Translations under genes and position numbers: made by a program
The notes under the pieces: generated by a model
Databases searched by the model: none
Seen by the model: the letters and a program-made list of their open reading frames with translations, nothing else
What the model was told of the DNA's origin: nothing
Part shown: positions 1 through 61,822 of the stretch, piece by piece
Layout of the letters: each line of letters begins with the position of its first letter
How positions within the stretch are numbered: the first letter of the stretch is position 1
Source of the DNA: a virus
Reading direction: 5' to 3' (one strand)
DNA length: 61,822 nucleotides
Virus record (IMG/VR): IMGVR_UViG_3300046373_000181
Coordinates: 1-61,822 of that record

Positions 1-139
1 GTCTGCACTAATCCATTCAAGACCAAAGAAACTCTACTGGAGAAGGTAAAGGAAGTGGGAGCTACGCTACTCTCCGAACCGGTAGAAATGTTCGCAATCC
101 CCGCCCCGCCCGTCACCACCCCACCCGCACTGCCCGAGC
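1..139. repeat. terminal direct repeat (left copy)
   Basis: Bases 1-139 recur at 61684-61822 with two mismatches (G127/C61810 and G132/T61815). The open frame entering at base 1 is the frame that leaves at the right end, so the repeat is the overlap of a circular or circularly permuted molecule. The two differences, both in the last 13 bases, could be read-end errors or real variation. One changes Ala to Pro and the other is silent. Confidence 0.9.
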
Positions 140-321
140 TGGCTTCCTACGCAAAAGCGCTGTCGGAGCTAAAAGCCCGCTACAGCTTTCTGGATAGCTT
201 CTACTACTGCGAACCCGATAAGCTCTGGTGCGCAGCCTACAAGGGAACGAATCCCCCTGAGCAGGACGAGTTCGACACGCTGATAGAAGCGGTGGACTAT
301 TTCGATTCAAAACTGTTTTAA
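1..321 (+). CDS. C-terminal part of a gene that spans the sequence ends
   Basis: This is the 3' part of a 202-residue protein whose ATG is at 61396. The frame stays open through the terminal repeat, so the start proposed by ORF finders at base 55 (GTG) is artificial. The middle is Pro-rich (AIPAPPVTTPP) and the C-terminus is acidic. No family recognised. It is followed 13 bp later by the next gene on the same strand and belongs to the long early operon. Confidence 0.75.
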   Translation, partial: VCTNPFKTKETLLEKVKEVGATLLSEPVEMFAIPAPPVTTPPALPELASYAKALSELKARYSFLDSFYYCEPDKLWCAAYKGTNPPEQDEFDTLIEAVDYFDSKLF

Positions 322-334
322 CTCACTACTTCCG

Positions 335-592
335 ATGAACTATCTTCACAAATACCCCACCCACGTATCCCCCCGTCGGCCGGAGCTAAGTAAAACGCAC
401 CTGACCAACAACCCGCGTCTGAACGAGATCATCATTGATCACCTCGTCTTTGGCACGCGCTGGGAAGCGTTTCGGCGCGATGTGGTGCGCAAGTTTCGCA
501 AGAAGTGCCTGGAAGTGCTGGAAATGCTCATGGCGGCATTCATTGCCTCCTGCATGGCCCTGTTCATTCTCGCCTTCTGGATATGGGCCTGA
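335..592 (+). CDS. small predicted membrane protein
   Basis: An 85-residue protein with a basic N-terminal two thirds (several Arg/Lys around RRDVVRKFRKK) and one hydrophobic segment at the C-terminus, about residues 64-85. This predicts a single-pass inner-membrane protein with a cytoplasmic basic domain. The stop overlaps the start of the next small gene by 10 bases. Function unknown. Confidence 0.6.
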   Translation: MNYLHKYPTHVSPRRPELSKTHLTNNPRLNEIIIDHLVFGTRWEAFRRDVVRKFRKKCLEVLEMLMAAFIASCMALFILAFWIWA

Positions 593-687
593 GCGACCGA
601 GCCGAAGCCCGAAAGGGACTTCTGATCTATCTGGTGAGTGCCGTAGCGTTTGCGGGAATCACCCTGTTTTTTCTTAACGTATACTAA
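583..687 (+). CDS. 34-residue membrane peptide
   Basis: A short frame beginning ATG at 583 inside the end of the previous gene and ending at 687. It has a charged N-terminus (DRAEARK) followed by a hydrophobic helix of about 20 residues. The 10-base overlap with the upstream gene suggests translational coupling. The longer in-frame version starting at 505 would overlap the upstream gene extensively and is less likely. Function unknown. Confidence 0.45.
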   Translation: MGLSDRAEARKGLLIYLVSAVAFAGITLFFLNVY

Positions 688-695
688 CTACCGTC

Positions 696-944
696 ATGAA
701 CTATCAACTATTCTGCCATATCCTGAACGACAGTCTGATTTTCGAGCCAACACCACTGGTCACCCCGGACGTATGGGAGGAGTGGCAACAGGAATTCTAC
801 ACCGATTTTAAGGAGCATAGTGTTAGTCGCGACGCATCACTATCCGATAAGGAGAAAGTCACCCAGTGGGTGCGGGACGCCTTTTCGGAATACAGTTTTG
901 ATACCCATAATTTTCAGCTAAAGCCAGAATTTATACAGCCATGA
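696..944 (+). CDS. hypothetical protein, 82 aa
   Basis: An acidic protein of 82 residues with no recognised domain. It begins 8 bp after the previous stop and its stop overlaps the ATG of the methyltransferase by 4 bases (ATGA), so it is probably co-translated with it. Confidence 0.6.
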   Translation: MNYQLFCHILNDSLIFEPTPLVTPDVWEEWQQEFYTDFKEHSVSRDASLSDKEKVTQWVRDAFSEYSFDTHNFQLKPEFIQP

Positions 945-1699
945 AAGTAATGGATCTATTTGCAGGAATCGGCGGCTTTTCCGTGGCCGCTCACGCAATG
1001 GGATGGGAAACCGTCGTGATGGTTGAATGGGACAAAAAACGCCGACTATGGCTACAAAAAATCTATCCTCAGACCTTTATACATGGAGATATTGACACCT
1101 TCGATAATAGCCCCTACCGCAACTCAATTGACCTTATTTGCGGTGGTGAGCCCTGTCAGGGAAATAGTATTGCCGGAAACCGTAAAGGAGTATCCGACCC
1201 CCGTTTCAAGTGGCCGGCTTATTTACGGCAGGTTGATGAGGTCGCCCCGCTTTGGGTCGTTAACGAAAATGTTACCGGTTCAATTTCTAACGGAATACTG
1301 GACCGAAAGATCAGTGATCTGGAAGCAATCGGTTACGCCTGCTGGCCGCCCCTTGTTATCCCTGCACGTGCAGCCGGATGCCATCACGAACGGGAGCGGG
1401 TATATCTCGTTGCCTACTCCCTGCGCACAGGACGGCGGCAACTCAACACTTCCGCCCTCCCAGCTGAGCAAACGAAAGGGAATGTATGGAACGGTGCCCA
1501 GCGCCCTGCTCCACTTGGGCCAGTTACCCGGTACGCCAATTCATCCGAGATTTTACGAGCGGCTGATGGGCTTTCCAGTGGGATACCTGCCTCTGACAGA
1601 AACAAGGCCATTGAGTCCTACGGAAATGCCGTAGTACCCCAGATTCCCTACAAGATTTTTCAAGCTATCCAGCACACCGAAAACACCACCACACCATGA
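941..1699 (+). CDS. DNA (cytosine-5) methyltransferase 1
   Basis: Transfers a methyl group from S-adenosylmethionine to C5 of cytosine in DNA. The C5-methylase motifs are in order: motif I DLFAGIGGF (residues 5-13), motif IV with the catalytic Cys in EPCQ (C72), motif VI ENV (109-111), motif VIII RERV (about 151-154) and motif X GNAVVP (228-233). The target-recognition stretch between VIII and X is short. At 252 residues it is compact, like other phage orphan methylases. No nuclease partner is visible, so protection from host restriction or gene regulation are the likely roles. An unusual +1 frame runs through the gene (see 1023-1634). Confidence 0.93.
   Translation: MKVMDLFAGIGGFSVAAHAMGWETVVMVEWDKKRRLWLQKIYPQTFIHGDIDTFDNSPYRNSIDLICGGEPCQGNSIAGNRKGVSDPRFKWPAYLRQVDEVAPLWVVNENVTGSISNGILDRKISDLEAIGYACWPPLVIPARAAGCHHERERVYLVAYSLRTGRRQLNTSALPAEQTKGNVWNGAQRPAPLGPVTRYANSSEILRAADGLSSGIPASDRNKAIESYGNAVVPQIPYKIFQAIQHTENTTTP
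1023..1634 (+). CDS. overlapping +1-frame ORF inside methyltransferase 1
   Basis: A 203-codon open frame lies entirely inside the methylase gene, one base ahead of its frame. Its last third carries ordered words such as LPTPCAQDGG and ERLMGFPVG, which I recall from a family of phage proteins often annotated as methylases or hypothetical. The methylase frame of the same bases reads LVAYSLRTGRR and AADGLSSGI, also normal for C5 methylases. The +1 stop (TAG 1632-1634) falls inside the codons of motif X. It could be a frameshifted C-terminus, a separate overprinted protein, or an untranslated relic. Expression is not shown. Confidence 0.4.
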   Translation: MNGTKNADYGYKKSILRPLYMEILTPSIIAPTATQLTLFAVVSPVREIVLPETVKEYPTPVSSGRLIYGRLMRSPRFGSLTKMLPVQFLTEYWTERSVIWKQSVTPAGRPLLSLHVQPDAITNGSGYISLPTPCAQDGGNSTLPPSQLSKRKGMYGTVPSALLHLGQLPGTPIHPRFYERLMGFPVGYLPLTETRPLSPTEMP

Positions 1700-1863
1700 C
1701 CACCTACGATACCACCCGCCCCCGTCGCCACCTGATCAACACGCTGCGGGCCCTTGTGCTGATCGCCTTCGTCTGGCTCTGGCACAGCAAATGGAAAGAG
1801 CGCTCCCCGCGTCTGGCCGTGCAGGCGGAGGTGGTGTGCAGTAGTCGAGCGATACCGAAATGA
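1696..1863 (+). CDS. 55-residue membrane protein
   Basis: The ATG at 1696 overlaps the methylase stop (ATGA), a coupled arrangement. The protein has a basic start, a hydrophobic helix of about 17 residues (from LINTLRALVL) and a basic tail, so a single-pass membrane protein is predicted. No homologue recognised. Confidence 0.5.
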   Translation: MTTYDTTRPRRHLINTLRALVLIAFVWLWHSKWKERSPRLAVQAEVVCSSRAIPK

Positions 1864-1887
1864 TTTACAATCATAAATAATCTATCA

Positions 1888-2697
1888 ATGGAATTAGACC
1901 TGTTTCCAGAACACAAAGATTACTCCGGGCAAAAGGTATTGCTAGGCCTTTCGGGTGGTATTAATTCCATGGCTGTACTGTGCTGGCTAGCAGAGGGGCC
2001 AAAAGAGTTCTATCCGGCTGAACTACATCTTTACTACACGCACCTTGTTGAGCACTCACCGGACACATTTCAGTTTGTGGCAGATGGGGTAAGGTGGGCT
2101 CGGAAAGCCTTTCCCTGTGTAATCTTTAGGATGTCAAGGGGTTCAGCTATTGAGTTGTTTAGGCAACAAAAGATGATCCCCCACCCAACTAAGCCACTAT
2201 GCTCAATCCGGCTGAAGATTGAACCCGTAGAACGTTACATGGTCGAAAATGGCATAACAGTAAACTTGGTGGGCTACGTAAAGAAAGAAGCCGTTCGGCG
2301 GGCAAGCAGAATGGCAATGCGAACCAAATCTGAATTAAACAATGTGATTTCAAAGGGAATAAGCGTTTCCTTTCCTATCTCGAAATACTCTGATAATTGG
2401 TGCTTTACTATAGTCGATAAGCACATCGGTTGGCATCCGGTGATTTACGATATAAGGGAACGTGGCAAAAAAGTGTTTACGCACAATAACTGTCTGCCTT
2501 GTATGCATATGGAAGAACCTGACCTAAAGGCGACAGCTAAACACTACCCTAAATACATGAAAAAAGCGCTAGACCTTTCGGGTGAGCTGAAGCGGCATTG
2601 GGGACGTGATGCCGATTCTTTTTACACAACATTTGGAAGGGAGGACTATGAAAAGGAATATAAGCCACAGCCCTGTGAAGTTTGTGCATTTGATTGA
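1888..2697 (+). CDS. PAPS reductase-like / PP-loop ATPase family protein
   Basis: Residues 22-27 form the PP-loop SGGINS of the adenine-nucleotide alpha-hydrolase superfamily (PAPS reductases, DndC, tRNA-thiolating enzymes). Two CxxC pairs (C202/C205 and C263/C266) may bind a metal or Fe-S cluster. It is 269 residues long. Members of this superfamily adenylate or reduce sulfur-containing substrates, but the substrate here cannot be read from sequence. It sits between two cytosine methyltransferases on the same strand, which suggests nucleic-acid or nucleotide modification (inference). dndBDE-type partners are absent. Confidence 0.8.
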   Translation: MELDLFPEHKDYSGQKVLLGLSGGINSMAVLCWLAEGPKEFYPAELHLYYTHLVEHSPDTFQFVADGVRWARKAFPCVIFRMSRGSAIELFRQQKMIPHPTKPLCSIRLKIEPVERYMVENGITVNLVGYVKKEAVRRASRMAMRTKSELNNVISKGISVSFPISKYSDNWCFTIVDKHIGWHPVIYDIRERGKKVFTHNNCLPCMHMEEPDLKATAKHYPKYMKKALDLSGELKRHWGRDADSFYTTFGREDYEKEYKPQPCEVCAFD

Positions 2698-2706
2698 CCC
2701 CGCATA

Positions 2707-2838
2707 ATGGCCAAACGCATTGAGAAGCCCGCCACGCTGCGGGTGGTGCAGGGGATTCTGCCCAATACGGGTATGCCCATGAAAATCACCATCTACGTCA
2801 ACGGGGCGATACGGATCGAACGGCAGGGAAGGATATAA
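2707..2838 (+). CDS. 43-residue hypothetical protein
   Basis: A short basic protein beginning ATG at 2707, nine bases after the previous stop and 24 bases before the second methyltransferase. The C-terminal half (from MKITIYVNG) looks like a small beta hairpin. Kept because of tight operon spacing. No function can be assigned. Confidence 0.4.
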   Translation: MAKRIEKPATLRVVQGILPNTGMPMKITIYVNGAIRIERQGRI

Positions 2839-2862
2839 CGTGTATTTATTAACCAAAGCAAA

Positions 2863-3609
2863 ATGAGCGAATTAACGATGGGTTCTCTCTTCGCCGGAAC
2901 GGGGGGATTCGAGTTGGCAGCCGAACGAAACGGCATCAAACCCCTTTGGAATTGTGAGATAGACGAACTGAAGCGACAGAAATTAAAAAAGAACTTTCCT
3001 GATGTACAACAATACGCCGACATCCGAGATTTGCACTACCCCCAACATGTTGATATCCTCACCGGGGGATTCCCCTGTCAGGACATTAGTTCAGCCGCCG
3101 GTCACCGAGCCACAGGAATTAACGGCCAAAGGTCGGGGCTATGGAAGCACTACGCCCGTTTACTGGGGGAAGTTAGACCTTCAGTCATCGTCTTTGAAAA
3201 CAGCCCAAGAATCGTTGTTTCCGGACTCGAGCAAGTCTTATGCGATCTTGCCCGACACGGGTATGATGCTGAATGGCGCCCTTTTTATGCTGCCCAATTC
3301 GGATACAATCACTATCGAAAACGAACATACGGCGTTGCCTTCGCCCGGAGCTCAGGATGGGAGAGTTGTCTTAAAAAAGGTGGAATCCTTGAAAAAGTAT
3401 TATCAGGCAAAAATCTCCCACCAAAATCACCTCCTGAAGCAGTGCCAACTAAACGGTATGACCGCCATTCAGACTATGAATCTGTACGAATGGATGATGG
3501 GTTTTCCAAAGAACTGGACAAGTTTAGAATCCACGATTGTGGAAACGCTGTAGTTGTCGACATTCCACAAGCCATCTTTTATCAACTCAAACTTCACTGG
3601 CCAATCTAG
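2863..3609 (+). CDS. DNA (cytosine-5) methyltransferase 2
   Basis: A 248-residue C5 cytosine methylase, a distant paralogue of the one at 941. Motif I reads GSLFAGTGGF (7-16), the catalytic Cys is C72 in GGFPCQ, motif VI is ENS (112-114) instead of ENV, motif VIII is YRKRTYGVA (about 151-159), and motif X is GNAVV followed by VDI where PQI is usual (from 227). The ENS and VDI departures are worth noting but do not remove the catalytic Cys or Glu. Like its paralogue it carries a long +1 overlapping frame. Confidence 0.9.
   Translation: MSELTMGSLFAGTGGFELAAERNGIKPLWNCEIDELKRQKLKKNFPDVQQYADIRDLHYPQHVDILTGGFPCQDISSAAGHRATGINGQRSGLWKHYARLLGEVRPSVIVFENSPRIVVSGLEQVLCDLARHGYDAEWRPFYAAQFGYNHYRKRTYGVAFARSSGWESCLKKGGILEKVLSGKNLPPKSPPEAVPTKRYDRHSDYESVRMDDGFSKELDKFRIHDCGNAVVVDIPQAIFYQLKLHWPI
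3002..3553 (+). CDS. overlapping +1-frame ORF inside methyltransferase 2
   Basis: A 183-codon frame, one base ahead of the methylase frame, the same relation as at 1023-1634. It contains, in order, SSLKTAQESLF, PDTGMMLNGALF, ALPSPGAQDG and EWMMGFPKNWTSLE. I recall this order of words (S.W.TSQ.SL, P.SGMM.NG, LPTP.A.D, EW.MGFP..WT) from many phage entries. The +1 stop (TAG 3551-3553) falls in the same motif X codons as in the paralogue. Whether it is translated is unknown. Confidence 0.4.
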   Translation: MYNNTPTSEICTTPNMLISSPGDSPVRTLVQPPVTEPQELTAKGRGYGSTTPVYWGKLDLQSSSLKTAQESLFPDSSKSYAILPDTGMMLNGALFMLPNSDTITIENEHTALPSPGAQDGRVVLKKVESLKKYYQAKISHQNHLLKQCQLNGMTAIQTMNLYEWMMGFPKNWTSLESTIVETL

Positions 3610-3624
3610 CCAACAATCAACCCC

Positions 3625-4140
3625 ATGCATGCAATCCTCTACGACGGGCCAAAACCCGCTGCTGTCACCTTTGCTGACCACAAATTACCCGCATTGCAAA
3701 AGAAATACGGCAATTTGCTCCACGTACTCAGTGGCGATTTGCCCCAGCAGCCCGCGGCCGTAGGTATTTCCAAGCCCACGCTGGGTAAACTCGAAGGGCT
3801 TGGTCCCGTGCCGGGCACAAAACCTCCGAGGGATAAAAAGCCGCCAAGGGAAAAGAAGGAGAAGCCGCCCAAAGTGCTGAAAGGAAAACCCCCGGTGCAT
3901 CCCCTGAAAGGCATCACCCCCGCCAACGCCAAAGCGGTCGTCAACATCACCACCGGGGAATATTACCCAAGTGAATTAGTGGCCGCCAAGGCGTTCGGGG
4001 TGCATCTGTCGACGGTGGGCAAGTAAATTGATCGCTTCAAGGATACGGGTAAGCCCATTATGTTCAGTGGGCAGTCCATCCGCCTGGCTACCGTGAAAGA
4101 GCAACTAGCCGGTAAGTACATTCCCCTTAGAGAGCAGTAA
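3625..4140 (+). pseudogene. HTH (NUMOD-like) protein interrupted by an in-frame TAA
   Basis: The frame from ATG 3625 ends at TAA 4024-4026, but the same frame stays open for 37 further codons to a second stop at 4138-4140. The sequence across the first stop reads as one domain: NITTGEYYPSELVAAKAFGV, LSTVGK, stop, IDRFKDTGKPI. This resembles the NUMOD1-type helix-turn-helix repeat found next to homing nucleases. Upstream is a Lys/Pro-rich linker (about residues 63-92, PPRDKKPPREKK). It is either a nonsense mutant or a shortened 133-residue product. Confidence 0.6.
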
Positions 4141-4152
4141 ACAATAGCAATC

Positions 4153-4341
4153 ATGGCACAGAAACGATTAAAAATAAACCTCGAACTGCATCAGGTCGGG
4201 GAGGGGCGCACCTTTCTAAACTACTGGAACGCGCGTAACGGGGATGATGTAGCCTGCGAAGTGGTTGACGGTAGGTTGATTCACGAAGGCACCGAAATTA
4301 CCCTGGCTGAATTTATTGATAAAGTCGTCTCCAAGTTCTAG
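4153..4341 (+). CDS. hypothetical protein, 62 aa
   Basis: A small mixed-charge protein with no recognised domain. It is followed 14 bp later by another small gene on the same strand, within the early operon. Confidence 0.55.
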   Translation: MAQKRLKINLELHQVGEGRTFLNYWNARNGDDVACEVVDGRLIHEGTEITLAEFIDKVVSKF

Positions 4342-4355
4342 TCCAATGCTCAACC

Positions 4356-4556
4356 ATGAAAACGCGCATTCAGAAACGATTCTATGCATTGGTAAATGCC
4401 AGCGGCGAAATGTGGGACAATCGACTTGGTGAGAGCCGTTCGGAAATCTACACCGAGTACGGCAGTAAACAGGCGGCTATTGAAGACAAGTGGACCGCTA
4501 AAGAGGTAACAATATATTATACGCTCATAAATACCCCACAATCAACGAACTCATGA
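4356..4556 (+). CDS. hypothetical protein, 66 aa
   Basis: A basic small protein. Its stop overlaps the ATG of the next gene (ATGA at 4553), which supports both starts. No family recognised. Confidence 0.55.
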   Translation: MKTRIQKRFYALVNASGEMWDNRLGESRSEIYTEYGSKQAAIEDKWTAKEVTIYYTLINTPQSTNS

Positions 4557-4828
4557 ATGATGAACAATCACTAGCTCGAAGTGCAGAACGGCTTAAAATC
4601 GCCCTAAAAGAGCGTAAACTAAGCTACATCGGTGCGGAGTCTATAACGGGCATCTTCTCGCACATCCTGAGTCAGTATACCAAAGGGAAGCGGGCTGTAA
4701 CCGAACGCCACGCTGTCCTACTCACCACGGCGCTTGGTCACAGCCCCGAGTATTGGCTGGGGAAAGAGCAGAAACGGGTAGCGACCGGCGACATACACCC
4801 GCTCACGGGGGAAGTGAAGAGGTGGTAA
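4553..4828 (+). CDS. HigA/XRE-like helix-turn-helix protein
   Basis: A 91-residue protein. The C-terminal half contains TTALGHSPEYWLG, close to the ALGTSPEFWL signature of HigA/VapI-type antitoxin regulators, preceded by a segment that fits a helix-turn-helix. No toxin gene is evident beside it, so a solitary phage regulator is more likely than a toxin-antitoxin pair. Confidence 0.5.
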   Translation: MNDEQSLARSAERLKIALKERKLSYIGAESITGIFSHILSQYTKGKRAVTERHAVLLTTALGHSPEYWLGKEQKRVATGDIHPLTGEVKRW

Positions 4829-4850
4829 ATCACAATTAACAAACTAAACT

Positions 4851-5228
4851 ATGTTACACACAAGAGCATCCGCAGTTCGATCATTTTACAATAAAATGGA
4901 ATCGGCAATGAATCAGGGCTGGCAGTCTTTTGCCAAAAAGGAAGCGGAGAAAACAAAGCGTAGCAATGCAAGGATAATCCGGCTCTTAAGCGCCATAAAA
5001 GGCACTGAATTTACAATGCAGTTGCAGGCTTACCGAAAGCTGGTCAAATCAGAAACCTCAGCCATGCGCATTACACGAAAACCAACTGGCATTGCGGTTA
5101 CTGACAAACGGTTTGCCCTTATACCCAACGTTTGGCTTGAGCAGAGAGAGTGTGAGGATGGTAAGTATGCCTACGTTTGCATTCAGGTAAAGCCCAATCG
5201 CTGGGTGAGATTTGTCGTTTGGTTTTAA
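4851..5228 (+). CDS. hypothetical protein, 125 aa
   Basis: A basic protein (many Lys/Arg, e.g. KKEAEKTKRSNAR) with a C-terminal part rich in aromatic and beta-prone residues. The charge suggests nucleic-acid contact, but no domain is recognised. Confidence 0.55.
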   Translation: MLHTRASAVRSFYNKMESAMNQGWQSFAKKEAEKTKRSNARIIRLLSAIKGTEFTMQLQAYRKLVKSETSAMRITRKPTGIAVTDKRFALIPNVWLEQRECEDGKYAYVCIQVKPNRWVRFVVWF

Positions 5229-5270
5229 CCCCACCCGCTGCCGGGAACGGCGGCTTAGCCCGAAAACGAA

Positions 5271-5729
5271 ATGATGAACGACACGAAGGTTAGTGCCTAT
5301 CCCAAACTAAGACGTGAACCATACTGTGACAGAACAGAAATATCAATACAGGACTATACTATAGTCTTCCCGATTACTTTTATTCATTACGTAGAGCTAG
5401 AAGAGGGCTTTACTAGGGAGCTAGACTTATATTCAAGTGAAACTGATCTTGGTATTGAGGTGTCTCATACGCATTATATAACCTTTGGGGTGGCTTTTAG
5501 AAAAATCTGTCAGCTTACGCCAAAAATGGAAGCTTATATTTTGTATGAGTTAGGCGAGGTCTATTCTTTTTTGAAGGAAAATAAAAAGCATGAACTGATA
5601 CGCTTCATTTACTGTAAATTCGAGATGATCTCAAGCAGATTGCATATTACGTTCCGGGTTACATCAGGTGAGATGAATATACAGATATACGAGAAAATCC
5701 TTGATGTTTCATCTGATTTATACCTATAG
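5271..5729 (+). CDS. hypothetical protein, 152 aa, AT-rich
   Basis: Last gene of the rightward early operon, ending just before a bidirectional terminator. Base composition and codon use are visibly more AT-rich than the methylase genes upstream, suggesting separate acquisition. No domain recognised. The start could be either of the two consecutive ATGs. Confidence 0.6.
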   Translation: MMNDTKVSAYPKLRREPYCDRTEISIQDYTIVFPITFIHYVELEEGFTRELDLYSSETDLGIEVSHTHYITFGVAFRKICQLTPKMEAYILYELGEVYSFLKENKKHELIRFIYCKFEMISSRLHITFRVTSGEMNIQIYEKILDVSSDLYL

Positions 5730-5761
5730 ATTGGCTTAACGCAAGAAACTCGCGAACAACA

Positions 5762-5796
5762 AAAAAGCTGATGCCGTCTATGTGCATCAGCTTTTT
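5762..5796. terminator. bidirectional intrinsic terminator
   Basis: A perfect 13-bp stem (5762-5774 with 5784-5796) with a 9-base loop. A-runs and T-runs in the stem act as U-tracts for both strands. It separates the convergent early operon (+) and lysis-region genes (-). Confidence 0.88.
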
Positions 5797-5813
5797 GATC
5801 GTAAACCCTTAAC

Positions 5814-5975
5814 TTATTCAACTTGTAATAAGTCTGCATCAAACGGATTTATACCACCTGCGAATGTGGCGTTCTGGCTTTCAACCCATTCAATAAATCT
5901 GATAAATAATTCATCCATATCGGTATCTGTAGATACACTAACAATGCCGCTTAACTTAAACTCTTTGGTTTCCAT
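5814..5975 (-). CDS. 53-residue hypothetical protein
   Basis: Starts ATG at 5975, stops at 5814, immediately downstream of the endolysin gene. It has a beta-like N-terminus (ETKEFKLSGIVSVST) and an acidic helical middle (DMDELFIRFIEWVE). Placement between endolysin and terminator with good spacing supports a real gene. Function unknown. Confidence 0.6.
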   Translation of the reverse strand: METKEFKLSGIVSVSTDTDMDELFIRFIEWVESQNATFAGGINPFDADLLQVE

Positions 5976-5979
5976 ATGG

Positions 5980-6561
5980 CTATGTTTTATCTAAGCCAAC
6001 GCGACTTAGCCAGCTGTCAGCAAATATTTCCTGCGCTGGCGCTTTCTCCATAATCTCTAAATATCTTGCTCCTTGCATAATATTAAGCCATTTAAATAAT
6101 CGTTGTGGATTGGGATGATTGTTCAGTATGGAAAGTGTTGTTGGCCCCACAATGCCATCAATTAACACATCAGGATAAAGTTGCTGGTTTTTATTAGTGA
6201 CATTCAGTGCCCGTTGCAAAAACCTTGATGCGACCCCTACGCCCATGTTAATCGCGGTATCAAATAGCTCGTTGGCAATTGCCTGATTGACGACGTAATC
6301 AAGCTTATTGACATCCCAGTAGTTTGTCTTATATAGGCTTCTCACTAACCCCATTAGTTCAACATTGGCGAACATGACCTTATCATAGTTATCCCTCGGG
6401 GTGTACTTTTTGATTTGGTCAACAATAGCCCAACCTTTCCAATTGGGATTAAAGTTTCGAGCTACTCCACCAAAGGTTTCGCCTCCAGTGTCTTTGAAGT
6501 TATTTGCATAGCCTCCTTCATGGCCCATTGTAATGTCGTAAGCAATCTCAAATTTTGCCAT
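5980..6561 (-). CDS. endolysin, glycoside hydrolase family 108-type lysozyme
   Basis: Cleaves host peptidoglycan at the end of the lytic cycle. The N-terminus has the EGGY motif (E15 in GHEGGY, the family's catalytic Glu) followed by DTGGETFGGVAR, as in GH108 phage lysozymes such as N4 gp61. The C-terminal half (DGIVGPTTLSIL) fits the accompanying peptidoglycan-binding domain. Length of 193 residues is normal. There is no signal peptide, so it needs a holin to cross the membrane. Confidence 0.9.
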   Translation of the reverse strand: MAKFEIAYDITMGHEGGYANNFKDTGGETFGGVARNFNPNWKGWAIVDQIKKYTPRDNYDKVMFANVELMGLVRSLYKTNYWDVNKLDYVVNQAIANELFDTAINMGVGVASRFLQRALNVTNKNQQLYPDVLIDGIVGPTTLSILNNHPNPQRLFKWLNIMQGARYLEIMEKAPAQEIFADSWLSRVGLDKT

Positions 6562-6566
6562 AGTGC

Positions 6567-6758
6567 CTAATCTTGTGTATTGGAAAGATGCAAAACCCTG
6601 TCTAATTCAATTCTCATCACTTCTGCCATGCTCATGCCCGCTTCTTCGGCAAAGCATTTAAGGTGGCTTGCGGCTCGAACGTCGGTAGGCTCGAATGGTT
6701 GTTTACAAATCCGGCAACTGCCATACGGGGGTGGTGTAAGGGTGAGTTTTGGCTTCAT
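6567..6758 (-). CDS. small Cys-containing protein, 63 aa
   Basis: It has CRIC near the N-terminus and HLKC about 18 residues later, a possible zinc-binding knuckle. It lies 5 bp upstream of the endolysin in the same operon. Function unknown. Confidence 0.55.
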   Translation of the reverse strand: MKPKLTLTPPPYGSCRICKQPFEPTDVRAASHLKCFAEEAGMSMAEVMRIELDRVLHLSNTQD

Positions 6759-6763
6759 ATCGT

Positions 6764-6964
6764 CTAATCGATTATATCACACGCAATCAGGTACGTGTAC
6801 TTATGGGTAGAATCTTCCCTGCGAATGTTAATAGCGGTATTGGTCAGCCAGCGGTCGAACTCCTCAAGCCGTTTGTGTTTTGGCACGGTGACGATCTCCT
6901 GCCGTGGCACCTTGCCCGTGGCGGTCTCGAAGCAGGCGAAAAACATTACCTTCTGGGTTTCCAT
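6764..6964 (-). CDS. hypothetical protein, 66 aa
   Basis: A small basic protein, tightly packed between neighbours (5 bp to the next gene, 3 bp from the previous one). No family recognised. Confidence 0.5.
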   Translation of the reverse strand: METQKVMFFACFETATGKVPRQEIVTVPKHKRLEEFDRWLTNTAINIRREDSTHKYTYLIACDIID

Positions 6965-6967
6965 GGC

Positions 6968-7138
6968 TTATCCTCTAAGGCCTACATTATCTTTCCACAG
7001 CTTATCGGCCAACATTTCAATAAAGGCATCGCCCTTCTGTTTTAGGTTGGCAATAGCCTCTTCCCGCTTCATCCCTTGTAAATAAGGCGAGTTGGCAAGG
7101 CAGTACTCAATTGCTTCGTTTCGTCTTGCGTTAGTCAT
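6968..7138 (-). CDS. 56-residue helical protein
   Basis: ATG at 7138 overlaps the stop of the upstream gene (TGA 7137-7135). The sequence is mostly charged helix (RREEAIANLKQKGDAFIEML). Operon position is the main support. Function unknown. Confidence 0.5.
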   Translation of the reverse strand: MTNARRNEAIEYCLANSPYLQGMKREEAIANLKQKGDAFIEMLADKLWKDNVGLRG

Positions 7139-7281
7139 TTTCCGTACCGTTTACGTGAATACTTCTCTTTGATTGCCCGTATCTCGGCCCGGCGTTGCAT
7201 GTAGCCAATGACACCCTGCCAGAACAGGTAACAGCCCCAGCCGAGGGTCCACAGCTTGATGAAGATGGTCTGCGCGTCCAT
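7135..7281 (-). CDS. 48-residue membrane protein
   Basis: A short N-terminus is followed by a hydrophobic, Trp-rich helix (IKLWTLGWGCYLFWQGVIG) and a strongly basic tail. It overlaps the next start by 4 bases. A membrane peptide in the lysis region could assist lysis, but this is a guess. Confidence 0.5.
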   Translation of the reverse strand: MDAQTIFIKLWTLGWGCYLFWQGVIGYMQRRAEIRAIKEKYSRKRYGK

Positions 7282-7282
7282 G

Positions 7283-7537
7283 TTAATCCCATCCGGGTTT
7301 TACGCCCTCAATGTCGCCAACGAAGTAGTCTCCTGAGCTTACGACAAACGGTATGTTGTTCTCCTGGAAAATAGCATCCAGATCATAATTGCAAAGACAG
7401 CAATCCCAAACAGATTCTTCACCATCAGCTAATTCGCCGTCCTCTTCTACATCAAGGGTAATCCCGAAATGCTCCAGAAACTGGCGGGGGGATTCGATTT
7501 CTTTGTCGCCCTTGTCGACTACGATGACTTGACACAT
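7283..7537 (-). CDS. hypothetical protein, 84 aa
   Basis: A very acidic small protein with a Cys cluster (CCLC) and a C-terminal FVVSSGDYFVGD segment. It starts 1 bp from the downstream neighbour. No family recognised. Confidence 0.5.
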   Translation of the reverse strand: MCQVIVVDKGDKEIESPRQFLEHFGITLDVEEDGELADGEESVWDCCLCNYDLDAIFQENNIPFVVSSGDYFVGDIEGVKPGWD

Positions 7538-7569
7538 GTTCGCTTAAGGTTTATGCCTGCTTGTTTGGT

Positions 7570-7752
7570 TTATGAGTGAGAATCAGAAAGATGTAGTAAG
7601 CGCTCTCTATCCTCAATCTCTTTTGAGAAGTAATGAAAGGCAATCCAGCCTAAACACAACCTTGTCGTGCAGGAGCCGCGGTAGAAACTAAAGCCACCGT
7701 AAGGGCCCCATGAAAAAGATATTGTGCCGCTTCTTGTTCGACTTTCAGTCAT
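7570..7752 (-). CDS. hypothetical protein, 60 aa
   Basis: The central sequence (ISFSWGPYGGFSF, then RLCLGWIA) resembles small proteins I recall from other phages, so it is probably real. Its ATG overlaps the stop of the upstream gene by 8 bases. Function unknown. Confidence 0.5.
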   Translation of the reverse strand: MTESRTRSGTISFSWGPYGGFSFYRGSCTTRLCLGWIAFHYFSKEIEDRERLLHLSDSHS

Positions 7753-7885
7753 GGCACTGGTTGTTCACGTTCGAGCGGTATTTCTTGGGATACGCGACGA
7801 CACCCCCGCCAATGGCAGCGGTGCGGATGTCTTTTTCACTTGGTTCGCGGTAGTGCGCGGAGGGGGTTGGTGTTTTGGTTTTCAT
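7745..7885 (-). CDS. 46-residue hypothetical protein
   Basis: I start this at the ATG at 7885 rather than the longer option at 7972, because the longer form would overlap the upstream gene's end at 7899. The residues are polar and basic and end in a Pro-Lys-rich tail. Weakly supported apart from operon continuity. Confidence 0.35.
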   Translation of the reverse strand: MKTKTPTPSAHYREPSEKDIRTAAIGGGVVAYPKKYRSNVNNQCHD

Positions 7886-7898
7886 GTGTATGGTTGGT

Positions 7899-8201
7899 TT
7901 ATGTGATGATACGATTTCGTGCTGAGTTGAAGCCCTTTTTGCCCTTCCATTTGGGCTTTTCAGTAACCTCAAGCGGTGAGTACTTTATTTCCTTGCTCAT
8001 GGCCTGAACACTGGCAGCAAACTTCTTAATGTCTTCATCCTTTGATGCGACATGCCAAAGATGATCCTGCGCTTCTTTTATGTCAGCTACGACGACTTCA
8101 ATTTCCTTTTGTATCTGAGCGGACAGGACATTAGCAAATAAATGCAAAATGGAGGGGTCGTAGCCAATGATGAGAATCTTACCTTTTATTTGATTTTCCA
8201 T
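7899..8201 (-). CDS. hypothetical protein, 100 aa
   Basis: The N-terminus GKILIIGYDPSILHLFANVL looks like the first strand and helix of a Rossmann or receiver-like fold, and the rest is charged helix. It starts 7 bp after the HNH gene. No function assigned. Confidence 0.5.
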   Translation of the reverse strand: MENQIKGKILIIGYDPSILHLFANVLSAQIQKEIEVVVADIKEAQDHLWHVASKDEDIKKFAASVQAMSKEIKYSPLEVTEKPKWKGKKGFNSARNRIIT

Positions 8202-8208
8202 ATCGTTT

Positions 8209-8673
8209 CTACGTTTCTACCAGCGTTGTCTTAATCGTGAGTCCAAGTTCAAAGTTTACATATGGGTTGGTTTTGTGTACAGGCCACGGTCCATCAATCG
8301 TTTCAAAATAGAATACTATCGGCTTTGGCTCTTCGACAATCAATCCATAACGCTTGGCAATTTTGTACTGCGTTGAATAGAGGTTAAGCGATTGAACGTA
8401 TTGGGTTATATTGCGCCGAAAGTCCTCAAGTGAATCACTGTGTTTATTGATATTACAAGACGCGCAGGCAGGCATTTGATTGTCAATATTTAGCCGTTCG
8501 GGGTGCATGCATCCGTCGGGAATCATTTTCATCTTTTCCCGATCCCATTTATGATTTCTACGGATCGGCATTAGCTCGTCAATATGCCAACCCTTCTCCA
8601 AGTCACATCCGCAATAGGCACATTTGCCGCCGTACTTATTGAAAATTAACTCGCGCTCTTTCTTGGTTGCCAT
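8209..8673 (-). CDS. HNH endonuclease
   Basis: A 154-residue protein with the HNH layout: a first zinc pair C18xxC21, H-I-D-E-L-M-P-I-R, N and H-P-E-R-L-N, then CASC followed by NKH. HNH nucleases near phage gene clusters can be packaging-associated nicking enzymes or free-standing homing nucleases. Here it lies in the lysis region, far from the terminase, which fits the homing type better (inference). First gene of its leftward operon. Confidence 0.85.
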   Translation of the reverse strand: MATKKERELIFNKYGGKCAYCGCDLEKGWHIDELMPIRRNHKWDREKMKMIPDGCMHPERLNIDNQMPACASCNINKHSDSLEDFRRNITQYVQSLNLYSTQYKIAKRYGLIVEEPKPIVFYFETIDGPWPVHKTNPYVNFELGLTIKTTLVET

Positions 8674-8740
8674 CGCCTTTCCTTTCTTCGTTTTTCCATC
8701 AGAAATGTAGCAAATTCTCGCGGCAAATGCAAGAGAAATG

Positions 8741-8771
8741 TTTCATAAGTGCCTATTAATCAGTATATTTA
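8741..8771 (+). promoter_or_regulatory. weak Bacteroidota-type promoter
   Basis: TTTC at 8741-8744, 19 bases, then TATATTTA at 8764-8771: one base off the consensus in each box. It would start transcription shortly before the gene at 8793. The divergent HNH operon starts at 8673. Confidence 0.4.
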
Positions 8772-8792
8772 GGGGAGAAAACTAGCAATATT

Positions 8793-9128
8793 ATGAATAG
8801 CAAAAACTGCCTAAACTGCCTGTGCAATGACAGCAAAACAAATCAATGCGCTCACGGCGAATTTCTGCGCGAGGTGACACCAGAAATGCTTTCTTCGCCA
8901 AACGATTGTGTGCGGTTTGAATCTATCGCTGCTTTCCTTTCTGAGCGCGGGTGGCACCCGTGGTATAACGACAATTACTGGATTAACAAAAAGTGTGTTA
9001 CCGATAACACGCGTCAAGATTACACGATGTACGGACTCTCTTTGCAAGATGCCTATACCTATGAGGTAGAAAAACTACCACCCGTACCTGTTCCACGGTA
9101 TCATTTCAGAGGCATTGCGATTCAATGA
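8793..9128 (+). CDS. Cys-rich hypothetical protein, 111 aa
   Basis: The N-terminus holds five Cys in about 35 residues (CLNCLC, C17-region, CVRF), a possible metal site. A lone rightward gene inside a leftward region, with its own weak promoter, its 3' end overlaps the convergent gene by 7 bases. It looks like an individually acquired accessory gene. Function unknown. Confidence 0.55.
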   Translation: MNSKNCLNCLCNDSKTNQCAHGEFLREVTPEMLSSPNDCVRFESIAAFLSERGWHPWYNDNYWINKKCVTDNTRQDYTMYGLSLQDAYTYEVEKLPPVPVPRYHFRGIAIQ

Positions 9129-9961
9129 TCCACCGCGAACGTCTTTCTCTCCCAGCCCTCCGCTTCGGCTGGTAGCTTCTGGTTCATGGCGTCCATATCA
9201 AAGCGCTTGATCAGCGGGTCGTACCAGTTAACGGGCGTCTCTTTCTTTTCAATCTTATCAACCCGAACGGGCTTACCCCGTTTCTCCACGGCTTCTTTGG
9301 CTTGCAACTTGCTGGCTACCCGGTCAGCTTTCTTAGCTGCCTGCTCTGCCATAGAAATGCCTTTGGCACCCTGATTCTGGATGTAATCAATCTTGCTGGT
9401 GTTCTTTAGCAGTACCCGAATGGTTGAATCCTGCTTCAACTCAAACCGGGTAAGGATGTAGCGAAACTCGCTAATCATCAGCGTTTGTTGGTTTAGCGCT
9501 TCAACCTTCATGGTTTCTTTGTCCTCGTTATTTTGATACGCCGTGAATAGCCAGAACCCAATCGCTACGGCTGTACTAAAGCTAAGGCCTCCCGCTCCGG
9601 CTAGTAGCGAGACCGTGCGCTCACGCTTGGTCATGGGCCGAACGGCAAGGCCCTGCACCCGTCCGTGTCGATCGGTTTGCAGGGCCTGCACGATACGCAA
9701 AGCCTTAATGATCATAAGTGTCATTAGGAATACTTCCCGAAAGATAGGCTCGAGTGAAGGCTGCCGGGCCGGTTCGGCAAACCACGAGAGTGCCCAACCA
9801 AAGGTGACGACGAGTGAAAAGCCGTAGGCCAGTCGTTTCCAAAGACCAAAGCGGGACATTAAATAAAACAGAACTACGTCCAGGGGGAACATGGCGCATA
9901 AACAGATCACCGTAATTTCCCGGTTGGTGATATACAAAAAGCGCGTCAGATCGTGCCACAT
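9122..9961 (-). CDS. multi-pass membrane protein with coiled-coil tail
   Basis: A 279-residue protein with about four hydrophobic segments (near residues 15-35, 45-62, 80-90 and 115-140) followed by a long charged, probably helical C-terminal region containing SMAEQAAKKADRVASKLQAK. It lies next to the holin-like gene. A role in lysis or superinfection exclusion is possible, but no family is recognised. Confidence 0.55.
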   Translation of the reverse strand: MWHDLTRFLYITNREITVICLCAMFPLDVVLFYLMSRFGLWKRLAYGFSLVVTFGWALSWFAEPARQPSLEPIFREVFLMTLMIIKALRIVQALQTDRHGRVQGLAVRPMTKRERTVSLLAGAGGLSFSTAVAIGFWLFTAYQNNEDKETMKVEALNQQTLMISEFRYILTRFELKQDSTIRVLLKNTSKIDYIQNQGAKGISMAEQAAKKADRVASKLQAKEAVEKRGKPVRVDKIEKKETPVNWYDPLIKRFDMDAMNQKLPAEAEGWERKTFAVDH

Positions 9962-9973
9962 ATAATTCAGGTG

Positions 9974-10444
9974 TTAACTCTTCTTTGTGAAGAGGTCTTT
10001 AAGCGTTGAAAATCCTTTTCCAATTAGATCGTCACCGAGGAAGGATATGAGTTTCACACCTTTTTCAATCACAAAATCAACCGCTTCGCGCGGGTTACGA
10101 AATATGTATTCGACGCACCGACCAAGCATATCCGCCCCGCAGGCAGCAAAGGCCCGTCCGGCATTGGGTTCAATCCAGTTGAAATGCTTGGCGACTTCGA
10201 CGCCCATGTAGAGTCCTGCCATGTAGCCAACAAAAAGTCCGCCTAGTACCCTCATCGGCGTATTGGCTTTGAATAATATCTGACCGCCAACAGCACCCAT
10301 CAGACACGCTACCCATTCCAAAAAATGCAATTCGGGGTGAAGAGAAGCGATAATTTTATCAATAAGGTCTGCGCTGGCCAGCAACAGGGTTAATAAGGCA
10401 AACACCCGTGACGCCTGCGAATCATTGAGTGACATTGTTTTCAT
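9974..10444 (-). CDS. holin-like membrane protein
   Basis: I use the ATG at 10444 (MKTMSLND), giving 156 residues. ATGs at 10474 and 10435 are alternatives. It contains three hydrophobic segments (LLTLLLASADLI, WVACLMGAVGGQI, VLGGLFVGYMAGLYMG) and a charged C-terminus. Size, topology and position in the endolysin region fit a holin, which would let the signal-less endolysin reach the cell wall. The assignment rests on topology only. Confidence 0.5.
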   Translation of the reverse strand: MKTMSLNDSQASRVFALLTLLLASADLIDKIIASLHPELHFLEWVACLMGAVGGQILFKANTPMRVLGGLFVGYMAGLYMGVEVAKHFNWIEPNAGRAFAACGADMLGRCVEYIFRNPREAVDFVIEKGVKLISFLGDDLIGKGFSTLKDLFTKKS

Positions 10445-10533
10445 CTTAGTAAAGAGTGGGAAACTATTGAACAAGACGTAATGGTGTGGTGGAGGATGGG
10501 TAAGCTGTACAGAACTACCGTTTAATCAATATG

Positions 10534-10588
10534 GGTATTATTTTTAATACTTTATCAACAAACACTTGCAGGTATTATATTTAATACC
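10534..10588. promoter_or_regulatory. pair of palindromic operators
   Basis: GGTATTA-TATT-TAATACC (10571-10588) is a perfect 7-bp-arm palindrome. GGTATTA-TTTT-TAATACT (10534-10551) is the same with one mismatch. The copies are 37 bp apart. The right copy sits in the spacer of the promoter at 10565-10596, an arrangement typical of repression. The binding protein may be the small regulator at 11318-11611 (inference). Confidence 0.65.
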
Positions 10589-10596
10589 TACCTTTG
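10565..10596 (+). promoter_or_regulatory. Bacteroidota-type promoter
   Basis: TTG at 10566-10568, a 20-base spacer, then TACCTTTG at 10589-10596, an exact match to the TAnnTTTG -7 element. It drives the gene at 10643. The perfect palindrome at 10571-10588 fills the spacer. Confidence 0.72.
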
Positions 10597-10642
10597 ATAC
10601 GAAGCAGATGGGAAACGATTCCCGCTTAAAACACACAAAGCA

Positions 10643-10948
10643 ATGACTACGCAAGCCACCCCCGCCATTGAAACACTTTTTCGTAAATCTTCCTGGGGCA
10701 ATGAAGTTTGTAATGCACTAGGGTACGAACCAATTCTAAACATGATGAGCCGCGCTAAAACGACAGTTGATGAGGCCTATAGTAACCCATTGGTTTCGGT
10801 GCAACATGAAGTTCGTAGCGGTAACGGAAAGACGGTAAACGTTTATCTTTTGAAGGTGGACGGTAAATTTCTTGCCGCCACTTCCCCCGAAAATCCAAAT
10901 GTATCGAAAGCCCCGATTAGCGTAATCCTAAAGTCCCTCGGTTTATAA
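10643..10948 (+). CDS. hypothetical protein, 101 aa
   Basis: First gene of the cassette, about 40 bp downstream of the promoter's expected start point. The C-terminal half alternates beta-prone and turn residues (VNVYLLKVDGKFLAATS). No domain recognised. Expression from its own repressed promoter suggests a gene used during lysogeny or under separate control. Confidence 0.6.
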   Translation: MTTQATPAIETLFRKSSWGNEVCNALGYEPILNMMSRAKTTVDEAYSNPLVSVQHEVRSGNGKTVNVYLLKVDGKFLAATSPENPNVSKAPISVILKSLGL

Positions 10949-10969
10949 CCCCTTAAAACACACAAGAAA

Positions 10970-11251
10970 ATGGCAACCGCAACTATCACCTTCGGAACTC
11001 AGGCTTTTACATACAACACAGACACATTAGTCATTCAGCCAGCAATTGAATTTGATCAGTATAAGGTATTAGCTCGTGAATGTTCTGAAAAAAGCACATT
11101 CGCGAATGGGGATGTACTTTATCTGTTTGAAAATGAGGGGAGCATTGATTGTATAATTAGCACAAATGGTGATTGTTATGTAGGCGACTATCGTGTTTCG
11201 ATTGATTCCTATATGGATGATATGGAGATTAAATTGGTAAGCTGCGAATAA
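10970..11251 (+). CDS. hypothetical protein, 93 aa
   Basis: An acidic, beta-rich small protein (ATITFGTQAFTYNTD) 21 bp after the previous gene, followed directly by a hairpin. Probably co-transcribed with 10643-10948. Function unknown. Confidence 0.55.
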   Translation: MATATITFGTQAFTYNTDTLVIQPAIEFDQYKVLARECSEKSTFANGDVLYLFENEGSIDCIISTNGDCYVGDYRVSIDSYMDDMEIKLVSCE

Positions 11252-11260
11252 ATCAAAAAA

Positions 11261-11293
11261 AACGCCCGGCTGACTCCACTCAGACCGGGCGTT
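11261..11293. terminator. hairpin terminator, stronger for the minus strand
   Basis: AACGCCCGG (11261-11269) pairs with CCGGGCGTT (11285-11293). On the minus strand the stem is followed by eight U residues. On the plus strand only three. It may therefore protect the cassette from leftward read-through as well as end the two upstream genes. Confidence 0.7.
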
Positions 11294-11317
11294 TCACTTA
11301 AAACACCCGGCAAAGAT

Positions 11318-11611
11318 ATGGATACCAATGAAAAAGATTACCCAAAAGATGAAGTATTCAAAGTTGCAACTGAAGTTGTAGCTAAGAAAAAGCGTCAACT
11401 ATTCACAAAAGAAGACGTAGAAGACGAACTGGGCTGGCTCAGGGTGTCTTCCATTAACCCGTCCGATATTGCCCGCCAAATGGGCATGTCGCCTACCCTG
11501 TTTGCCAACAAACGATACCAACGCCAGTATAAGCGATTCAGCAATGAAGAACTGAATCGTTTGGATGACATTCGGACCGAGATCATCAATACCCTACTTA
11601 TGTGGGGGTAA
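11318..11611 (+). CDS. small DNA-binding regulator, paralogue of 50076-50288
   Basis: A 97-residue protein. The middle (INPSDIARQMGMSPTLFANK) fits a helix-turn-helix. The end FSNEELNRLDDIRTEIINTL matches FTDSEVNKLDQIRKEFISDL of the gene at 50076 at about half the positions. Both are lone rightward genes next to palindromic sites. A cassette autoregulator is the simplest reading. Confidence 0.6.
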   Translation: MDTNEKDYPKDEVFKVATEVVAKKKRQLFTKEDVEDELGWLRVSSINPSDIARQMGMSPTLFANKRYQRQYKRFSNEELNRLDDIRTEIINTLLMWG

Positions 11612-11639
11612 TTCTGTACAGCTTGTCAAAGAACTTTTT

Positions 11640-11667
11640 GCCTGCTACCGTCGTAGCGGGCTTTTTT
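11640..11667 (+). terminator. intrinsic terminator
   Basis: A nine-base-pair stem (11640-11648 with 11653-11661) around the loop CGTC, followed by TTTTTT. It closes the rightward cassette. The next gene, convergent, ends at 11687. Confidence 0.82.
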
Positions 11668-11686
11668 ACGGTGGTACGGAATCCGG

Positions 11687-11959
11687 TTATTTTAGTAATC
11701 CCGCGAAGTTGAGCAGGGCCGCTGCTGCTTTGATGTCATCGCCCGTTATCCAGGTGGATGTGCCATCGGCGTAGCGCACCACCACGTCGACCGGCATGCG
11801 TTCGGGTAGGGTCAGGGCGGGCAGGGCTTTTTTGAAGTCCTTGAGGTAATTATCGACCAACTTGTCCGAGCGTACGTTGCGGCCGGTTAGCGTTACGATG
11901 CTGTCGGGCTTTCCCGAAGCAGCTTCCATGTCTTTGATTGTTTTTGGTTGCTTTGCCAT
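11687..11959 (-). CDS. hypothetical protein, 90 aa
   Basis: A basic N-terminus (KQPKTIKDMEAASGKPDSIV), then DVVVRYADGTSTWITGDDIKAAA, a beta-hairpin-like stretch. It is the only leftward gene between the cassette and the RNA gene. Function unknown. Confidence 0.55.
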   Translation of the reverse strand: MAKQPKTIKDMEAASGKPDSIVTLTGRNVRSDKLVDNYLKDFKKALPALTLPERMPVDVVVRYADGTSTWITGDDIKAAAALLNFAGLLK

Positions 11960-11962
11960 TGG

Positions 11963-11994
11963 TTTGTTTAAGTCATTGATTGTTAATACATTTG
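11963..11994 (+). promoter_or_regulatory. consensus Bacteroidota promoter for the RNA gene
   Basis: TTTG at 11963-11966, exactly 20 bases, then TACATTTG at 11987-11994. Both elements match consensus perfectly. The expected start point is about 11998-12001, just where the tRNA-like sequence begins. No open reading frame of useful length follows on this strand. Confidence 0.8.
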
Positions 11995-11997
11995 CAG

Positions 11998-12176
11998 TGC
12001 GAGTGGCGGAAATAGACGCTAAGCATCCATCAGTGTTAGGGTTGGCGAAAAGTGACGAAGAGTGGTGTCTGATAGGGCCACAAAAACGGATCGCCGTAGT
12101 TTATAATAAACCCCGTATGGGTTCAATCCCATCTCGCGAGTATTCGCCCGTTTGCCGCTCGCAGACGGGCTTTTTT
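11998..12176 (+). ncRNA. structured tRNA-like non-coding RNA (novel candidate)
   Basis: A self-contained unit: perfect promoter, about 140 structured bases, then a terminator. The ends GCGAG (11999-12003) and CTCGC (12133-12137) pair. Next to the 3' strand is a T-arm-like hairpin, ATGGG-TTCAAT-CCCAT (12117-12132). The 5' part GGCGGAAATAGACGC resembles the D-arm of leucine tRNAs but lacks the GG of the D-loop. Inside, CCATCAG (12027-12033) pairs with CTGAT-A-GG (12069-12076), and GTTTA/TAAAC forms a hairpin (12099-12111). It is too long for a tRNA and has no clear anticodon arm. No known family assigned. Confidence 0.65.
12146..12176 (+). terminator. intrinsic terminator of the RNA gene
   Basis: GCCCGT (12146-12151) pairs with ACGGGC (12165-12170), followed by six T. 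It lies just beyond the tRNA-like 3' end and just before the convergent gene's stop codon. Confidence 0.82.
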
Positions 12177-12879
12177 ATGGCTTACGATTCAACACCTCTT
12201 CCAGTTGGCTTTCCTTCTGCACATCGGCCTTAATACTGTCCACCGCACTAGCTGCCTGCTTCAACCGCTTCGATTGCTTGGTTTCAAAGAAGAGGAACCT
12301 GGCTTTTTTGGCCGCTACCTTTAGGGTGGTACTCACCGTTCCGAGCTTCGGGCCAACTCGTTTCAGCGTTCCACCCATGCGCTCCGTTTTCGTCGTTAGT
12401 ACGCCAATGACCCTACCGACTGAATCCAAACTCTTCGCTCCGATTGCTTCCCGCTGCACCGTTTGCAGATTGGCCAGCACCACCCGCCCGTCACCGGGGG
12501 TAAGGGTTGCCGGATCAATACCTTTGTCAAGCGTGCCGTTTTGCTGGAGTCCTACGTAGTTGGCGTGTTCCTGCTGGGCTTTGGTGAGCCGGGCTGCATA
12601 GTTGTCCGAGATTGCATATTGGGCGTTCAGGTCAGCTTTCCACTTATCCCCGTAAGCAATGGCTTGCTGCCAGCGACCCGCAATGTCAGCAATGACTGAA
12701 TCCTTTGTGGCGTTCAGCCGAACCAGTACAGGCAGTTCCTTGCGCAAACTGTCGCGTTCGGTCTTGTACTGCCCTGCTGTGGGGTTCCACACCTCGGGGC
12801 GCACCCAGTAGTAGCTCACCGCCCAGATGATAAGGACAATGCCAATAAGGCTCCCAAACAACTTGTAGCCCAGTGCCAT
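12175..12879 (-). CDS. single-pass membrane protein with coiled coil
   Basis: A 234-residue protein with one N-terminal membrane helix (about residues 8-26, LFGSLIGIVLIIWAVSYYW) and a long charged region of helical character. N-terminal anchor plus coiled coil is the layout of inner-membrane spanins, but 234 residues is long and no outer-membrane partner is recognised. Its ATG is adjacent to the stop of the small membrane gene upstream. Confidence 0.5.
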   Translation of the reverse strand: MALGYKLFGSLIGIVLIIWAVSYYWVRPEVWNPTAGQYKTERDSLRKELPVLVRLNATKDSVIADIAGRWQQAIAYGDKWKADLNAQYAISDNYAARLTKAQQEHANYVGLQQNGTLDKGIDPATLTPGDGRVVLANLQTVQREAIGAKSLDSVGRVIGVLTTKTERMGGTLKRVGPKLGTVSTTLKVAAKKARFLFFETKQSKRLKQAASAVDSIKADVQKESQLEEVLNRKP

Positions 12880-12880
12880 A

Positions 12881-13132
12881 TCAGGAAGGGGTTTCGGTAG
12901 TGGTGGCTTTGGGCATCACGTCGGGCGTTGTTGATCCTGCGTTCGCTTCCTTCGCCTTTGCCAGCTCGACAAACTTTTTGCCGATAGCGTAGATCGCACC
13001 AGTGCTAATGGCGAACCATCCGGCACTATTGCCAATATTGTAGCCGGTAATTACCAGCATGGCAGCGTTTAACATTTCGACCACATCAACCAATGTGATG
13101 GGGAATGGCAGGAATTTTGATTGGTTGTTCAT
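12881..13132 (-). CDS. small two-helix membrane protein, holin-like
   Basis: An 83-residue protein with two hydrophobic segments (about residues 13-30 and 33-52) and a polar C-terminal tail rich in Thr/Ser/Pro. This resembles small phage holins. It sits at the end of the tail-fibre block. The gene at 9974 is the other holin candidate. Confidence 0.5.
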   Translation of the reverse strand: MNNQSKFLPFPITLVDVVEMLNAAMLVITGYNIGNSAGWFAISTGAIYAIGKKFVELAKAKEANAGSTTPDVMPKATTTETPS

Positions 13133-13135
13133 AGA

Positions 13136-16100
13136 TTAATTAGCTGTAAATTGTAACTGCTGCATGTCAATGGCCCGGTCGCGTTTCTGGCCGTTGTCCC
13201 AAACCGTAATTCTCAATGTGGTCGGTGTGGCCAGGTTCGCCCCAGCTTCAAAAACAGTAAGTGAGGGAGTCGTGTAACTACCAAATTTCAAGCTTAGTAC
13301 CCCACTCATCACCTTAATGCTAATAGGCTGATTGGCAATCAGTGCGTTCGCCGGAGCCGTAAAGGTTTGTTGTTGGGTTAACAGCGTCGTGTTTGCGTAC
13401 CAGTAGGTTTGGGCAGGCGACACATCAAACCGGGTCTTATTGTAATACCTGGCGATCACCTTGCCTGAATTATCCAGCACATCCAAATAGATACCCCCGC
13501 TGCCGGCACTGCCAAACTCTAAATCATTGCCATTGCCGAAGGTGTTGTTAACCACCCCCGACAGTTCCCAACTGGTCGAATTGTTGGCCCCCAAACTTCG
13601 ATACACGTACTCGGTTTCATTATTCTTACTGAACTTCACAAACAGATCAGGACTGGCGAACCTATTATAGTTCTGAATACTGGTCCGAATTGAACGCACA
13701 TTGCCGCTGAACTCAGCGGTCAAATCTTCCGTGCTTGTCCGGTACCATCCGGCGATGGTTGTGCTGGCTGGCAGGGTAGATAGTCTGGGCAGTCCCGAAA
13801 GTAAATCCGTAGCGGTTGTGGTCACCTGGCGAAAGGCTTTGGTCGACGCTACCAGGCTAAGGGTCTGCGTTTCGGCAATCGAGTTCAGCCCCGTTATTTT
13901 CCAGCGATCAAGGCCCGAATAGCCCCCTTCCTCGGCGTGGTAGATATAAGCCACATCGGAGTTGGTCGGATCAATGACCGCATGGCCGAAGTGCACACCC
14001 CCGGCCATACCCGTCTGATCGGTATCCCGTCCGGTGGGACCAAATACGCCGACCAGCAAGCCATTGTCATACACATGCTGCCATTTGTTGGTCTGCGAAT
14101 CTTTCCAGAACTCACCGAAGTAGTTCCAAAAAATATGTTTACCGGCGACGGCCACATCGCCCCCCGCATACCCATTCTGATTGCCGGCGACGAAATTCGC
14201 ATGGTTGCCAATATCATACGATCCGTCACTGGGATACTCCCCCTGATAGGACGGCCCACTTGTCGCATAGGCGGTTCGCCATTTCCATCTGGTGGCTCCC
14301 AGTTTGATCGCCCCTAAATGAAAGCCGTAACCGTGGCCGTTCGCCACCATGTTCTGCTGCAGAATCGGAAGTAAACTGGAGCTGGTTAGCTTGCCTGCCG
14401 ATTCGGAGCCGTAACCCGACCAGTCGATAGGATCGCTGGCTGCTAGTGTTGTTGACGCAATACCCGTAGCGGTGCCCCATGTGGGGTTGTTACTGCCATC
14501 GAAGCCAGTCAGGCTCTGTTTGGTCCAGCTATAGCCGGGTGGGGTTGCCCCCAGACTGGAAACAGTTCGGTATAGCCCCCCGTCTTTTCCCATGTAAACC
14601 GGAGCCGACAGGCTGATGCCGGTGAACCGAAGCTGACCACTCGCCGGTAGTTCAACCACACTCAATGCCCCGGTATCGTAGCGACGAAGCAGGCCATAGG
14701 TGCGCGAATTGGACAGGGTGGCTACGTTGGTGAGTGCGCCAAAAATGTCCACATTCTGAATCAGGTTATCGAGCCTGAAATATTGGGCCGGTATTTGATT
14801 TCGCCAGTTACGAACGAGCGTCCATGAGCCATTTGTCGGAGAAAGCGTTTTGGTGTAGTCAATCGCAAATTCGAGGTACTGATCGAATAGCCGGACCGGG
14901 TTATTTGCATCTAATCCACTTACGTAGCTGGCTGGAATGTAGGCGATATTGTCAATATAAGCCCGGCTCGAATTAAAATGCTGCACCCGGTAATTGCCCC
15001 GATCACCCACCCAGAAACTACCGTCACTTTGATAGGCAATAAAGCTGTCATTGATACCCCCTGATAGGTCGGAGAAGTAAAAGCGGTCATTGCTCACGAT
15101 GGGCGTGGTACTATACCCGCCCGATTGTCCCAGCGTCCATGAAGCCGCACCGGTCGCATTACTGAACCCCTTCACCTGCTGGGCTGTGCCGGCATCGCAG
15201 ACCACGACCGTGCTGCCATTCACCGTGACGGCGAGAGGAGCCACCAGTCCCGATAGCGTGACGGCCACCGTGCCTAATGTGCCGTCACTGTTCACGGGGA
15301 ATTTGGCTACCGTGTTGGTACCTGAGATAACCCACAGAAAGTTATCCGTATCCATCGCGATCTGACGCACACCCGAAAGGGTAATTGTCCTGACCAGCGC
15401 CCCGGTTGTCTTATTGAGCACGGCAATGGTACCCGAAGTGTTGTGGGAAACAAATAAGTAGTTGCCCGTTGTCTGCACGGCAAGACCCGTAATGTAGTTA
15501 TTGGTGGTTTGCAGATCAATGGCACTATTGGCGTATGTGCCCTGACCTGGTGTGTAAGATGTTCCACTCGAAAACGTCACCCGGCTATCGTCTGAAACCC
15601 GCGTAGCAAACACCCACGTATTCTTGCCGTTACCACCGGGGCTGAACAAATCATAGCCACCGTAGTACACATTGGTACCATCCGAGCAAATGTACTCTGT
15701 GGCCTGATTGGTGCCAGTGGGCAGGTACTCAATCTTCACCTGTGGCGCACTCTTGAGGAACTTCGCCGGGGAGGGCGGTCCCTCGGCGTAATGCTGGCAG
15801 AAGTATATATAGTTACCTACCTCCACCATGCCCCGGATGAATTGATACCCCTTATGGATGCCCGTCTTACTGCCACTCGTCACGGAGGTGTTACCAATCG
15901 CCCCCTCGTAGCTGTACTGCACATTGTTGACTAGCACACGGGCAAAGTAACTACCCGCCGGTACTACACCCCCCGCATCATCCAAACCGTCCCAGGTGTA
16001 AGTAAGTGGGCTTGAACTAACAGAGACTACGCCCGACCAGAGCGTCCGGATCAACGTAGAGTCCGCCGTAAAGATGCCCGCACTACTTCGATACCCAACG

Positions 16101-16315
16101 GGTACCGAGTAGGCAAACGAGCCATCCGTCAAACTGCCATCGGGCAAGGTGAAACGTATGGCAGCCCCCGTGGGAGTTGTACCGGTTTTGGTCAGCACCA
16201 GTTTTTTAGTGGTGCCCGTGGGGACTGTTCCGGTTAGGTCAAGTCCGATGCGCTGCGACTGGGCGAAACCAGTAAAACTCGCCAGCAGGAGCAGGAAAAC
16301 AAGTAGGTGTCTCAT
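13136..16315 (-). CDS. secreted beta-propeller-like tail-region protein
   Basis: A 1059-residue protein starting with a signal peptide (MRHLLVFLLLLASFTGFAQS, probable cleavage near residue 20). Residues about 109-130 contain WDGLDDAGGVVPAGSYFARV, the FlgD Ig-like signature. Then come repeated blade-like strands (NYLFVSHNTSGTIAVLNKTT and similar) suggesting an NHL/YVTN-type beta-propeller. The C-terminus is beta-rich. The location next to tail spikes implies a receptor-binding or accessory fibre role, yet virion proteins normally lack Sec signals. Confidence 0.6.
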   Translation of the reverse strand: MRHLLVFLLLLASFTGFAQSQRIGLDLTGTVPTGTTKKLVLTKTGTTPTGAAIRFTLPDGSLTDGSFAYSVPVGYRSSAGIFTADSTLIRTLWSGVVSVSSSPLTYTWDGLDDAGGVVPAGSYFARVLVNNVQYSYEGAIGNTSVTSGSKTGIHKGYQFIRGMVEVGNYIYFCQHYAEGPPSPAKFLKSAPQVKIEYLPTGTNQATEYICSDGTNVYYGGYDLFSPGGNGKNTWVFATRVSDDSRVTFSSGTSYTPGQGTYANSAIDLQTTNNYITGLAVQTTGNYLFVSHNTSGTIAVLNKTTGALVRTITLSGVRQIAMDTDNFLWVISGTNTVAKFPVNSDGTLGTVAVTLSGLVAPLAVTVNGSTVVVCDAGTAQQVKGFSNATGAASWTLGQSGGYSTTPIVSNDRFYFSDLSGGINDSFIAYQSDGSFWVGDRGNYRVQHFNSSRAYIDNIAYIPASYVSGLDANNPVRLFDQYLEFAIDYTKTLSPTNGSWTLVRNWRNQIPAQYFRLDNLIQNVDIFGALTNVATLSNSRTYGLLRRYDTGALSVVELPASGQLRFTGISLSAPVYMGKDGGLYRTVSSLGATPPGYSWTKQSLTGFDGSNNPTWGTATGIASTTLAASDPIDWSGYGSESAGKLTSSSLLPILQQNMVANGHGYGFHLGAIKLGATRWKWRTAYATSGPSYQGEYPSDGSYDIGNHANFVAGNQNGYAGGDVAVAGKHIFWNYFGEFWKDSQTNKWQHVYDNGLLVGVFGPTGRDTDQTGMAGGVHFGHAVIDPTNSDVAYIYHAEEGGYSGLDRWKITGLNSIAETQTLSLVASTKAFRQVTTTATDLLSGLPRLSTLPASTTIAGWYRTSTEDLTAEFSGNVRSIRTSIQNYNRFASPDLFVKFSKNNETEYVYRSLGANNSTSWELSGVVNNTFGNGNDLEFGSAGSGGIYLDVLDNSGKVIARYYNKTRFDVSPAQTYWYANTTLLTQQQTFTAPANALIANQPISIKVMSGVLSLKFGSYTTPSLTVFEAGANLATPTTLRITVWDNGQKRDRAIDMQQLQFTAN

Positions 16316-16318
16316 CGC

Positions 16319-17350
16319 TTAGTTGTCGAGTTGTTTCCAGGCCGTACCCGTCCAGCCGTAAAAGTGCCCTGATTGAAACACCAGCGTTCCGCCCGCGCCC
16401 GTGGGCACAGGTGTTGTCGCGTTGTTGGCAATGGTTGCATAGCCGCCATCGGAAATCTTGACCGCTCCGCCTACGTCCAGCTTTTCGGTGGGGGCCGTTA
16501 CGTTGATGCCCAGCCTGCCGCCATTTAGGGTTCTTAGGCTCATAATGGGACTAATCCCATCCGCCAGCGTGCTATAGGCCGTACTGTTGCCGTAGAAATC
16601 ATAGCCGTTGTCGGTGCCCGTGCCGGTGCTGGATGAATTAAATTTGATGACATTGCCAGCCCGCGTAATGGTCGCATCGGCATCCGTACCCAGGGCCAGG
16701 TTGCCCACATTGAACTTGAAGCCCGGCATATTCTCAAGGCCCGTCACGTTGACAAAATTGAGGGCGTAGAACTTTTTTGCGGTGCTTCCAAAAAACAGAC
16801 GTTGCTGATCCGCATTGGGTGTGATATATAACGCTTGCTGGCTGCCATTGAGCGCATCGGTCGTTGTGGTGACGTTGGTGCCCGATACCGCCGTGGAGGA
16901 AATGACACCACCGGCGCTTATGGCAATACCGGTGCCTGCCGTGAAGCCCGCCCGAATCCGGGTTAGCTCCGTGCTAAGCCGGATGTTCAGTGGTGACGCA
17001 TTGGTGCCCGCGCCGGTAAACTGGGTGGAGTCAACGAAGAGTTCCGCCCCGGTAGTAAATGTGGTCGTGGTTACACCCGTTACCCGCCCTTTGGCATCGG
17101 TCGTAATAACCGGGATGGCCGTAGATGATCCATAGGTGCCTGTCGTCCCGGTGTTGCTTAGTCGGGCATCAGGCAGCGTGCCCGTAGTGAGTGAACTGGC
17201 GCTGGTTGTTATGCCTGAAGAAATATTTCGATAGGCTGACGTTCCTGACTTTATGTATACAGAACCGGATGAGTCCTTTAAAAAAACCTGAGCCTGTGCC
17301 CCAAACGCGGAGAATAAGCCCAATAATAATAGAATGAGTCTATGTTTCAT
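16319..17350 (-). CDS. secreted tail fibre-like protein
   Basis: 343 residues, with signal peptide MKHRLILLLLGLFSAFGAQA (cleavage before QVF). A low-complexity Gly/Thr/Ser-rich stem contains ASSLTTGTLPDARLSNTGTT and DAKGRVTGVTTTTF. A block typical of phage or cell-surface fibre ends (GRLGINVTAPTEKLDVGG) precedes a C-terminal YGWTGTAWKQLDN. It shares the DAKGRxTGV word with the next gene upstream, so the two are related. Confidence 0.65.
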   Translation of the reverse strand: MKHRLILLLLGLFSAFGAQAQVFLKDSSGSVYIKSGTSAYRNISSGITTSASSLTTGTLPDARLSNTGTTGTYGSSTAIPVITTDAKGRVTGVTTTTFTTGAELFVDSTQFTGAGTNASPLNIRLSTELTRIRAGFTAGTGIAISAGGVISSTAVSGTNVTTTTDALNGSQQALYITPNADQQRLFFGSTAKKFYALNFVNVTGLENMPGFKFNVGNLALGTDADATITRAGNVIKFNSSSTGTGTDNGYDFYGNSTAYSTLADGISPIMSLRTLNGGRLGINVTAPTEKLDVGGAVKISDGGYATIANNATTPVPTGAGGTLVFQSGHFYGWTGTAWKQLDN

Positions 17351-17355
17351 GGTTG

Positions 17356-19956
17356 TTAGTTGCCTTGTGCGAGTGTGTTGTTTGTGAGTGTGTTGTTAGC
17401 TCCGGAATTAGCCAGCGTGTAGCCGTAGTAGGTGCCGTTGGCCTGTTTGCCCTGCGTGAGTGTGCTGTTTTTGATCGTGTTGTTGCTTCCCTTCACAACC
17501 AGTACTTCGCGGGCATAAAGACCACCATTGGCAATGGTATTGGCACTAGAAATCGACACATTGTCAAGTGTGTTATTTGATGCTCCCAGATCAATTTGCC
17601 ACGCAAACGAGGTGCCCGATCCGCCCGAGCTTACATTGTCCCAGACATTGACGGTCATGTTTTTAAAGCTGTTATTCGAACCGGTCATATCCACTCCGTA
17701 TCGGCCCGTGTAAGTGCCCCCGCTGAAGTTAACGTACTTGGACCCATATACGTAGAAAGGCCTGCCCGTTACGTTCATTGTGGCGTTCTCGAAATATAGG
17801 TATTTAGTGCTACCCACATTGTCGTCTGAAATACCATAGCCAACGACCACATTGGAACCCGTTGTGCTGAAGAAGTTGCCGGTAGACAGTGCATATTGGG
17901 TGTTAACAAACTCCGATGAAATGCCCCGGTTTTGAATAAAGCGGTTGTTAATTTCCAGAATACCTTTGATGAGTCCTGATTTACTGGCACCAAACCCGTA
18001 CTGGTTACCTGTACCCATGTACTCAAAGCGATTGTTACTAATGACCAGACCGATAATTCGCGGGTAATCATAGCCCTGTGAGAGTATTTCGTTGGCCCGC
18101 CCGACGTGGTGAACGTAGTTGGCGTGAAACCAGATATTCTTGGCGATAGCGCCCGAACTGGACCCCTGCGAATACTGCTCCATGTTCCAGCCGTTGTAAG
18201 AGCCAATGCTATTACTGGTTATCTCACAGTTGACCGTCTCCAGTCCGTCGATGGTGACCAGCTCGTTGGAGAAATAAAGCGCGTAGGCCTGCGCCCCGGC
18301 ATTATCAAACGTTGAGGAGAATTTAAAGCCATCTACTTTTACCCGATTGATGGTGTGGGTATTGGTGTAGATGAATGCTGTCGAGCCCCCGGTGCGCTGA
18401 AAATGAACGCCCCCTTTCGTAGCAGCATGAAACCAAACATTCGTCCAGTTGCCGGTCTGACCAAGCGGGGTGGTAATAACGTAGGTACCATCAGCAACGG
18501 TGGCGTTAACATTCGTCTGGGCGCTGGTCAGGAAGGTACGTATCTGGGCTTCGGTGGTGAGCGTTACCGTACTCATAGCACCAGGATTTACCCGGCTAAG
18601 GGTGCTATCGGCATACAACAGGACAGTGTCGCGCGGTGACTGAGCCGATACCGTACTTTCGGAATAAACGGCAGGCACCCATTTGAAACTGCTACCCGTT
18701 GTTGATAGTACCTTGCTGACCAGTGGGTCGTAGCCATCATAGGACTTAAGGCGGTTGTCAATTAAGGTATTGACGTATCCGTTGTCAATGGTTGCAATCC
18801 CTTCTGTTTTGGAGTAGTTGACGCCTGATGCACCAGAAATAGCATTACGAGCATCTGCCTGTGCGAAGCTACCCCCGCCACTAGCCGAAAATGTCGTGCT
18901 ACTCACCCCTGTGATACGCCCTTTTGCATCGTAGGTGATGATTGGAATAGCACTAGCCGAACCAACTGTGCCCGCCGTCAGGATGCTGTTCAACGTCAAA
19001 CTTCCCGTACCTGCTGAGCTGGTCAGATCGCCCGTGAGAGCTGGCAGGCGGGCGGCTGAGAGAATACCGCTAGTAAGCTGCGATGCGTCCGTTGTGGCCG
19101 AGCCGCCCCCGGCGTACGAAGGAATGTTAAGCACACCACCTGCATACGTCGCTACGCCACTTGTGCCGTTTGTGGTGACGGTAAGTGCTGTCGGAATGGT
19201 CGGTTTATTAAGCAGGTCGTTATAAGAACCCGACGTAGCCACGGTCGCAAACGTAGGCTTGCCGGTAATGTCTGCCCATGCGCCGGAAAACAAACTGGGC
19301 TTGTTCAACAGGTCATTGTAACTACCCGAAGTCGCTACGGTAGCGAAGTTGGGTTTGCCCGTTACATCAACCCAGGCTCCAGAGAACAAGCTGGGCTTAT
19401 TAGCTAAATCGGTATAACTGCCCGATGTGGCCACTGTGGCAAAGTTCGGCCGGTTTATCAGGTCGGTATAACTGCCTGAGAAACCGGAGCCCGTACCTGA
19501 GTTCCAGCCCGCAATCTGGGCATCCGTTACAAACCGGTGCGTGGCATCCAGGCTGATTTCCGTAGCCAGATGCGTATGTGCCGAAGGGGTAAACGTGCTG
19601 GGCTTTCCGGTCAGGTCCGCCCATGCGCCGGAGAACAAGCTAGGCTTGCCACTCAGATCGGCGTAAGCACCCGAAAACAATGTTGGCTTACCGGCGAGGT
19701 CAGAGTAGTTGCCCGAAAACAGCGTTGGTCGGTCGCTAAGGGCTGTCCATGAACTTACGCCCGTGGAAATAGTACCATTGCGCAATCCCGCAACAAATGA
19801 GGAGTCCCCAGGACTATACATCCGGGGAGAAAAGCCCATGCCTCCTTCCGATCGGAGTCGGTAGTGCAGCCGGTAAACCCCCGAGGGGCCGGGCACGAAC
19901 TGCGCCGAACTAGCCAGGGAGAATAAAAGTAAAACGCCAATCAGGTAGTGTTTCAT
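17356..19956 (-). CDS. secreted tail spike/fibre with KP-repeat stem and beta-helix
   Basis: 866 residues. Signal peptide MKHYLIGVLLLFSLASSA (then QF). Residues about 69-260 are imperfect repeats of the form SGxYxDLxxKPxLF, common in phage fibre stems. A second stem carries DAKGRITGVSS, and then a long region of right-handed beta-helix character (VISNNRFEYMGTG, NNTIKNSTLTQGK, NNTLTNNTLAQGN). Fits a trimeric receptor-binding spike that may bind or cleave polysaccharide. No catalytic residues were identified. Confidence 0.7.
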   Translation of the reverse strand: MKHYLIGVLLLFSLASSAQFVPGPSGVYRLHYRLRSEGGMGFSPRMYSPGDSSFVAGLRNGTISTGVSSWTALSDRPTLFSGNYSDLAGKPTLFSGAYADLSGKPSLFSGAWADLTGKPSTFTPSAHTHLATEISLDATHRFVTDAQIAGWNSGTGSGFSGSYTDLINRPNFATVATSGSYTDLANKPSLFSGAWVDVTGKPNFATVATSGSYNDLLNKPSLFSGAWADITGKPTFATVATSGSYNDLLNKPTIPTALTVTTNGTSGVATYAGGVLNIPSYAGGGSATTDASQLTSGILSAARLPALTGDLTSSAGTGSLTLNSILTAGTVGSASAIPIITYDAKGRITGVSSTTFSASGGGSFAQADARNAISGASGVNYSKTEGIATIDNGYVNTLIDNRLKSYDGYDPLVSKVLSTTGSSFKWVPAVYSESTVSAQSPRDTVLLYADSTLSRVNPGAMSTVTLTTEAQIRTFLTSAQTNVNATVADGTYVITTPLGQTGNWTNVWFHAATKGGVHFQRTGGSTAFIYTNTHTINRVKVDGFKFSSTFDNAGAQAYALYFSNELVTIDGLETVNCEITSNSIGSYNGWNMEQYSQGSSSGAIAKNIWFHANYVHHVGRANEILSQGYDYPRIIGLVISNNRFEYMGTGNQYGFGASKSGLIKGILEINNRFIQNRGISSEFVNTQYALSTGNFFSTTGSNVVVGYGISDDNVGSTKYLYFENATMNVTGRPFYVYGSKYVNFSGGTYTGRYGVDMTGSNNSFKNMTVNVWDNVSSGGSGTSFAWQIDLGASNNTLDNVSISSANTIANGGLYAREVLVVKGSNNTIKNSTLTQGKQANGTYYGYTLANSGANNTLTNNTLAQGN
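19170..19752. repeat. coding repeats in fibre stem
   Basis: About ten imperfect units encoding D-L-x-x-K-P-x-L/F blocks, some in a higher-order 33-residue unit (LANKPSLF SGAWVDVTGKPNF ATVATSGSY, then again). Such repeats let the stem change length by recombination. Confidence 0.65.
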
Positions 19957-19972
19957 GGTTTATTTATCGTTG

Positions 19973-20464
19973 TTAAAAATTGTATTCCAGAAGTAATGCG
20001 AGCAGTTCATCGTAGCTATCGTGCGTTAGATACAGGGTCAATTCATTCAGTAGCGAGATATAGCTGGCCTCATCCGGCGATGCGCCCAACTGCACCCTGC
20101 CGGACTTGTCCGTGTACACGTTCGCCATATAGCGAGTTTGGGAGCCGGATTTGATCTCCAGCCACGCCAGCGCGGGCAGCACATTGGTAGTATTGAGCTT
20201 GACCCGCAAAAACCCTATGCTTTTCTCAACCACCGGTTGCAAGGCATTAGGCAGTGCCGCTCCCAGTTTGGAGTAGTACAAGCGGGCGGTATAATTAGCC
20301 GTATCGTCCAAAGGAAGGTCGATGACGGGGTAGCTATACGTATTGCCCTTGAATACCCTGGCGTCGTAGAGCTGTTTGGGCGTCTGCCCCCTAGCCCCAT
20401 CAATGCCAATCAGTAAAGCCGTTAGAAATAGTAGGATGTTGCCGAGTAAAAAGCGTTTGTTCAT
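19973..20464 (-). CDS. secreted hypothetical tail-region protein, 163 aa
   Basis: Signal peptide-like N-terminus MNKRFLLGNILLFLTALLIG..GARGQ. The mature part is predicted beta-rich and then helical (SLLNELTLYLTHDSYDELLA). First of four consecutive signal-peptide genes in transcription order. No family recognised. Confidence 0.6.
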   Translation of the reverse strand: MNKRFLLGNILLFLTALLIGIDGARGQTPKQLYDARVFKGNTYSYPVIDLPLDDTANYTARLYYSKLGAALPNALQPVVEKSIGFLRVKLNTTNVLPALAWLEIKSGSQTRYMANVYTDKSGRVQLGASPDEASYISLLNELTLYLTHDSYDELLALLLEYNF

Positions 20465-20470
20465 GGTGGT

Positions 20471-21853
20471 TTAGATAGTTTCGCTGAACTGGCGGAGTTT
20501 GCCCCCGCGCAAATCAATGCTGTAACTGTGACCGGAGATGGGTTCGACAATAATGGTTTCGGTGCTTTCCATGCCCCGACTGGGATCAAATGCCCAGAAG
20601 TCAAGAGCGTTATTTTTAACCCGAAACATCACATCGGGACGCCCCCGGCGGGAGTTTCCTTTCGCATAGGGACCACCAAAGGCGCTGGCGTGATCCAGAA
20701 TGGTCGTGCCGTCGGTCTTGGGCTCGATCCACTGCTCAGAACCCGCAAACCGGTAGCGGGCATACTGCCATGGCTGTCCGGCCGTGCGGGCCGTCTGGGC
20801 GTAGCGGTAAGCGGCCTCAAACGTGCTGTCTTGATAGGACAGCGCTTCCATGGGGTAGTTGTTGTCGGCCGGATTGGAACTGTAGCGGGTCCGTTCGTTG
20901 AATGGGATGCAGCCGTCGGTCATGCAGAACCCAATGCAGAAACCACACGCCATCAGCCAGTCAAAATCCACTGCTGGGTGATACTGGCCCGTTAGTACCG
21001 TTCCATCAGGCTTGGTGCGTTCGTAGAAAATGCCGTTGTGCAGGCTTCCAGGCCCCGTCTCGCCCAGCCCCTCGTAATTACCCCAGTCCAGATAAGCTAG
21101 GGGCGAACCGCCAAGGCCACCCACTCGGCCACCGCCTTTGCCCATCACCTCGGCGGCAAATTTCTTACGGTAATAGTCTGGTGCGTAATCGGGGGTGTCA
21201 GCATAATTTTTAATAATTGCCCCAACGCCAATAGGTTCAAACAGATTAAAGTAGTCACACGAGTTCCTTGCCCCAGATAGAGTCTGAATATAGCCCTTGA
21301 AGGGTGCGTTGTTTGCGTTAGGCAATACATCGGTGCTCCCTCCTGTTTTAAACAGCCATGGGTCGCCGTTGAAGTTCTCAAAGCCGCCATAGGTACCGTA
21401 GTCCCGATAAGGCTTATTGGCTGCCTGATAGGCCGCTTTGCGGGCTTGATACCACCACCGCTTTTGATCCAGGTAATAAGGCATCCCCCAGGGGTCACCC
21501 TCGCCCAGCTCATTGGCCTCCATGAAGCCCGTACCAACGGTATTGGATACGTTGATAATATCCTGTTGGGATAAACTGGACGGACCAAAGGGCTGACCGG
21601 GCGGCTTGCCCGCGTTGGCCATGATGTTTGAGTGAATCCACTCGAAACAGTATTGCCGGTTGTTATCCCGAAAGTCCATGACGGCCGAAATGCCCGCCCG
21701 GCCAATGATGTCTCCGCTTTCCTGATCCAGACGACGGTTTATGGTCGTATGAATACGATTGTCGGGCAAAGCAAATACCAACGCATTTTTCTGTCCCGTA
21801 GGCAGGTGCAGTTCGCTTTTATTAAGCCAGGCAGGGGCTAGTATTTCACTCAT
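20471..21853 (-). CDS. large tail/baseplate-associated protein, 460 aa
   Basis: I choose the ATG at 21853 (MSEILAPAW) over 21901 because it meets the upstream gene's end at 21856. The protein is rich in Gly, Asp and aromatic residues, with several Cys (ACGFCIGFCMTDGC). No domain is recognised. Placement between the spike genes and the secreted fibre genes suggests a virion component. Confidence 0.6.
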   Translation of the reverse strand: MSEILAPAWLNKSELHLPTGQKNALVFALPDNRIHTTINRRLDQESGDIIGRAGISAVMDFRDNNRQYCFEWIHSNIMANAGKPPGQPFGPSSLSQQDIINVSNTVGTGFMEANELGEGDPWGMPYYLDQKRWWYQARKAAYQAANKPYRDYGTYGGFENFNGDPWLFKTGGSTDVLPNANNAPFKGYIQTLSGARNSCDYFNLFEPIGVGAIIKNYADTPDYAPDYYRKKFAAEVMGKGGGRVGGLGGSPLAYLDWGNYEGLGETGPGSLHNGIFYERTKPDGTVLTGQYHPAVDFDWLMACGFCIGFCMTDGCIPFNERTRYSSNPADNNYPMEALSYQDSTFEAAYRYAQTARTAGQPWQYARYRFAGSEQWIEPKTDGTTILDHASAFGGPYAKGNSRRGRPDVMFRVKNNALDFWAFDPSRGMESTETIIVEPISGHSYSIDLRGGKLRQFSETI

Positions 21854-21855
21854 GA

Positions 21856-22371
21856 TTATATCGCGCCAAAAATGATGAGACTGTATCCTTTGGTTGTCCA
21901 ATTGTTAGGGTTTGTATCCGTTGAGATGGCATACAAAACCGAAATTTGATCGCCGGGAAAATAATCGTAGCCGCCAAAACTCGCTTTGCGTTCACCGTTG
22001 ATGTAGATAAACTCCTGCTGTCCCGAGGGGATGCCGTAGTTGGATGTCTTGCGAATCCGCCACTTGGTGCCATTATTTTCAGTAACCAATGTGAGTACAT
22101 TGAAATTGGCTCTAACGGTATTGGTTTGAATGTTTCCTGGGGTTGGTGGTGGCGTGATCACACTTCCACCAGAACAGTCGCGTGCCGATTCTAATTCGGG
22201 TTCGGTTGCGTAAGTTGCCGCCACCCGTCCGGCCCATGTTCTAATAGCAAAAAAGGCTGATTCACCTTGAGCACAGTTCAATGGGTCGTCGTAAGGAAAC
22301 CAACGAATGTCACCTGCCGCCCAACCAGTTACGCTAGGGGGTTGCTTAGTAAAGGGTATCCCGTAAGACAT
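21856..22371 (-). CDS. tail-region hypothetical protein, 171 aa
   Basis: N-terminal half about 70 residues with a Pro-rich linker (ITPPPTPGN), then a beta-rich C-terminal half. Its start overlaps the end of the upstream gene by 26 bases. Probably an accessory virion protein. Not recognised. Confidence 0.55.
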   Translation of the reverse strand: MSYGIPFTKQPPSVTGWAAGDIRWFPYDDPLNCAQGESAFFAIRTWAGRVAATYATEPELESARDCSGGSVITPPPTPGNIQTNTVRANFNVLTLVTENNGTKWRIRKTSNYGIPSGQQEFIYINGERKASFGGYDYFPGDQISVLYAISTDTNPNNWTTKGYSLIIFGAI

Positions 22372-22960
22372 AATGAGTTCCGGCTATAGCTTTTGTTAAA
22401 TCACTTTCTTGTGCATTATTGACCACGGGCATAGACTCGTTGGACAAGCTTGCATCACCTGCCGGAACTCCCTTTTGAATCGGTTCGTCCATCGGAGTTT
22501 CATCAGCAAGGTCAGAGAATTCATAGAAAATCTGATCAGACTTTCCGTTCCAATAGCGCTTTCGATAACCAGGAAAGTCGGGTAGATTTTCAGGTGGCGC
22601 AAGCCCCCACCAATTTGTTTGAATACCCTCTGGCAATGTTCTATCAGCCCGAAGTGTAAACTTTCGATTAATCCCACGAGGCATAAATTGGTCCACAGTT
22701 CCGGGGAATACCTCTAACAAAAAAGGCAGAGGTTTTCCTGTACTGTCAGACCCCGAACACATCCCATTCCCGTCTTCAGTAAAGCCAAGTAGTATCCGTG
22801 GAAGTCCGAAAATAGGTAGGGATGTGGCTGGTTTTGGAGATGTACTGTCAATGACATTCGGCTGAACGGCACCTAAAAGCTGACGCGTCTGATCTTCGGA
22901 CAGGAGTTGTTTAGGTGTTCCGTTCTCAAAGTATAAAAACTCTTTTTTGGTCGTTTCCAT
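22346..22960 (-). CDS. tail-region hypothetical protein, 204 aa
   Basis: I start at ATG 22960 (METTKKEF), which avoids overlap with the spike gene ending at 22971. The N-terminus reads EFLYFENGTPKQLL. The C-terminal AGTHYVLRDTL echoes TAGQHYVLASTAT in the neighbouring spike, so the two may share a small structural module. Confidence 0.6.
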   Translation of the reverse strand: METTKKEFLYFENGTPKQLLSEDQTRQLLGAVQPNVIDSTSPKPATSLPIFGLPRILLGFTEDGNGMCSGSDSTGKPLPFLLEVFPGTVDQFMPRGINRKFTLRADRTLPEGIQTNWWGLAPPENLPDFPGYRKRYWNGKSDQIFYEFSDLADETPMDEPIQKGVPAGDASLSNESMPVVNNAQESDLTKAIAGTHYVLRDTLY

Positions 22961-22970
22961 GCTCAAGTTT

Positions 22971-25775
22971 TTAAAGGTTGATGACGTGAACAGTGACTGA
23001 AACCACACTGAAGTCTGCAAATGTGGCCTGTGCTGTGACATCGGTATTTGTTGATATACTGTTTGTCGGTATTGATAAAAGCCCTACGTTAGAAATGGAT
23101 GCACCTGATATAGAGGAAATTATAAGCCAACTTCGGCTTCGACTAGTCGTTTGCCAAGTTCCATCCGAATACTGCTCTTCCACATGCAATGACAGACTAC
23201 CACCTTCATTTACAGTTAAATTGTGTCCATCATCAGCAATTCGATAAACACCCGTAGCGGTTGCGGTACTGGCTAAAACGTAGTGTTGCCCCGCCGTTAC
23301 AGCATTTAAGTCTGATTCAGTACCCGCACCTGGATCATCGTCTGTTTCAGGTGCGAGAGCTACGGTATATTTGGTGCCGTTAAGTTTCAGGTAAAGCTTG
23401 ACCGTATCTTCCAGCGTGTTGTGAACAAATCGGGCTGTGCGTTCCGGTATCTCACTCGCATACGGTCGCCCCGCTTTGATGAGGGGACCAATAAATGCAT
23501 TGAGTTGCAGCCAGGCCCCCATGTAAAACTGCCAGATGTCGAGCGTCCTGGGGTTGCGGGTAATCATGCCCTCCTGCCAGCCACCGGGGTAAAACAGGGC
23601 GGATTCGGGAAAACTCATGTTGGTCAAATCCCCCGTTACCACGCTTGCTTGATCGATAATGACCTGCCGGTTGGTGCCGATACTGAGGTTTCCCTTAATG
23701 CGCGAATTGTTATAGAGCCCCAGATAGCCCGTATCAGTCGTCACGTTGCCGATGATCTCCGAGTGAAACAGTTCGAGTTGAGTATACTCAACAGCTAAGT
23801 TGCCCGTAAAGCGCGTGTCCGTCATGCGGGTGTAGCCACTGCCAATCAGGCTGCCCGACGCGATTTCACAACCCGTGAATTCAACCCGGCTATGAACGCT
23901 ACCTGAATGCAGGTAGCCAATTTTGCTGTCTCTGACCTTGAGCTGCGAGCTGAGCGTCTGGGTAAAGCCCACTTCCAGCTCATCAATCACGCAGGCGTTG
24001 TCGTATTCAACCAGAATCGTTACCCCGTACGCTTTAGCCACCTTGCTGTTATGAACCCGCATGGGCCCGGTGCCAAGGGATTGCAGGGGGCCCGACAGGG
24101 ACGAGTTGTGAATATCAATGGGGCCGTTGCCGTTCGCATCGACATTTACGGCTAATGCCGATTCAATCCGGGCATCGTAGACGCTCAGATACGCCCCCCT
24201 AAACAGCACGATACAGTTCAGGGGGTTGTACCCATACGTGGCGTCGGTGGTGGCGTTGAGTCGGATATTGTGGTAATCACAGCTCCCACCCCCGAAATAA
24301 TACGCGTAGGGGTTGCTCTGGGCAATCACATTCACCGTGCACATGGTCTGCTCCGAGTGAATATTATCGTGCGTTACGCACAAATTATCGCCCTGAATGT
24401 AGATTGCCCGGTCGTGAGACCGTTCCACCTGAAGCCGATGAACCTTCGACATATTGGCCGTGTCGCCCTCGCCCCGAAAATTATAGGCGTAGTTGAACAG
24501 GTTGCCGCAATTCTCGACTGTGATCGTAAAGAAGTTCGAGTCCCAGGGGTTGACGATATCCACACCCTTGCCTGAAATGTTGAAGACCTCAATCCATTCC
24601 CCGTTAGAACGCTGAGGGTTATTGAGCTGTAACCCATGCATTTCCACACGCTGGGTCAGTCCGTTTTGCACTACGGAAGGGCCGACGATCTTAATTTTGC
24701 AGGTATTTAAATTGATCTCCGTCTCGCTGCGAAGGGCGGTAAAGCTCGACCCCGTGGGCATAATGGGGCTACTGTTGCTCATCACGATGCCGAAGATATT
24801 GCGCTTTAGGAGTAGCTCACCCGTGGTGCGATACCCGCCGATGCCAGGAAACCAGACGATCAGGTTATGGCGATCACAGAAATTAATGCACTTCTGAATG
24901 GCAGTGGTATTGTCGGTGCCTCCGCCCGTAGCGAAGTTGGCATCAGGGATAGCGCCGTAGTCCTGTACACTTAAATGAAGTCCGTACCGACGCAGCCAAC
25001 GGCCTCCGCTTTTGCCCGGAGCCGCGAGGACATATACGCCATCAATTTCTTCGGTGCTACTGGGGCTATAATCAAAAGCCGTACCATCGGCCAGCAGTAA
25101 GGTGTTTTTACTGCCCGCGTAGTAGGATATGCCCGAAAGGATTTGTATTAACAGATCACTAAGCCCCCCTTCGGGCAATACATTGCCCAACGGACTACCC
25201 GATACCACCTCACCGCTAGCGGTTATCTCAATGGAAGCAACTAGTTCCGCGTTGGCCCCACCGTCCTCATCGGGGTCCAGGAACAGGTTCTTTGCGTAGA
25301 GCCAATAAAGAGTTTGTGGCCGTAAGTTTTGCCCGTCAGGGTCCTTGGTAAAGGCAAAATTTGCTACCCAGGGTTGCCAGGTAGTGAACACGCCAGCCCG
25401 TTCCAGCCGGTACTGCCAACCTGATCCCGTAGCCGACCCCGATGGTGAAAACGAATAATCACCCGTGTTCAGCTCACTTGAGGTGGTCTGAGCGGCCACC
25501 ACGGTTTGGCCCGCAATGACACCACCCGACGCGGTTAACTGAATGGGGACAGCAACCGGCTTTTCAATGGAACCGGAGAGAAACGCGGGCATATACGCGT
25601 TTCGTCCGTAAAGCCAGTAAATAACACCGGTTTGCAGGGCATTACCGTCCGGAGCCAGGGTAAACACCAGATCATCCGCCCAGTTGAACCAAGGGGTGAA
25701 GGTGTTGTCTTTTTCCAGTCTGTACTGCCAGCCGGGACCGGTTGCCGTGCCGACGGCCGCTATGGGTAGGCTCAT
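22971..25775 (-). CDS. tail spike with pectate-lyase-type beta-helix
   Basis: 934 residues. The N-terminus has two tandem repeats of about 95 residues (GWQYRLEK..TLAPDG..YWLYGRNAY, then GWQYRLER..TKDPDG..YWLYAKNLF). Then VQDYGAIPDANF..DNTTAIQKCINF is the classic entry of the Pectate_lyase_3 beta-helix fold. The helix runs over about 300 residues, and the C-terminus has an Ig-like domain. Likely binds or depolymerises host surface glycan. There is no signal peptide. Confidence 0.8.
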   Translation of the reverse strand: MSLPIAAVGTATGPGWQYRLEKDNTFTPWFNWADDLVFTLAPDGNALQTGVIYWLYGRNAYMPAFLSGSIEKPVAVPIQLTASGGVIAGQTVVAAQTTSSELNTGDYSFSPSGSATGSGWQYRLERAGVFTTWQPWVANFAFTKDPDGQNLRPQTLYWLYAKNLFLDPDEDGGANAELVASIEITASGEVVSGSPLGNVLPEGGLSDLLIQILSGISYYAGSKNTLLLADGTAFDYSPSSTEEIDGVYVLAAPGKSGGRWLRRYGLHLSVQDYGAIPDANFATGGGTDNTTAIQKCINFCDRHNLIVWFPGIGGYRTTGELLLKRNIFGIVMSNSSPIMPTGSSFTALRSETEINLNTCKIKIVGPSVVQNGLTQRVEMHGLQLNNPQRSNGEWIEVFNISGKGVDIVNPWDSNFFTITVENCGNLFNYAYNFRGEGDTANMSKVHRLQVERSHDRAIYIQGDNLCVTHDNIHSEQTMCTVNVIAQSNPYAYYFGGGSCDYHNIRLNATTDATYGYNPLNCIVLFRGAYLSVYDARIESALAVNVDANGNGPIDIHNSSLSGPLQSLGTGPMRVHNSKVAKAYGVTILVEYDNACVIDELEVGFTQTLSSQLKVRDSKIGYLHSGSVHSRVEFTGCEIASGSLIGSGYTRMTDTRFTGNLAVEYTQLELFHSEIIGNVTTDTGYLGLYNNSRIKGNLSIGTNRQVIIDQASVVTGDLTNMSFPESALFYPGGWQEGMITRNPRTLDIWQFYMGAWLQLNAFIGPLIKAGRPYASEIPERTARFVHNTLEDTVKLYLKLNGTKYTVALAPETDDDPGAGTESDLNAVTAGQHYVLASTATATGVYRIADDGHNLTVNEGGSLSLHVEEQYSDGTWQTTSRSRSWLIISSISGASISNVGLLSIPTNSISTNTDVTAQATFADFSVVSVTVHVINL

Positions 25776-27661
25776 CGGAACGGTCGTTTACGGCCGATTG
25801 CTTCCACGAGGCCAATTTTCTTTCGATTGAGATTCCCAATCACCCCTTGCCAAACGTCAACATATAGCTCGTGCCGACCCGGCGTCTTACTACCCCCCGT
25901 GGGCATGAAGCCCGAAGGGATAGGGCTAGCCGATAGGGTCAGGGTAATGGCGTTGCCGTGGGTGATGAGCGTATTTTTGATGTCCTGTATCTGGCTCTTA
26001 ACCACCTGGGGTTCGGTGCCCGCTGCGGGCTCTTCAATCTTGGTTCGGATCAGATCGCGTACGCTCGTTTGTTGGGCCAGAATGCGTTGCAGACGTGAGA
26101 TTTTGCGCGTATCGCCCAGGGTCAGAGTATATTTGTAGGGACGAAGCACATCGCGGGTAAAGCCGGTGATTCGGGCCAGTTTGTCAATACTTAAGTCTGT
26201 ATCGATGAGCCGGATTGCGTCACCCGTTACGAAAAAGTTAGGAGGTGAGTCAATGGGAATAATGCCCGTATCGTTTGCTTTTGATTGCAGATACAACTCG
26301 TCCAGCTCCAGACTGTATTCAACCGATGGGGTACCGTTCTCGGCCAGCCAGGCCTGCCCCGCAGCGAGCAGTTTATTCTCGGCCGCTGTGACATACTCAT
26401 CCGGCATTTTCATGTCGACAAACGTGTAGGTGTCGCCGGGTTGAATCCGGAAAGGCGATGCCGGATCGGGTGAGGGAAACACCAGTCCGTTATCGTCGGT
26501 ATAAGACTTTAACTGGAGAATGTAATTGTTGGTAAAGAACTTGATCAGATCGAAACTGTAACCCGCCAGCTGGCCGGTCAGAAATGATACTTTGGGCGCA
26601 AGGCCTTTGATCTGGTATTTGAAGATGGGACGAACGTTGCCCGCCACAACCTCCGTTTCATCGTAGGCGAAGGGGTCAAAATCAACATCTACATCGGTGA
26701 ATGATAACTGGTCAACCACTTCGGTCACCGTCCCCGTCCGGTGGGGGTAGATATCATCAAAGACTTTAGTGCCTTCAATCAGCCCGTAGGTAGCAATGCC
26801 AGCACTGTCCTGTACAAATGAATCCCATGGCGAGGGGTTAGATCCCGCCGGAACAGCCGGGCCGGGTAGCTGCAAACGCGTGGCAAAGCCCCGATACCCC
26901 ACGGGTATGTTTTTGGAGCCGCCAAAGATGTAGGCCTTGGTAAAGAACTGGGTGCCCTGTACCGATTGACGGGACAGCTTATAGAGTCCGTTGCCTTGGC
27001 CGTAGCTAAACTGATCGCTTAGCGTCTGCCCGGCGGGGCCAATGGTCAGGATTCGGTTCGGCGCATCATTAGCCCGGTACTCAATGCTAAACTCCGTGCC
27101 CCATTCGGCGCACAGTCGTTGCAGAACCGACAAGCAGTTCTCGTTCTCAAACGATAGTGTCTTTGTCTCTGTTTGATCGCCGGGGATAGCCGTTCCCGCG
27201 CCACCCGACTGGGTACTCTCACCGGGTACCGACACGGTGCCCAGTCCCCACGCGCCCGAGAAGACACGGGCCATGTTGGAAAACAGCACCTCGGCAAAGA
27301 ATTGAAGGTTGCCCGTTAGCGAAAACACGCTGCTGAGCGCGTTGCCGTTAACATCGGTATCAAAGAACACCACGCGCAGCAAATGGTACTGCGGCCCTTC
27401 CAGCAACGCTTCGTATTCGTAGCGGTTGTTGCCCGTCTTGGTTACGGTGGGTAGGGTGTTAAGCGTATAGAGTTGCCCGAATACTGGAACGGTCTGCCCG
27501 ATCTGAATGCTAATGGGTGAAGTGCTTTCAATGGATACGCTCAGCGTGTCACCCGTCAGTAGATCCTGCTTCTGCTCAGCGCGCGAAACACCCCACAAGG
27601 GGTTCTGACTGGTCAGGGGGATATCGGCCCCGTCCGTTGTCCTTAGTACAAGAGGGGCCAT
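25772..27661 (-). CDS. tail-associated baseplate hub protein (Tal-like)
   Basis: 629 residues directly after the distal tail protein, overlapping the spike gene by 4 bases. N-terminal sequence and order match the prophage tail endopeptidase/hub (gp27-like) proteins of siphoviruses. There is a C-terminal short domain (HELYVDVWQGVIGNL). It joins the tail tube to receptor-binding proteins. No separate peptidase motif was found. Confidence 0.7.
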   Translation of the reverse strand: MAPLVLRTTDGADIPLTSQNPLWGVSRAEQKQDLLTGDTLSVSIESTSPISIQIGQTVPVFGQLYTLNTLPTVTKTGNNRYEYEALLEGPQYHLLRVVFFDTDVNGNALSSVFSLTGNLQFFAEVLFSNMARVFSGAWGLGTVSVPGESTQSGGAGTAIPGDQTETKTLSFENENCLSVLQRLCAEWGTEFSIEYRANDAPNRILTIGPAGQTLSDQFSYGQGNGLYKLSRQSVQGTQFFTKAYIFGGSKNIPVGYRGFATRLQLPGPAVPAGSNPSPWDSFVQDSAGIATYGLIEGTKVFDDIYPHRTGTVTEVVDQLSFTDVDVDFDPFAYDETEVVAGNVRPIFKYQIKGLAPKVSFLTGQLAGYSFDLIKFFTNNYILQLKSYTDDNGLVFPSPDPASPFRIQPGDTYTFVDMKMPDEYVTAAENKLLAAGQAWLAENGTPSVEYSLELDELYLQSKANDTGIIPIDSPPNFFVTGDAIRLIDTDLSIDKLARITGFTRDVLRPYKYTLTLGDTRKISRLQRILAQQTSVRDLIRTKIEEPAAGTEPQVVKSQIQDIKNTLITHGNAITLTLSASPIPSGFMPTGGSKTPGRHELYVDVWQGVIGNLNRKKIGLVEAIGRKRPFR

Positions 27662-28296
27662 ATCTCGGTGAGGTTAGTTTTTTGATGCACCGTCATGCGC
27701 TCCAGCTCGCCCGAAACGATCACGTAATAAACCGTGCCGGTAGTGCCCCCGTAGGTATGGCTGTAGGTCTGATTCGTGCCTTTGGCGTCGGTTTTGGTGC
27801 CGTCACCCCAGTAGATGACCAAGGGGGCCGGTGAGGTCAAGCGGATACTGGCTACCTGACCGGTTACACCCGACAGTATCCACTTGACAGGTTGCGGCTC
27901 GATGAGGGTAAGGCTGAACTCAGCCGGTATAGTCGCGTCCCGCCATTTCTTTTTAACCGAGAATCCTTTTGGCGAGTACACCTCGTAGACGAGGGGTTTG
28001 TTCTCCACCGGGTTGATCCGGAGCCTTTGGGTACCGGTCTTGACTAGTTGCGCAATGAGCCCATTTGTTTTGGTGATCAAATCGTCGGGACTGCTGGCAA
28101 TGAGCTTACAATCAAGCTCGATTTCTCGCTCTTTGTAGCGGGGGCGCAGCAGGTCGACCACCTGCCCGTGGGCATCGGGCCAGTTGACTGAGAAGGGTTC
28201 CTTAAGTTCCAATCCATCGATAACGCCCGATGAGTCGGACACGATGATGCCCAGACTTAAAAAGCTAATACCGTTGATGGAATAATTAAGGTTCAT
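27643..28296 (-). CDS. distal tail protein (Dit-like) with PKD-like domain
   Basis: 217 residues. The N-terminal part (ISFLSLGIIVSDSSGVIDG.., then REIELDCKLIASSPDD) fits the Dit fold that caps the tail tube. The C-terminal part contains YWGDGTKTDAKGTNQTYSHTYG, typical of a PKD domain, an adhesion-type extension. It is followed by the hub gene with a 19-base overlap. Confidence 0.7.
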   Translation of the reverse strand: MNLNYSINGISFLSLGIIVSDSSGVIDGLELKEPFSVNWPDAHGQVVDLLRPRYKEREIELDCKLIASSPDDLITKTNGLIAQLVKTGTQRLRINPVENKPLVYEVYSPKGFSVKKKWRDATIPAEFSLTLIEPQPVKWILSGVTGQVASIRLTSPAPLVIYWGDGTKTDAKGTNQTYSHTYGGTTGTVYYVIVSGELERMTVHQKTNLTEIWPLLY

Positions 28297-28381
28297 TAAC
28301 GCGCTGCTGGTGAGTTAATTTCCTTAAATATAAGCACGTAAAACGGTAAAAAATTAATCAAAAACAAGGGAAAAATTAGCC

Positions 28382-28441
28382 AAAAAGCAGCGCAAAAAGC
28401 CTTAAAAAAAGCAGTAAATAAAGCAAGCAATAAAGCAATTG
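28382..28441 (+). repeat. phased AAAGC array A (5 x 12 bp)
   Basis: The word (A/T)AAAGC occurs five times with the G at 28387, 28399, 28411, 28423 and 28435, exactly 12 bp apart. The other six bases of each unit vary. It lies in the 321-bp gap 28297-28617, about 85 bp upstream of the leftward tail genes. The rest of the gap is AT-rich with no gene seen. The same array occurs at 41396-41455. Confidence 0.75.
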
Positions 28442-28617
28442 ATAGATTTGTAGCGTGTTGATACTGAATTTATTAGGGCTATTATTTATGAAAACTATTA
28501 TGCTAAATAATGTAATAGTATGGCAATTGTTTGCGCGTTTGATATTTTCTTTTTTGAGTAAATAAAATTCAATAATTATTTGTAGTTTTATAGAGAATTA
28601 AACGCCAATTACTACGT

Positions 28618-28833
28618 ATGTCACTACGAACGAAAACGCAAAAGGAGAGGGAGGTAAAACACAAAAAGATTCGCAAGGTTTACCAGGAACTTTCGGCCGA
28701 TCCCAGTAACGCGAAAACGGCAATTGAGCAGAAGATCATGGATAAGTTTGGCATCAAAGCCCGCTCCACTGTTTGGAACATTGTCAGTCAACCCAGTGAG
28801 TCGCTGAGTGGTAATTTGAATCCACGTCTATAA
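28618..28833 (+). CDS. small basic DNA-binding-like protein, 71 aa
   Basis: Very basic N-terminus (RTKTQKEREVKHKKIRK) and a region (IEQKIMDKFGIKARSTVWNIV) fitting a helix-turn-helix. A lone rightward gene beside array A. It may bind nearby DNA (inference). Confidence 0.5.
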   Translation: MSLRTKTQKEREVKHKKIRKVYQELSADPSNAKTAIEQKIMDKFGIKARSTVWNIVSQPSESLSGNLNPRL

Positions 28834-28835
28834 AA

Positions 28836-28864
28836 AAAGCCAGCCCCAAAATGGAACTGGCTTT
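28836..28864. terminator. bidirectional terminator
   Basis: AAAGCCAG (28836-28843) pairs with CTGGCTTT (28857-28864), with an A-run before and a T-run in the stem. It separates the rightward small gene from the convergent antirepressor gene. Confidence 0.8.
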
Positions 28865-28887
28865 AAAACAATCATACTAATGATCTT

Positions 28888-29556
28888 TTAGGTGATTGGT
28901 TGACTAAAAACCTCTTTTAGTACCTGGCTTGGATACATATTCACTTGACCAAATCTGGGGTCGGGCGTTGTCTCCATCATATACCCTCGCTCCTTACAAA
29001 TCCTACTGGCTTTTTGGCCGACCGACGAAGCCGTTTTAAGTCCGATGTTAATTCGATTCAAATTAGCATAGCCCGCAACCGTGAAGTAATCCGGTATAGT
29101 CGTCGTTTTAGCTTCAAGCATTCGGATGGATTCGCCCTGTTCAGCCTGCAATGCTTTTACCTCTGCCAGATCCCGTTCTTGCTTGGCAAGCAATTGAACC
29201 GATTGCATTAACACTTCAATTTGGGTTAGTGCTGGCGATGCTTTTAGTTGCTTCTCACACTCAATGAAATACCGCCTTGCTTGTTGACCTTTATCGGTCC
29301 GCTGTAACATAGCCAACTCCTTTGCTGTATCAAGCGTTAGTGCGTAATCATCCAGAACAACCCGCTTTGCGCCATTACCCAATTGGACAATTTTGTCAAT
29401 TTGTTGATAATCAACACCTTGGCTAAATCCATACTCAACCATTCGTGGCATCCATTTTTCTAGTGGCGTCTTCACTTCTAAAAATGCATGAAGTTCACGA
29501 GCTGATACAACCTGAGAGCCTTGCTCGTTAGTTGTTATTTGAATCAGTGCGTTCAT
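28888..29556 (-). CDS. phage antirepressor (AntA/AntB type)
   Basis: 222 residues. The N-terminal VVSARELHAFLEVKTPLEKW with YGFSQGVDY is the AntA/AntB domain. There is a central coiled coil, and the C-terminal domain (IPDYFTVAGYANL..) is of the antirepressor type. Such proteins inactivate phage repressors to promote induction or block superinfection immunity. Its start lies 3 bp after the next antirepressor-like gene. Confidence 0.82.
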   Translation of the reverse strand: MNALIQITTNEQGSQVVSARELHAFLEVKTPLEKWMPRMVEYGFSQGVDYQQIDKIVQLGNGAKRVVLDDYALTLDTAKELAMLQRTDKGQQARRYFIECEKQLKASPALTQIEVLMQSVQLLAKQERDLAEVKALQAEQGESIRMLEAKTTTIPDYFTVAGYANLNRINIGLKTASSVGQKASRICKERGYMMETTPDPRFGQVNMYPSQVLKEVFSQPIT

Positions 29557-29558
29557 GG

Positions 29559-30305
29559 TTATTGCGCGTCCAACATATCCTCAATCTTATCAATGTACCC
29601 ATGCCGAATGGCAACATCTAGCAAGTTTTCACTCTGTTCACGCTGAAGAATAGCAACATCAATACCATAAGACTTCCGGAAAGAGTCCCAAAAGTCCGGC
29701 CATTTTAATGATCCGTGAGAACAGCGTATTTTCATGTTCACCATCGAAAAGATTCGCGTCCGGCGTATCAATACGTCCTGGTCATGCTTTTTGGTCTCCG
29801 CCTTTACTTTTGCCTCAAAATAAATAGTCTGTGCTTTATCCATCCGACTGACAATAGACTCAAGACCAATGACCCGCTTGGTTAAGCTGTTATTTAATTT
29901 AACCAGTGCCTCCATTTTATCATTAAAGGATTGTTCAACCATGTCCGCAACCCGATGAAATACCTCCCGGTAAATCTCAAAGACAGCCCGAACCTTACGG
30001 GCTATGAAAAATTCCATGCATGGTACGGAAAGCTCGTAAACCTGAGTAACCGTACCACCAACTCCTCGTTTGACTTTTTGGTCAAATGAGCGAAAGTCGT
30101 AACCCTCAATGAATTGTTTCTTGAGGACTTTTACTGCTATACCCTTTTCAGCATAGCACAAGGGCCAAACCTCATCGAGCTTTACAGGGTACGGGTTGCC
30201 AGATTTGGCAAGAACTCGTACTTTCTCAAAATAAGCCCGAATGGACTGGGGAGTTTCGGCAGATATTGCCGTAATGATTTGATTGGGTAACATTGGTTTT
30301 CGCAA
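29559..30305 (-). CDS. antirepressor-like protein 2
   Basis: 248 residues. The N-terminal pattern VKLDEVWPLCYAEKGIAVKV..VYELSVPCMEFFIARKVRAV..YREVF resembles the N-terminal domain of phage antirepressors and Rha/ORF11-type proteins. A coiled coil follows. It forms a two-gene unit with the AntA-type gene. The exact family is uncertain. Confidence 0.6.
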   Translation of the reverse strand: MRKPMLPNQIITAISAETPQSIRAYFEKVRVLAKSGNPYPVKLDEVWPLCYAEKGIAVKVLKKQFIEGYDFRSFDQKVKRGVGGTVTQVYELSVPCMEFFIARKVRAVFEIYREVFHRVADMVEQSFNDKMEALVKLNNSLTKRVIGLESIVSRMDKAQTIYFEAKVKAETKKHDQDVLIRRTRIFSMVNMKIRCSHGSLKWPDFWDSFRKSYGIDVAILQREQSENLLDVAIRHGYIDKIEDMLDAQ

Positions 30306-30340
30306 TTATTGTCCTACAATGGCATCGGACGTGAAAATAG

Positions 30341-30444
30341 AAAGGCGCGGCTTTGCCACTCTAACCCGCTTGCGAAGTACCAATGAAGGACTTGATAAGG
30401 CCATTATAGCCAACTATCACGGGGTGTAGCAAAGCCGCGCCTTT
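30341..30444. repeat. 16-bp perfect inverted repeat, 104-nt element
   Basis: AAAGGCGCGGCTTTGC (30341-30356) and its exact complement (30429-30444) enclose 72 bases. It would form a strong GC-rich stem with a large structured loop upstream of the antirepressor genes. Possible readings: a MITE-like insertion, a 5' regulatory RNA or an isolating terminator. The rest of the gap 30306-30572 shows no gene. Confidence 0.65.
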
Positions 30445-30475
30445 TATATAGACACAACTGCTAGTTCAAACCAAT

Positions 30476-30503
30476 AAAAAAACCCAACAAACAATTTTGT
30501 GGG
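30476..30503 (-). terminator. intrinsic terminator
   Basis: On the minus strand, CCCACAAA pairs with TTTG(T)TGGG (30503-30483), followed by seven T (30482-30476). It ends the secreted-protein gene at 30573. Confidence 0.72.
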
Positions 30504-30572
30504 CATCGCTGCCCTCCATTAATACTTCGCACTTCAAAGGTAGCAAAATGAGTTGAATAGGCAATACCCTAC

Positions 30573-31430
30573 TTAAAAATCTTCGTAATTGGTATGCATG
30601 ATTGCTTGAACCATAGGTTTTGTTAGCACCTTTTGCGTTCCATCGAAGTATAGCATACGTATCGACTCAATGGATAGGGAGGAGGCTGTTCTTGAATAGT
30701 ATCCATCCTCAAACTCAAATGAAACTGTTGCGCCCTTTTCAACAGGGCCGACGCCCGTAAATACCTTTCGGCCTACTATGTCCTTTACAGGATTTTTAGC
30801 CACAGTTGAAAAGTAAATGTATTTAATATCCTTTGGGCCAAAATTGGCCAATGAGATAGAAAATCCTATTGAATAGTCTCCACCTGCTACTTTATAGTCT
30901 TTAATAAGTAAGTGGTGCTTCAATATTGCGCCCATATAGTTATCAATGTTGACTCCCACAACACTGCCATTTCTATAATCGAATGAACAGTTGTGGCTCA
31001 TAAATACCCTTGTTGAGTCGAATCCTAACTTTTCGGCGGTATAGGAATCACTACCAAACGTGTCAGAGATGAATTCATCTGTAAGTTTATTTGCTTTGCG
31101 TAGATCATCTAGATCGTTCCAGTAATCATACGAGTTCAAATACTCAGACTTTTTTTGTGAATAAATTGCCAGTATCTGTTTAATATACTCAGGGTGTTTT
31201 TTATCCCATAGCATCACAAACACAGGCTTTTTATAAAGCTCAGTCATGTACACATCTCCAAGTTTATGACTATAGGTTGTGTAATGTTCAACACCTAACG
31301 AATCCAATACTTTTTTTATAGTCGTTAATGTGGGCGGTAGCTTTTGTCCGTTAGGCAAATAGAACGCTAGGCCCTGTGAAAAGGATTTCCCGGACAAACT
31401 CAGGAGAATAAAGAGTAGAATGTGCTTCAT
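30573..31430 (-). CDS. secreted accessory protein (possible lysogenic conversion gene)
   Basis: I start at ATG 31430 (MKHILLFILLSLSGKSFSQ, a clear signal peptide), giving 285 residues. The ATG at 31442 is the alternative. The mature protein is mixed alpha/beta with no recognised domain. It is AT-rich, monocistronic with its own terminator, and inserted between tape measure and distal tail genes. This is typical of a moron expressed from a prophage and acting at the host envelope (inference). Confidence 0.6.
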   Translation of the reverse strand: MKHILLFILLSLSGKSFSQGLAFYLPNGQKLPPTLTTIKKVLDSLGVEHYTTYSHKLGDVYMTELYKKPVFVMLWDKKHPEYIKQILAIYSQKKSEYLNSYDYWNDLDDLRKANKLTDEFISDTFGSDSYTAEKLGFDSTRVFMSHNCSFDYRNGSVVGVNIDNYMGAILKHHLLIKDYKVAGGDYSIGFSISLANFGPKDIKYIYFSTVAKNPVKDIVGRKVFTGVGPVEKGATVSFEFEDGYYSRTASSLSIESIRMLYFDGTQKVLTKPMVQAIMHTNYEDF

Positions 31431-31484
31431 AAGTGGATACATTTTGTCGAAATCACCTAAGCTTAATTTTGCACATATCTACTT

Positions 31485-34400
31485 TCAACCTGGCTGTCCT
31501 AGTCCGCGAGTTGAACTATCGGCAATAGTCTTTAACCGACGGTCGACAGAATCAAGTAACTCATTGGTGCGTTGTATCCGGGCTGTGTTGGCCTCAATAC
31601 CCGACAAGCTAAGCAGTTGTTGACGTACCAACACATTTGTGTCTGTGCCGGTAATGCGCATGGCATTAAGCTGCCCGGCAATAATATTTGCGGTTTGCTC
31701 GGTCACTGTGGCCTGAATAGCCTGACCTATTGAGTTCGGATTCTTGGTGCCACTTGCGCTCGTAGGCTTTAAAACATCGAATCCCATTGAGTTTGCATAA
31801 TCTTTCCATTGCTGCAAGTAAGCTAGGTATTGATCCTGTCCCTTTTTAGATGTTTCCTGAAAGCGTTTTAGATCATCAACTATATCTCCATCACCGCCAT
31901 TGTCAGTGTCAAGTGACTTGGTCATCTCTTCACCAAGTTTTTTGAAATAGGGTGCAAAAATTTGAGTATAAAGAAGCTTGGTAACAAAGTCCTCCACCAC
32001 TTTTGAAAGTACATCGGAAAAGGCCTTAGCCGCGTCGGTCCCATCCTTAAAGGCATTCACCATCGCATCGCGAAGCCCATCACCAAGACTGCCAACCAGA
32101 TTTTTAATTATGTCCTGAATGGCCTGCTTGGTTGCATCAACCTGCTTTTGCCACTCAATCGTCGTTTGTACTAAGGCTTTTGTTTTATCATCTAATTGCC
32201 CCGTATCAATCAAACTTTGAGCTAAGGCAAGGTTAATACTCTTAGTCCCATCGGCGGATTGTTGAATCAAATCGGGGTAACGCTCAAGCAACGCCCCAAA
32301 CTCATCCGCTTTTTTGGTAGCGCCCCCAAACAGTGACGTTAAAGCCCCAACGGCTGCCCCAACGGCAGCACCGATTGCCGCGCCGGCGGGGCCTGCTATT
32401 GCGCCGATTGCTGCGCCGGTTCCAGCCCCAGCCCCAATTAACTTTAACGCGCTGGTATTGTCGAGTGCGTTTTTAAGCCCCTCTTTTGCCCTTCCCTGAT
32501 TAAGCTTTGCTAATGACTCATCTAGTTTAGCTTGCGCTTTTCGTTGGGCTTCAAAGTTATCTTGTAGTTGGGCAGTGTAGTCCTCAATAAACGGATTCGT
32601 ATTTTTTGAACGAATGCCAAGTTGTTGATTGAGAAGTAGATTGTATTGCTGTTGCTGTGCAATAACTGATGCATAATACTCACTTTCGGCTTGTTTGCGT
32701 TTGGCCGCAGCTTCAGTGATGGCCGTAAATATGGTTATTAAACCCGATACAGCATTGGCGTATAGTTGTGATTTATCAACTCCTTTGGCAAAGGATGAGG
32801 TTATTAAATCCACCGAGGAGCCTAGAGCAACAAGTGCCCGCCCCGATTCTGCAGCATCACCACCTAAGTTAATTAATGCCTGACCAAATTGCCCTAAAAG
32901 CTGCCCATACTGGTTTATGATACCGATTGAACCATCGACAAGCTGTTTGTTAAGGCCATTTAAAGCTTTTTTTGCGATTTTATACGCTTCACTGTCTTCG
33001 CCATAATCTGCTTTGGCCTTATCAACTAAAGCCTGTTGATTGGCAATCTGGATTTTTAATGCTTTGCGACCCTCTTCAAGAATGACCCTAGTTGATTTTT
33101 TGTAAGCATCACTCTTTTCAAGCTGCCGCTGCTGGAAGTCTTCAATGGCCTTTTCTTCGTCGCTGTTCAGGATTGCCAATGCGGCCTTATATTCCGAATT
33201 GCGGTTGTTGATAAACTTGGTATCTAGTGCAACGCGCAACTCGGTATACTTAGTCCGAATGGCCAGCTGTTGTTGTTCGGATCCCGCGAAGTCAGTTAAG
33301 TATTGCTGAAGCTGTAGTTTTAGTTGCTGTTGCGTTTGTATTTGCTCTTCAGCTAGCTTTTGCCGTTTAGCTATGTCCGTAGGTGCGTTGGTGGGGGCTC
33401 CTAGTGCATCCTGCTTTTCTTTAAGGATAGCCAAGTATTTAGACAGACTACCCGCTTCCGCTTGAGCCCGCTGAAGGTCTTCGTTAAACTCCTGAATAGC
33501 GGTTTTCTTTCCGGTGGCTTCGTCGCGTTGGGTCAAAAGGCTACCTAGATTTTTGCTGTCCTTTTCGTTTAAGGCCCCTTTGCTTTTTTGGGTCTCAAGC
33601 CGGGCTATTTCCGTGTTGAGGTAATCAACGTAGGTCTTACCATTGCTTAGCAGTGCATCGAATTGTTTACTTGCTGAGGTTTGGCCGTAGGTATCAACCC
33701 ACTTTTGATACAGCTCATATTTAGACCGCTTATCAGCAAGTTCTTCATCAAACGATTTGATGGTGTATTGCTTTCTAAGCTCCTCAACCTTCTGGTCGGC
33801 ATCGAACTTGATTTTACTCTGCTGAGTAATCTTTGTTGTGTCCTTCGGGCTAAGCTTTTCAAGGATTTCACCCGCTTTCTTGCTGACCTGTTCGTAGTAG
33901 TCAATACTACCGAATGGCCCCGACTTGGCGGCTTCCTTAGCGGCCTTTTTCTCGGCCGCCGATAAATCCCCGGTTAACTTACGCTTCTGGGCTTCAAGCC
34001 GATCAATCTCTTTATTGATACTGGCGTTTTTGGCGTCGGTATTACCAGTGCTTAACGATTCCTTTTTTAGCTTGATTTCATCCTCAAGCTGCTCGATGGT
34101 TTTACCCTTAACGGCCTGCCCTTTGGTTTCATCTACGGTCAGCGCAGCGAGTTGGTCTTTAAATTTCTTAACGTTGTCTTCGGCCTCCTTGTAAGCGGGA
34201 GAGAGTTTATCGGCAATAGAGCCAGCCAGTCGCTGGTAGTGATCTATCTCAGCCGTTAGCTGCTCTTTGCTGGCTTTGCCTGAATATATATTACCGATGC
34301 TCGTCTCAATGTCTGAAACTACCTTGTCACGATCCGCTTTGGCTTTTCGTGCGGCAACTAAGGCCTGCTGCGCCAGTTGGGCGGGCGAGTCCCCATAGAC

Positions 34401-35933
34401 GCCGAGGCCCAGGTTTGTTTTAGCGGTTTTATTGCGATTGGCAATGACATCTTCCTCGGCTTTTTTGAGTTTTTCAGCAGCTTCGGCCTGTTGATCGTAG
34501 GCTTCTTTTGCTTTGCCCGTTGCGGACTCCAATTCAATCCGTTTGCGAAGCGCAACCAGGTATTGATTCAGCTCCTTGGTTAAGTCGGCAGTCTTGGCCC
34601 GCTGGAAGTCGAGCCCTGCCGTAATATCGGGCGCAATGGCTTTTAGTTTGTCATAGGCTTTAAGCCGCTCCGATTCGGCAACATTCTGGTTTTGAATAAC
34701 GCCGATGAGCGTCTTGATCTCACCCTGTTGCTTGTTGAAGCTAGTTGCAACCTGCCTGCCTGATTCGGCCATCAGCTCCTGCGCTGTTTTTATCTTGGCT
34801 ACCTCATCCCGGAAGACAAAGTAGGCAGTTGCCAGGGCTGCCAGGGCCGTTCCAATCAGTAAGATAGGGTTGAGGTTCATCACCCCATTTAGAGCTGCCT
34901 GGGCGCGGGTTAACAGGGCTGTTGAGGCTGCGGCTCTGGTTTGGGAAAGAGTTAGAAAGCCGGTCGCGTTGGCCGCCTGTGCCTGAGCAATAGCTTGCGC
35001 TTCGGTGATGGGGATTTGCGCCAATTGTGCTACGCTCGCCACCAGCAAAGCTGCCCGGTAGCCACCATAGCTACCAATCAGCACTTCGAGTATATCAATG
35101 ACATCCTGGTAGTGTTGCAGGACGTTGGTTGCGGTATTCAGTAGGTCAGCGGCAATGCCTTCATTTTGCTTGCCGATATCGTTGAGCATGGCCGCATAGG
35201 CGTCGCCTAGGCGTTCTTTAAGGCCCAGTAGGCTTTTGCTTTGGGCATCCAGCGTGCCGGCGAAAATACCGGAACCTGAAGTCATGCCCTCTATGGCTTT
35301 TTTTACTTCGGAAAAACCAACTTTCCCGTCTTCGACCAGGCCTCGTACTTTGTCCTCTGCCACGCCAAACTGTTTGGCCAGCTCAGCAATGAGCGGTATG
35401 CCCGAACCCACGAACTGGTTTAAATCCTGCGCAAAGAGCCTGCCCTGCGTTTTGGTGGTTCCATACAGATACGTTAACCGTTCGAATGGTAAACCAAGTC
35501 CGGCCGAAATATCGCCCAGCCGTTTTAGGGATGGGATAATCTCATTGACTGAGAAGCCATAAGCAAGCAATTGTTTTTGAGCTGTACCAACATCACGAAG
35601 ATTAAACGGGGTGGTAGCCGCAAAGGCTGCACCTTCTTTTAAAAACGCGTCCGCCTTGCTCTTAGAGCGAAGCATGGTGGTGAAGGCAATCTCTAATTGC
35701 TGAAACTCACCACGAACGCGTAGTAGCTCCTGGGGTAGTTCGGCCAGCTTACTGAACGCAAAAGCGCCTACGGCCAGTCTGCCCAGATTTTGAAACGAGC
35801 TTTCAAAGCGACCCGCTTGCTGAACGGCTGTATTGGTAAAGCCCAACACCCGACGCTCCATCGCATCCAATCTTGACTGGTAGTTGCTATCGTTTATGGT
35901 TGCTTCAAAACTCAGGGGTCCGTTGCCTCTCAT
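31485..35933 (-). CDS. tail tape measure protein
   Basis: 1482 residues, the longest gene. It sets tail length and passes through the tube during DNA entry. The N-terminal region (FQQLEIAFTTMLRSKSKADAF, TTPFNLRDVGTAQKQLLAYG) matches the tape measure domain. Hydrophobic stretches (about residues 285-375, and a Gly/Ala-rich segment IGAGAGTGAAIGAIAGPAG) and long charged coiled coils follow. Its ATG overlaps the stop of the frameshifted chaperone frame, as usual for siphoviruses. Confidence 0.92.
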   Translation of the reverse strand: MRGNGPLSFEATINDSNYQSRLDAMERRVLGFTNTAVQQAGRFESSFQNLGRLAVGAFAFSKLAELPQELLRVRGEFQQLEIAFTTMLRSKSKADAFLKEGAAFAATTPFNLRDVGTAQKQLLAYGFSVNEIIPSLKRLGDISAGLGLPFERLTYLYGTTKTQGRLFAQDLNQFVGSGIPLIAELAKQFGVAEDKVRGLVEDGKVGFSEVKKAIEGMTSGSGIFAGTLDAQSKSLLGLKERLGDAYAAMLNDIGKQNEGIAADLLNTATNVLQHYQDVIDILEVLIGSYGGYRAALLVASVAQLAQIPITEAQAIAQAQAANATGFLTLSQTRAAASTALLTRAQAALNGVMNLNPILLIGTALAALATAYFVFRDEVAKIKTAQELMAESGRQVATSFNKQQGEIKTLIGVIQNQNVAESERLKAYDKLKAIAPDITAGLDFQRAKTADLTKELNQYLVALRKRIELESATGKAKEAYDQQAEAAEKLKKAEEDVIANRNKTAKTNLGLGVYGDSPAQLAQQALVAARKAKADRDKVVSDIETSIGNIYSGKASKEQLTAEIDHYQRLAGSIADKLSPAYKEAEDNVKKFKDQLAALTVDETKGQAVKGKTIEQLEDEIKLKKESLSTGNTDAKNASINKEIDRLEAQKRKLTGDLSAAEKKAAKEAAKSGPFGSIDYYEQVSKKAGEILEKLSPKDTTKITQQSKIKFDADQKVEELRKQYTIKSFDEELADKRSKYELYQKWVDTYGQTSASKQFDALLSNGKTYVDYLNTEIARLETQKSKGALNEKDSKNLGSLLTQRDEATGKKTAIQEFNEDLQRAQAEAGSLSKYLAILKEKQDALGAPTNAPTDIAKRQKLAEEQIQTQQQLKLQLQQYLTDFAGSEQQQLAIRTKYTELRVALDTKFINNRNSEYKAALAILNSDEEKAIEDFQQRQLEKSDAYKKSTRVILEEGRKALKIQIANQQALVDKAKADYGEDSEAYKIAKKALNGLNKQLVDGSIGIINQYGQLLGQFGQALINLGGDAAESGRALVALGSSVDLITSSFAKGVDKSQLYANAVSGLITIFTAITEAAAKRKQAESEYYASVIAQQQQYNLLLNQQLGIRSKNTNPFIEDYTAQLQDNFEAQRKAQAKLDESLAKLNQGRAKEGLKNALDNTSALKLIGAGAGTGAAIGAIAGPAGAAIGAAVGAAVGALTSLFGGATKKADEFGALLERYPDLIQQSADGTKSINLALAQSLIDTGQLDDKTKALVQTTIEWQKQVDATKQAIQDIIKNLVGSLGDGLRDAMVNAFKDGTDAAKAFSDVLSKVVEDFVTKLLYTQIFAPYFKKLGEEMTKSLDTDNGGDGDIVDDLKRFQETSKKGQDQYLAYLQQWKDYANSMGFDVLKPTSASGTKNPNSIGQAIQATVTEQTANIIAGQLNAMRITGTDTNVLVRQQLLSLSGIEANTARIQRTNELLDSVDRRLKTIADSSTRGLGQPG

Positions 35934-36144
35934 GCGTTGTACTCGTTTAGCTCAGCCATTATTTTGCCCGCATTTTCGGCGGTTAATCGGGTAGTCTCTT
36001 TCTTCTTATCCTCGGCCGCCTTATAACTTGGCGCGTCGGCCAGTATTCGTTGTAGTATGGGCCATCGTATGCCGGTATGTAGATACTGCCAACTCCAACC
36101 GTAATGGGCGCATATAGCCCCCCTTGCGCCGTATGGACTATTTA
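35930..36144 (-). CDS. tail assembly chaperone C-terminal extension (-1 frame, gpT-like)
   Basis: After the gpG-like stop at 36142, the -1 frame continues to TGA at 35932-35930. It is open from 36244 onward, has no ATG, and encodes HYGWSWQYLHTGIRWPILQRILADAP, cut here across its middle by turns, then a charged tail. HY-WS-YL..W..L..M/L-AD-P is characteristic of gpT extensions. No classical slippery heptamer is seen. A GGAGGAGGA purine run lies at 36146-36154 just before the stop. The -1 product would be gpG residues fused to about 72 more. Confidence 0.7.
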
Positions 36145-36645
36145 GTCCTCCTCCGGAAGATTCTCCACCCGCGCCGGAGTCGTCGTTGCCCGGTTTGCGG
36201 ACATCAATCGAGTAGAGTTTATAAAATCCACAAGGTTGCTGGTTTCATTGATGAGTAGCGTCAGACTAAGCAGTTTCTGGGGCGTGATCCGGCACGAAAA
36301 GTAATAAGCGACCAGCCAGCCAAAGAGCCTTATCTTCCATTCGGAGTTGAGGTACGAAATGGCAATAATTCGGGAGTATCGTATCGCGTGTTGAAGTGCC
36401 ATTTGTTTACCCTCAGCAACAAAGTCTTCACGCAGCTTATCCAGCGATACATCGATCTTGATCCACTCTTTGGATAGGCGGTCAAGGGTACGCAGGTAGG
36501 GCTGCCTAAGCAAAAAGGTGCGTTCAGGCTTGCCCAGGTAGCGGAGCAGCGACCGCTTGGGTATGGTAAAGGTGACACCCTGCTCAATGAGGGTATCGAG
36601 TTCGCTTTCCTCTAACTGAGTTGACGCAGGGTTATCTGGTTGCAT
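36142..36645 (-). CDS. tail assembly chaperone (gpG-like)
   Basis: 167 residues, between the tail tube and tape measure genes. Helical, with KRSLLRYLGKPERTFLLRQPYL near the N-terminus. It binds the tape measure protein during tail assembly in known systems. The fused product with the -1 frame is expected at a low ratio. Confidence 0.72.
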   Translation of the reverse strand: MQPDNPASTQLEESELDTLIEQGVTFTIPKRSLLRYLGKPERTFLLRQPYLRTLDRLSKEWIKIDVSLDKLREDFVAEGKQMALQHAIRYSRIIAISYLNSEWKIRLFGWLVAYYFSCRITPQKLLSLTLLINETSNLVDFINSTRLMSANRATTTPARVENLPEED

Positions 36646-36662
36646 GGTAATGGGTTTTTTAC

Positions 36663-36718
36663 AAAAAAATGGGCAGGTGTTTAACCAGACGGTCGCGCCC
36701 AGCTAGTCACCTGCCCAT
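36663..36718 (-). terminator. intrinsic terminator after the tail tube gene
   Basis: A perfect 11-bp stem (36669-36679 with 36708-36718) followed on the minus strand by a T-run (36669-36663). Placed after the major tail gene, it probably lowers expression of the chaperone and tape measure genes downstream. Confidence 0.8.
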
Positions 36719-36727
36719 TGGTAATTG

Positions 36728-37231
36728 TTACGCTGGGTTTGTCACGGTCAACGCCTTAACGCCCGTTTTGGTAGGCGTCAAAATATCAACCGTAATCACG
36801 ACACCAAACGAATCGGTTTTGCCGAATTTGCCTCCCATCTTCGCCGTTACCAGACCGCGGGGGATCAGAAACTGAAGACCGACACGCGGAACAATCTTCA
36901 CGGTCGATTCCAGTGAGATATAGCCATCAGGCAAGCTCCACGACTTAGGTGGCCCAGCCGCTACCGTACCGCCAAAGAACTTGGCTAGTTGATCCACGTC
37001 AGGCTGTGCCAGGGTGAAGGTGAAGGTAATCTTGCCGTTTTTAATGGCTACGTAGTAGGGTAGATCGCTCTCCTCTTCGTAAAGCTCGGTTTTGGTCGGG
37101 TCTTCCTGGGTCATCTCAACCGAATCCTGTTTAGTGGATTCGACGTTAACGAACACAGTTCCCGGTCCACCATCGCTTGCAATTGGCGCAAAGCTGATGT
37201 TGGTAATGCCTAATGTGGTCACTTTTGCCAT
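36728..37231 (-). CDS. major tail tube protein
   Basis: 167 residues, with beta-strand pattern throughout (ITNISFAPIASDGG, GKITFTFTLAQPD, VPRVGLQFLIPRG). Position after the tail-terminator gene, before the chaperones, and the strong terminator behind it fit the tube subunit. Confidence 0.78.
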   Translation of the reverse strand: MAKVTTLGITNISFAPIASDGGPGTVFVNVESTKQDSVEMTQEDPTKTELYEEESDLPYYVAIKNGKITFTFTLAQPDVDQLAKFFGGTVAAGPPKSWSLPDGYISLESTVKIVPRVGLQFLIPRGLVTAKMGGKFGKTDSFGVVITVDILTPTKTGVKALTVTNPA

Positions 37232-37246
37232 GTCACAATGAGTTGT

Positions 37247-37660
37247 TTATGATGGAAAAAATTGAAAATCAATCCTAAGATTGATGTAGTGTTGCTTGGT
37301 TTCGGGTTCAGCCAGTTCATGCTGGTCACCCAGGTCAAATGCGTACTCCTGAGAGGCACTCTCCAAAAAAATCGGCAAGGCCAGTTCGGCCAGATGAGCC
37401 AATCGAATTGAGTCAGGCATTAACTGCTGTTTCCCTTCCAGATTGACCGTTATGTCAGGCACGTACAGGTTTACGTTGGCGATACCCCGTTGAAACTGTT
37501 CGCTTGTCAGCACGATCACGTTAATGACAATATCCTCCTTTGTTGACCCCGCCGGGCGAACGCCATTCTTGTAGATTTTGCCCGTTATGGTTTCTTTGAG
37601 TAAAGAGCCGTCAAGCTTATCGTATAAGATTTGGCGAAGTCGGTATTCGGATTTTACCAT
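37247..37660 (-). CDS. tail terminator-like protein
   Basis: 137 residues. YRLRQILYDKLDGSLLKETI..KIYKNGVRPAGS followed by DIVINVIVLTSEQFQRGIANVNLY fits the tail-terminator fold by sequence pattern and position. It would cap the tail tube and join it to the head. Confidence 0.6.
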   Translation of the reverse strand: MVKSEYRLRQILYDKLDGSLLKETITGKIYKNGVRPAGSTKEDIVINVIVLTSEQFQRGIANVNLYVPDITVNLEGKQQLMPDSIRLAHLAELALPIFLESASQEYAFDLGDQHELAEPETKQHYINLRIDFQFFPS

Positions 37661-37662
37661 CG

Positions 37663-38106
37663 TTAACGGGAGCCGCTGCCGGCGCTTAGTTGCTTCAAGA
37701 GTCCGGGAAGTTCCCGTTCAGCCAGTAATTCGGCAGAAGATAATACGTCCAATCCGCGTGATTCAACCGAGAGTGCGTAGTTCATACCCGCCACAACGAT
37801 TAACGCCCAGCCTTGCCCAATTTCGCTAATCAGTTCACTGGCTACCTGCTGAGCCCGCTGTTTTCCCTCCGCCTTGGATCCGGTAAAGCTTTGCTTAACA
37901 ACCTTTCCATCTTTTACGATGATGTAGCCGATGGAGGATCGGAGATTGCCCGTCTGGTCCCGGTAGGTTTTCAGGTTTCGGGCGTGATTAACGCACAACT
38001 CCCCCAGATAACTAAGCACCAGAATGATGCTCTTCTGGAATTCCTGCGCAGCCTTGGCAAACTCAGCCCGGATGTCCGCCTGGTTGTAGTTAGGGCTTAA
38101 AGCCAT
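37663..38106 (-). CDS. tail completion / HK97 gp10-like protein
   Basis: 147 residues. The pattern ..FQKSIILVLSYLGELCVNHARNLKTYRDQTGNLRSSIGY.. (given here in pieces: helix, then DQTGNLRSSIG) is characteristic of HK97 gp10-type neck proteins. Its start overlaps the connector gene upstream by 10 bases. Confidence 0.65.
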   Translation of the reverse strand: MALSPNYNQADIRAEFAKAAQEFQKSIILVLSYLGELCVNHARNLKTYRDQTGNLRSSIGYIIVKDGKVVKQSFTGSKAEGKQRAQQVASELISEIGQGWALIVVAGMNYALSVESRGLDVLSSAELLAERELPGLLKQLSAGSGSR

Positions 38107-38420
38107 AGCCGACTGTGCAGTTGATCCGTCTGAAACCGTCTAACGGCTCCACTTACCCGAATCGTCTCATCCTGCATGACCCGAACTGGTGTACCATTCG
38201 CTAGAACGGGACACGTTTTGGGTAGCTGAATCAAACTATCATAGACGTAAGCGGTCGCGTCTTCGAGCAGCACCGTCCGGCCGCCCCCGTTGACCTCATC
38301 CCGGCAAACCGAGACAAGTTCCCAATTAGGCACTGACGCCACAAAATCCCCTTGGTCCGTTTGCACGCTGCCCTCGGAAAGCGTTTGCGCCCATAACTCG
38401 TAAGGATATTGCTTAATCAT
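38097..38420 (-). CDS. head closure-like protein
   Basis: 107 residues, small beta-barrel character (RTVLLEDATAYVYDSLIQLP, NGTPVRVMQDETIRVSG). Head closure or stopper proteins occupy this position. The start shares a base with the upstream gene's stop. Confidence 0.5.
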   Translation of the reverse strand: MIKQYPYELWAQTLSEGSVQTDQGDFVASVPNWELVSVCRDEVNGGGRTVLLEDATAYVYDSLIQLPKTCPVLANGTPVRVMQDETIRVSGAVRRFQTDQLHSRLWL

Positions 38421-38761
38421 TACCAGAGGTAGCTTTTATTGGTGAGGGTTGGTTTGGTGACGGGACTCAGCGCATTGGGGATGCCAAGCTCAGCACAGAG
38501 CAGAGTGTAGTAAGCCAGAATACCTTCGCGGTTGTGCTTGATCGAATAGCCCCCTTCGGTAATGTCAACCTGCAAAAGCAACTTCGGAATCACACGCACA
38601 AGAATTTTCTTAGCCATCACATCAACCGTTTCATCTGACCAATTATATTGATCAGGCTCAGAAATACCGGCCCGTGCCATCGCCTGATTAAGTTGCAGCT
38701 CGGTTAGTTCAATGCCAATATCTGAGAGTTCGGATGTGATATAACCTCGAAAATCATCCAT
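38420..38761 (-). CDS. head-tail adaptor-like protein
   Basis: I use the ATG at 38761 (MDDFRGYITSEL), giving 113 residues. The longer ORF would overlap the upstream gene by 44 bases. Mostly helical, as expected for the adaptor that docks on the portal. Assignment rests on gene order. Confidence 0.5.
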   Translation of the reverse strand: MDDFRGYITSELSDIGIELTELQLNQAMARAGISEPDQYNWSDETVDVMAKKILVRVIPKLLLQVDITEGGYSIKHNREGILAYYTLLCAELGIPNALSPVTKPTLTNKSYLW

Positions 38762-38771
38762 GAGTGTGGCT

Positions 38772-38963
38772 TTACTTAGCGGGTTCGGCGTAGGTTTCGG
38801 CAAGGCCTTTTTCAATCAGCTCAGCAAGGCGTCCTTCGTCTTCGTCGCTGATATCCTGACCTACTTCGTACTCCTGATCGAAATCATCTTTGTGACGAAA
38901 GGAACTGGTAACGTAGGTTTTGCCCACTACTTTTTTGCCGGCGTCGTTCTGTTGTTTTGCCAT
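38772..38963 (-). CDS. small acidic protein, 63 aa
   Basis: A basic N-terminus followed by an acidic domain (EVGQDISDEDEGRLAELIEKG), similar in pattern to short head-to-tail connector fragments found after capsid genes. Function unknown. Confidence 0.55.
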   Translation of the reverse strand: MAKQQNDAGKKVVGKTYVTSSFRHKDDFDQEYEVGQDISDEDEGRLAELIEKGLAETYAEPAK

Positions 38964-39023
38964 GGTTGTTACATAGGGAGATTCATGCTGACCCGGTTAA
39001 GAATCAGCATGAATAGTGAGTGG

Positions 39024-40109
39024 TTAGGCTTGAACAGCCGTTGAGTCCAACAGGTAGATTTCGTCTGTGTTAGCGATGACCGGAAGGGCGCGGCCCTGAA
39101 CCGTGGTGAACTCAGCAATGGATGGCCGGTTCTGGCGGAATTTTGCCAGCAGCATCCATTCGGCGGCATTGGTATAGGCAACACCCGGCACCGGATTGTC
39201 CTGCTCGGCCAGAAAGGTGTATTCCAGCGTACCCAGATCCTCACTGCACATTGCAACGGCAATACCTGTAGCCCATGGACGAACGAGCGTTTGAACACCG
39301 TTACGCTCTTTACGGCATATCCGGTCAATTAACTCAATCGAGAAGCCGTAACGGGCTACCATGATCTTGTTGGCATCTTCCATGTCCAATGTGGTACGGA
39401 GGGTGCCAGTGTAACCAAGTTTAAAGGCAAAGTAGTCTTTAAACTGAGTGGTAGCGATCATGTTATTGAAAGCCGTACTGTCCATCATGACGGTGCGGAT
39501 AACCTTGCCGTCTACTTTGGCTTTCGCAATAACACGATCAAAATCATCCAGTGGTTTAGCAGCCGTATTGGACCAAAGGGTACCCACGCCAAACTTGTTA
39601 GCCGTTGGATAGCCAAAGTCAACCTGAAATCCGGAGCCGATGTTGTCGGTATCGTCTACGATAACCTTGCCCGTCGATAAGCCTTCCAGAAACAGGGCTT
39701 CCATTAACTCATAACCGGCATCTACACATCGCTCGGAATCAGCAAAGATTTTGGTTAAGATTGCTTTGATCTGAGTGCCGGGCGAACGCTGAAGAATGCC
39801 AAGCTGCGTGAGCTGCGTTTCGTTCAGACTCATCTCAATACCGAATTTCGGGATTCGGCCAGATGCCCGTACCAGATTGTCGCGTTTTACTTTTGGCAGC
39901 GACGAATCCATTGACACCACATAGGCCATAACGCGCGAATACGCAGCGGACAGCGATTCCCAATGGCCGGTAGCCGATTGGTTGTTAGTCAAAAAGCGAC
40001 GGAATAAATAAGTGACGGGGCTTTCAGTCCCGTTGAGGGTTTCAACCCGGTTTAAGACAACCGGCTCAAACCATTTGGCAATAAGGGCCGCAAACTGTGA
40101 TGGTTCCAT
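39024..40109 (-). CDS. major capsid protein
   Basis: 361 residues. The pattern YVVSMDSSLPKVKRDNL..ASGRIPKFGIEMSLNE and ALFLEGLSTGKVIV matches the E-type major capsid proteins (HK97 fold) of Bacteroidota siphoviruses as I recall them. It follows scaffold and decoration genes. No protease gene is seen, so maturation cleavage is probably absent or needs no phage protease. Confidence 0.82.
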   Translation of the reverse strand: MEPSQFAALIAKWFEPVVLNRVETLNGTESPVTYLFRRFLTNNQSATGHWESLSAAYSRVMAYVVSMDSSLPKVKRDNLVRASGRIPKFGIEMSLNETQLTQLGILQRSPGTQIKAILTKIFADSERCVDAGYELMEALFLEGLSTGKVIVDDTDNIGSGFQVDFGYPTANKFGVGTLWSNTAAKPLDDFDRVIAKAKVDGKVIRTVMMDSTAFNNMIATTQFKDYFAFKLGYTGTLRTTLDMEDANKIMVARYGFSIELIDRICRKERNGVQTLVRPWATGIAVAMCSEDLGTLEYTFLAEQDNPVPGVAYTNAAEWMLLAKFRQNRPSIAEFTTVQGRALPVIANTDEIYLLDSTAVQA

Positions 40110-40120
40110 TTATAGCGCAG

Positions 40121-40528
40121 TTAGTCTTGAGTGAAAATTAAACCAGGAAGAACTGCCTTGATGGCAGCGGCAATACCGGTTACATCATAGGGCGAGGTAG
40201 CTGTGTTCACAGTACCGCGTACCATAATACCCACGAAGGGTTCAGCCGTTAATTTGGTGGCGATAACCACCCCGGCATATTCGTGGTTGGCAGGCAGTGA
40301 AGCGTATGCCGTAGCGCCACCGTTAAGGGGCATGGGCTTGTAATCTTTTGGGTCAGTGGTGGCCCGGATAACGACGTGACCTGCCTTGATGACAGTAGGC
40401 GTAAACGGCGTTGATACGCAGTCCAGGGTACGTCCGCCCCGAATCGACTGAAAGTTATCGATGATCGTCACTGAATCCAGTGTTGTATCAACCGTAACCG
40501 CCGTATTATTCAGACTTGGATACGTCAT
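40121..40528 (-). CDS. head decoration protein
   Basis: 135 residues, Thr/Val-rich, beta-strand pattern (AVTVDTTLDSVTIIDNFQS, HVVIRATTDPKDYKP). Position between scaffold and capsid genes fits a capsid-stabilising protein like lambda gpD. Confidence 0.62.
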   Translation of the reverse strand: MTYPSLNNTAVTVDTTLDSVTIIDNFQSIRGGRTLDCVSTPFTPTVIKAGHVVIRATTDPKDYKPMPLNGGATAYASLPANHEYAGVVIATKLTAEPFVGIMVRGTVNTATSPYDVTGIAAAIKAVLPGLIFTQD

Positions 40529-40537
40529 GATGATTAA

Positions 40538-41161
40538 TTATTTTTTGTTGAAAATGGCCTTCACCTCATCCGGCGATGCCTGCTTGGTCGTATCCCCATT
40601 CGCTTTTTTTGGTTGACCCATCGCATTAAGACCCGTATCGGCCACAGCCTGAATAGCCGTAGCGGCATCGGTCTTGATTTCGCCAACGTACCCTTCGAAA
40701 TCAGCATCGTCCTTGAAATTGATACCTCTGTCAAATGCCCGTAGTGTCGCCGTTTTAAAGGCATCAGGGGCACCAGCAAGGGCAGCTTCCAGTTGTGAAC
40801 GGCGCGTTTCGATGGTCTTACCCTGTTTCAAACTCGTCACTTCGTTGGCGAGGTTAGTCACCGTCTCGTTTAGAGTTTTGAGCCAGGCTGGCGTGTCGTC
40901 GGGCTTTGCGGGATCATCCGTTGGCTTGGCAGGTTGCTCGGTTGGTTTTTCTTTGGCTTTGTTGACAGCAGTTTGAACGCGTTTGTCAATTTCACCCTGA
41001 AATCCCGTAAGCAAATCTTCCACACCACTGACCGACGCGTCAATCTGACCTTCTTCCGTGACGGTTTTTTCCAGGTAGGCCGCAATCTTTTGGAGTGCTT
41101 CCTCTGAAAACCCCTTCGATTTGTACTTTTCTCGGAGAGAGGCAAGTATCTTGTCTTTCAT
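40538..41161 (-). CDS. capsid scaffolding protein
   Basis: 207 residues. Acidic/basic helices, a Pro-rich hinge (TEQPAKPTDDPAKPDDTP), then a coiled coil (LNETVTNLANEVTSLKQG) and a basic C-terminus: the general design of scaffolds that guide capsid assembly. First gene of the leftward head operon. Confidence 0.72.
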   Translation of the reverse strand: MKDKILASLREKYKSKGFSEEALQKIAAYLEKTVTEEGQIDASVSGVEDLLTGFQGEIDKRVQTAVNKAKEKPTEQPAKPTDDPAKPDDTPAWLKTLNETVTNLANEVTSLKQGKTIETRRSQLEAALAGAPDAFKTATLRAFDRGINFKDDADFEGYVGEIKTDAATAIQAVADTGLNAMGQPKKANGDTTKQASPDEVKAIFNKK

Positions 41162-41202
41162 AAAACGGGTGTTTGTGGTAATAGTTGGGGAGTTATTACG
41201 TG

Positions 41203-41236
41203 CAAATATATCATTATAGACAAGTAAAAAAACAAA
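41203..41236 (-). promoter_or_regulatory. Bacteroidota-type promoter for the head operon
   Basis: Minus strand: TTTG (41236-41233), 22 bases, then TATATTTG (41210-41203), an exact -7 match. The start point is expected about 35 bp before the scaffold ATG. It lies in the 336-bp divergent gap 41162-41497, which otherwise holds array B and no gene. Confidence 0.7.
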
Positions 41237-41395
41237 TATTCCCTTAAATTTACCCGTATTAAGTCGCTAACAATCAATCATTTATGCCTGTTTTGATGCC
41301 ATTTGATATGGTATTCTACCTCTAGTTACAGTATGTTATCTATTAGGCAGTTGCAGTGATAAGGGGCTGAAACTTAATTAGTTGCTCAATTGCAT

Positions 41396-41455
41396 TAAAA
41401 CAAGGAATAAAGCAACGTCTAAAGCGAATTGTAAAGCAGCGGATAAAGCGTAACG
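41396..41455 (+). repeat. phased AAAGC array B (5 x 12 bp)
   Basis: TAAAGC starts at 41408, 41420, 41432 and 41444, exactly 12 bp apart, preceded in phase by a degenerate TAAAAC at 41396. Located 43-102 bp upstream of the terminase small subunit gene. Same word, period, number and strand as array A at 28382-28441. Candidate binding site for a late regulator or for the small terminase (pac-like). Confidence 0.78.
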
Positions 41456-41497
41456 GTACAGGCTATACGGCCAAAAAAAATAAGTAAGTGAAACGCT

Positions 41498-42067
41498 ATG
41501 AGGGCTAAAAGTGAAGGCGAACCCGAGAAATTAACCGATAAGCAGAAACGATTCTGCGACGAATACTTAATTGACAACAATGGCACACAAGCCGCCATAA
41601 GGGCTGGCTATGCCGAATCAAATGCCCGATCGACAGCGAGTGAATTGTTGGGAAATGTTGGGATTCAGGATTATTTGGCTGAACGAAAAGCCATACTTAA
41701 TAAGCAACTCGAAGACAAGTATTTTATCAGCAAAGAACGCGTATTAAGAGAACATGCACGAATTGCCTTTTCAGATATTCGGGCTTTTTTCAACCAAGAT
41801 AACAGCCTAAAAGACTTCTCAGAATTGACGGAAGATGAGGCTGCATCGCTAAGCAGTGTTGAGGTTGATGAGATTAAGGAAAACTTCGTAGTCGTTGGGC
41901 AAACAAAGAAGATAAAAGTCTACGATAAGAAAGGCTCACTAGCTGAAATAGCCAAGATCATGGGCTATTACGCACCGGTTAAGACTGATCACACCACCAA
42001 GGGCGAGTCGCTGAACTCAGGATTCTACGCACTACTCAAAAAAGCCTCAACAAAAGCCAATGACTAG
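41498..42067 (+). CDS. terS: terminase small subunit
   Basis: 189 residues. The N-terminal LTDKQKRFCDEYLIDNNGTQAAIRAGY is the Terminase_2 family helix-turn-helix signature, which recognises the packaging site. The rest is an oligomerisation and C-terminal region. It overlaps the large subunit gene by 8 bases. Confidence 0.92.
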   Translation: MRAKSEGEPEKLTDKQKRFCDEYLIDNNGTQAAIRAGYAESNARSTASELLGNVGIQDYLAERKAILNKQLEDKYFISKERVLREHARIAFSDIRAFFNQDNSLKDFSELTEDEAASLSSVEVDEIKENFVVVGQTKKIKVYDKKGSLAEIAKIMGYYAPVKTDHTTKGESLNSGFYALLKKASTKAND

Positions 42068-43646
42068 CGAACTGGAAGAGGAGGCTGTAGAGCGTATACA
42101 ACTTTGGCAGGAAGACTGGAATCAGTTTGCCTACGAAGTACTGGGCGCCAGGCTTGATAAAGAACAGCAGGCCATCCTGTCCAGTGTTCAAACCAATTCC
42201 AGAACCAGCGTTGCCTCAGGAACAGCACGGGGGAAAGATTTCGTAACGGCAGTTTCGGCGGTTTGCTTTATGTATTTAACGCCACGGTGGAATGATACAG
42301 GCGATTTAATCGAAAATACAAAGGTGGCATTAACCGCCCCATCAGGCAGACAGGTTGACAACATCATGAAGCCTGAGTTTGCCCGACTCTTTCACAAAGC
42401 ACATAGAAACGGATTTGAGTTGCCCGGTCGACTTGTCGCTTCCGACATTCGCACAGATTTTGAAGAGTGGTTCCTAACGGGTTTCCGTGCCGATCCTTAC
42501 CACCACGAAGCCTGGTCAGGCTTTCACGCTGTCAATACCATGTTTGCGGTCACAGAAGCCTCTGGCGTATCCGATGACACATTTGAGGCCATTGAGGGCA
42601 ATTTGCAGGGCAACTCCCGTATGCTGGTTGTGTTCAACCCAAACTCCAAGGTTGGCTACGCGGCTCGAAGTCAGAAGGGGAGTCGATGGACTAAGTTTAG
42701 ACTTAATAGTCTTTCGGCACCAAATGTCGTTGAGAAGCGAATCATCATCCCCGGTCAAGTTGATTACAACTGGGTAGTCGATAAGCTAGAGCTTTGGTGT
42801 AAGAAAATCAGGGCGGATGAGATTGACGAAACGCAGGACGACTTCGAGTTTGAAGGGCAATGGTACCGGCCTAATGATACCGCCAGGAAGAAAGTACTGG
42901 GCAAGTTTCCGAAGGTTGACGAGGGAGCGCTTATTGCCGAACAGTGGATTGAACTGGCAAATGAACGCTGGATTAAATACCATAAGACGAAACGCGTTGA
43001 TCAGTATCCTAATTCATTAAAACTTGGCGTCGACGTAGCTGGTATGGGGCGGGATAGTACCGTATTTGCCTACCGTCGGGGCAACATTGTCACTGAGTTC
43101 TATAAATACAATTCGGGCGGCACTGCGAATCACATGGAAACAGCGGGGCGTATTGTGAATATACTCAAAAGCGACCCCAAATCATTGGCCTTTGTCGACA
43201 CTATTGGTGAAGGGGCGGGCGTCATATCAGCCACCAATCAGGCTGGTTATAGCAAACAAGCGTTTTCCTGTAAATATTCCGAATCAGCAAAGGATACTAG
43301 CGACAAACCACTTAATGATCTGACCGGACAATACACCTTTGCCAATATGAGGGCGTATCTGTATTGGGCAGTAAGAGATTGGCTTGATCCAAAGAACTAC
43401 CCGGAAGGTACACTAGAAATGTATTTGCCGATGTTGCCGCCGAATGACAGCCTGTTGGAAGAGGCCACCGAAATACAGTGGTCATTTCAATCCAACGGGA
43501 ACATCATCATTGAACCCAAAGAAGACATTATCGAACGGCTCAAGCGCTCGACCGATGAGTTTGACGCCCTGGCCAATACATTCTACCCCACAAAAGCGCC
43601 AATAAATTCAGAAACACTTAGAAGAACACTCTCTGGCATGCGCTAG
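42060..43646 (+). CDS. terL: terminase large subunit
   Basis: 528 residues. ATPase and nuclease that packages DNA into the head. An unusual Walker A-like loop SGTARGKD (53-60) has Asp where Ser/Thr is normal. The nuclease domain begins LGVDVAGMGRDSTVFAY, with a second acidic motif FVDTIGEGAGV and late acidic residues EFDALAN. Gene order confirms the role. Confidence 0.92.
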   Translation: MTSELEEEAVERIQLWQEDWNQFAYEVLGARLDKEQQAILSSVQTNSRTSVASGTARGKDFVTAVSAVCFMYLTPRWNDTGDLIENTKVALTAPSGRQVDNIMKPEFARLFHKAHRNGFELPGRLVASDIRTDFEEWFLTGFRADPYHHEAWSGFHAVNTMFAVTEASGVSDDTFEAIEGNLQGNSRMLVVFNPNSKVGYAARSQKGSRWTKFRLNSLSAPNVVEKRIIIPGQVDYNWVVDKLELWCKKIRADEIDETQDDFEFEGQWYRPNDTARKKVLGKFPKVDEGALIAEQWIELANERWIKYHKTKRVDQYPNSLKLGVDVAGMGRDSTVFAYRRGNIVTEFYKYNSGGTANHMETAGRIVNILKSDPKSLAFVDTIGEGAGVISATNQAGYSKQAFSCKYSESAKDTSDKPLNDLTGQYTFANMRAYLYWAVRDWLDPKNYPEGTLEMYLPMLPPNDSLLEEATEIQWSFQSNGNIIIEPKEDIIERLKRSTDEFDALANTFYPTKAPINSETLRRTLSGMR

Positions 43647-43675
43647 ATACTCACTAAAAACTTTGTACACCAGTC

Positions 43676-45070
43676 ATGACCAACGATCAGCTTACCGCCC
43701 TGCTTACCAATAATGACAAAGCCAAAATCATTACGGCACTCAAGGGAATCAAACCGGAAATTAAACTTGATGAGCTGAAAAAGCAGTTCAGTATACAAGG
43801 TCATGCCGTGTTAGACGTTTCAAAGCGTCCAAACAAAAAAGTAGAAACCGACGAAGGTACGAGTATGGAGTACGTAAATCGGATCGCCGTCAGTCTTCAG
43901 GAGTTGATTTGTGAGCGCGCGGTGTCATTCCTATTTGGCTCTCCGGTCAAGATACAGTGTGACCCGTTGGATGAGAATGAAAACCTTATACTGAAAGCCT
44001 TGAATAGAGTCTTGAAAGATAATAAGATGGACTCATTTAGCGCGGAAGTTGCCCTGGAGTTATTTCGGTCTACAGAAGTAGCTGAATGTTGGTTTGTGGT
44101 GCCCGTTAAAAAGACATACAAACGGTACGGCTTCGACAGCAAAGCAAAAGTTAAATGCACGATGTTTTCACCTTGGAATGGCGATGTACTATACCCATTG
44201 TTTTCAGATACCGGCGATTTGATTGCGTTTAGTCGGGAGTATATAGTTTCTGAAGAGGGAAAGAAAGTGACGTATTTTGAAACATACACAGACGAAGTAA
44301 AGCAAGTCTGGAAGAAAGTCGGACAAGATTGGGAAGCTGAAGAACCCATAACCAATGTAATTGGTAAAATACCCATTGTGTATGCATCCCAAACCGGTCC
44401 AGAATGGGAAAATGTTCAGCCACTAATTGACCGAATTGAAAAGCTTCTTTCAAACCACGCTGACACAACCGATTACCACGCCAGCCCAACGCTGTTCGCA
44501 AAGGGAGAGATCACCATCATGCCGAAAAAGGGAGAGTCAGGCAAACTGATTGCTGGGGATGCCCTTTCAGAACTGTCTTATGTGTCACTCGACCAAGCCC
44601 CCGAAATGGTGAAGTTTGAATACGATACGTTGCTTTCTTTGGTCTATGCCCTCTCACAAACGCCAAACATCAGCTTTGAGGCCATGAAAGGACTGGGTGA
44701 TATATCGGGTGTAGCGTTTGACCGATTGTTTGTCGATGCCAAGCTGAAGGTTAAAAAGAAACGCCGGATCTTTGACGCGTATCTCGAACGAAGAACCAAT
44801 TTGATACTGGCCTTGCTTTCAACCATTAAAACAAACTTGTCCGATACTTGCGATATTATTGACATTGATGCCGTAGTTCAGCCGTTCACTTTTGAAGATC
44901 AAAAGGAAATGGTTGATACGCTGACCACGGCCGTATCGGGCGGGATTCTAAGTAAGAAAACAGCGGTTAAGCTATCGGGCCTGGTAGACGACGTAGATAA
45001 GGAATTTGATCAGATAACCGAGGAGGAAGCAACGGCCAACACCCTAAACATTGCCCCTGGCGCTATATGA
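43676..45070 (+). CDS. portal protein (SPP1 gp6-like)
   Basis: 464 residues. The N-terminal and core pattern (MEYVNRIAVSLQELICERAVSFLFG, YDTLLSLVYALSQTPNISFEAMKG..SGVAFDRLF) matches the Gp6-type portal family. Forms the dodecameric DNA channel at one capsid vertex. It overlaps the next gene by 4 bases. Confidence 0.88.
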   Translation: MTNDQLTALLTNNDKAKIITALKGIKPEIKLDELKKQFSIQGHAVLDVSKRPNKKVETDEGTSMEYVNRIAVSLQELICERAVSFLFGSPVKIQCDPLDENENLILKALNRVLKDNKMDSFSAEVALELFRSTEVAECWFVVPVKKTYKRYGFDSKAKVKCTMFSPWNGDVLYPLFSDTGDLIAFSREYIVSEEGKKVTYFETYTDEVKQVWKKVGQDWEAEEPITNVIGKIPIVYASQTGPEWENVQPLIDRIEKLLSNHADTTDYHASPTLFAKGEITIMPKKGESGKLIAGDALSELSYVSLDQAPEMVKFEYDTLLSLVYALSQTPNISFEAMKGLGDISGVAFDRLFVDAKLKVKKKRRIFDAYLERRTNLILALLSTIKTNLSDTCDIIDIDAVVQPFTFEDQKEMVDTLTTAVSGGILSKKTAVKLSGLVDDVDKEFDQITEEEATANTLNIAPGAI

Positions 45071-46125
45071 CCCGCCCTTTATCCAAATGGGAGTTAGAAC
45101 ACCTCTCGCGCATGGATGCCTACGCCCGGCAGGTCGAACGGCTCTACCGGTCGCTAATCGATGAGGTGGCCAGAAGCGTAGCCCAAAGCAGCGTTACCAG
45201 CAAAGACACACCCTTTAGCTTTGACGACTACCCACTGGCGAGGATAAAGGTGGATATACTCTTATCAACCCTGGCCAATAATGTGCAGGTGCTGATCGGT
45301 AGTGGAACAGGCTCGGCCTGGAATCTCTCGAATAGCAAGAACGATGAGCTGGTATCGAACGTGTTTGCCGATGCCGGTATCAGCGAATCCCGACTATCCC
45401 CGTTCAACCAGCGCAACCTGGATGGACTGGTCAGCTTTCAGGCCCGAAGTGTGAACGGGCTCACGCTGTCAAACCGGGTCTGGACTTACTCGCAGCAGTT
45501 CAGAGGAGAATTAGAACTGGGTATTGATACGGCGCTACTGGAGGGAACCTCAGCCAGTAAACTAGCCACACGGCTCAAAAAGTATCTCAACAGGCCCGAT
45601 GATTTGTTTCGGCGGGTACGAACGAATCGGGGTAACCTGGTGCTATCCAAACACGCGGCTGCGTTTCATCCCGGCCAGGGTGTGTATAAAAGTTCGTACA
45701 GGAACGCGGAACGGTTAGCGCGAACCGAAATTAACACCGCCTATCGAACGGCGGATTTCGAACGCTATCAACAGTTGCCGTTCGTAGTGGGTATCCGGGT
45801 GCAGCGCAGCAACAATACCAAATCATCCTGTGACGTTTGCCCATCCTTAGTTGGGATCTATCCAGCCAACTATAAGTTTGCAGGATTCCACGCAAATTGT
45901 CGATGTTTCACCACAACGATACTGGCAACAAAAGAAGAACTATCTCAGCTAACCCGCTCCCTAATGGCTGGCAATGGCGTTGGTAGCTTTCAAAGCCGCA
46001 ATGAAGTCAAGGGAGTGCCCGCCAATTACACCGACTGGATTGAGAAGAACCGAGAACGACTGAGCCGGGCTAAAAGCCTGCCCCAGTTCATTACGGACAA
46101 CCCGGTGTATAGTGGTGGGCTTTAA
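45067..46125 (+). CDS. minor head protein (Mu gpF / SPP1 gp7-like)
   Basis: 352 residues. ARTEINTAYRTADFERYQ and CDVCPSLVGIYP..FAGFHANCRC are the signature of the phage Mu gpF-like head morphogenesis domain, with paired Cys/His. Few copies are incorporated at the portal in known systems. Last gene of the rightward packaging operon. Confidence 0.85.
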   Translation: MTRPLSKWELEHLSRMDAYARQVERLYRSLIDEVARSVAQSSVTSKDTPFSFDDYPLARIKVDILLSTLANNVQVLIGSGTGSAWNLSNSKNDELVSNVFADAGISESRLSPFNQRNLDGLVSFQARSVNGLTLSNRVWTYSQQFRGELELGIDTALLEGTSASKLATRLKKYLNRPDDLFRRVRTNRGNLVLSKHAAAFHPGQGVYKSSYRNAERLARTEINTAYRTADFERYQQLPFVVGIRVQRSNNTKSSCDVCPSLVGIYPANYKFAGFHANCRCFTTTILATKEELSQLTRSLMAGNGVGSFQSRNEVKGVPANYTDWIEKNRERLSRAKSLPQFITDNPVYSGGL

Positions 46126-46130
46126 TGAAA

Positions 46131-46171
46131 CTGCCCACCCCTTTGCATACTTTGCGTATAGGGATGGGCAG
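46131..46171. terminator. hairpin between convergent operons
   Basis: CTGCCCA (46131-46137) pairs with TGGGCAG (46165-46171), extended inside by CCCT/AGGG. U-tracts are weak on both strands, but the position between convergent genes supports a terminator. Confidence 0.5.
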
Positions 46172-46174
46172 GTA

Positions 46175-46375
46175 CTAGGAAAACGCATCCCCTTTTTTGT
46201 ATTCTATTGGCGTGTCATCCGGATTAGGGTGGTATACGGCCTGAATGTATTCTTCGGTATTGAAATCATAGGCAATACCGCCTGCTAACAAATAGCCTTC
46301 GGATAAGTACTGGACCATAGTGACCTCCATTTGGCTGATGCTACCAGTTCGCTCGATGATGTAAGGCTTTTTCAT
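46175..46375 (-). CDS. DUF1737-like small protein
   Basis: 66 residues. VQYLSEGYLLAGGIAYDF..YIQAVY fits the short DUF1737 pattern (V..L..GW.L.GG.........QA). Function of that family is unknown. Last gene of a leftward cluster of small genes. Confidence 0.55.
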   Translation of the reverse strand: MKKPYIIERTGSISQMEVTMVQYLSEGYLLAGGIAYDFNTEEYIQAVYHPNPDDTPIEYKKGDAFS

Positions 46376-46412
46376 TGGAGTTTAGTTTATTTTCTACGCA
46401 AGGTAAAACACT

Positions 46413-46694
46413 TTACTTTAACGGCACACCCATCAGCACCTGTTTAGTACACTCCCCATTTAGCCAATCCACACCAAGCACGGCAATAGCACGGCCCTGA
46501 ACAGTACTGAGCTTATCAATACCATCGTAGGTTCTCCGGTCTTCCACAAGTATATCCAATACTTCACTGTAGCCCTCCCGAATAGCCCGGTTGATGGGTT
46601 TGTTCATTGCCACATCAGCCAGGCGGGCTTTAAGATCCTGAATGGTCTGCTTTATCTGCGCTTCGGTTGGCACTACCTTTTCAATTGCTTCCAT
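46413..46694 (-). CDS. hypothetical helical protein, 93 aa
   Basis: A largely helical protein (EAQIKQTIQDLKARLADVA) with a C-terminal part containing Trp and Cys. No domain recognised. Confidence 0.5.
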   Translation of the reverse strand: MEAIEKVVPTEAQIKQTIQDLKARLADVAMNKPINRAIREGYSEVLDILVEDRRTYDGIDKLSTVQGRAIAVLGVDWLNGECTKQVLMGVPLK

Positions 46695-46710
46695 AGGTCT
46701 ACTGATTCAG

Positions 46711-46902
46711 TTAATTCTTAACATGCGTATACTCGGCATCCTTGATGCGCTTAACTACGTCTAACTCCAGCTTCGTGATAATAAAATTATCACTGAATTC
46801 GCCTTGCTCCCGAAGATGGGCCAGATAATCTGTGGCCTTTTCCATGGTAGAAAAAACACCTTCTAGGCCTTCGTATCTTCGTTCAACTACGTAAATAATC
46901 AT
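46711..46902 (-). CDS. hypothetical protein, 63 aa
   Basis: The pattern IIYVVERRYEGLEGVFSTMEKATDYL is like small phage proteins in which a beta hairpin precedes a helix. Function unknown. Confidence 0.5.
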   Translation of the reverse strand: MIIYVVERRYEGLEGVFSTMEKATDYLAHLREQGEFSDNFIITKLELDVVKRIKDAEYTHVKN

Positions 46903-46980
46903 GATATTTTTGTTTTCATCATACTTAACTATACCGGCTCTTCCGGCTCGTATCGGGCTTGAGGTGTCGACCCCGTCGGG

Positions 46981-47394
46981 TTATTTCACGCTTGTAACTT
47001 TCCAGTTTGTATTGATCTGATCACGCAGACGGAAGTACTCGCGGCCTAACGCATCGAAACGATCCTGATCGAGAGGCACTTCCCCACGGGCCATACGGCT
47101 GCGCTCATCAATAATGGCATCAATCCGCCTTTGCAACGGCTCATTTTTCTTAGCGACAGATTGGGTGCGTTCGTACTCCGACCTAATGCCTTCGCCCTCC
47201 TTCTGAGTAGCAGCCAGACGCGCTTCGCTTTGCTCAAGCCGGGTCTCGCTGGCCAGCCGGGAAAGGCGCAATTGTTCAAGTTCCTGACTACTCGTAATTG
47301 CGGCCTGGCGTTCGTTCTGAAACAACTTAACAGCCAGCACACCCATAGTGCCGCAAATAATAAAGGTAACGATGTATAGAATCATGGTTTTCAT
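46981..47394 (-). CDS. membrane-anchored coiled-coil protein, spanin-like
   Basis: I start at ATG 47394 (MKTMILYIVTF), giving 137 residues. The N-terminal extension back to 47523 is not membrane-like and overlaps the upstream gene. One N-terminal membrane helix is followed by a long heptad-rich charged region (ELEQLRLSRLASETRLEQSE). The layout equals that of Rz-type inner-membrane spanins, but the location is away from the endolysin. Confidence 0.5.
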   Translation of the reverse strand: MKTMILYIVTFIICGTMGVLAVKLFQNERQAAITSSQELEQLRLSRLASETRLEQSEARLAATQKEGEGIRSEYERTQSVAKKNEPLQRRIDAIIDERSRMARGEVPLDQDRFDALGREYFRLRDQINTNWKVTSVK

Positions 47395-47452
47395 TATTTC
47401 TCTTTGCTTATCCCGTCGGGCAGGCGAACGGTGCTGGTGAGTTGGTAGGTGG

Positions 47453-47818
47453 TCATAATTCACTAAATGTAACGGACTCACTGTAATAGCCGTTTGATTC
47501 ACCGTAGAATCGTATATCAACATAGCCCTTTATGGTGGCGAATTGATAGAACGTCCATGTATAGGATTCCTGATAATCAGGAATAGCAACACCTTCGGGA
47601 TTCTGCTGACTAGTACGTTCCTCAGCCTTTAGAATGGGGCTATCAATTAGGTCGCTAAGTTCGCCTACAATGTCGTTAATTTGAACAGACTCACAACAAT
47701 CCTGTAAGTGATAAAGGCCATACCGACTTCCGTCCAACATTGTGAATGTTAGTGAATCAATAGTCTGGTCAATGGTTTTTATGGTTTTACCAACCAGCAC
47801 ACTTAAGTCATTTTCCAT
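47453..47818 (-). CDS. DUF7448-like phage protein, 121 aa
   Basis: LDGSRYGLYHLQDCCESVQI, DLIDSPILKAEE and IKGYVDIRFYGESNGYYSES are words of a small-protein family common in phages (DUF7448 as I recall it). Function unknown. Well conserved, so surely a real gene. Confidence 0.65.
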   Translation of the reverse strand: MENDLSVLVGKTIKTIDQTIDSLTFTMLDGSRYGLYHLQDCCESVQINDIVGELSDLIDSPILKAEERTSQQNPEGVAIPDYQESYTWTFYQFATIKGYVDIRFYGESNGYYSESVTFSEL

Positions 47819-47867
47819 ACTTTCTTCTCTCCTGTTTACTCCTCCCGCAGCAGCGGCAAGGCGGGGG

Positions 47868-48077
47868 TTAGTTAATTGGCTTAATTACTATATCCTGATC
47901 TGGTCGCAAATACTTATAGACCTCATGGGCAGCGTTACAAAAGCTAATCCCATTCTTATACATAGACAAAACACTCTCCATGTCAGGGTGGTACGTTTCG
48001 CCTATAATCCAGCTCACCACCTCCGTTACATCCTTGTAATAGTCCTCAAAGTATTGGTCGTTCATTTCGCTAAGCAT
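47868..48077 (-). CDS. hypothetical protein, 69 aa
   Basis: An acidic, aromatic-rich small protein (NDQYFEDYYKDVTEVVSWI). The ATG at 48077 overlaps the end of the upstream 51-residue gene. Starting at the second Met (48065) would remove most of that overlap. Confidence 0.5.
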   Translation of the reverse strand: MLSEMNDQYFEDYYKDVTEVVSWIIGETYHPDMESVLSMYKNGISFCNAAHEVYKYLRPDQDIVIKPIN

Positions 48078-48217
48078 TTAGGGGTTCCGCCTGCCTGCAC
48101 AAACACGCCACAGGTCCGGCATTTTACGGTACTGACGCTGCCCGCGTTCTCAATCTGCCAGCTGGCTTTGCAGACCGTTTCGTAAACCAGCTTCTCGGGT
48201 GGTGGGGTGGTGGTCAT
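48062..48217 (-). CDS. 51-residue Cys-motif protein
   Basis: ATG at 48217, TGA at 48064-48062. Contains C16, CRTC (33-36) and C48, a possible zinc site. Its ATG overlaps the previous gene's stop (48214) by 4 bases, good evidence for a small coupled gene. Confidence 0.5.
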   Translation of the reverse strand: MTTTPPPEKLVYETVCKASWQIENAGSVSTVKCRTCGVFVQAGGTPKCLAK

Positions 48218-48432
48218 GGTTCTACTCGTTCAGTTTCAGCCGGGTCTATCAAATAGCCCGCATACTCGCCCGCAATAACCTGATACAACCGGCCGAAGTC
48301 ATTATCATCATACCACCTCACCGAAAACACGTTGCCAACCTGTTTATTGAAGTAATACCACGAAATTCGGTTATTGGCGGATATAATCTTAACGGCAAAT
48401 TCGTCCATATCGCTCGTGTTTGGCCCGCTCAC
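48214..48432 (-). CDS. hypothetical protein, 72 aa
   Basis: A beta-rich small protein (DEFAVKIISANNRISWYYF..FSVRWYDDNDFGR). The start may be Met at 48408 instead of 48432. No family recognised. Confidence 0.5.
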   Translation of the reverse strand: MSGPNTSDMDEFAVKIISANNRISWYYFNKQVGNVFSVRWYDDNDFGRLYQVIAGEYAGYLIDPAETERVEP

Positions 48433-48453
48433 GTTTGGCGGGGGCTGGGGTGG

Positions 48454-48717
48454 TTATTGCTTGCAACCGGGCTCCCAGTCCTGCACTAGCTTCGTATAGC
48501 CTTCACGTTTGTATGGTAACTCCATACCACCCGTATTAATCAAGGCAAAGCCCGCACCACCCCAAATGGTAGCTCCCACTTCGGGTACTATCGTCGGGTT
48601 CAGGATTTCTAATCTTGGTTGACCGGCCGGTCCATCTTTTGGGTCACGAGCTTCCAATACTAAGGTAATGCCCCCCGTGTACGTTACTACGTCGGTAATT
48701 CTTGCATCTAAGGCCAT
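48454..48717 (-). CDS. hypothetical protein, 87 aa
   Basis: Gly-rich with beta-strand pattern (ITDVVTYTGGITLVLEARD). It overlaps the upstream gene by 10 bases. Function unknown. Confidence 0.5.
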   Translation of the reverse strand: MALDARITDVVTYTGGITLVLEARDPKDGPAGQPRLEILNPTIVPEVGATIWGGAGFALINTGGMELPYKREGYTKLVQDWEPGCKQ

Positions 48718-48890
48718 ACAGGTTGTATTTTAATAATTTGACATAATTCGTAACGTTCACCTTTGTGGTCGTACATACCCCAAATCGCTTCCTCAGCGGA
48801 ACAAAAAGGATTAGGACTACACAGATACGTCTTGGTAAGTGTATCATACCAGACGGCAATGACATTAGGTTCTAATGAGTGATCTCTCAT
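48708..48890 (-). CDS. hypothetical protein, 60 aa
   Basis: A compact protein with three Cys and a pattern (VIAVWYDTLTKTYLCS..EEAIWGMYDHKGERYEL) suggesting a beta sheet with one helix. Supported by overlap with the downstream gene. Confidence 0.5.
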   Translation of the reverse strand: MRDHSLEPNVIAVWYDTLTKTYLCSPNPFCSAEEAIWGMYDHKGERYELCQIIKIQPVWP

Positions 48891-48957
48891 AATATTTTTC
48901 TCGTCTTCCCTTTCCCCTTCCTCCCTGCCGGTGGGCCAGCGCGGGGCAGGGTGAGGG

Positions 48958-49623
48958 TTAAATATTTAATTCAGCCATTATTGCCGTAATCATTGCAGCG
49001 TCCTGACGGGTTTGAACGTCAAGCCGCAAGTCCATTTTCTTAGATTCAATACGAACTACATAAGGGGAAATAGGCGGTTCAATCGGAGGATTGATAGCAT
49101 CAGATGTAACAACCTTATCGGATTGCTCAGTCAAGGTATCAATAACCCAATCGGGAATGACAGTTTCTTTGGGTACCTTTCTCGCTTCTTCAACCTTTTT
49201 TTGTATTTCAATAACAGCAGCAGGTAAAGGGGCAGAGGATAATGGCTCGATTTTCGGATCAGTATCGGTTATTTCCTGTTTTGATTTATGCGTCTTATGT
49301 GCGTTGGCCCGCATTTGCAAAAGAATCTGTTCAGGAGTTAGTTGATAAAGCTTTTTGGTTTTTCTAAACCAGTTGGGCTCCGTTGCAACCATATTCATTT
49401 CCAAACCGTCCAAGTCCCGGAGCGCATCGAAAAACGATGGCTTTAACTCGTAGCGCAGTAAGAAGTTGTCAACGTCAACCTTCTCAAAGGTATCAATTGC
49501 CAATACGCCCACCAATTCATTCAGGGCTTTCATATACCGCTGTCGGGCGGCATCGCCTAACAAAGATCGTGTTACGGCCGTAACGGCAGGTTCTCGGCTT
49601 GTGGTATCCTGTGCAGTTTCCAT
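48958..49623 (-). CDS. hypothetical helical protein, 221 aa
   Basis: I start at ATG 49623 (METAQDTTS). The upstream extension to 49692 would overlap the divergent gene. The central part is Lys/Gln-rich, the end (RLDVQTRQDAAMITAIMAELNI) helical. First gene of the leftward small-gene cluster, divergent from an HTH regulator that may control it. Confidence 0.55.
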   Translation of the reverse strand: METAQDTTSREPAVTAVTRSLLGDAARQRYMKALNELVGVLAIDTFEKVDVDNFLLRYELKPSFFDALRDLDGLEMNMVATEPNWFRKTKKLYQLTPEQILLQMRANAHKTHKSKQEITDTDPKIEPLSSAPLPAAVIEIQKKVEEARKVPKETVIPDWVIDTLTEQSDKVVTSDAINPPIEPPISPYVVRIESKKMDLRLDVQTRQDAAMITAIMAELNI

Positions 49624-49690
49624 GACATAAATATACAACAAGTAGTGTAATATACAATGAAATATGTAGTATATTTTCGTACCTTTCGGC
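49624..49690. promoter_or_regulatory. divergent promoter/operator gap
   Basis: 67 AT-rich bases between divergent genes, with repeated words (GTAGTGTAATATAC, GTAGTATATTTT, TGTA-ATA-TACA) consistent with overlapping promoters and operator half-sites. TATATTTA near the leftward start resembles a -7 box. The boxes cannot be fixed with confidence. Confidence 0.4.
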
Positions 49691-49915
49691 ATGGATATTG
49701 AAATAAAAGGCGAGTGGCTGGAACGGGCTTTTCGGGCGCAAGGTGTCAGTATTTATCGAACGGCTAAAACCCTCGCTATCCGCCCCGATAAGTACTACAA
49801 TCACATATCAGGCAAAGCGCACCTATCGGCCGAATCATTGGCTGAACTGGCTTTATTATATCCCACAATGAATATCAAGTATATCCTCACCGGCGAGGGC
49901 TCACCATTGCTATAA
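49691..49915 (+). CDS. XRE-like helix-turn-helix regulator, 74 aa
   Basis: The sequence RAQGVSIYRTAKTLAIRPDKYYNHISGKAHLS reads as a helix-turn-helix, and the end (NIKYILTGEGSPL) matches the C-terminus of many Bacteroidota XRE regulators (..WLLTGEGxM). It probably acts on the divergent gap and the small-gene cluster. Confidence 0.65.
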   Translation: MDIEIKGEWLERAFRAQGVSIYRTAKTLAIRPDKYYNHISGKAHLSAESLAELALLYPTMNIKYILTGEGSPLL

Positions 49916-49920
49916 CCAAC

Positions 49921-49947
49921 AGCGCCCCACCATCTCGGCAGGGCGCT
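49921..49947 (+). terminator. hairpin after the regulator
   Basis: AGCGCCC (49921-49927) pairs with GGGCGCT (49941-49947), with only TTAT after it. Directly behind the regulator gene. A modest terminator. Confidence 0.5.
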
Positions 49948-49997
49948 TATCAGTAGTCAGGGTGTGGATAGAAAGAGAATTAGGTTTATTTTCTTGA

Positions 49998-50315
49998 CCA
50001 TAATTATGGACAACCGATTTGGCTATATGGTGAAAAGAACATAACGAGTTTTATTTTCGCCCAAAAAAGGGGAAAATGATTGCAAAGCGTACATTGATTA
50101 AGCGGTTTCTAAACCATAAAGGCGTAAATAAGGCCTGGGTTGCAGAGAAGTTATACGGCAAAAGGGACTCAACCAACACCTCCAAGCTGCGCAAAAAGAG
50201 CATGGGCATCGATGGCCGCCATTTTACCGATTCTGAAGTAAATAAGCTTGACCAAATTCGTAAAGAGTTCATTTCGGATTTGATTTAGAAAAAATATTGC
50301 CCATAATTCTGGACA
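49998..50315. repeat. operator-like repeats flanking a small regulator gene
   Basis: CCATAATTATGGACA (49998-50012) and CCATAATTCTGGACA (50301-50315) differ at one base and flank the gene at 50076. The left copy contains the perfect palindrome CCATAATTATGG. A binding site for that gene's own product is likely (inference). Confidence 0.55.
50076..50288 (+). CDS. small DNA-binding protein, 70 aa
   Basis: Basic N-terminus (IAKRTLIKRFLNHKG), a helix-turn-helix-like middle (KAWVAEKLYGKRDSTNTSKL) and a tail shared with the gene at 11318. Located beside the integrase and flanked by near-identical palindromic sites. Might be an excisionase or a regulator. Confidence 0.55.
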   Translation: MIAKRTLIKRFLNHKGVNKAWVAEKLYGKRDSTNTSKLRKKSMGIDGRHFTDSEVNKLDQIRKEFISDLI

Positions 50316-50321
50316 GTTGGA

Positions 50322-51788
50322 CTAAAAAAAAGGTTTGCTTTTGGTTTCGTTTCGATTCCTGACCAGAGTATCCAGCTCTTTATCAACCAAATGCCCCGTC
50401 ACCTTGACGTAGTTGCGCTCGGTAACCCCGATGGTTGAATGCCCTAACGCATTGCTTACCGCCTTGATGCTATAATCTTGCAGAAAGATAACACCCGCTG
50501 TTTTTCGTCCGATTTTGGGCGTTAAGCGTTTTTCAAACCCGATCAGCTCCGCAATCTTCTCCAGATGGTTAATCATGGTGGTGTCAGAAATAGCCGGTGG
50601 GGCCTCCCCTATCACCTCATCCCATAAATCAACAAGTTGACTCGTAATGGGGATGTTACACTCGGAGTTATTTTTCTCGCGGCGGATAATGATCTTCGGA
50701 TTCCCGCCGGGCGTTCGGGCCTCGTAGGTCTCTTTGGCACTGGCGTAGCGGATCGCGTCGGGTAGATCCATGCCCGTTAGGCAAATGAGGCGAAACCACC
50801 AATGCGTTACTTTATAGCGGCCGGGCACTTCAAGCGTAAAGAGTCTCTCAATATGAATAGGTTCTAAAAAGTACACGTCTTTGGCCGGATTGCCCGGCAG
50901 GCCCAGATCGCCAATCGCGCCTACCGGGTTCCGCTCGATAAGGTGCTGCTTGCGCAGCCAGGTCAACAGCTCACAAACCACCGAGCAGTATATCGTCGCC
51001 GTACCGGGACTCATCCGCTCGTTTCGATGCTTGCAGCGGGGATTGCCAGAGGGCTGACAAAGCAGCCACTCGTGGTATTTCTCCACCCAGTAGGGCGTTA
51101 GGCTCATCACCGGTATGTGCATAGAGAGCGGGTATCTAGCCAGCCAGTCCGAGGCTGCCTTACGTTTATTATACGTCGCCAGCTTCATCTGACCCGTGGC
51201 TTTCTTGCCTAGTGTCAGCTCGATTAGATACGCGGCCATCGCTTGCCGGATCGGCGTGTCGGGTCCCAGGCTCGCGTGGGCCAAGCCGTTCTGTGCCAAC
51301 AAGGGCGATGACTTGCCCGGCCGGACCTGCTTGGCTTTGCGAGATAAAAACTTCGGCGGATACACGAACTGATCCCCCTGCACGGCGGGGGCATTACCGG
51401 TCAAGTATTCGAACTTGACCGAATCGGTCGTGGGCCGGGGCGCGCGCTGGGCATCGTAACGCATTTGCTGTTTGGACTGAATATCTTTTAGATCAATTTG
51501 AATGCGTAGGATGCGTTCGTTAAGATCTAACGTCGGCGCATCCCGTCCCCTAAGCCGGTATTTTTTCTGATCCCAGGCCCGAAGATCGATAAGCAATATA
51601 TTTCCAAAACTTACCTCACCCGTGCCCTGATGAATGAACCGTTCACGGGCGACAAAGCCAGCATCCCGAACCGAATTTACGGTGAGCCTGACTAGTAAAT
51701 AACGCTCATGCGCAGAGGCACTGGCGCGGGGTGGAGGAAGCTTTGTTTTAAACTGAATAGTGGCAGGCATTCGTAGACGTATCAACAT
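50322..51788 (-). CDS. int: tyrosine integrase (Bacteroidota type)
   Basis: 488 residues, site-specific recombinase for integration. The catalytic part has TGMDLPDAIRYA where others have TGLR (the first Arg is not in its usual place), the Lys region RREKNNSECNIPI, then KIGRKTAGVIF in place of HxLRH, the second His in LGHSTIGVT and Tyr in RNYVKV. GRKT and loss of the first Arg are common in Bacteroidota integrases, but Lys in place of the first His is less usual. The start could be an internal Met at 51770. Confidence 0.85.
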   Translation of the reverse strand: MLIRLRMPATIQFKTKLPPPRASASAHERYLLVRLTVNSVRDAGFVARERFIHQGTGEVSFGNILLIDLRAWDQKKYRLRGRDAPTLDLNERILRIQIDLKDIQSKQQMRYDAQRAPRPTTDSVKFEYLTGNAPAVQGDQFVYPPKFLSRKAKQVRPGKSSPLLAQNGLAHASLGPDTPIRQAMAAYLIELTLGKKATGQMKLATYNKRKAASDWLARYPLSMHIPVMSLTPYWVEKYHEWLLCQPSGNPRCKHRNERMSPGTATIYCSVVCELLTWLRKQHLIERNPVGAIGDLGLPGNPAKDVYFLEPIHIERLFTLEVPGRYKVTHWWFRLICLTGMDLPDAIRYASAKETYEARTPGGNPKIIIRREKNNSECNIPITSQLVDLWDEVIGEAPPAISDTTMINHLEKIAELIGFEKRLTPKIGRKTAGVIFLQDYSIKAVSNALGHSTIGVTERNYVKVTGHLVDKELDTLVRNRNETKSKPFF

Positions 51789-51799
51789 TTCATGGCATA

Positions 51800-52194
51800 G
51801 GTTAGACCAGGTTTTTTTAAGAACGGGGTACTATTTACTATGCCGGATTGACAAAAAAAAGGGTAGTTACTTACCAATAAGCATTGATGTACTTATACAA
51901 TTTTGTAACTGTCTGTATATTAAATATGTGTCATTTTAAATAATTAGGTAACGGGACATTATTAATATTTTTTAGTATTATTTCTTGACTGGTTAGTGGC
52001 GAGGTTAGTCATTTTTGACTAGCCAGTTTTAGCATGGCCTTAACGCTCAATAACCAATTATTTTGGGAAAACTCAAGGCGAAAAGTGCGTCTGTTGACTC
52101 CTGAGCGAGGGTTAGTCTATCCTACAAAGAAACCAAAATAGTCGGACGAAGGTGATTATCAGCAGCTAACATGCCCCAGTGGCGCTTACTAACC
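51800..52194. repeat. GGTTAG repeats in probable attP region
   Basis: The gap 51789-52253 between integrase and repressor genes has no gene. GGTTAG occurs at 51800, 51991, 52003 and 52110, and inverted (CTAACC) at 52189. Around 51989-52030, CTGGTTAG..CTAGCCAG and TTAGTCA..TGACTAG form nested inverted repeats. This fits integrase arm or core sites. The exact attachment core cannot be identified without a host junction. Confidence 0.5.
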
Positions 52195-52253
52195 TTATGA
52201 TTAATCTATTCTTCCACCGACCGGGCACTAAGCCCCGTCTGACTAGTAACCCA

Positions 52254-52913
52254 CTAGGCGATCATTTCAATACGACGCGTCGGCCAAAGCTCTCGAACGA
52301 TGGCTTCTGCATTAGACGAGTTCAACAGACGGTCTTCACGTACCTTCGTTGGCTCCAGTCCTTCAATGCGAAAGCTATCCCGAACTTGCTGGCGATAAAC
52401 TGCAATCATATTATCAAAATCGGCCATCATGGTGGTATGGTTACTAGACACCTGGAAAGACGGGTCGAGTTTTTTAAGCATATATTCGAACATGCCGACC
52501 GTCTTAGTCATGTGGCTAACTTTCTCCATGGCTAGATTGAAATTACCCTGCATTTCAATAAACTGATCATACAGGGATTCGTAGCGTCCTTTCCAGTCTA
52601 TTCCTTCGGGGCTTAACCCTACAGCCAAAACGGGCGAAGGAGTAGTAACCATTAGACTTTTCGGCATCTCCCATTCAAGTCCCTCTTTGTCTGAATATAT
52701 CGCGTCAAGACTTAGTTTAGGAACTACTCGCTTAAGTGCCTTAATAGTAGGCGTGGCCGGAAAGGTGCGATTGTCCCTCATATTATAGAACGTTTGAGGA
52801 CTTAGCCCCGTAGCTTTCGCAATAGCCTGCGCTCGACCATTTTTGTCTACACATTCCCACAATTTGGCATTCATTAGCCTTTGTAAGTTGTCATTATTTC
52901 CGTTTGTTTTCAT
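52254..52913 (-). CDS. CI-type repressor
   Basis: I use the ATG at 52913 (MKTNGNND), giving 219 residues. The N-terminal domain has a helix-turn-helix (GRAQAIAKATGLSPQTFYNM). The C-terminal domain is helical and does not show the S24 self-cleavage pattern, so inactivation is more likely through an antirepressor (two are present) than through RecA cleavage (inference). It is divergent from the early operon. Confidence 0.75.
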   Translation of the reverse strand: MKTNGNNDNLQRLMNAKLWECVDKNGRAQAIAKATGLSPQTFYNMRDNRTFPATPTIKALKRVVPKLSLDAIYSDKEGLEWEMPKSLMVTTPSPVLAVGLSPEGIDWKGRYESLYDQFIEMQGNFNLAMEKVSHMTKTVGMFEYMLKKLDPSFQVSSNHTTMMADFDNMIAVYRQQVRDSFRIEGLEPTKVREDRLLNSSNAEAIVRELWPTRRIEMIA

Positions 52914-52920
52914 TTTTTTA

Positions 52921-52960
52921 TCCAATCACGTTGTAATTTATCCAATCATGTTTATATTTG
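52921..52960 (+). promoter_or_regulatory. early promoter with paired operators
   Basis: TTG (52931-52933), 19 bases, TATATTTG (52953-52960, exact -7). Operator copies TCCAATCACGTTGT (52921-52934) and TCCAATCATGTTTA (52941-52954) lie 20 bp apart and cover both boxes. The same module recurs at 57938-57978. Repressor binding would block the rightward early operon. Confidence 0.78.
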
Positions 52961-52972
52961 TCTATCAATATT

Positions 52973-52986
52973 ATTAGACATCTAAT
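52973..52986. promoter_or_regulatory. palindrome in the switch region
   Basis: ATTAGA-CA-TCTAAT is a perfect palindrome downstream of the early start point, near the cro-position gene. The mirrored form TCTAAT-CA-ATTAGA occurs at 57903-57916, just upstream of the second operator pair. A second regulator's site is likely. Confidence 0.6.
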
Positions 52987-53006
52987 CTAACAACTATAGA
53001 CAACGT

Positions 53007-53300
53007 ATGACAAATGTAGACAGTGTTCATGAAAAAACAAGTGTTGTTGATAAAAAAACCAATATCGGCTATTTAACGGCGGTATTCCCGCACAAATATG
53101 GCTATGCCCGACGCGTTGCCGAAAGGTTAAACACACTGAAGAAACGTACGATTATGGACCGAGCCTACTCGGCAAACATCGTATATCAAGTTATTGACAA
53201 AGGCTATGATGATTTAAATGTAGAGCCTGAACTTGTCAAGATGGTTGAAGAATATACGGGCCTCCCAATAGCAAAAGCTTGCCCAAAGTACGTGGCATAA
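53007..53300 (+). CDS. first early gene (cro position), 97 aa
   Basis: Starts about 45 bp after the early promoter. It contains RRVAERLNTLKKRTIMDRAYSANIVYQVI, helical and basic, compatible with a DNA-binding or regulatory protein. It has no clear Cro fold. The position opposite the repressor is the main argument for a regulator. Confidence 0.55.
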   Translation: MTNVDSVHEKTSVVDKKTNIGYLTAVFPHKYGYARRVAERLNTLKKRTIMDRAYSANIVYQVIDKGYDDLNVEPELVKMVEEYTGLPIAKACPKYVA

Positions 53301-53311
53301 ATCCCTCTCCC

Positions 53312-54808
53312 ATGATCCAATTACGGCCTTATCAGGAGGACAGCGTTGCTGCCCTAAGGGATAACTTCCGCCAAAAAAAACGGCGCGTTATTCTTTGTGC
53401 TCCAACAGGGAGCGGTAAAACAGTGACGTTCAGTCACTTGGTCTCTTCTACTTTGCAAAAGGATTTGTTCGCTAAAGTATTGATCGTTACCCATCGCACT
53501 GAACTTATTGCTCAGGCTAGCGAGACTCTAGAACGAACTGGTGTGCGATACGAACACATAACGGCGAAGCAAAGCAAGATTAATACTCGTGCTAGATGCT
53601 ACGTTGGCATGGTGAAAACTTACCTCAACCGGATTGCCAAATATCCCGAACTGCTAAACATGAGCCTTGTCATTATTGATGAAGCTCATTACGGAGACTT
53701 TAAAAAGCTGTTCGCTGTACTTCCTGATAATGTCTATGTGATTGGGGTTACTGCCACCCCACTGAGTGCGAGTAAAAACGATCCGCTAAGTAATTACTAT
53801 GATGCAATAGTAAACCCGGTTCAAATCGCTGATCTGATTGAGAACGGCTATTTATGCCCGGCCGTGACCTACGCAGCTAAAATCGATCGATCAAGCCTGA
53901 AGTTGATGGCTGGTGAATATTCGGACGCGTCGCAAATGGATACGTTTGCAAAGCGTGACGTATATGCTGGACTGATTAGCAAATACCTGCAATTCTGTAC
54001 TGAGGGTGAGCAGTACAAAAAGACAATCGTCTTCAATGTGAATGTCGCTCATTCAAAAGCGGTTGCATCAGAATTCAATCAAGCCGGTATTCCTGCTGTA
54101 CATATTGACGGAGAGACCGATGATATTGAGCGGGATCGGGCTATAAAGGCTTATAAGCGTGGCGAATATCGGGTCATCTGCAATGTAGGGCTACTGAATG
54201 CAGGGTTTGATGACCCCAGTACCGAGTGCGTCATTATGAACCGGGCCACAACCAGCGTTCCTCTCTGGCTTCAATCCTGCGGGCGCGGATCACGTCCCTA
54301 CCCTGGCAAAAGTAAATTCATTATTCTGGATATGGGTGATAACTGGACCGAGTTGGGCCTATGGGAGCAGCCTCGCCCCTGGGAAGAACTTTGGAATAAA
54401 AAGAGAAAAGCTTTAGACAAAATTGGGGTTCCCGCCATCAAAACATGCCCCCAGTGTGAAGCCCTGATTTCCATTTCGGCACGTGAATGCCCTGAGTGTG
54501 GTCACGTGCTGCCAGTGAAAGAAAAAGAGCCCCCCCCTGAAGCCGAATTTATTGAGGTTGGCAATACGGAAGAACTTTTAAAAATGGCAAGCCGCGCTAA
54601 CTGGCCATCACTTGCCGTACCCGATTTAGAGCAAATAAGGCTACTTAAAAATTACGCAAAAACGTGGCCTTATTATGTGATTAGTGACCGGGCAACTACG
54701 GAAGATGAATTCCGAAAACAACTTCGAGAATTAGGAAAAATTCGAGGCTACAAACGAGGTTTTGAAAATTACGTCCAATACCCTTACACCGCACAATCTG
54801 CCCAATGA
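53312..54808 (+). CDS. superfamily 2 DEAD/DEAH helicase
   Basis: 498 residues from ATG 53312 (MIQLRPYQED). Motif I APTGSGKT (30-37), motif II DEAH (about 123-126), motif III VTATPLS, C-terminal motif V/VI (NAGFDDPSTECVIMNRAT, LQSCGRGSRPYPGK). A zinc ribbon (CPQC..CPEC, about 379-396) follows, then a C-terminal domain. Related to the phage and type III restriction helicases. Probably unwinds DNA in replication or recombination. It overlaps the primase gene by 4 bases. Confidence 0.9.
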   Translation: MIQLRPYQEDSVAALRDNFRQKKRRVILCAPTGSGKTVTFSHLVSSTLQKDLFAKVLIVTHRTELIAQASETLERTGVRYEHITAKQSKINTRARCYVGMVKTYLNRIAKYPELLNMSLVIIDEAHYGDFKKLFAVLPDNVYVIGVTATPLSASKNDPLSNYYDAIVNPVQIADLIENGYLCPAVTYAAKIDRSSLKLMAGEYSDASQMDTFAKRDVYAGLISKYLQFCTEGEQYKKTIVFNVNVAHSKAVASEFNQAGIPAVHIDGETDDIERDRAIKAYKRGEYRVICNVGLLNAGFDDPSTECVIMNRATTSVPLWLQSCGRGSRPYPGKSKFIILDMGDNWTELGLWEQPRPWEELWNKKRKALDKIGVPAIKTCPQCEALISISARECPECGHVLPVKEKEPPPEAEFIEVGNTEELLKMASRANWPSLAVPDLEQIRLLKNYAKTWPYYVISDRATTEDEFRKQLRELGKIRGYKRGFENYVQYPYTAQSAQ

Positions 54809-57000
54809 TGACTACAGAATCAAAAAGCCCGGCAATTTCTTTATATCGTGACGTAACCGATACGGGCGGAACGGAAATTATTTTGCGTGATTTTTTTGAC
54901 GGTATTGCTACTGGAAGGTGGCAAAAAGAAGTCGAAGAAATACGGGCATTAAAAGGAAACGAATCTGCCCAAAAAGCAAAAAAAATCAAACAACAAAATG
55001 TAATTATTGGCGGTACATCCAACGCGGCCACTAATACAACCATGCGCGAATTATCGGGCAAAATGGCTGTTGACTTTGATGATTTAGGCGATGAGCTGGA
55101 AACGGTTAGACTTGAATTAAATAACGACCAGCATACATTTGCTTCGTTTAAATCAATTCGTGGTGAGGGGCTATGCGTTATTATTAATATACAGCCTGAA
55201 CGTTGGGAAGAAGCCTGGGAAGGGGTTAAGCTTTATTACTTTCAGAAGTACGGGCGGTTAGTTGATAAAAGTACCGGCAATATTGCAAGGCGTCGCTTTG
55301 TTTCGTATGACCGGGATATTTATGTCAATGAGAAAGCAACACTCTTTAAACTGTATCCGAAAAAAGAACGTAAAGCCCCAAAGCCACAGGGAACATTCAT
55401 TCACACATCAAACGATGTTGAGTATATTCTGGAACAGATTGAGCGACGGGCATTAGATCTAACCAGCGATTACGATACTTGGTTTAAAATGGGCTTTGCC
55501 TTGGTTGCTGAATACGGAGAGAATGCCCGGGAATACTTCCACCGACTAAGCCAGTATCATCCAAAATACCGCCCTGACGAATGTGATAAGACGTTTTCGT
55601 ATCTACTTCGGTATGGTGCCCGGCAAATAACGATTAAGACGTTTTATTATCACGCTAAGCTGGCGGGGCTGGAAACGATGACACCCCGCACCAAAGAGAT
55701 TGCTCGTACAGCTACGATGCAGAAGCGGCAAAAGTTAAAAGCGGATGATGTTGTCGACTCTCTGGTAAAGGTGGGTGGGGTGGGCCGGGATGAAGCCGAA
55801 AACATTGTAAAGCAGGTCTATGAAAGTGTAGAAGAGATTCAAACCGATGATACACTATTCGATCAGCTTGAATTTTTTTTGCGGCAAAATTATCCAATGC
55901 GACGTAATGAAATATCCAGGTATATAGAAGATGAATCTGGTAAGAGTTTAATTGACGACGATTTCAATGGGATATGGGTTCATGCCGTAAAAGTTTTAGG
56001 TGATCGAGTATCGGATAAAATGGTGAATAAATTAATTCACTCTTCTTTTACGCCTACGTATAATCCGATTAAGGATTTTTTCAGAGACTATTCTTATCGA
56101 AAGCCAACAGGATTAATTAAAGCATTGGCTGATACAATTGAATCAGATACGGGACTTGGTCCTAGTGAATTTTTTCCCAACTATGCAGAGGTGTTTATTC
56201 GAAAATGGATGATCGGCATCATTTCCGCTGTTTTTGGAGAACACTGTGAATTGCTATTGACTTTGACCGGAGAGCCAGGAACAGGAAAAACAGAATGGTT
56301 TCGTAGGCTATTGCCTCCAGAATTAGCCGTTTACTTTGCCGAAACAACGTGGCCAATTACAAAAGATACGGACATGCTGATGTGCGAAAACCTAATCACT
56401 TTTAATGATGAGTGGAAAGGGAAAACGGTAAAGGATCCGGAAACTTTAAAAGGTTATGCTAGCGTGGACCGCTTCACTTTGAGAGAGCCTTACGGTAAAT
56501 CTTTCGTGAAACGTCGGCGCTTAGCAGTAATGTGTGGCACATCAAACCCAACTCGAATAATTGCTGATGCGAGTAATAACCGGAAAGTTATTCCTATCAA
56601 TGTCTTGTCTATAAATTTTGAAGCTTATAATTCAATAGACAAGATTGATCTTTTTATGGAAGCCTTTCATGCCTATATGAATGGAGAGCGACACCACTTG
56701 ACAAAGGACGAAATAAAACGCTTCAACGAAAGCACCAGCGGTTTTGATGATGCATCGATAGAACGGCAGATTATTGATGAATACTTTGCAGTGCCGACCG
56801 GCGCAGGTGGTGAGCCGGTACAATGGATTAGCACACATGAAATCCAAACAAAATTGGAAGTGTGGGCTAACAATAGAAAGCTGGACAACCGTAAGATCGG
56901 GCATGAGTTGCAGTCGGCTGGCTTTAAACGTCGCCAGCGCCGGGGTGAATACGGCAAACAGTTCTGGGGTTATGATGTAGTTGTCACCAGTAAGATTTAG
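54805..57000 (+). CDS. primase-helicase (BT4734-like N-terminus, VirE helicase)
   Basis: 731 residues. The N-terminal third (ELSGKMAVDFDDLGDELETV..GEGLCVIINI) fits the VirE N-terminal/BT4734 primase-like domain seen in Bacteroidota mobile elements. The C-terminal third has LTGEPGTGKTEWFRR (Walker A about 489-496), DEWKGKTVKDPE and the VirE pattern TSNPTRIIADASNNRKVIPI. Likely replication initiator and helicase. Its 3' end carries the first iteron of the origin. Confidence 0.88.
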   Translation: MMTTESKSPAISLYRDVTDTGGTEIILRDFFDGIATGRWQKEVEEIRALKGNESAQKAKKIKQQNVIIGGTSNAATNTTMRELSGKMAVDFDDLGDELETVRLELNNDQHTFASFKSIRGEGLCVIINIQPERWEEAWEGVKLYYFQKYGRLVDKSTGNIARRRFVSYDRDIYVNEKATLFKLYPKKERKAPKPQGTFIHTSNDVEYILEQIERRALDLTSDYDTWFKMGFALVAEYGENAREYFHRLSQYHPKYRPDECDKTFSYLLRYGARQITIKTFYYHAKLAGLETMTPRTKEIARTATMQKRQKLKADDVVDSLVKVGGVGRDEAENIVKQVYESVEEIQTDDTLFDQLEFFLRQNYPMRRNEISRYIEDESGKSLIDDDFNGIWVHAVKVLGDRVSDKMVNKLIHSSFTPTYNPIKDFFRDYSYRKPTGLIKALADTIESDTGLGPSEFFPNYAEVFIRKWMIGIISAVFGEHCELLLTLTGEPGTGKTEWFRRLLPPELAVYFAETTWPITKDTDMLMCENLITFNDEWKGKTVKDPETLKGYASVDRFTLREPYGKSFVKRRRLAVMCGTSNPTRIIADASNNRKVIPINVLSINFEAYNSIDKIDLFMEAFHAYMNGERHHLTKDEIKRFNESTSGFDDASIERQIIDEYFAVPTGAGGEPVQWISTHEIQTKLEVWANNRKLDNRKIGHELQSAGFKRRQRRGEYGKQFWGYDVVVTSKI

Positions 57001-57319
57001 CTGTCACCAGTCTGTCACCAGTAATTTTTAAGGCAGTGGTGACAGATAGAAAATTGAAAATCAGTGCTTTATCTATATAGTAACCACTGTCACCAGTAAT
57101 ATTATATATAAAGCACAGGAGAGAGAGATAAATAATAATAAATTAAGGGGTTGTAAGGGGTAGTGAAGTAAGGTAGTATGTGTGTCGTATGTATAAGCAA
57201 AATCCAAGCAAAATACTGGTGACACTGGTGACAGCATTTAACTCGCTAATAAACAGCAGATTATCTGTCACCAAAGACGAAAATTGATTAGTGACAAACA
57301 ATAAAAACAGTGGTGACAG
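56981..57319. repeat. iteron cluster, probable replication origin
   Basis: Nine copies of CTGTCACCAGT or its complement (0-2 mismatches): + at 56981, 57001, 57012, 57087, 57265; - at 57035, 57215, 57224, 57309. Inverted arms GTGCTTTAT (57064-57072) and ATAAAGCAC (57108-57116) flank the central copy, next to an AT-rich tract (57098-57150). No gene lies in 57001-57319. Directly behind the primase-helicase gene, this is the best origin candidate. Confidence 0.85.
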
Positions 57320-57559
57320 ATGAAAAAGACAGACATTGAGTTTTACAAAGTCCGGGTGGCGACACTACGTAAGGAATTCAAAACGCTAAGCGAGTATGAA
57401 GCAATTCGATTAATTCAGGAAGAAACTAGGAATGACTTGCTTGATAAGTGGCATCAAGACTTTATTAAAGCCCATGTAATAAGCAGCTTAGACAATACGC
57501 CAACCGCACTAGAAAAGATTGCAATGATTTTAGATGAACGCTTACCTCACCAAATTTAA
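57320..57559 (+). CDS. hypothetical helical protein, 79 aa
   Basis: Charged helices (YKVRVATLRKEFKTLSEYEAIR). The ATG follows the last iteron with no gap, so origin binding could also control its expression. No domain recognised. Confidence 0.6.
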   Translation: MKKTDIEFYKVRVATLRKEFKTLSEYEAIRLIQEETRNDLLDKWHQDFIKAHVISSLDNTPTALEKIAMILDERLPHQI

Positions 57560-57563
57560 GATC

Positions 57564-57929
57564 ATGGAAAAGTCAGAAGCAGCAATACAATCGGAGTGTT
57601 TTATGTGGTTCTGGAATACATATCCAAACGAGAGAGGTTTCCTTCACGCGAATAACAATAATAGTTTCAATGCCGTAAAAGGCAATCAAAATAAAGCAAT
57701 GGGCGTAGTGGCTGGCGTTGCTGATATGGAATACCTAGCCACGGATGGGCAAATGGTTTTTATAGAAATGAAAACACCCAATGGTAGTCAAGATCCTAAA
57801 CAGCGTTTGTTTCAAGTCAAGGTCGAAAGCAGGGGCGCACGTTATGTGATTATTCGATCTCTAAAAGAGTTTCAGGCACTTATGTATCAATACTATCTAC
57901 CGTCTAATCAATTAGACAAAAATTTTTAA
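57564..57929 (+). CDS. VRR-NUC domain nuclease
   Basis: I use ATG 57564 (MEKSEAAIQ), 121 residues, starting four bases after the previous stop; the longer ORF overlaps it. The VRR-NUC (PD-(D/E)XK) pattern is complete: E in EAAIQSEC, GVVAGVADMEY, then FIEMKTPNG with the E-x-K pair, QRLFQVKVES and RYVIIRS. Stand-alone phage members probably act on recombination or repair intermediates. Confidence 0.88.
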   Translation: MEKSEAAIQSECFMWFWNTYPNERGFLHANNNNSFNAVKGNQNKAMGVVAGVADMEYLATDGQMVFIEMKTPNGSQDPKQRLFQVKVESRGARYVIIRSLKEFQALMYQYYLPSNQLDKNF

Positions 57930-57937
57930 CTTATTTG

Positions 57938-57978
57938 TCCAATTATGTTGTTTATTATCTAATCATGTTTTACATTTG
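57938..57978 (+). promoter_or_regulatory. second repressed promoter
   Basis: TTG (57948-57950), 20 bases, TACATTTG (57971-57978, exact -7). Operators TCCAATTATGTTGT (57938-57951) and TCTAATCATGTTTT (57958-57971) are exactly 20 bp apart, as at 52921. It drives the recombination genes from 58004 on. Confidence 0.75.
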
Positions 57979-58003
57979 TCTTACCCTAACGACAACGCAC
58001 GAC

Positions 58004-58381
58004 ATGAACACAACTATCGGCGGTCTGGCTACGACCGGATCAAACATCAATCACTTTCAGTCTCGCTTGGCAACGGCAATAGAAGACGTGGTTCAACGCC
58101 CCACGCTGTACGGCTCACCCATGGCACAAGCAAATCAGGGAAATGCCCAGTGGGTGTATGGTGAACGTCTGGCTGCTTTGTTCGGCGTTTGCATCAGCGT
58201 TGAGGGTGCCAGTACCGAAGTGGTTCACTTCTCTGTATTTGCTGACTGCGCTTTCTCCTGCAACGTATCAAATGTAACTGTGACGGGTGTTCGTTACGGC
58301 CGGTTCCACATGAGCATGACGCTGGAGGATCTCGAAAAACAAGAAGCTATCGAAGAACTATTTAATAAATCTGGTATATGA
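58004..58381 (+). CDS. hypothetical protein, 125 aa
   Basis: I use ATG 58004 (MNTTIGGLA). The longer ORF starts inside the promoter. N-terminal helical part, C-terminal beta part with CAFSC and VTVTGVRYGRF. It overlaps the RecT-like gene by 4 bases and may be its functional partner (inference). Confidence 0.6.
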   Translation: MNTTIGGLATTGSNINHFQSRLATAIEDVVQRPTLYGSPMAQANQGNAQWVYGERLAALFGVCISVEGASTEVVHFSVFADCAFSCNVSNVTVTGVRYGRFHMSMTLEDLEKQEAIEELFNKSGI

Positions 58382-59208
58382 GTACGAACACATCCCTAAT
58401 ACCTACGACGACCGCCGATATGATGTCGGTCGCTACGAACCTAGCTAAATCCGGCTTCTTTCAGGATGCCCGCGAAGCAACCCAGGCATTTGCAAAAATT
58501 CTTGCTGGTGCTGAACTAGGAATTCCGCCGTTTGCTGCCATGAGTGGCATTTACATTGTGAAAGGAAAACCCCAATTGGGCGGGGTTTTGTTGGGTGGCT
58601 TGGTTAAACGGTCCGGTAAGTATGACTATAAAGTTGCTGAACTTAGTGATGCCCGTTGCTCGATTGACTTCTTTCAGGGAACTGAGCTTATCGGAAATAG
58701 TACATTCACCATTGAGGATGCCAAAAAAGCCGGAACTCAAAACACCGATAAGTTTCCTAAAAACATGCTCTATGCACGGGCTATGTCGAACGGTGTAAAA
58801 TGGTACACGCCAGATGTTACGAACGGCCCCGTTTATGCTGAAGGAGAATTTGAAGAGGATGCCCCCCGCGTTCAAGATACAACAGCAGAAGTTGTTCACG
58901 AAGCTAAGCCTGTATCAACGGGTGCTGAGTTAGACCCCGAAGTTATTCGGCAAATGGGTATCTGGACTGACAACGTAGATGTGCTTTATAATGATGAAAC
59001 CCGCCGTACCAATCCTTCATCATGGGATGTATCGTTTACAGCCCTTGGTTCAATCGCGAACTTACCTTCAACCGAGAAGAACAAGAAGTTTGTAGCGCTT
59101 AAAAACTTTGCTGCCGAATTCAATATCGGTTGGGATAAAGACGCAAAGAAGTTTTTTGTTGCAATGCCCGTAGATGAGCCAGAAACCGCTGAAACCGTCG
59201 AAGCCTGA
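58378..59208 (+). CDS. RecT-like single-strand annealing protein
   Basis: 276 residues. The conserved block ILAGAELGIPPFAAMSGIYI, KPQLGGVLLGGLVKRSGKY, FPKNMLYARAMSNGVKWY is that of a phage protein group annotated as RecT-type recombinases as I recall. Would anneal single strands in phage recombination. Stop overlaps the exonuclease start (TGATG), giving a RecE/RecT-like pair. Confidence 0.65.
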   Translation: MSTNTSLIPTTTADMMSVATNLAKSGFFQDAREATQAFAKILAGAELGIPPFAAMSGIYIVKGKPQLGGVLLGGLVKRSGKYDYKVAELSDARCSIDFFQGTELIGNSTFTIEDAKKAGTQNTDKFPKNMLYARAMSNGVKWYTPDVTNGPVYAEGEFEEDAPRVQDTTAEVVHEAKPVSTGAELDPEVIRQMGIWTDNVDVLYNDETRRTNPSSWDVSFTALGSIANLPSTEKNKKFVALKNFAAEFNIGWDKDAKKFFVAMPVDEPETAETVEA

Positions 59209-59816
59209 TGCAACACGTAATGATTGACATTGAGACAATGGGCAATACGGCAGGTTCCGCCATTGTCAGCATTGCAGCCGTTCAGTTCGATTTAGAGACC
59301 GGAAAGATGGGACTAATGTACGAAGAGCATGTCTCACTCGAAAGTTGTTTAAAGGCGGGGCTTTCTCCAAATGCCAGTACAATCCTTTGGTGGCTTCAAC
59401 AGGATGAAGCAGCGCGCAAAGAATTAGTAGTGGGTCAAACTAAAGCCCGCTCCCTCCGCAATGTACTTAGCAGTTTTCAGCTTTGGATTGAAACAACGCA
59501 CAAAGATCCTATTGTGTGGGGGAATTCAGCCAGATTTGATTTAGGTATACTGGAAAGCGCCTTTGCAGCCTGCAATATTCCTTTACCTTGGAAATTCTGG
59601 AACGAGCGGTGCGTTCGCACTCTGGCTGAATTAGCACCAGAAATCAAACGAAAAACGAAGTTTCAGGGTGTTGCTCACCATGCCATTGATGACTGCGTTC
59701 ATCAGGTCCGCTATACGGTTGCCACTTACCGAAAGCTTAAGGGATTGCCTGAGGTTGAGATTAAGCAGCCTGAGCCAGTCGCGAGTGTATTTAGCGACGA
59801 CGAACTCCCATTTTAG
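59208..59816 (+). CDS. DEDD-family 3'-5' exonuclease
   Basis: 202 residues. Exo I motif MIDIETMG (D and E), exo II WGNSARFDLGIL, exo III HHAIDDCVHQV: the DEDDh arrangement. Likely degrades DNA ends to supply single strands for the RecT-like protein. No polymerase domain. Confidence 0.88.
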   Translation: MQHVMIDIETMGNTAGSAIVSIAAVQFDLETGKMGLMYEEHVSLESCLKAGLSPNASTILWWLQQDEAARKELVVGQTKARSLRNVLSSFQLWIETTHKDPIVWGNSARFDLGILESAFAACNIPLPWKFWNERCVRTLAELAPEIKRKTKFQGVAHHAIDDCVHQVRYTVATYRKLKGLPEVEIKQPEPVASVFSDDELPF

Positions 59817-59920
59817 AAATTGAGTAGAGTTTGGGCTGTGATTCGAAAACGGCGGGGTACTACCTCGCCCGCTTTCTTCGCCGATGCCCAGGTACATACA
59901 CATTTAAACACATAGCAATC

Positions 59921-60415
59921 ATGAAGACTTCTGAGAGATTTAATCGGGCTGTGCAAGCACTTGTCAGTTCATATTTCAACAGTACCCTTGTCAAGGGTAA
60001 TTGCAGTGCATGTGCGGTGGGCAATATTGTTGCTGCCGGAATTGAGGGTAAAGTTTATAGCAAAGAAATAGGCAACTATATCACATATCGTTGCGATAAA
60101 CCTAATTATGGTTGGCGTAATGTATTCCTTACTGTGGGTGATGAGCAAGGTATTTGGCCTCATAACTACGAAGGTATTCCAAAAGAAATAATTGATGCTA
60201 CCGGCTATTCATGGGAACAATTAGCCATGGTTGAAAAGACCTTTGAAGTCAATACAAAAATCTTTTTTGACGATTACAAAAGGTACACCCCCGAGCAAAT
60301 CGACGCCGATCAATATGAGGGCTTAATGGCCGTGGTCGATGTTCTCTGCCAGATCGAAGGCATTGACGACGCGAGCGAATACAAAGCCCTGTTTGCGGGC
60401 AAGATTTTGGTTTAA
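59921..60415 (+). CDS. conserved phage hypothetical protein, 164 aa
   Basis: I use ATG 59921 (MKTSERFNRAVQAL). The N-terminus has ALVSSYFNSTLVKGNCSACAVGNIV with a CxxC, and a later part is acidic. I recall similar proteins in Bacteroidota phages. Function unknown. Confidence 0.6.
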   Translation: MKTSERFNRAVQALVSSYFNSTLVKGNCSACAVGNIVAAGIEGKVYSKEIGNYITYRCDKPNYGWRNVFLTVGDEQGIWPHNYEGIPKEIIDATGYSWEQLAMVEKTFEVNTKIFFDDYKRYTPEQIDADQYEGLMAVVDVLCQIEGIDDASEYKALFAGKILV

Positions 60416-60584
60416 AAAGGTAAAGGAAGGATACAGCGTACGGCTCGGGTTATGCCTGAGCCACTACCTCACCCCTTCCTGAAACACGCATTAATAAGAA
60501 TGATTTGATGTGGATAGCCGACAACGGGCAGTGGATTCTGCCGCCCTGTTTCTTTCCCCTCACTAAAACAAACAGCAATAGCAA

Positions 60585-60893
60585 ATGGAAGATGTAAAGC
60601 ATGCACCCGCCCCCTGGCTTGCTAGGCGAGATAAGGCAATTCCTGAGTTTTGGACCGTGGAAGCAGAAGAGGGAAGAACGCTTGTCTGTCACCTATACGG
60701 CATTCGTGATGTACCAAAAGGTAAACCGGATTTAGAGACCGAAGCCACGGCAAAATTAATCGCAGCAGCCCCTGACCTTTTGGAAGCCCTTGTGCTTGTA
60801 CTACCTAAACTGGGTTGGTATACGGCTAGAGAGCTTGGAGATGATGTAGTAAAAAAGATAGAAGCCGCCATTGCAAAAGCCACCCAGCCATGA
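60585..60893 (+). CDS. hypothetical protein, 102 aa
   Basis: The words APAPWLARRD near the start and TEATAKLIAAAPDLLEALV later are frequent in small phage proteins of unknown function. It overlaps the next gene by 4 bases. The 169-bp gap before it holds a GGCTCGGG..CCTGAGCC hairpin (about 60441-60461) and only very short frames. Confidence 0.65.
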   Translation: MEDVKHAPAPWLARRDKAIPEFWTVEAEEGRTLVCHLYGIRDVPKGKPDLETEATAKLIAAAPDLLEALVLVLPKLGWYTARELGDDVVKKIEAAIAKATQP

Positions 60894-61171
60894 CCACCAC
60901 CGACACCACACCCGAAGTGCTTGTGAACGGCTTCGGGACGCCCTACAAGTTCCAGAATATGCAACAGTGGCAGGAGTATCTGAATAACTGCCTGGACGGT
61001 AAGTCGCTCGATCGGGCCTGTTCCTACTACCGCGAGGGGGCCATTGGGCATTGTTCAAGTTTGCCCTGGCTCGACGGTACGCCTGAAAGTCAGGAAGCAT
61101 TTAAGGCCCTGTTCAGGCGGGCTAAAGTCATCGGCGTCAAGTACAGTAAGGTATCCAGAAAGTTTGTTTAA
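60890..61171 (+). CDS. hypothetical protein, 93 aa
   Basis: A Trp- and Tyr-containing small protein (FQNMQQWQEYLNNCLDG, LFRRAKVIGVKYSKV). Coupled to the previous gene by ATGA overlap. No family recognised. Confidence 0.55.
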   Translation: MTTTDTTPEVLVNGFGTPYKFQNMQQWQEYLNNCLDGKSLDRACSYYREGAIGHCSSLPWLDGTPESQEAFKALFRRAKVIGVKYSKVSRKFV

Positions 61172-61185
61172 CCCCTGCCTCTACC

Positions 61186-61383
61186 ATGAAACGACGCGTA
61201 AAGAAGCTACCTAGAAAGCTCAAGAAGGCACTTAAGTTGAGCATTACAAAAACAACCGTATTTCATTCTCGGCACATGCGAATCTATGCTACCTGGCCTT
61301 ATGATGCTTTTCGCAAGCTGCACCCCAACACAAAAAAGGAACATGCTGGCAATCATTATGTAAGCAGCTACTTACTTGGATAA
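61186..61383 (+). CDS. very basic small protein, 65 aa
   Basis: The N-terminus is highly basic (KRRVKKLPRKLKKALK), suggesting nucleic-acid binding. Function unknown. Confidence 0.5.
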   Translation: MKRRVKKLPRKLKKALKLSITKTTVFHSRHMRIYATWPYDAFRKLHPNTKKEHAGNHYVSSYLLG

Positions 61384-61395
61384 CCCCCTACCATC

Positions 61396-61822
61396 ATGAA
61401 TTTTATCGACACCTACCGCGACTTGGTGCTTGAGAAAGGCACCCACGTTGTGCAGACCGCCAGCGGGAGGTCTGTACGGATTGTTTGCACGGATATGAAG
61501 AGCCGATACGCAACATATCCCATCATTGCCGTGATTGATTTTGGAGCATTTGAAGAGCACCAAATTTATACTGCTGCGGGTGAGACAATTTGGCGGAGAG
61601 TGAGAGATACTGACCTCCAAATCGTCCCCAAGCCGCCTGTATCGCTGGGGTGGGTAGCGGTTGTGCATAACACCATTGCAAGCGTCTGCACTAATCCATT
61701 CAAGACCAAAGAAACTCTACTGGAGAAGGTAAAGGAAGTGGGAGCTACGCTACTCTCCGAACCGGTAGAAATGTTCGCAATCCCCGCCCCGCCCGTCACC
61801 ACCCCACCCCCACTTCCCGAGC
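61396..61822 (+). CDS. N-terminal part of the end-spanning gene
   Basis: ATG at 61396, open to the window end and continuing at base 1 in frame to the stop at 321, total 202 residues. The start (NFIDTYRDLVLEKGTHVVQT) and a beta-rich region (YPIIAVIDFGAFEEHQIY) precede the repeated segment. No family recognised. Confidence 0.75.
   Translation, partial: MNFIDTYRDLVLEKGTHVVQTASGRSVRIVCTDMKSRYATYPIIAVIDFGAFEEHQIYTAAGETIWRRVRDTDLQIVPKPPVSLGWVAVVHNTIASVCTNPFKTKETLLEKVKEVGATLLSEPVEMFAIPAPPVTTPPPLPE
61684..61822. repeat. terminal direct repeat (right copy)
   Basis: Matches 1-139 with two mismatches near the end, at 61810 and 61815. Marks the circular closure point of the assembly. Confidence 0.9.

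Follow-up and report, generated by a model that had tools for sequence, protein, structure and literature searches.

Two cytosine-5 methylase genes of a phage, each very probably encoding the two subunits of one methyltransferase in overlapping frames

Each of the two cytosine-5 (C5) methylase genes in the DNA from an IMG/VR virus record (the window, the whole stretch of 61,822 nucleotides that was analyzed) very probably gives rise to two proteins in overlapping reading frames, which together would form one C5 DNA methyltransferase of the M.EcoHK31I kind. The frame 0 methylase is named A and the +1 frame protein is named B. Frame 0 encodes A with motifs I–VIII and X and without motif IX, and the +1 frame encodes B, a separate selected protein bearing motif IX. 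B would be initiated internally and would bring the target-recognition region between motifs VIII and IX. It would then bind A to give the full enzyme, in the manner described for M.EcoHK31I with its two polypeptides, and the A-B heterodimer would methylate the phage DNA. The phage probably uses this methylation of its own DNA against host restriction. Such self-protection fits because no nuclease gene was identified beside either methylase among the neighbours, which were surveyed in part.

Subunit A of methylase 1 is encoded on the plus strand, as are all methylase features described below, at positions 941–1699 and consists of 252 amino acids. It contains motifs I–VIII and X and no motif IX. 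The Pfam profile DNA_methylase (PF00145) matches residues 1–183 only (1.1e-36; 127.3 bits against a curated cut-off of 22), the alignment of HhaI spans residues 2–159 only, and phrog_363 is matched with 1.7e-58. Motif I (DLFAGIGGF, 953–979) lies outside the overlap with B and shows no synonymous constraint. Motif IV, PCQ with the catalytic cysteine (1151–1159), is overlapped by B. The bases of motif VIII (RERVYLVAY, 1391–1417) and those immediately following read GYISLPTPCAQDGG in the +1 frame.

This +1 frame is open from 1023 to 1634 for 203–204 codons, and its stop codon TAG (1632–1634) lies within motif X of A (GNAV, 1622–1633), as the initial annotation had described. Both words quoted there from this frame, LPTPCAQDGG and ERLMGFPVG, are present in the +1 translation of methylase 1. 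The statement that the methylase frame carries all C5 motifs was wrong: motif IX is absent from frame 0 and sits in the +1 frame. We infer that B begins at 1083, so that the nested gene spans 1083–1634 and encodes 183 amino acids from ATG 1083, the frame being open back to TTG 1023. The form starting at 1023 matches phrog_1008 with 1.6e-11. Among the aligned B proteins LPTPCAQDGG (1410–1439), the putative start of the target-recognition region, is conserved. B has its motif IX, IHPRFYERLMGFPVGY, at 1539–1586, and around it the excess synonymous codon identity amounts to 0.44.

Methylase 2, the other C5 methylase in the window, bears the same nested +1 gene, which the initial annotation had overlooked. 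Its subunit A (2863–3609, 248 amino acids) matches PF00145 with 2.2e-34 and phrog_363 with 8.1e-53. Subunit B (3002–3553, 183 amino acids, starting with ATG) is nested in the +1 frame and matches phrog_1008 with 6e-10. The 183 codons of this frame contain ALPSPGAQDGR and EWMMGFPKNW, and alignment places motif IX of B, NLYEWMMGFPKNWT, at 3479–3520. That the two frames would encode complementary parts of one enzyme had likewise been overlooked.

The amino acid motifs of A force part of B. Therefore, the proper control consists of synonymous-codon shuffles which keep the A protein and the codon usage. For each of the window genes 2,000 such shuffles were compared using a B profile of 72 other sequences, the window being left out. 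B of methylase 1 scored 102.1 bits against a null mean of 26.6 and a maximum of 61.2, and its open length was 204 codons against a null maximum of 150; both values were reached in 0 of 2,000 shuffles. The +2 frame of the same gene scored −1.8 bits against the B profile. B of methylase 2 scored 77.0 bits against a null maximum of 69.1 (reached in 0/2,000), and its open length was reached in 4 of 2,000 shuffles. Among 138 non-seed genes, 137 scored above all 30 of their synonymous shuffles. The longest +1 open frame across the 138 genes measured 234 codons against 99 in the shuffles, and the stops of the +2 frame matched the null (20.75 vs 20.85). The sole exception was L010:4380-5504, a C5 methylase of another family, which showed no +1 signal and 27 stops. 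This gene is the second C5 methylase on its contig and represents a natural negative control.

Synonymous codon identity above expectation was measured in 71 diverged genes less than 60% identical. The excess was about 0.01 for A residues 1–47, 0.06–0.09 for residues 48–110, 0.17–0.22 for residues 111–160 and 0.42 at motif IX of B, and it was 0.02 from motif X onward. A like pattern (0.10, 0.22–0.26, 0.44 and 0.02) was obtained for 30 genes that came from the search with A only, in which the codon at A142 was identical in 406 of 406 pairs compared with 27% expected. Wobble conservation was confined to the B region, GC3-poor genes included.

Codon-position substitution, which the initial annotation had suggested as a check, was determined for 46 independent close pairs. 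In A, synonymous change was halved inside B and normal on both flanks, with third-position differences of 0.365 before B, 0.217 inside and 0.413 after. First-position differences, which are B's own wobble, rose from 0.114 before B to 0.233 inside. The identity of the +1 frame was 0.721 inside B, where it equals that of A, compared with 0.593 and 0.528 outside. Upstream of the variable region A is more conserved than B (0.822 vs 0.673); between motifs VIII and IX B is the more conserved (0.507 vs 0.433), and so is its frame at motif IX (0.813 vs 0.688 for frame 0).

Could the resemblance in the +1 frame be a by-product of methylase motifs and codon bias, and B a spurious open reading frame? The synonymous shuffles still average 27–37 bits, so the likeness of B is partly forced by A. 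However, all real genes save one beat their shuffles, wobble conservation does not extend beyond B, and the C5 methylase of the other family gives no +1 signal. This explanation is extremely improbable and was refuted by the synonymous shuffles, the codon-identity test and the close-pair test. The +1 frame protein B is a real, selected protein, beyond chance. The initial observation that one stretch of DNA inside the methylase gene at 941–1699 codes in two frames was borne out. Its reading of the +1 frame as an overprinted gene is supported: independent +1 homologues were found in viral contigs and bacterial genomes, they lie inside C5 methylase genes, and constraint on synonymous sites of A is limited to the part under B, a pattern which the methylase frame alone does not explain.

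C5 methylase profiles in general match A only up to residue ~160–190. In the region of A before motif X motif IX is absent, and A alone gives no HhaI match of this kind. When the B sequence LPTP...MGFPVGY was put between motifs VIII and X of A, a second HhaI match (HhaI 273–311) was obtained, in order with motif X. In this A-B join IHPRFYERLMGFPVGY aligns on KLHPRECARVMGYPDSY (HhaI 273–290), followed by GNAV on GNSV, and the HhaI score is lifted from 57.2 to 66.8 bits. The match of motifs IX-X to HhaI is weak alone (8.6 bits, second domain), and the assignment rests on order, place and natural fusions. A Pfam search of the IX-X tails gave no match, and a sequence-only search of the PDB with B or the IX-X tail gave no methylase match.

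The natural relatives show both the separation and the fusion of these parts. In five split relatives (L010, L014, L239, L258 and L307) A ends right after motif VIII, and the frame of B contains the recognition modules, motif IX and motif X. In three single-chain relatives (L212, L237 and L238) one frame contains motifs I–VIII, (W)PTP modules, a MGFPxGWT-like motif IX and motif X; the recognition modules thus sit in the frame of B in both kinds. As far as these alignments tell, the motif IX missing from A is supplied by B. The target-recognition region between motifs VIII and IX would also be carried by B, because B carries it in the split and single-chain relatives. The three single-chain relatives also retain an open +1 frame with a match to the N-terminus of B, either a remnant or a short protein.

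The constraint on B begins near motif IV and covers some 100 codons ahead of motif VIII; the first half of B is overprinted on motifs IV–VIII of A. For the first 100 residues no relative of known function was found. An AlphaFold2 model of B alone was of low confidence (pLDDT 64, pTM 0.26), and Foldseek comparison of this model with the PDB gave nothing at E ≤ 0.001. The AlphaFold2 model of the single-chain relative L212, run without alignment, had a pLDDT of 31. Residues 79–95 of B (numbered for 1083–1631) form a confidently predicted hairpin, LTWK..LLFQL in relatives, with a pLDDT of ~90 at its core.

A real and selected B might have another role, as a regulator, as a partner of another protein or as an anti-restriction factor. 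The first 100 residues with their predicted hairpin would suit such a role, but the second half of B shares the methylase frame in the single-chain relatives and the frame of motif X in the split ones, and A itself lacks motif IX. Such a role is unlikely, and a methylase subunit remains the preferred reading of B.

The start of B was examined in the relatives. An ATG is found near the conserved QLTLF start region in 228 of 264 B open reading frames. A Shine-Dalgarno sequence of at least 5 bases precedes this ATG in 35% of the cases compared with 17% in shuffles, and in 57% in the genome set. In several Lachnospiraceae among the Firmicutes relatives B begins with the arrangement AAGGAGG-CTTTTT-ATG, in which the Shine-Dalgarno sequence is perfect. 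The B start of the window has no Shine-Dalgarno sequence, which is uninformative if the host belongs to the Bacteroidota. Because of the start ATG and the Shine-Dalgarno sites in relatives we infer internal initiation: B would be translated from its own start, and a ribosomal frameshift would not be needed.

Alternatively, a programmed +1 ribosomal frameshift near motif VIII would fuse A to B and thereby provide an alternative C-terminus, as the initial annotation had considered. A and B are indeed +1-related, motif VIII is where A ends in the split relatives, and fused single chains exist. However, a frameshift at motif VIII would leave untranslated the ~100 constrained B codons upstream, and the frameshift product of the nested genes would be devoid of motif X, which A retains as its own. 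Since the constraint on B reaches well upstream of motif VIII and B is equipped with a start of its own, preceded by Shine-Dalgarno sites in relatives, this very unlikely mechanism was rejected in favor of two separately initiated proteins, and the proposed alternative C-terminus is unsupported.

The occurrence of B was analyzed in 316 phage and bacterial loci, which were not de-duplicated and in which a few open reading frames are cut by contig ends. B was present in +1 in 308 of 309 A-core open reading frames, likewise not de-duplicated. These 309 comprise 288 nested genes, 16 without motif X in A, 3 clear single chains, 1 ambiguous case (L269) and 1 without B. Viral contigs and one genome per bacterial species were also scanned for B with the motif IX pattern. 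Among the matches listed, 158 of the 161 B open reading frames from viral contigs (the first set) and 82 of the 84 from bacterial genomes (the genome set) lay in +1 of an A open reading frame; the remaining ones belonged to split genes, fused genes or a gene with additional fragments. Whether the +1 family always lies inside C5 methylase genes had been raised in the initial annotation; it does so among the matches listed from viral contigs and bacterial genomes, where the motif IX pattern found no free-standing B outside methylase genes. The nearest relative of the window B among the matches listed is from Hymenobacter psychrotolerans. Further relatives occur in Paenibacillus, Lactobacillus, Mycobacterium and Sulfitobacter phages and as gene 58 of E. 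coli phage N15. The nested design appears widespread among phages and is usually left out of annotations, as judged from these comparisons of sequences.

PHROG 1008 is the B family (8e-74 for Leyra B, besides the 1.6e-11 and 6e-10 of the window B proteins). It is annotated as DNA methyltransferase, and the annotation is silent on its being the +1 frame of another methylase. PHROG 1008, 26627, 27243 and 31772 match B or its C-terminus and carry the label DNA methyltransferase or unknown function. In many cases gene callers pick just one of the two frames.

The initial annotation had also suggested that one family originated from another by frame change. This holds in part. The second half of B corresponds to the part of an ordinary C5 methylase that comprises the recognition region and motif IX. 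A frame change in its past is likely because single-chain relatives have it in the same frame as A. The first half of B has no known parent. We tentatively consider it possible that reciprocal overprinting gave rise to a large class of C5 methylases in phages and bacteria. In this scenario the recognition region of the ancestor, together with its motif IX, would have been displaced to +1 and kept as B. New sequence overprinted in A would have bridged to motif X, and the first half of B would have been overprinted on motifs IV–VIII. The specificity of B would evolve constrained by A, and nested, split and fused forms would interconvert.

M.EaeI is, like M.EcoHK31I, a two-polypeptide C5 methylase, and both have the specificity YGGCCR. 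In 1995 Lee, Kam and Shaw reportedly found the small EcoHK31I gene inside the large one in another frame, and the B gene of the window is likewise nested in the A gene in another frame. The nested two-polypeptide kind has thus been known since the 1990s from one bacterial enzyme. In M.EcoHK31I the large polypeptide contains motifs I–VIII and X, and motif IX is found only in the small one (PMC3404938), the same layout as in the window subunits. However, the predicted recognition domain of M.EcoHK31I was placed in the large subunit and not in the small one (PMC3404938), whereas here the region would lie in B, and the window system belongs to a phage and occurs twice in one genome. M.AquI is a C5 methylase split into I–VIII and IX-X (PMC3404938). 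It also consists of two polypeptides, and its layout is shared by the five split relatives, but it differs from that of the window, where A keeps motif X (GNAV) and B is wholly nested.

B has already been recorded as a second gene inside A in phage Lily, where gp63 is listed as "g62 internal gene", and in Paenibacillus larvae phages, which have doubled methylase genes. In these records the function is given only as "methyltransferase" and no generality is stated. In ShiLan, too, an out-of-frame gene is hidden in a phage methylase; it is a mobile HNH endonuclease insertion (PMC11855218) and not a methylase subunit. No report on the prevalence of the nested design was found in the open-licence literature. 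Three aspects appear to be new against this literature: how widely the design occurs, the assignment of the recognition region to B, and the series of nested, split and fused forms. For a whole phage methylase family, one of the two subunits is apparently missing from annotation or entered as a second, separate methylase or as a hypothetical protein, and A cloned by itself would yield an enzyme that is inactive or whose properties are misjudged. Hundreds of such two-frame genes occur naturally, and with their split and fused relatives they provide material on the origin of overlapping genes, and the same family is useful for the evolution of DNA specificity under double constraint.

Two other genes of the window were noted. 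The gene at 1888–2697, between the two methylases, weakly resembles SspD, a protein of phosphorothioate-type DNA modification (PADLOC, 1.7e-6), and its product is probably a PAPS-reductase-like ATPase. The gene at 50322–51788 gave a weak Pfam match, below the cut-off, to tyrosine integrases. Because of this probable tyrosine integrase the phage may be temperate.

Follow-up and report, generated by a model that had tools for sequence, protein, structure and literature searches.

A conserved gene nested in the +1 frame of phage C5-cytosine methylase genes probably encodes a motif IX chain of the same enzyme

Two C5 methylases of 252 aa (941-1699) and 248 aa (2863-3609), encoded by one virus, each carry a long open reading frame (ORF) in the +1 frame, and the comparisons presented here show that this frame is a coding gene under purifying selection, conserved among very distant phages. 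Both genes lie in the 61,822-nucleotide stretch of IMG/VR record IMGVR_UViG_3300046373_000181 that was analysed as a whole (the window). We give a probability of roughly three in four to the reading that each locus is a dual-coding gene, in which the frame-0 chain (alpha) and a nested chain (beta) would complete the same C5 methylase.

The alpha 2 gene (2863-3609, + strand) matched PF00145 (E=2e-34) and phrog_363 (E=8e-53). As the initial annotation had stated, it contains a nested ORF of 183 aa, beta 2 (3002-3553, + strand), which runs from the ATG at 3002 to the TAG at 3551-3553. The paralogous alpha 1 (941-1699, + strand; PF00145, E=1e-36; phrog_363, E=2e-58) contains beta 1 (1083-1634, + strand), also of 183 aa when read from ATG 1083, with the longest ORF starting at TTG 1023. 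The same +1 shift and the same stop position inside motif X, also claimed by that annotation, were found at both loci, where a TAG (1632-1634 and 3551-3553) lies within the frame-0 sequence GNAVV. The complete motif X reads GNAVVP in alpha 1 (1622-1639, + strand) and GNAVVV in alpha 2 (3541-3558, + strand). Between both methylases lies a 269-aa ORF (1888-2697), PAPS-reductase/ATP-pyrophosphatase-like, with a SGGINSMAV motif.

The +1 proteins belong to a recognizable family. The phage family PHROG_1008, whose label is 'DNA methyltransferase', matched both beta 2 (E=6e-10) and beta 1 (E=1.6e-11), as well as 94 of 95 relatives of the +1 protein; searches of the +1 proteins against Pfam and NCBIfam gave nothing convincing. 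Using tblastn, matches were obtained in phages of Paenibacillus, Porphyromonas, Bacteroides, Mycobacterium, Stenotrophomonas, Microcystis and Lacticaseibacillus, the beta 2 protein being 55% identical to a gut phage contig, and in the records inspected these matches sat in the +1 frame of a methylase. When a +1 profile was searched against 595 genomes in two phyla, 28 genomes gave matches; each match overlapped a methylase, and for 66 of the 70 the relative frame was +1. The consensus of the family is SWKTSQ...SxTWPRSGMMRNGxxYxL...LLPTPxAxD...GxLNPxxVEWLMGFPxGWTxL. PHROG_1008 and the ORF annotated as 'g55 internal gene' in the record of Paenibacillus phage Shelly are this +1 family itself, and the nested gene accounts for the identity of PHROG_1008. 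The Shelly record marks the ORF as internal, other inspected records mostly annotate one frame, and the label 'methyltransferase' of PHROG_1008 comes without mention of a frame overlap, the records seen giving no evidence on function or selection. A literature search, with most subscription journals outside its scope, returned no paper describing a general overlap.

The distribution of C5 motifs between the two frames points to what the +1 protein could do. The frame-0 chains of both loci contain motifs I, IV (PCQ), VI (ENV/ENS), VIII (RxR) and X (GNA), and the frame-0 motif scan of alpha 2 found I-VIII and X. In both window methylases the scan showed no in-frame motif IX; an IX-like block (LNPxFVEWLMGFPxGW) is found in the +1 frame instead. 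This block reads HPRFYERLMGFPVGYLP in beta 1 (1542-1592, + strand) and EWMMGFPKNWTS in beta 2 (3488-3523, + strand), where its spacing matches the canonical LTPxExxRLQGFP; the spacing is also that of canonical motif IX in relatives such as L142 (VRRLTPLECERLQGFPDGWT). In a set of 181 genes, the block was present in the +1 frame of 152, and a genuine in-frame motif IX was found in five, all lacking IX in +1 (hits checked manually). No gene carried motif IX in both frames; it lay either in frame 0 or in +1. Frame-0 motif X follows the +1 MGFP at a median distance of 13 codons, and the frame-0 region between motifs VIII and X is open and poorly conserved, the conserved LPTPxAxDG region being in +1. 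In three bacterial genes (L141, from an alphaproteobacterial MAG, and L209 and L211, actinobacterial), the same or a related block lies in frame 0 and the +1 ORFs are truncated and lack it, a frame switch having moved this kind of block into frame 0. A comparison of the +1 profile with the motif IX region of a plant DRM methylase gave only a weak match (E=1).

A comparable layout is known from M.EcoHK31I. Its small subunit reportedly has 176 aa and is nested, in a different frame, within the gene of the large one. In this enzyme (Lee, Kam and Shaw 1995; PMC3404938) the large subunit holds motifs I-VIII and X and the small polypeptide holds motif IX, the same two-polypeptide arrangement as is proposed for the window loci, which were matched to it by motif layout. 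Unlike the window-type genes, which belong to phages and prophages and next to which we noticed no restriction gene, M.EcoHK31I is bacterial and is partnered by a restriction enzyme (YGGCCR); in addition, its predicted TRD is in the large subunit, whereas the window-type genes carry the conserved LPTPxAxDG region ahead of motif IX in the small chain. M.AquI is likewise a C5 methylase split into two chains (PMC3404938), but its small subunit comprises motifs IX and X, the distal part of the enzyme, and the window beta is a nested frame lying over motifs IV-X. The ShiLan domain, an out-of-frame HNH endonuclease within a mycobacteriophage methylase (PMC11855218), also places an additional protein in a phage methylase gene, in a frame other than that of the methylase; that domain is a mobile insertion, whereas the overlap in the window spans the conserved core of the methylase without an insert.

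With motif IX in +1 and motifs I-VIII and X in frame 0, a division of motifs that matches M.EcoHK31I, the best explanation is that the two frames encode the alpha and beta chains of one methylase. Frame 0 encodes a catalytic C5-cytosine DNA methyltransferase chain (motifs I-VIII and X), and a start codon about 22 codons upstream of motif IV would give a +1 chain of about 183 residues, made of a conserved N-terminal block, the LPTPxAxDG block and the motif IX-like block. Both chains could be translated from a single mRNA through internal initiation. By analogy with M.EcoHK31I, the product of the +1 ORF would most likely serve in trans as a beta subunit that binds alpha and completes the small, DNA-contacting domain; the resulting enzyme would methylate the DNA of the phage, probably as a protection from host restriction. 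The role of beta may extend beyond providing motif IX, because monomeric methylases have nothing that corresponds to its N-terminal half.

That same N-terminal half, conserved but without a methylase homologue among Pfam or NCBIfam families, also fits an alternative that we regard as unlikely, namely that the +1 ORF encodes a real protein with an independent job (anti-restriction, a regulator or a DNA-binding partner), its nesting being an accident kept by dual constraint. In line with this alternative, L209 and L141 retain the N-terminal half even though motif IX has shifted to frame 0, and +1 ORFs of a second type are found in methylases that have their own motif IX. This second family (FLSPKACAGILRRA; phage P1 dmt has an example) also counts against the subunit reading: it sits in methylases with an in-frame IX and shows that a +1 overlap need not imply a motif IX subunit. 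However, an independent job is hard to reconcile with the overlap of the +1 ORF with a methylase in every case among the 595 genomes, with the presence in the +1 chain of a motif IX of canonical spacing (the L-[NT]-P-x9-MGFP region) directly upstream of motif X, and with the absence of motif IX from frame 0 exactly in the genes that have this +1 ORF.

In the alpha/beta reading, the +1 chain would have its own translation start. An SD-like site followed by a start codon was found near motif IV in the +1 frame of 48 of 115 genes (25 expected), and the +2 control gave 26 (34 expected). The excess was mainly 16-25 codons upstream of motif IV, and the window ATGs (1083 and 3002), at -21/-22 codons from this motif, fall within the enriched zone (-25 to -16). 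No clear SD was seen at either of these two ATGs; the nearest relatives of the phage suggest a Bacteroidota host, and a Bacteroidota host would not need one. In several AT-rich relatives, an ATG lies 16-20 codons past motif IV, right at the start of the open frame. These data bear on programmed +1 ribosomal frameshifting, which would make the +1 chain a continuation of the methylase N-terminus. Frameshifting would agree with the lack of a single start codon common to all members and with a constraint that begins only about 30 codons past motif IV, but it is made very improbable by the enrichment of SD-preceded starts in the +1 frame and by L117, L022, L058, L091 and L014, in which the open frame starts zero or one codon upstream of an ATG; moreover, an unsystematic look revealed no conserved slippery site.

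The length of the +1 frame exceeded what the methylase protein would produce by chance. In shuffles that kept this protein, the longest +1 run of 2863-3609 (188 codons) compared with a mean of 81 (P=0.008), and the same codon shuffle for 941-1699 gave 204 codons against a mean of 70 (P=0.002). The analysis was extended to 167 relatives gathered by methylase-frame queries only, so that no selection for the +1 frame was introduced, with codon shuffles and the +2 frame serving as controls. The median +1 run was 217 codons, compared to a codon-shuffle mean of 104 and a +2 median of 52, and the +1 ORF was longer than synonymous shuffling predicts (P<=0.05) in 143 of the 167 genes. Both PTPx(A)xD and MGFP-like patterns were present in the +1 frame of 119 of the 167. 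Among genes with GC<=45%, 36 of 43 had a +1 run with P<=0.01. In contrast, the +2 frame reached P<=0.05 in just 3 of 180 genes.

Synonymous constraint was measured with our own scripts, built on simple patterns, as were the SD result and the motif scans. The initial annotation had proposed selection on the +1 frame from a 30-base comparison of the conserved LPTPxAxDG block, read as SLPTPCAQDG in beta 1 (1407-1436, + strand) with ALPSPGAQDG in beta 2 (3332-3361, + strand), and had also listed SSLKTAQESLF and PDTGMMLNGALF, both of which are found in the 3002-3553 ORF. Repeating its count, we obtained 3, 0 and 5 differences at +1 codon positions 1, 2 and 3, with the methylase wobble base unchanged throughout. 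The larger alignment that it called for gave no sign of wobble positions varying freely there. Overlap and flanks were compared within the same genes in 18 pairs of relatives, with one or a few pairs from each cluster: 16% of four-fold methylase sites had changed in the overlap (137/856), compared to 37% in flank codons (151/404; odds ratio 0.32, P=3e-16). Third-position changes made up 36% of the substitutions in the overlap and 59% in the flanks (P=9e-24). A set of 24 partly related pairs, some from a single Bacteroides cluster whose weight the 18-pair set reduces, gave 14% four-fold change in the overlap versus 38-40%. The constraint set in about 30 codons past motif IV, peaked 90-150 codons past it and was gone beyond the +1 stop (41% changed). 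For 2863-3609 itself, compared with 20 mutually non-independent relatives, four-fold change was 22% in the overlap (109/506) and 69% in the flanks (130/188). The four-fold sites of 941-1699 were saturated; because its relatives are too distant for this test, support for its +1 gene rests on protein conservation, with 29 of 51 residues identical to the Shelly internal gene in +1 and 14 when the same 51 codons are read in frame 0. In the overlap of the Bacteroides phage pair L247/L249, the +1 protein was 92% identical and the methylase 83%, and in the recognition region of mycobacteriophages Spikelee and SG4 several residues differed in frame 0 and few in +1.

The constraint test ruled out a passive similarity through frame-0 conservation, and a sequencing frameshift was ruled out by the recurrence of the layout in well over a hundred independent loci. 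High GC does extend alternative frames, and +1 length alone is non-significant in several GC-rich members, but we give almost no weight to the idea that methylase conservation and composition passively produced the long +1 frame, since its length is significant in AT-rich members, wobble changes are depleted only within the overlap, and +1 residues are better conserved than those of frame 0 in several close pairs. All in all, the proposal of a selected +1 frame is confirmed and extended, in that the +1 product bears motif IX, the layout is widespread and M.EcoHK31I offers a described parallel.

Long same-strand overlaps with both frames strongly selected are rare among well-documented cases; this one is common to methylases of phages and of bacteria from many phyla, and most of the examined records annotate just one frame. 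Should beta prove to be a subunit, inactivity would be expected of many phage 'orphan' methylases that are cloned from frame 0 in recoded or codon-optimised form, as recoding abolishes the beta frame. We tentatively put forward, at somewhat less than even odds, that many of the phage-type C5 methylases, a large share of them, are encoded as complementary pieces of the same enzyme in two frames of one stretch (IX in +1, and X usually 13 codons away in frame 0), and that single indels could move the IX and recognition blocks between frames, altering subunit composition and perhaps target specificity.

Several relatives depart from the common layout. L023 and L024 share a one-base shift by which the N-terminal part of the methylase runs on into the +1 (beta) frame, leaving the methylase C-terminus in another frame. 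In Mycobacterium phage Llama and near-identical records (L257, 501-1260), a one-base insertion disrupts both the methylase and the +1 ORF, giving two annotated 'DNA methyltransferase' fragments, and XFactor (L256) has a one-base deletion near motif X. The actinobacterial L211 gene (1125-2420) has several LPTPxAxD repeats in frame 0 and another copy, LPTPRAADG, in +1, so the repeat is present in both frames of one gene. E. coli matches from related-gene queries were prophage methylases with a different type of +1 ORF. A third type, ending in WLMGFPPEWxxCAPxATP, occurs in prophage methylases that have DUF4406 as a neighbour in E. coli, Enterobacter and Citrobacter (L262, L263, L265, L266, L267, L225 and L233). 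The second type, with a conserved YFLS(P/S)xACAGILRR block, was seen in 46 phage records; it lies in C5 methylases with an in-frame motif IX, including L212, L213, L269 and phage P1 dmt (L268, 1961-4225), where the +1 run is 163 codons long (shuffle P=0.013).

Follow-up and report, generated by a model that had tools for sequence, protein, structure and literature searches.

Arrays of 12-bp direct repeats as candidate control sites of late operons in a phage genome and its relatives

Apl of phage 186 is both a recombination directionality factor and a regulator, a small phage protein that binds direct repeats head to tail and cooperatively; its operators consist of five to seven direct repeats of 10-11 bp, about one helix turn, and lie between promoters (PMC7498355). 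Winged-helix oligomers of the RdfS/BldC type also assemble head to tail on DNA with approximately one turn per subunit and a flexible choice of sequence, and RdfS has no consensus motif (PMC11963761). In the packaging (pac) sites of SPP1 and SF6, direct repeats precede the small terminase gene (terS) and a late promoter; the SPP1 site overlaps promoters and the start of its terS gene and contains three different repeat sets, the DNA-binding domain of SF6 has little specificity for the pac repeats, and in rings of small terminases (TerS) the neighbouring helix-turn-helix (HTH) motifs are about one DNA turn apart (PMC4737164, PMC6316719). Here we describe two noncoding arrays of direct repeats in a virus genome that share features with each of these systems and differ from all of them.

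The whole stretch of DNA that was analyzed (the window) is a virus record of 61,822 bases. Its head genes run leftward from 41161, starting with a phrog_5824 gene of unknown function that is scaffold-like by position only (40538..41161, minus strand) and including the major capsid protein (39024..40109, minus strand; phrog_29, Phage_cap_E). The packaging genes run rightward from 41498 and comprise terS (41498..42067, plus strand; PF03592 Terminase_2), the large terminase gene terL (42060..43646, plus strand; assigned by tblastn to annotated phage terminases) and the portal gene. An inserted cassette with antirepressor, HTH and other genes interrupts the late genes; further leftward genes are that of the tape measure protein (31485..35933, minus strand; phrog_9959) and the first gene of a separated tail operon, which has a weak Dit match (27643..28296, minus strand; phrog_14220). 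The integrase is located at 50322-51788, and the window contains neither an Rfam match nor a tRNA.

Array B (41396..41455, plus strand) is composed of five 12-bp units of the form TAAA[AG]C[AG]N5, in order TAAAACAAGGAA, TAAAGCAACGTC, TAAAGCGAATTG, TAAAGCAGCGGA and TAAAGCGTAACG, the first of which has the degenerate word AAAAC and the other four the exact word AAAGC. The start of terS, the first rightward gene, follows 42 bp after it. Array A (28383..28442, plus strand) lies upstream of the leftward tail operon and has the exact word in all five of its 12-bp units (starts at 28384, 28396, 28408, 28420 and 28432), with the same strand and pitch. The original prediction, made from the letters alone, had placed array B at exactly these coordinates, just upstream of terS, with five units (one degenerate) and with the word, 12-bp period and strand of array A, and all of this was reproduced. 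Its further statement that there are only two such arrays also held, as a scan of all 5-mers at pitches of 9-40 bp found no other place in the window with any 5-mer at least four times at a fixed pitch. The pattern AAAGCN7AAAGCN7AAAGC, with one mismatch allowed, has six matches in the window versus 0.02 expected from shuffles, and Markov simulation gave an array of this kind in 0 of 30 runs on the whole window and in 1 of 500 runs on AT-rich intergenic sequence. Array B is a genuine feature. The triple AAAGC pattern was absent from the 16 related records searched, three of which are host genomes of 5-7 Mb, and the word alone is uninformative as a search key, with 119 stretches in viral contigs that fall nearly all in K-A-rich coding repeats.

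Relatives were identified through the first gene of the head operon (phrog_5824) and came from genomes as well as metagenome contigs, which were in part fragmentary. For each of the 100 upstream regions collected, we scored the best five-unit tandem array at every pitch from 8 to 20. The period of 12 was the only one with outliers (nine loci at 14.5-21.6); the maximum score at the other pitches was 12.7, and shuffled versions of the same regions reached at most about 11. Ten phages carry an array, namely the window, G231, G127, G217, G229, G218, G198, G224, G548 (a fragment) and G211, the last with a weaker score (11.4) yet clear CTAAGC units. The hosts of the nine relatives are Cytophagales where known. 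Each array has five or six units that are direct repeats on a single strand. Relative to the head gene it occupies an upstream position at 175-256 bp, and the first rightward start codon follows 0-61 bp after its end. The pitch, the place and usually the strand are constant, and the word varies by phage: TAAAGCR in the window, RAAGCA in G218, CAAGCA in G548, CTAAGC in G211, TGAAACA in G224, TCAAAACR in G127, TAATGCAR in G198, TTAGACAA in G229, TTGAGGYAA in G231 and CGTAAR in G217. In an alignment by eye, a loose N-A-R-R-C-A core can be recognized in most of these words, on the strand that points away from the head operon. Close relatives found by TerS or TerL alone had no comparable arrays, which came into view only through the comparison of head genes.

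The leftward head operon has a predicted promoter, as the -7 element TATATTTG (41203..41210, minus strand), which precedes the first head gene by 42 bp, matches the Bacteroidota consensus TAnnTTTG (PMC6847099). A leftward TATATTTG box stands 30-42 bp before the head gene in eight of the ten array-bearing phages, and a similar leftward head promoter is present in array-free phages such as G191. Since G191 keeps the same promoter, late expression in general does not require the array, whose distance from the leftward -7 element (approximately 200 bp) is far for a simple activator. Directly after array A, TAGATTTG (28443..28450, plus strand) might serve as a rightward -7 element toward an HTH gene, a weak assignment given that G is disfavoured there in Flavobacterium (PMC6847099).

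Two further elements were observed near the leftward promoters. A second conserved box, approximately TAACTATCTGATT, lies on the leftward strand between promoter and array in G231, G198, G211, G229 and G218, and also upstream of the head gene of array-free G191 and of the tape-measure gene of G197; it may be a separate late-regulator site. In G217, G218, G198 and G548, the leftward head promoters contain an imperfect inverted repeat, CTGCTTGCAATATAAGCAG, that overlaps the region upstream of the -7 element.

In most phages the partner of the array is ambiguous by position, as it stands between divergent operons, and the additional arrays are more informative. Array A precedes the separated leftward tail operon at a distance of 87-146 bp. 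G231 has a second array (RAAGCR, score 17.9), 197-247 bp upstream of a separately placed tape-measure operon, with leftward genes on both sides and no rightward gene there. In two other phages, G197 and G210, the HTH gene is present and a homologue of the head gene is absent. Two weak arrays occur in G197, at the starts of the tail and the tape-measure operon, and share the 12-mer GAAATTGAACAA on opposite strands; G210 has a single array. The three scores (13.4, 13.4 and 14.9) are near background, given that array-free regions reach 14.65 at period 12, and we regard them as suggestive only. On the basis of the second array of G231 and of array A, with the G197 arrays as suggestive additions, the common partner of the arrays is the leftward late operon.

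The original prediction had left open whether array B is a late-regulator site or a packaging site. The first half is supported by the position of the arrays upstream of the head operon in all ten phages and by the extra arrays that the window and G231 have before a separate tail operon and tape-measure operon, respectively. The second half was reasonable given the pac sites of SPP1 type: array B stands directly before terS, and the window TerS is a Terminase_2 protein, the family that includes SPP1 gp1. A ring of the small terminase would then be wrapped by the array, with its HTH domains on successive 12-bp units, and packaging would start adjacent to it. The site is not, however, consistently found with terS or its promoter when relatives are compared: terS of G231 and of G548 is some 5-6 kb from the array, which remains at the head divergence. 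Second arrays occur elsewhere, 13 kb away in the window and before the tape-measure gene in G231. The words of the window and G231 differ even though their TerS proteins are 61% identical, and across the phages the similarity of words is uncorrelated with that of TerS (r about -0.08), which counts against TerS as the binder. Arrays also occur with at least two large-terminase types, and G191 has none despite a terminase close to that of the window. Unlike the pac sites of SPP1 and SF6, arrays of the window type do not keep to terS and are duplicated at other operons, and they lack the three different repeat sets of SPP1. We consider a packaging function unlikely.

Because 12 bp correspond to four codons, we also tested the arrays for translation. 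Within the unit, about 7 contiguous bp are conserved and the spacer, about 5 bp, is variable, a layout that would suit a protein contacting one face of the DNA. Comparison of the units shows equal conservation at the three codon positions (0.62, 0.63 and 0.60), and whichever frame is used, the ratio of nonsynonymous to synonymous differences is 0.7-0.9. The frame that is open in other phages is interrupted by stops in array A, whose own open frame has no start codon; elsewhere, start codons are inconsistent between the arrays of different phages. The combination of an open frame with a start and third-position variability, as in a coding tetrapeptide repeat, was not found. These observations, namely the equal codon conservation, the stops in array A and the inconsistent starts, led us to reject a K-A-x-x peptide and to read the arrays as DNA sites. 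The earlier remark that one frame would give K-A-x-x repeats with no start codon to support them was supported as to the absence of translation and correct about array A, but in array B a TTG start at 41382 opens 23 codons in frame 0.

The same data bear on the alternative that the array is transcribed as a leader of the rightward operon, acting as a 5'-UTR RNA element or through a short peptide of four-residue repeats. Several phages do have an open frame with hydrophobic-K/R/E-A/Q-x repeats, in G218 and G229 the stop of this frame overlaps the next start codon (ATGA), the array end is close to the first rightward start codon, and leaders of Flavobacterium average 33 nt (PMC6847099). The conservation pattern and the stops and starts described above argue against the peptide, and behind the second array of G231 there is no rightward gene for a leader to serve. 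A leader function is, in our view, quite unlikely.

We return to the reading of the arrays as DNA sites and to the protein that might occupy them. As the words are uniform within each array and different between phages of one host genus, the reader is expected to be phage-encoded. A chromosomal regulator or nucleoid protein of the host would agree with the distribution by host, as arrays are found in all seven head-gene genomes of one host genus and are missing from most phages with other hosts. However, words that differ this strongly within one genus and are uniform per array are not what one host specificity would produce, and we regard a host reader as very unlikely.

Among phage genes, the lead candidate is a small predicted HTH protein of 71 aa (28618..28833, plus strand), whose gene is the first one rightward of array A in the window and directly follows the array in G224. 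Its family is the real gene best associated with array presence, occurring in seven of the ten array phages versus zero or one of ten array-free phages (gene content being incomplete in G198, G224 and G548) and in 7/7 head-gene genomes of the one host genus versus 2/29 others, an association in which host genus and common phage ancestry are confounders. Two array phages, G127 and G548 (a 43-kb fragment), have no detectable homologue, and none was found in a search of viral contigs. Among the 39 families compared, HTH similarity tracks word similarity most closely (r 0.59; p about 0.01 by permutation), although this p value fails correction over the 39 families and comes from seven phages of shared ancestry. 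For instance, the window and G218 have a common AAAGC word and a nearly identical third helix, KARSTVW[NR]IV. The similarity of the capsid, portal, tape measure and head-gene proteins, like that of TerS, does not follow the word (r -0.08 for TerS); second HTH copies in G218 and G231 were also considered and rejected, as they show no co-variation (r -0.07). An AlphaFold model of the HTH protein has three helices and no wing at moderate confidence (pLDDT 77), and neither a fold search nor a sequence search of the PDB gave a significant match, nor did Pfam or PHROG. Co-occurrence and co-variation are suggestive only, and we propose this protein tentatively as the array binder, an assignment that is somewhat more likely to fail than to hold.

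Taken as sequence features, the arrays are probably sites in the control regions of late operons that a phage DNA-binding protein occupies in tandem, head to tail. Arrays A and B would act at the DNA level: a phage-encoded protein would fill the five or six 12-bp sites, each protomer covering roughly one helix turn, and array occupancy would set the activity of the adjoining late promoter. Array B would serve the leftward head operon, with a possible additional effect on the divergent packaging operon, and array A the separated tail operon. The private word of each phage would result from co-divergence of the binder and its site. Protein binding, late timing, the choice between activation and repression, and the identity of the binder are all points that we infer from the genomes.

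The arrays share with Apl, Cox and Xis operators noncoding direct repeats in one orientation at about a helix turn (12 bp, five or six units), but the arrays stand at late operons, whereas Apl sites are found at att and the early pR-pL switch with a spacing of 10-11 bp. In place of a winged-helix binder of the excisionase family, the candidate here is a wingless HTH protein, unmatched in the searches, with no detectable relation to excisionases. It differs in the same way from RdfS and BldC, being a predicted three-helix protein without a wing, and each array has a uniform word in contrast to the absence of a consensus for RdfS. To our knowledge, and within the literature searched, late-gene control in temperate Bacteroidota phages is largely undescribed. 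These phages might possess a system in which an undescribed family of small HTH proteins polymerises on fixed 12-bp arrays before late operons that are transcribed separately, with word and recognition helix co-diverging fast into a private late-switch code per phage; we put this forward as a doubtful proposal. With its constant pitch and place and phage-specific word, the array would mark late promoters in unannotated prophages and point to a small protein family as binder candidate, and the pairs of word and recognition helix would offer a natural series for specificity change in tandem DNA readers.

Several other sequences were noted in the course of these comparisons. The window (41452-41477) and the joined G224 sequence (1657-1682) share, after the array, AACGGTACRGGYTATACG plus an A-run, and the differences between the two would be synonymous in a reading as NGTGYT; the stretch runs straight into the HTH gene in G224 and into terS in the window, and is possibly a shared remnant of the HTH gene start. 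Joined G211 has a noncoding 12-bp array with another word (ATACTGTTA/ACTGATCTT) at 33047-33107, upstream of a leftward late gene. Head-to-tail 12-bp repeats of CCTAACCTA in related phages (L023, 295-355; joined G002, 15746-15805) resemble the arrays in period and arrangement, but they lie inside a replication-type reading frame, have a different word and adjoin TTGACACC repeats, and were set aside as likely origin iterons. In the window itself, many copies of CTGTCACCAGT and ACTGGTGACAG occur on both strands at 56974-57330, where the primase/helicase gene ends and directly behind it, and look like replication-origin iterons.

Follow-up and report, generated by a model that had tools for sequence, protein, structure and literature searches.

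A mirrored iteron array behind the primase-helicase gene of a temperate phage is a probable replication origin of the PICI/P4 kind

INTRODUCTION

The initiator of satellite phage P4 of E. coli, the alpha protein, combines a primase, a helicase and a C-terminal winged helix that binds the origin. The primase domain of alpha is of the Toprim type (PMC4234260). SaPI and SCCmec elements have their origin immediately after the helicase gene, and the helicase binds it with its C-terminal domain; at the SaPI origin there are apparently two hexamers (PMC7581432). Cch2, the SCCmec initiator helicase, uses that domain to bind short direct repeats that immediately follow its gene (PMC7581432). The origins of PICIs consist of an AT-rich region between two sets of iterons, and a rep-ori segment from one PICI, EcCICFT073, drives plasmid maintenance (PMC6092414). 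The two-sided organization was described as unique to the PICIs and as found in no other known replicon (PMC6092414). Finally, for the archaeal plasmid pRN1 the proposed origin is a large stem-loop, and it follows a gene whose product is a primase-helicase ending in a winged helix (PMC4234260).

Here, we analyze a repeat array in a virus record of 61,822 bp (IMG/VR IMGVR_UViG_3300046373_000181), the whole of which is the window. A preliminary description had read the array as a plasmid-like, nine-copy iteron origin behind a primase-helicase gene. We compared it with the PICI and SaPI origins by their published descriptions and with P4 by its annotated repeats. The array probably is the origin of a temperate phage, and its layout recurs behind related genes with repeats of different sequence.

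RESULTS

The window encodes an integrase, a terminase small subunit, a portal, a major head protein and a tape-measure protein, and by these genes the element is a complete temperate tailed phage of the Spirosoma prophage type. Its nearest kin are prophages of Spirosoma and Fibrisoma. A PICI is a satellite and takes its capsid from a helper phage, whereas this phage itself encodes a portal, a major head protein, a tape-measure protein and a terminase small subunit. Two other loci drew our attention. A phosphoadenosine phosphosulfate reductase-like gene lies between two DNA methyltransferase genes (941 to 3609, plus strand; PHROG matches), and a head-morphogenesis protein (45067 to 46125, plus strand) also matches a PHROG annotated as "Bxa ADP-ribosyl transferase".

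The array lies between the primase-helicase gene (BT4734-like/PriCT-2/VapE; 54805 to 57000, plus strand) and the next gene (57320 to 57559, plus strand). The latter encodes 79 amino acids of unassigned function and has a homologue in L012, a relative of 76% identity; a search of its product for family matches, Pfam included, returned none. The nine copies previously listed were all found, on the plus strand at 56981, 57001, 57012, 57087 and 57265 and on the minus strand at 57035, 57215, 57224 and 57309. Four of them match the 11-mer CTGTCACCAGT in full, four differ from it at one position and one differs at two. The constant core is TGTCACCA, of which the entire 61,822-bp record holds nine exact copies, all within 56982 to 57318, whereas no 7-mer exceeded four copies in dinucleotide shuffles of the region (n = 200). 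The spacing pattern also takes in two degenerate copies, AGTAACCA at 57079 and TGTCACTA at 57289, and the site count is therefore better given as eleven than as nine.

The sites form two half-arrays facing each other, and we give offsets in base pairs, counted outward from the innermost copy; an x marks an inverted site. The left half has offsets of 0, 9 (degenerate), 51x, 75, 86 and 106. Its exact cores lie on the plus strand at 57088 to 57095 (offset 0), 57013 to 57020 (75), 57002 to 57009 (86) and 56982 to 56989 (106, within the primase reading frame) and on the minus strand at 57037 to 57044 (51, inverted). The degenerate member of the inner pair is at 57079 to 57086 (9, plus strand), where L012 has the closer CTGTAACCA. 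The right half has offsets of 0, 9, 49x, 72 (degenerate) and 94. Exact cores lie on the minus strand at 57217 to 57224 (0), 57226 to 57233 (9) and 57311 to 57318 (94) and on the plus strand at 57266 to 57273 (49, inverted), and the degenerate copy occupies 57289 to 57296 (72, minus strand). The AT-rich tract noted previously is real: between the inner pairs, 57098 to 57215 is 118 bp of 69% AT and is the presumed melting region. By calculated melting energy, the weakest 60 bp, 57097 to 57156, rank among the lowest 0.12% of the record.

Other features of the preliminary description fared unevenly. One copy indeed lies in the last primase codons (56981 to 56991, with the gene ending at 57000) and another stops right in front of the ATG at 57320, and both placements recur in L012. 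The inverted arms said to frame the copy at 57087 exist and are 14 nucleotides long (57064 to 57077 and 57103 to 57116, 93% complementary), but they are probably incidental, because they were not found in L012. The proposed GC-skew check detected no switch at the array, the cumulative minimum being at 53.9 kb, and skew is uninformative here because the genes around the array are all codirectional.

The 731-residue product of the upstream gene has a BT4734-like N-terminal domain, a PriCT-2 domain and a VapE-like helicase domain by Pfam and, in a structure model, a winged helix at its end (mean pLDDT, 84.9; pTM, 0.54). BT4734 belongs to the archaeo-eukaryotic primases (PMC5862659). The invariant residues D90 and D92 fit the first metal-binding motif of the BT4734 family. 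The best solved relative is 7pds, "PriRep1 with dsDNA" (E = 2.4e-17), the molecule name of which is "Similar to D. nodosus vapE" and which is a SaPI initiator. It is also the best fold match (Z = 23.2 over residues 350 to 731), the next best having a Z score of 14.4, and a profile built from 35 relatives matched it as well (E = 1.6e-17). The SaPI5 primase-helicase 7om0 matched the model with a Z score of 11.9. Thus, by the model, the initiator helicase is predicted to share the fold of SaPI Rep and to have a DNA-binding domain at the C terminus.

That C-terminal domain (residues 640 to 731; 56722 to 56997, plus strand) is presumed to bind the iterons. Modeled alone (pLDDT, 81.9), it matched RFX-type winged helices; the top solved folds were eukaryotic RFX DNA-binding domains (Z = 8.4 and 7.5). 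The P4 origin-binding domain 1ka8 matched with a Z score of 5.8 over 72 residues (root mean square deviation, 2.8), a score that many winged helices reach. A sequence-profile search of the domain against the PDB gave no credible relative. We also note that the primases of the record and L012 end in a short tail, VTSKI/VTSRL, encoded by the first iteron (56981 to 57000) and missing in the relatives with other iterons that were compared (L013 to L015).

Arrays of this kind recur behind related genes. Relatives were pooled from loci and a scan of viral contigs to give 56 nonredundant primase genes, and an array was defined by exact 8-mers significant against shuffles; as scan queries, L030 and L044 returned next to no matches. 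An array lay downstream of the primase gene in 34 of the 56, upstream in 5 of 54 and inside the gene in none of 56. The remaining 22 of 56 had no significant exact 8-mer array downstream, although in some of them a degenerate or displaced array is present. Displacement accounts for seeming exceptions, the array lying downstream of the primase gene by 1.2 kb (L013/L038) or 0.7 kb (L018). The preliminary description also held that replication is tied to expression, a claim that is not supported beyond the position of the terminal copies and is not general, because the displaced arrays of L038 and L018 sit far past the primase gene. Two relatives (L072 and L074) have strong CAAGGGTA arrays of seven to eight copies upstream of the primase gene, with a layout that matches in part.

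The repeat changes from relative to relative. In the 76% relative (L001/L012), repeat and layout are the same as in the record; at 53 to 54% identity (L014 and L015) the repeat is CTGTCCCTACTT, and further relatives have TAAGCCACC, GGTTACACT, GAAGTGGG and GGTTTACAG. The genome of Spirosoma luteum contains TGTCACCAGT 12 times, 6 of the 12 inside its own array. Among named phages, FPSV-S1, lotta8-1 and phi17:1 have an array behind a VapE-type gene, none was found behind that of FoX2, ep3, phi3ST:2 or phi46:1, and DNA similarity searches with the array itself gave only chance hits. Cellulophaga phage phi3ST:2 (L145) has a 12-copy AAGAAGCT cluster near 4945, distant from its VirE gene. Four loci of Bacteroidota genomes (L031, L032, L034 and L035) have short, helicase-only VirE genes. 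Behind these lie a few repeats that resemble GGTTGTAAG/GGTAGTAAG, which reach significance in L035 only, and a small conserved gene (MKRLRIHSEE...).

Which domain reads the iteron was addressed by covariation among aligned relatives. In Mantel tests, iteron divergence correlated at 0.38 with the N-terminal primase domain and at 0.20 with the C-terminal domain, and the C-terminal correlation given the N-terminal domain was 0.05 (P = 0.22). Divergence of the iterons thus followed the N-terminal domain more closely than the C-terminal one. The C-terminal domain therefore stays a presumed reader of the iteron, and covariation was dropped as proof of that role.

As far as the compared arrays go, the layout is constant while the repeat sequence varies. 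Two mirrored half-arrays surround an AT-rich core, with sites at 0, 9, about 51 (inverted), about 75 and about 86 bp; the core repeats are spaced 8 to 9 bp in tandem, and the centers are 88 to 143 bp wide and 61 to 89% AT. For example, L127, with the unrelated repeat AAAGCAGG, has sites at 0, 9, 18, 52x, 73, 83 and 103 on one side and 0, 9, 18, 53x, 74 and 95 on the other. The annotated type I repeats of P4 lie at 0, 10, 53x, 75, 86 and 96 in ori and at 0, 9, 52x, 70x and 84 in crr, and directly inside the inner pair both P4 regions are 70 to 75% AT. Thus, the phage half-arrays resemble P4 ori and crr in the spacing and orientation of their repeats and in having the AT-rich DNA on the inner side.

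The likeness was tested with the coordinates of P4 ori alone as the template and a tolerance of 3 bp. Centers were chosen by mirror symmetry, independently of the template; 9 of 40 arrays had no definable center under the rule used and were excluded, and the 31 others, in 21 repeat clusters, gave 62 half-arrays with 186 sites. The template matched 109 of the 186 sites, related phages not being fully independent observations, compared to 32 ± 5 (maximum, 48; 2,000 trials) when sites were placed at random and 35 ± 5 (maximum, 53; 5,000 trials) when intervals within arrays were shuffled. A P4 template with flipped orientations matched 12. Removal of the four TGTCACCA loci left 86 matches versus 30 ± 4.5, and the record's own array matched at 6 of 8. 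The likeness was spotted after the family pattern was known, and the test itself drew on P4 coordinates only. With 21 repeat types, the pattern therefore is not carried along by conserved sequence. A resemblance through TGTCACC between the phage repeat and the P4 iteron TGTTCACC was discarded as evidence, as the two have opposite senses relative to the center.

DISCUSSION

How the phage starts its replication is suggested by the homology of its protein, by the position of the array behind the gene and by the layout. Because of these, we read the array as the replication origin of the temperate phage, at which the product of the adjacent upstream primase-helicase gene would act, with a probability of roughly 0.87. 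The preliminary description is thus strongly supported in calling it an origin, as the array recurs behind homologous genes with a conserved layout that matches the annotated P4 ori. "Plasmid-like" was imprecise, however, since inverted half-arrays flank an AT-rich core as in PICI/SaPI elements and P4. Classical iteron plasmids have repeats in the same direction and an initiator without a helicase, whereas the phage has mirrored sites of mixed orientation and a helicase domain. In our reading, a complete temperate phage carries an origin of the PICI/P4 kind, one at which the helicase loads itself.

How such an origin would work can be sketched from its parts. The winged helix at the C terminus of the primase-helicase would bind the 8- to 9-bp iterons. 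Each half-array, with its tandem pair 9 bp apart, an inverted site at about 51 bp and outer sites at about 75, 86 and 95 to 106 bp, would gather the protein, and probably one hexamer would load per half. The paired hexamers, opposed across the AT-rich center, would melt it, encircle single strands and depart in opposite directions for bidirectional replication, and the N-terminal primase domain would lay the primers.

The known systems each share part of this organization. Like the pri-rep-ori of PICI/SaPI elements, the phage array is directly 3' of a fused primase-helicase gene, and like the origins of SaPI PriRep and EcCICFT073 it has two iteron sets around an AT-rich region; unlike theirs, the primase domain of the phage is BT4734-like. 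The phage primase domain also differs in type from the Toprim domain of P4 alpha. In P4, ori and crr are kilobases apart and each corresponds to a half, whereas the phage halves are mirrored around one center. We found no second, crr-like region and no TGTCACCA outside the array in the record. SCCmec Cch2 resembles the phage in having iterons directly behind the helicase gene and in C-terminal binding, which is presumed for the phage, but it has three iterons only and a separate primase-polymerase. Like the pRN1 origin, that of the phage would lie 3' of a gene for a primase-helicase with a C-terminal winged helix, but pRN1 has a large stem-loop and no iterons.

Three other functions might be served by the array. 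If it were an operator, downstream transcription would be controlled through a repressor, or the primase, bound to it, and one copy just before the ATG at 57320 and a gene with weak helix-turn-helix matches (52254 to 52925) would suit that role. The repeat is absent elsewhere in the phage, however, and across 37 loci the array keeps its association with the primase although the next open reading frames belong to 20 families. Moreover, eleven sites mirrored about an AT-rich center with P4 ori spacing would be unexpected of an operator, and we consider this function improbable. The origin and operator readings would be combined if the origin also repressed its own operon. Partition sites can have clustered short repeats in both orientations, as the array does. 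A centromere or another segregation or maintenance element seems highly improbable nonetheless: the element has an integrase and thus is probably in the integrated state while silent, the array accompanies the primase from relative to relative, and no partition gene was found in the part of the record's genes that was scanned. Equally improbable is a structured stem-loop of the pRN1 type with the repeats secondary, as the arms around the 57087 copy and the gene order would allow, for L012 keeps the iterons and their spacing where the arms were not found.

The kind of origin described here is, by analogy, already known from PICI/SaPI elements and P4. What appears to be new is that complete phages have it, that its spacing follows a mirrored rule and that this rule matches P4, although our coverage of the literature is partial and priority is not certain. 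Whether one ruler (a 0/9 pair, an inverted site at about 52 and outer sites at about 75 and 86 bp) is common to self-loading primase-helicase origins, from complete Bacteroidota phages to satellite P4, seems to us evenly balanced. If it is, a full origin would be a dyad of two half-origins with one hexamer each, and P4 ori and crr would be such half-origins set apart. Because only the spacing would be fixed, the repeat could change freely and give each phage an origin address of its own. Perhaps such phage-specific repeats, 21 types in 31 arrays, avert cross-firing between coresident replicons.

Contrary to the statement that no other replicon has it (PMC6092414), the two-sided organization now would extend to complete phages and to dozens of relatives with differing repeats, and the spacing rule fits P4 too. 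The rule may constrain the geometry in models of how these helicases form opposed rings on double-stranded DNA, and it may help to recognize origins whose repeats are unknown. Finally, the relatives would provide a natural set of initiator-iteron pairs for the study of how origin specificity changes.
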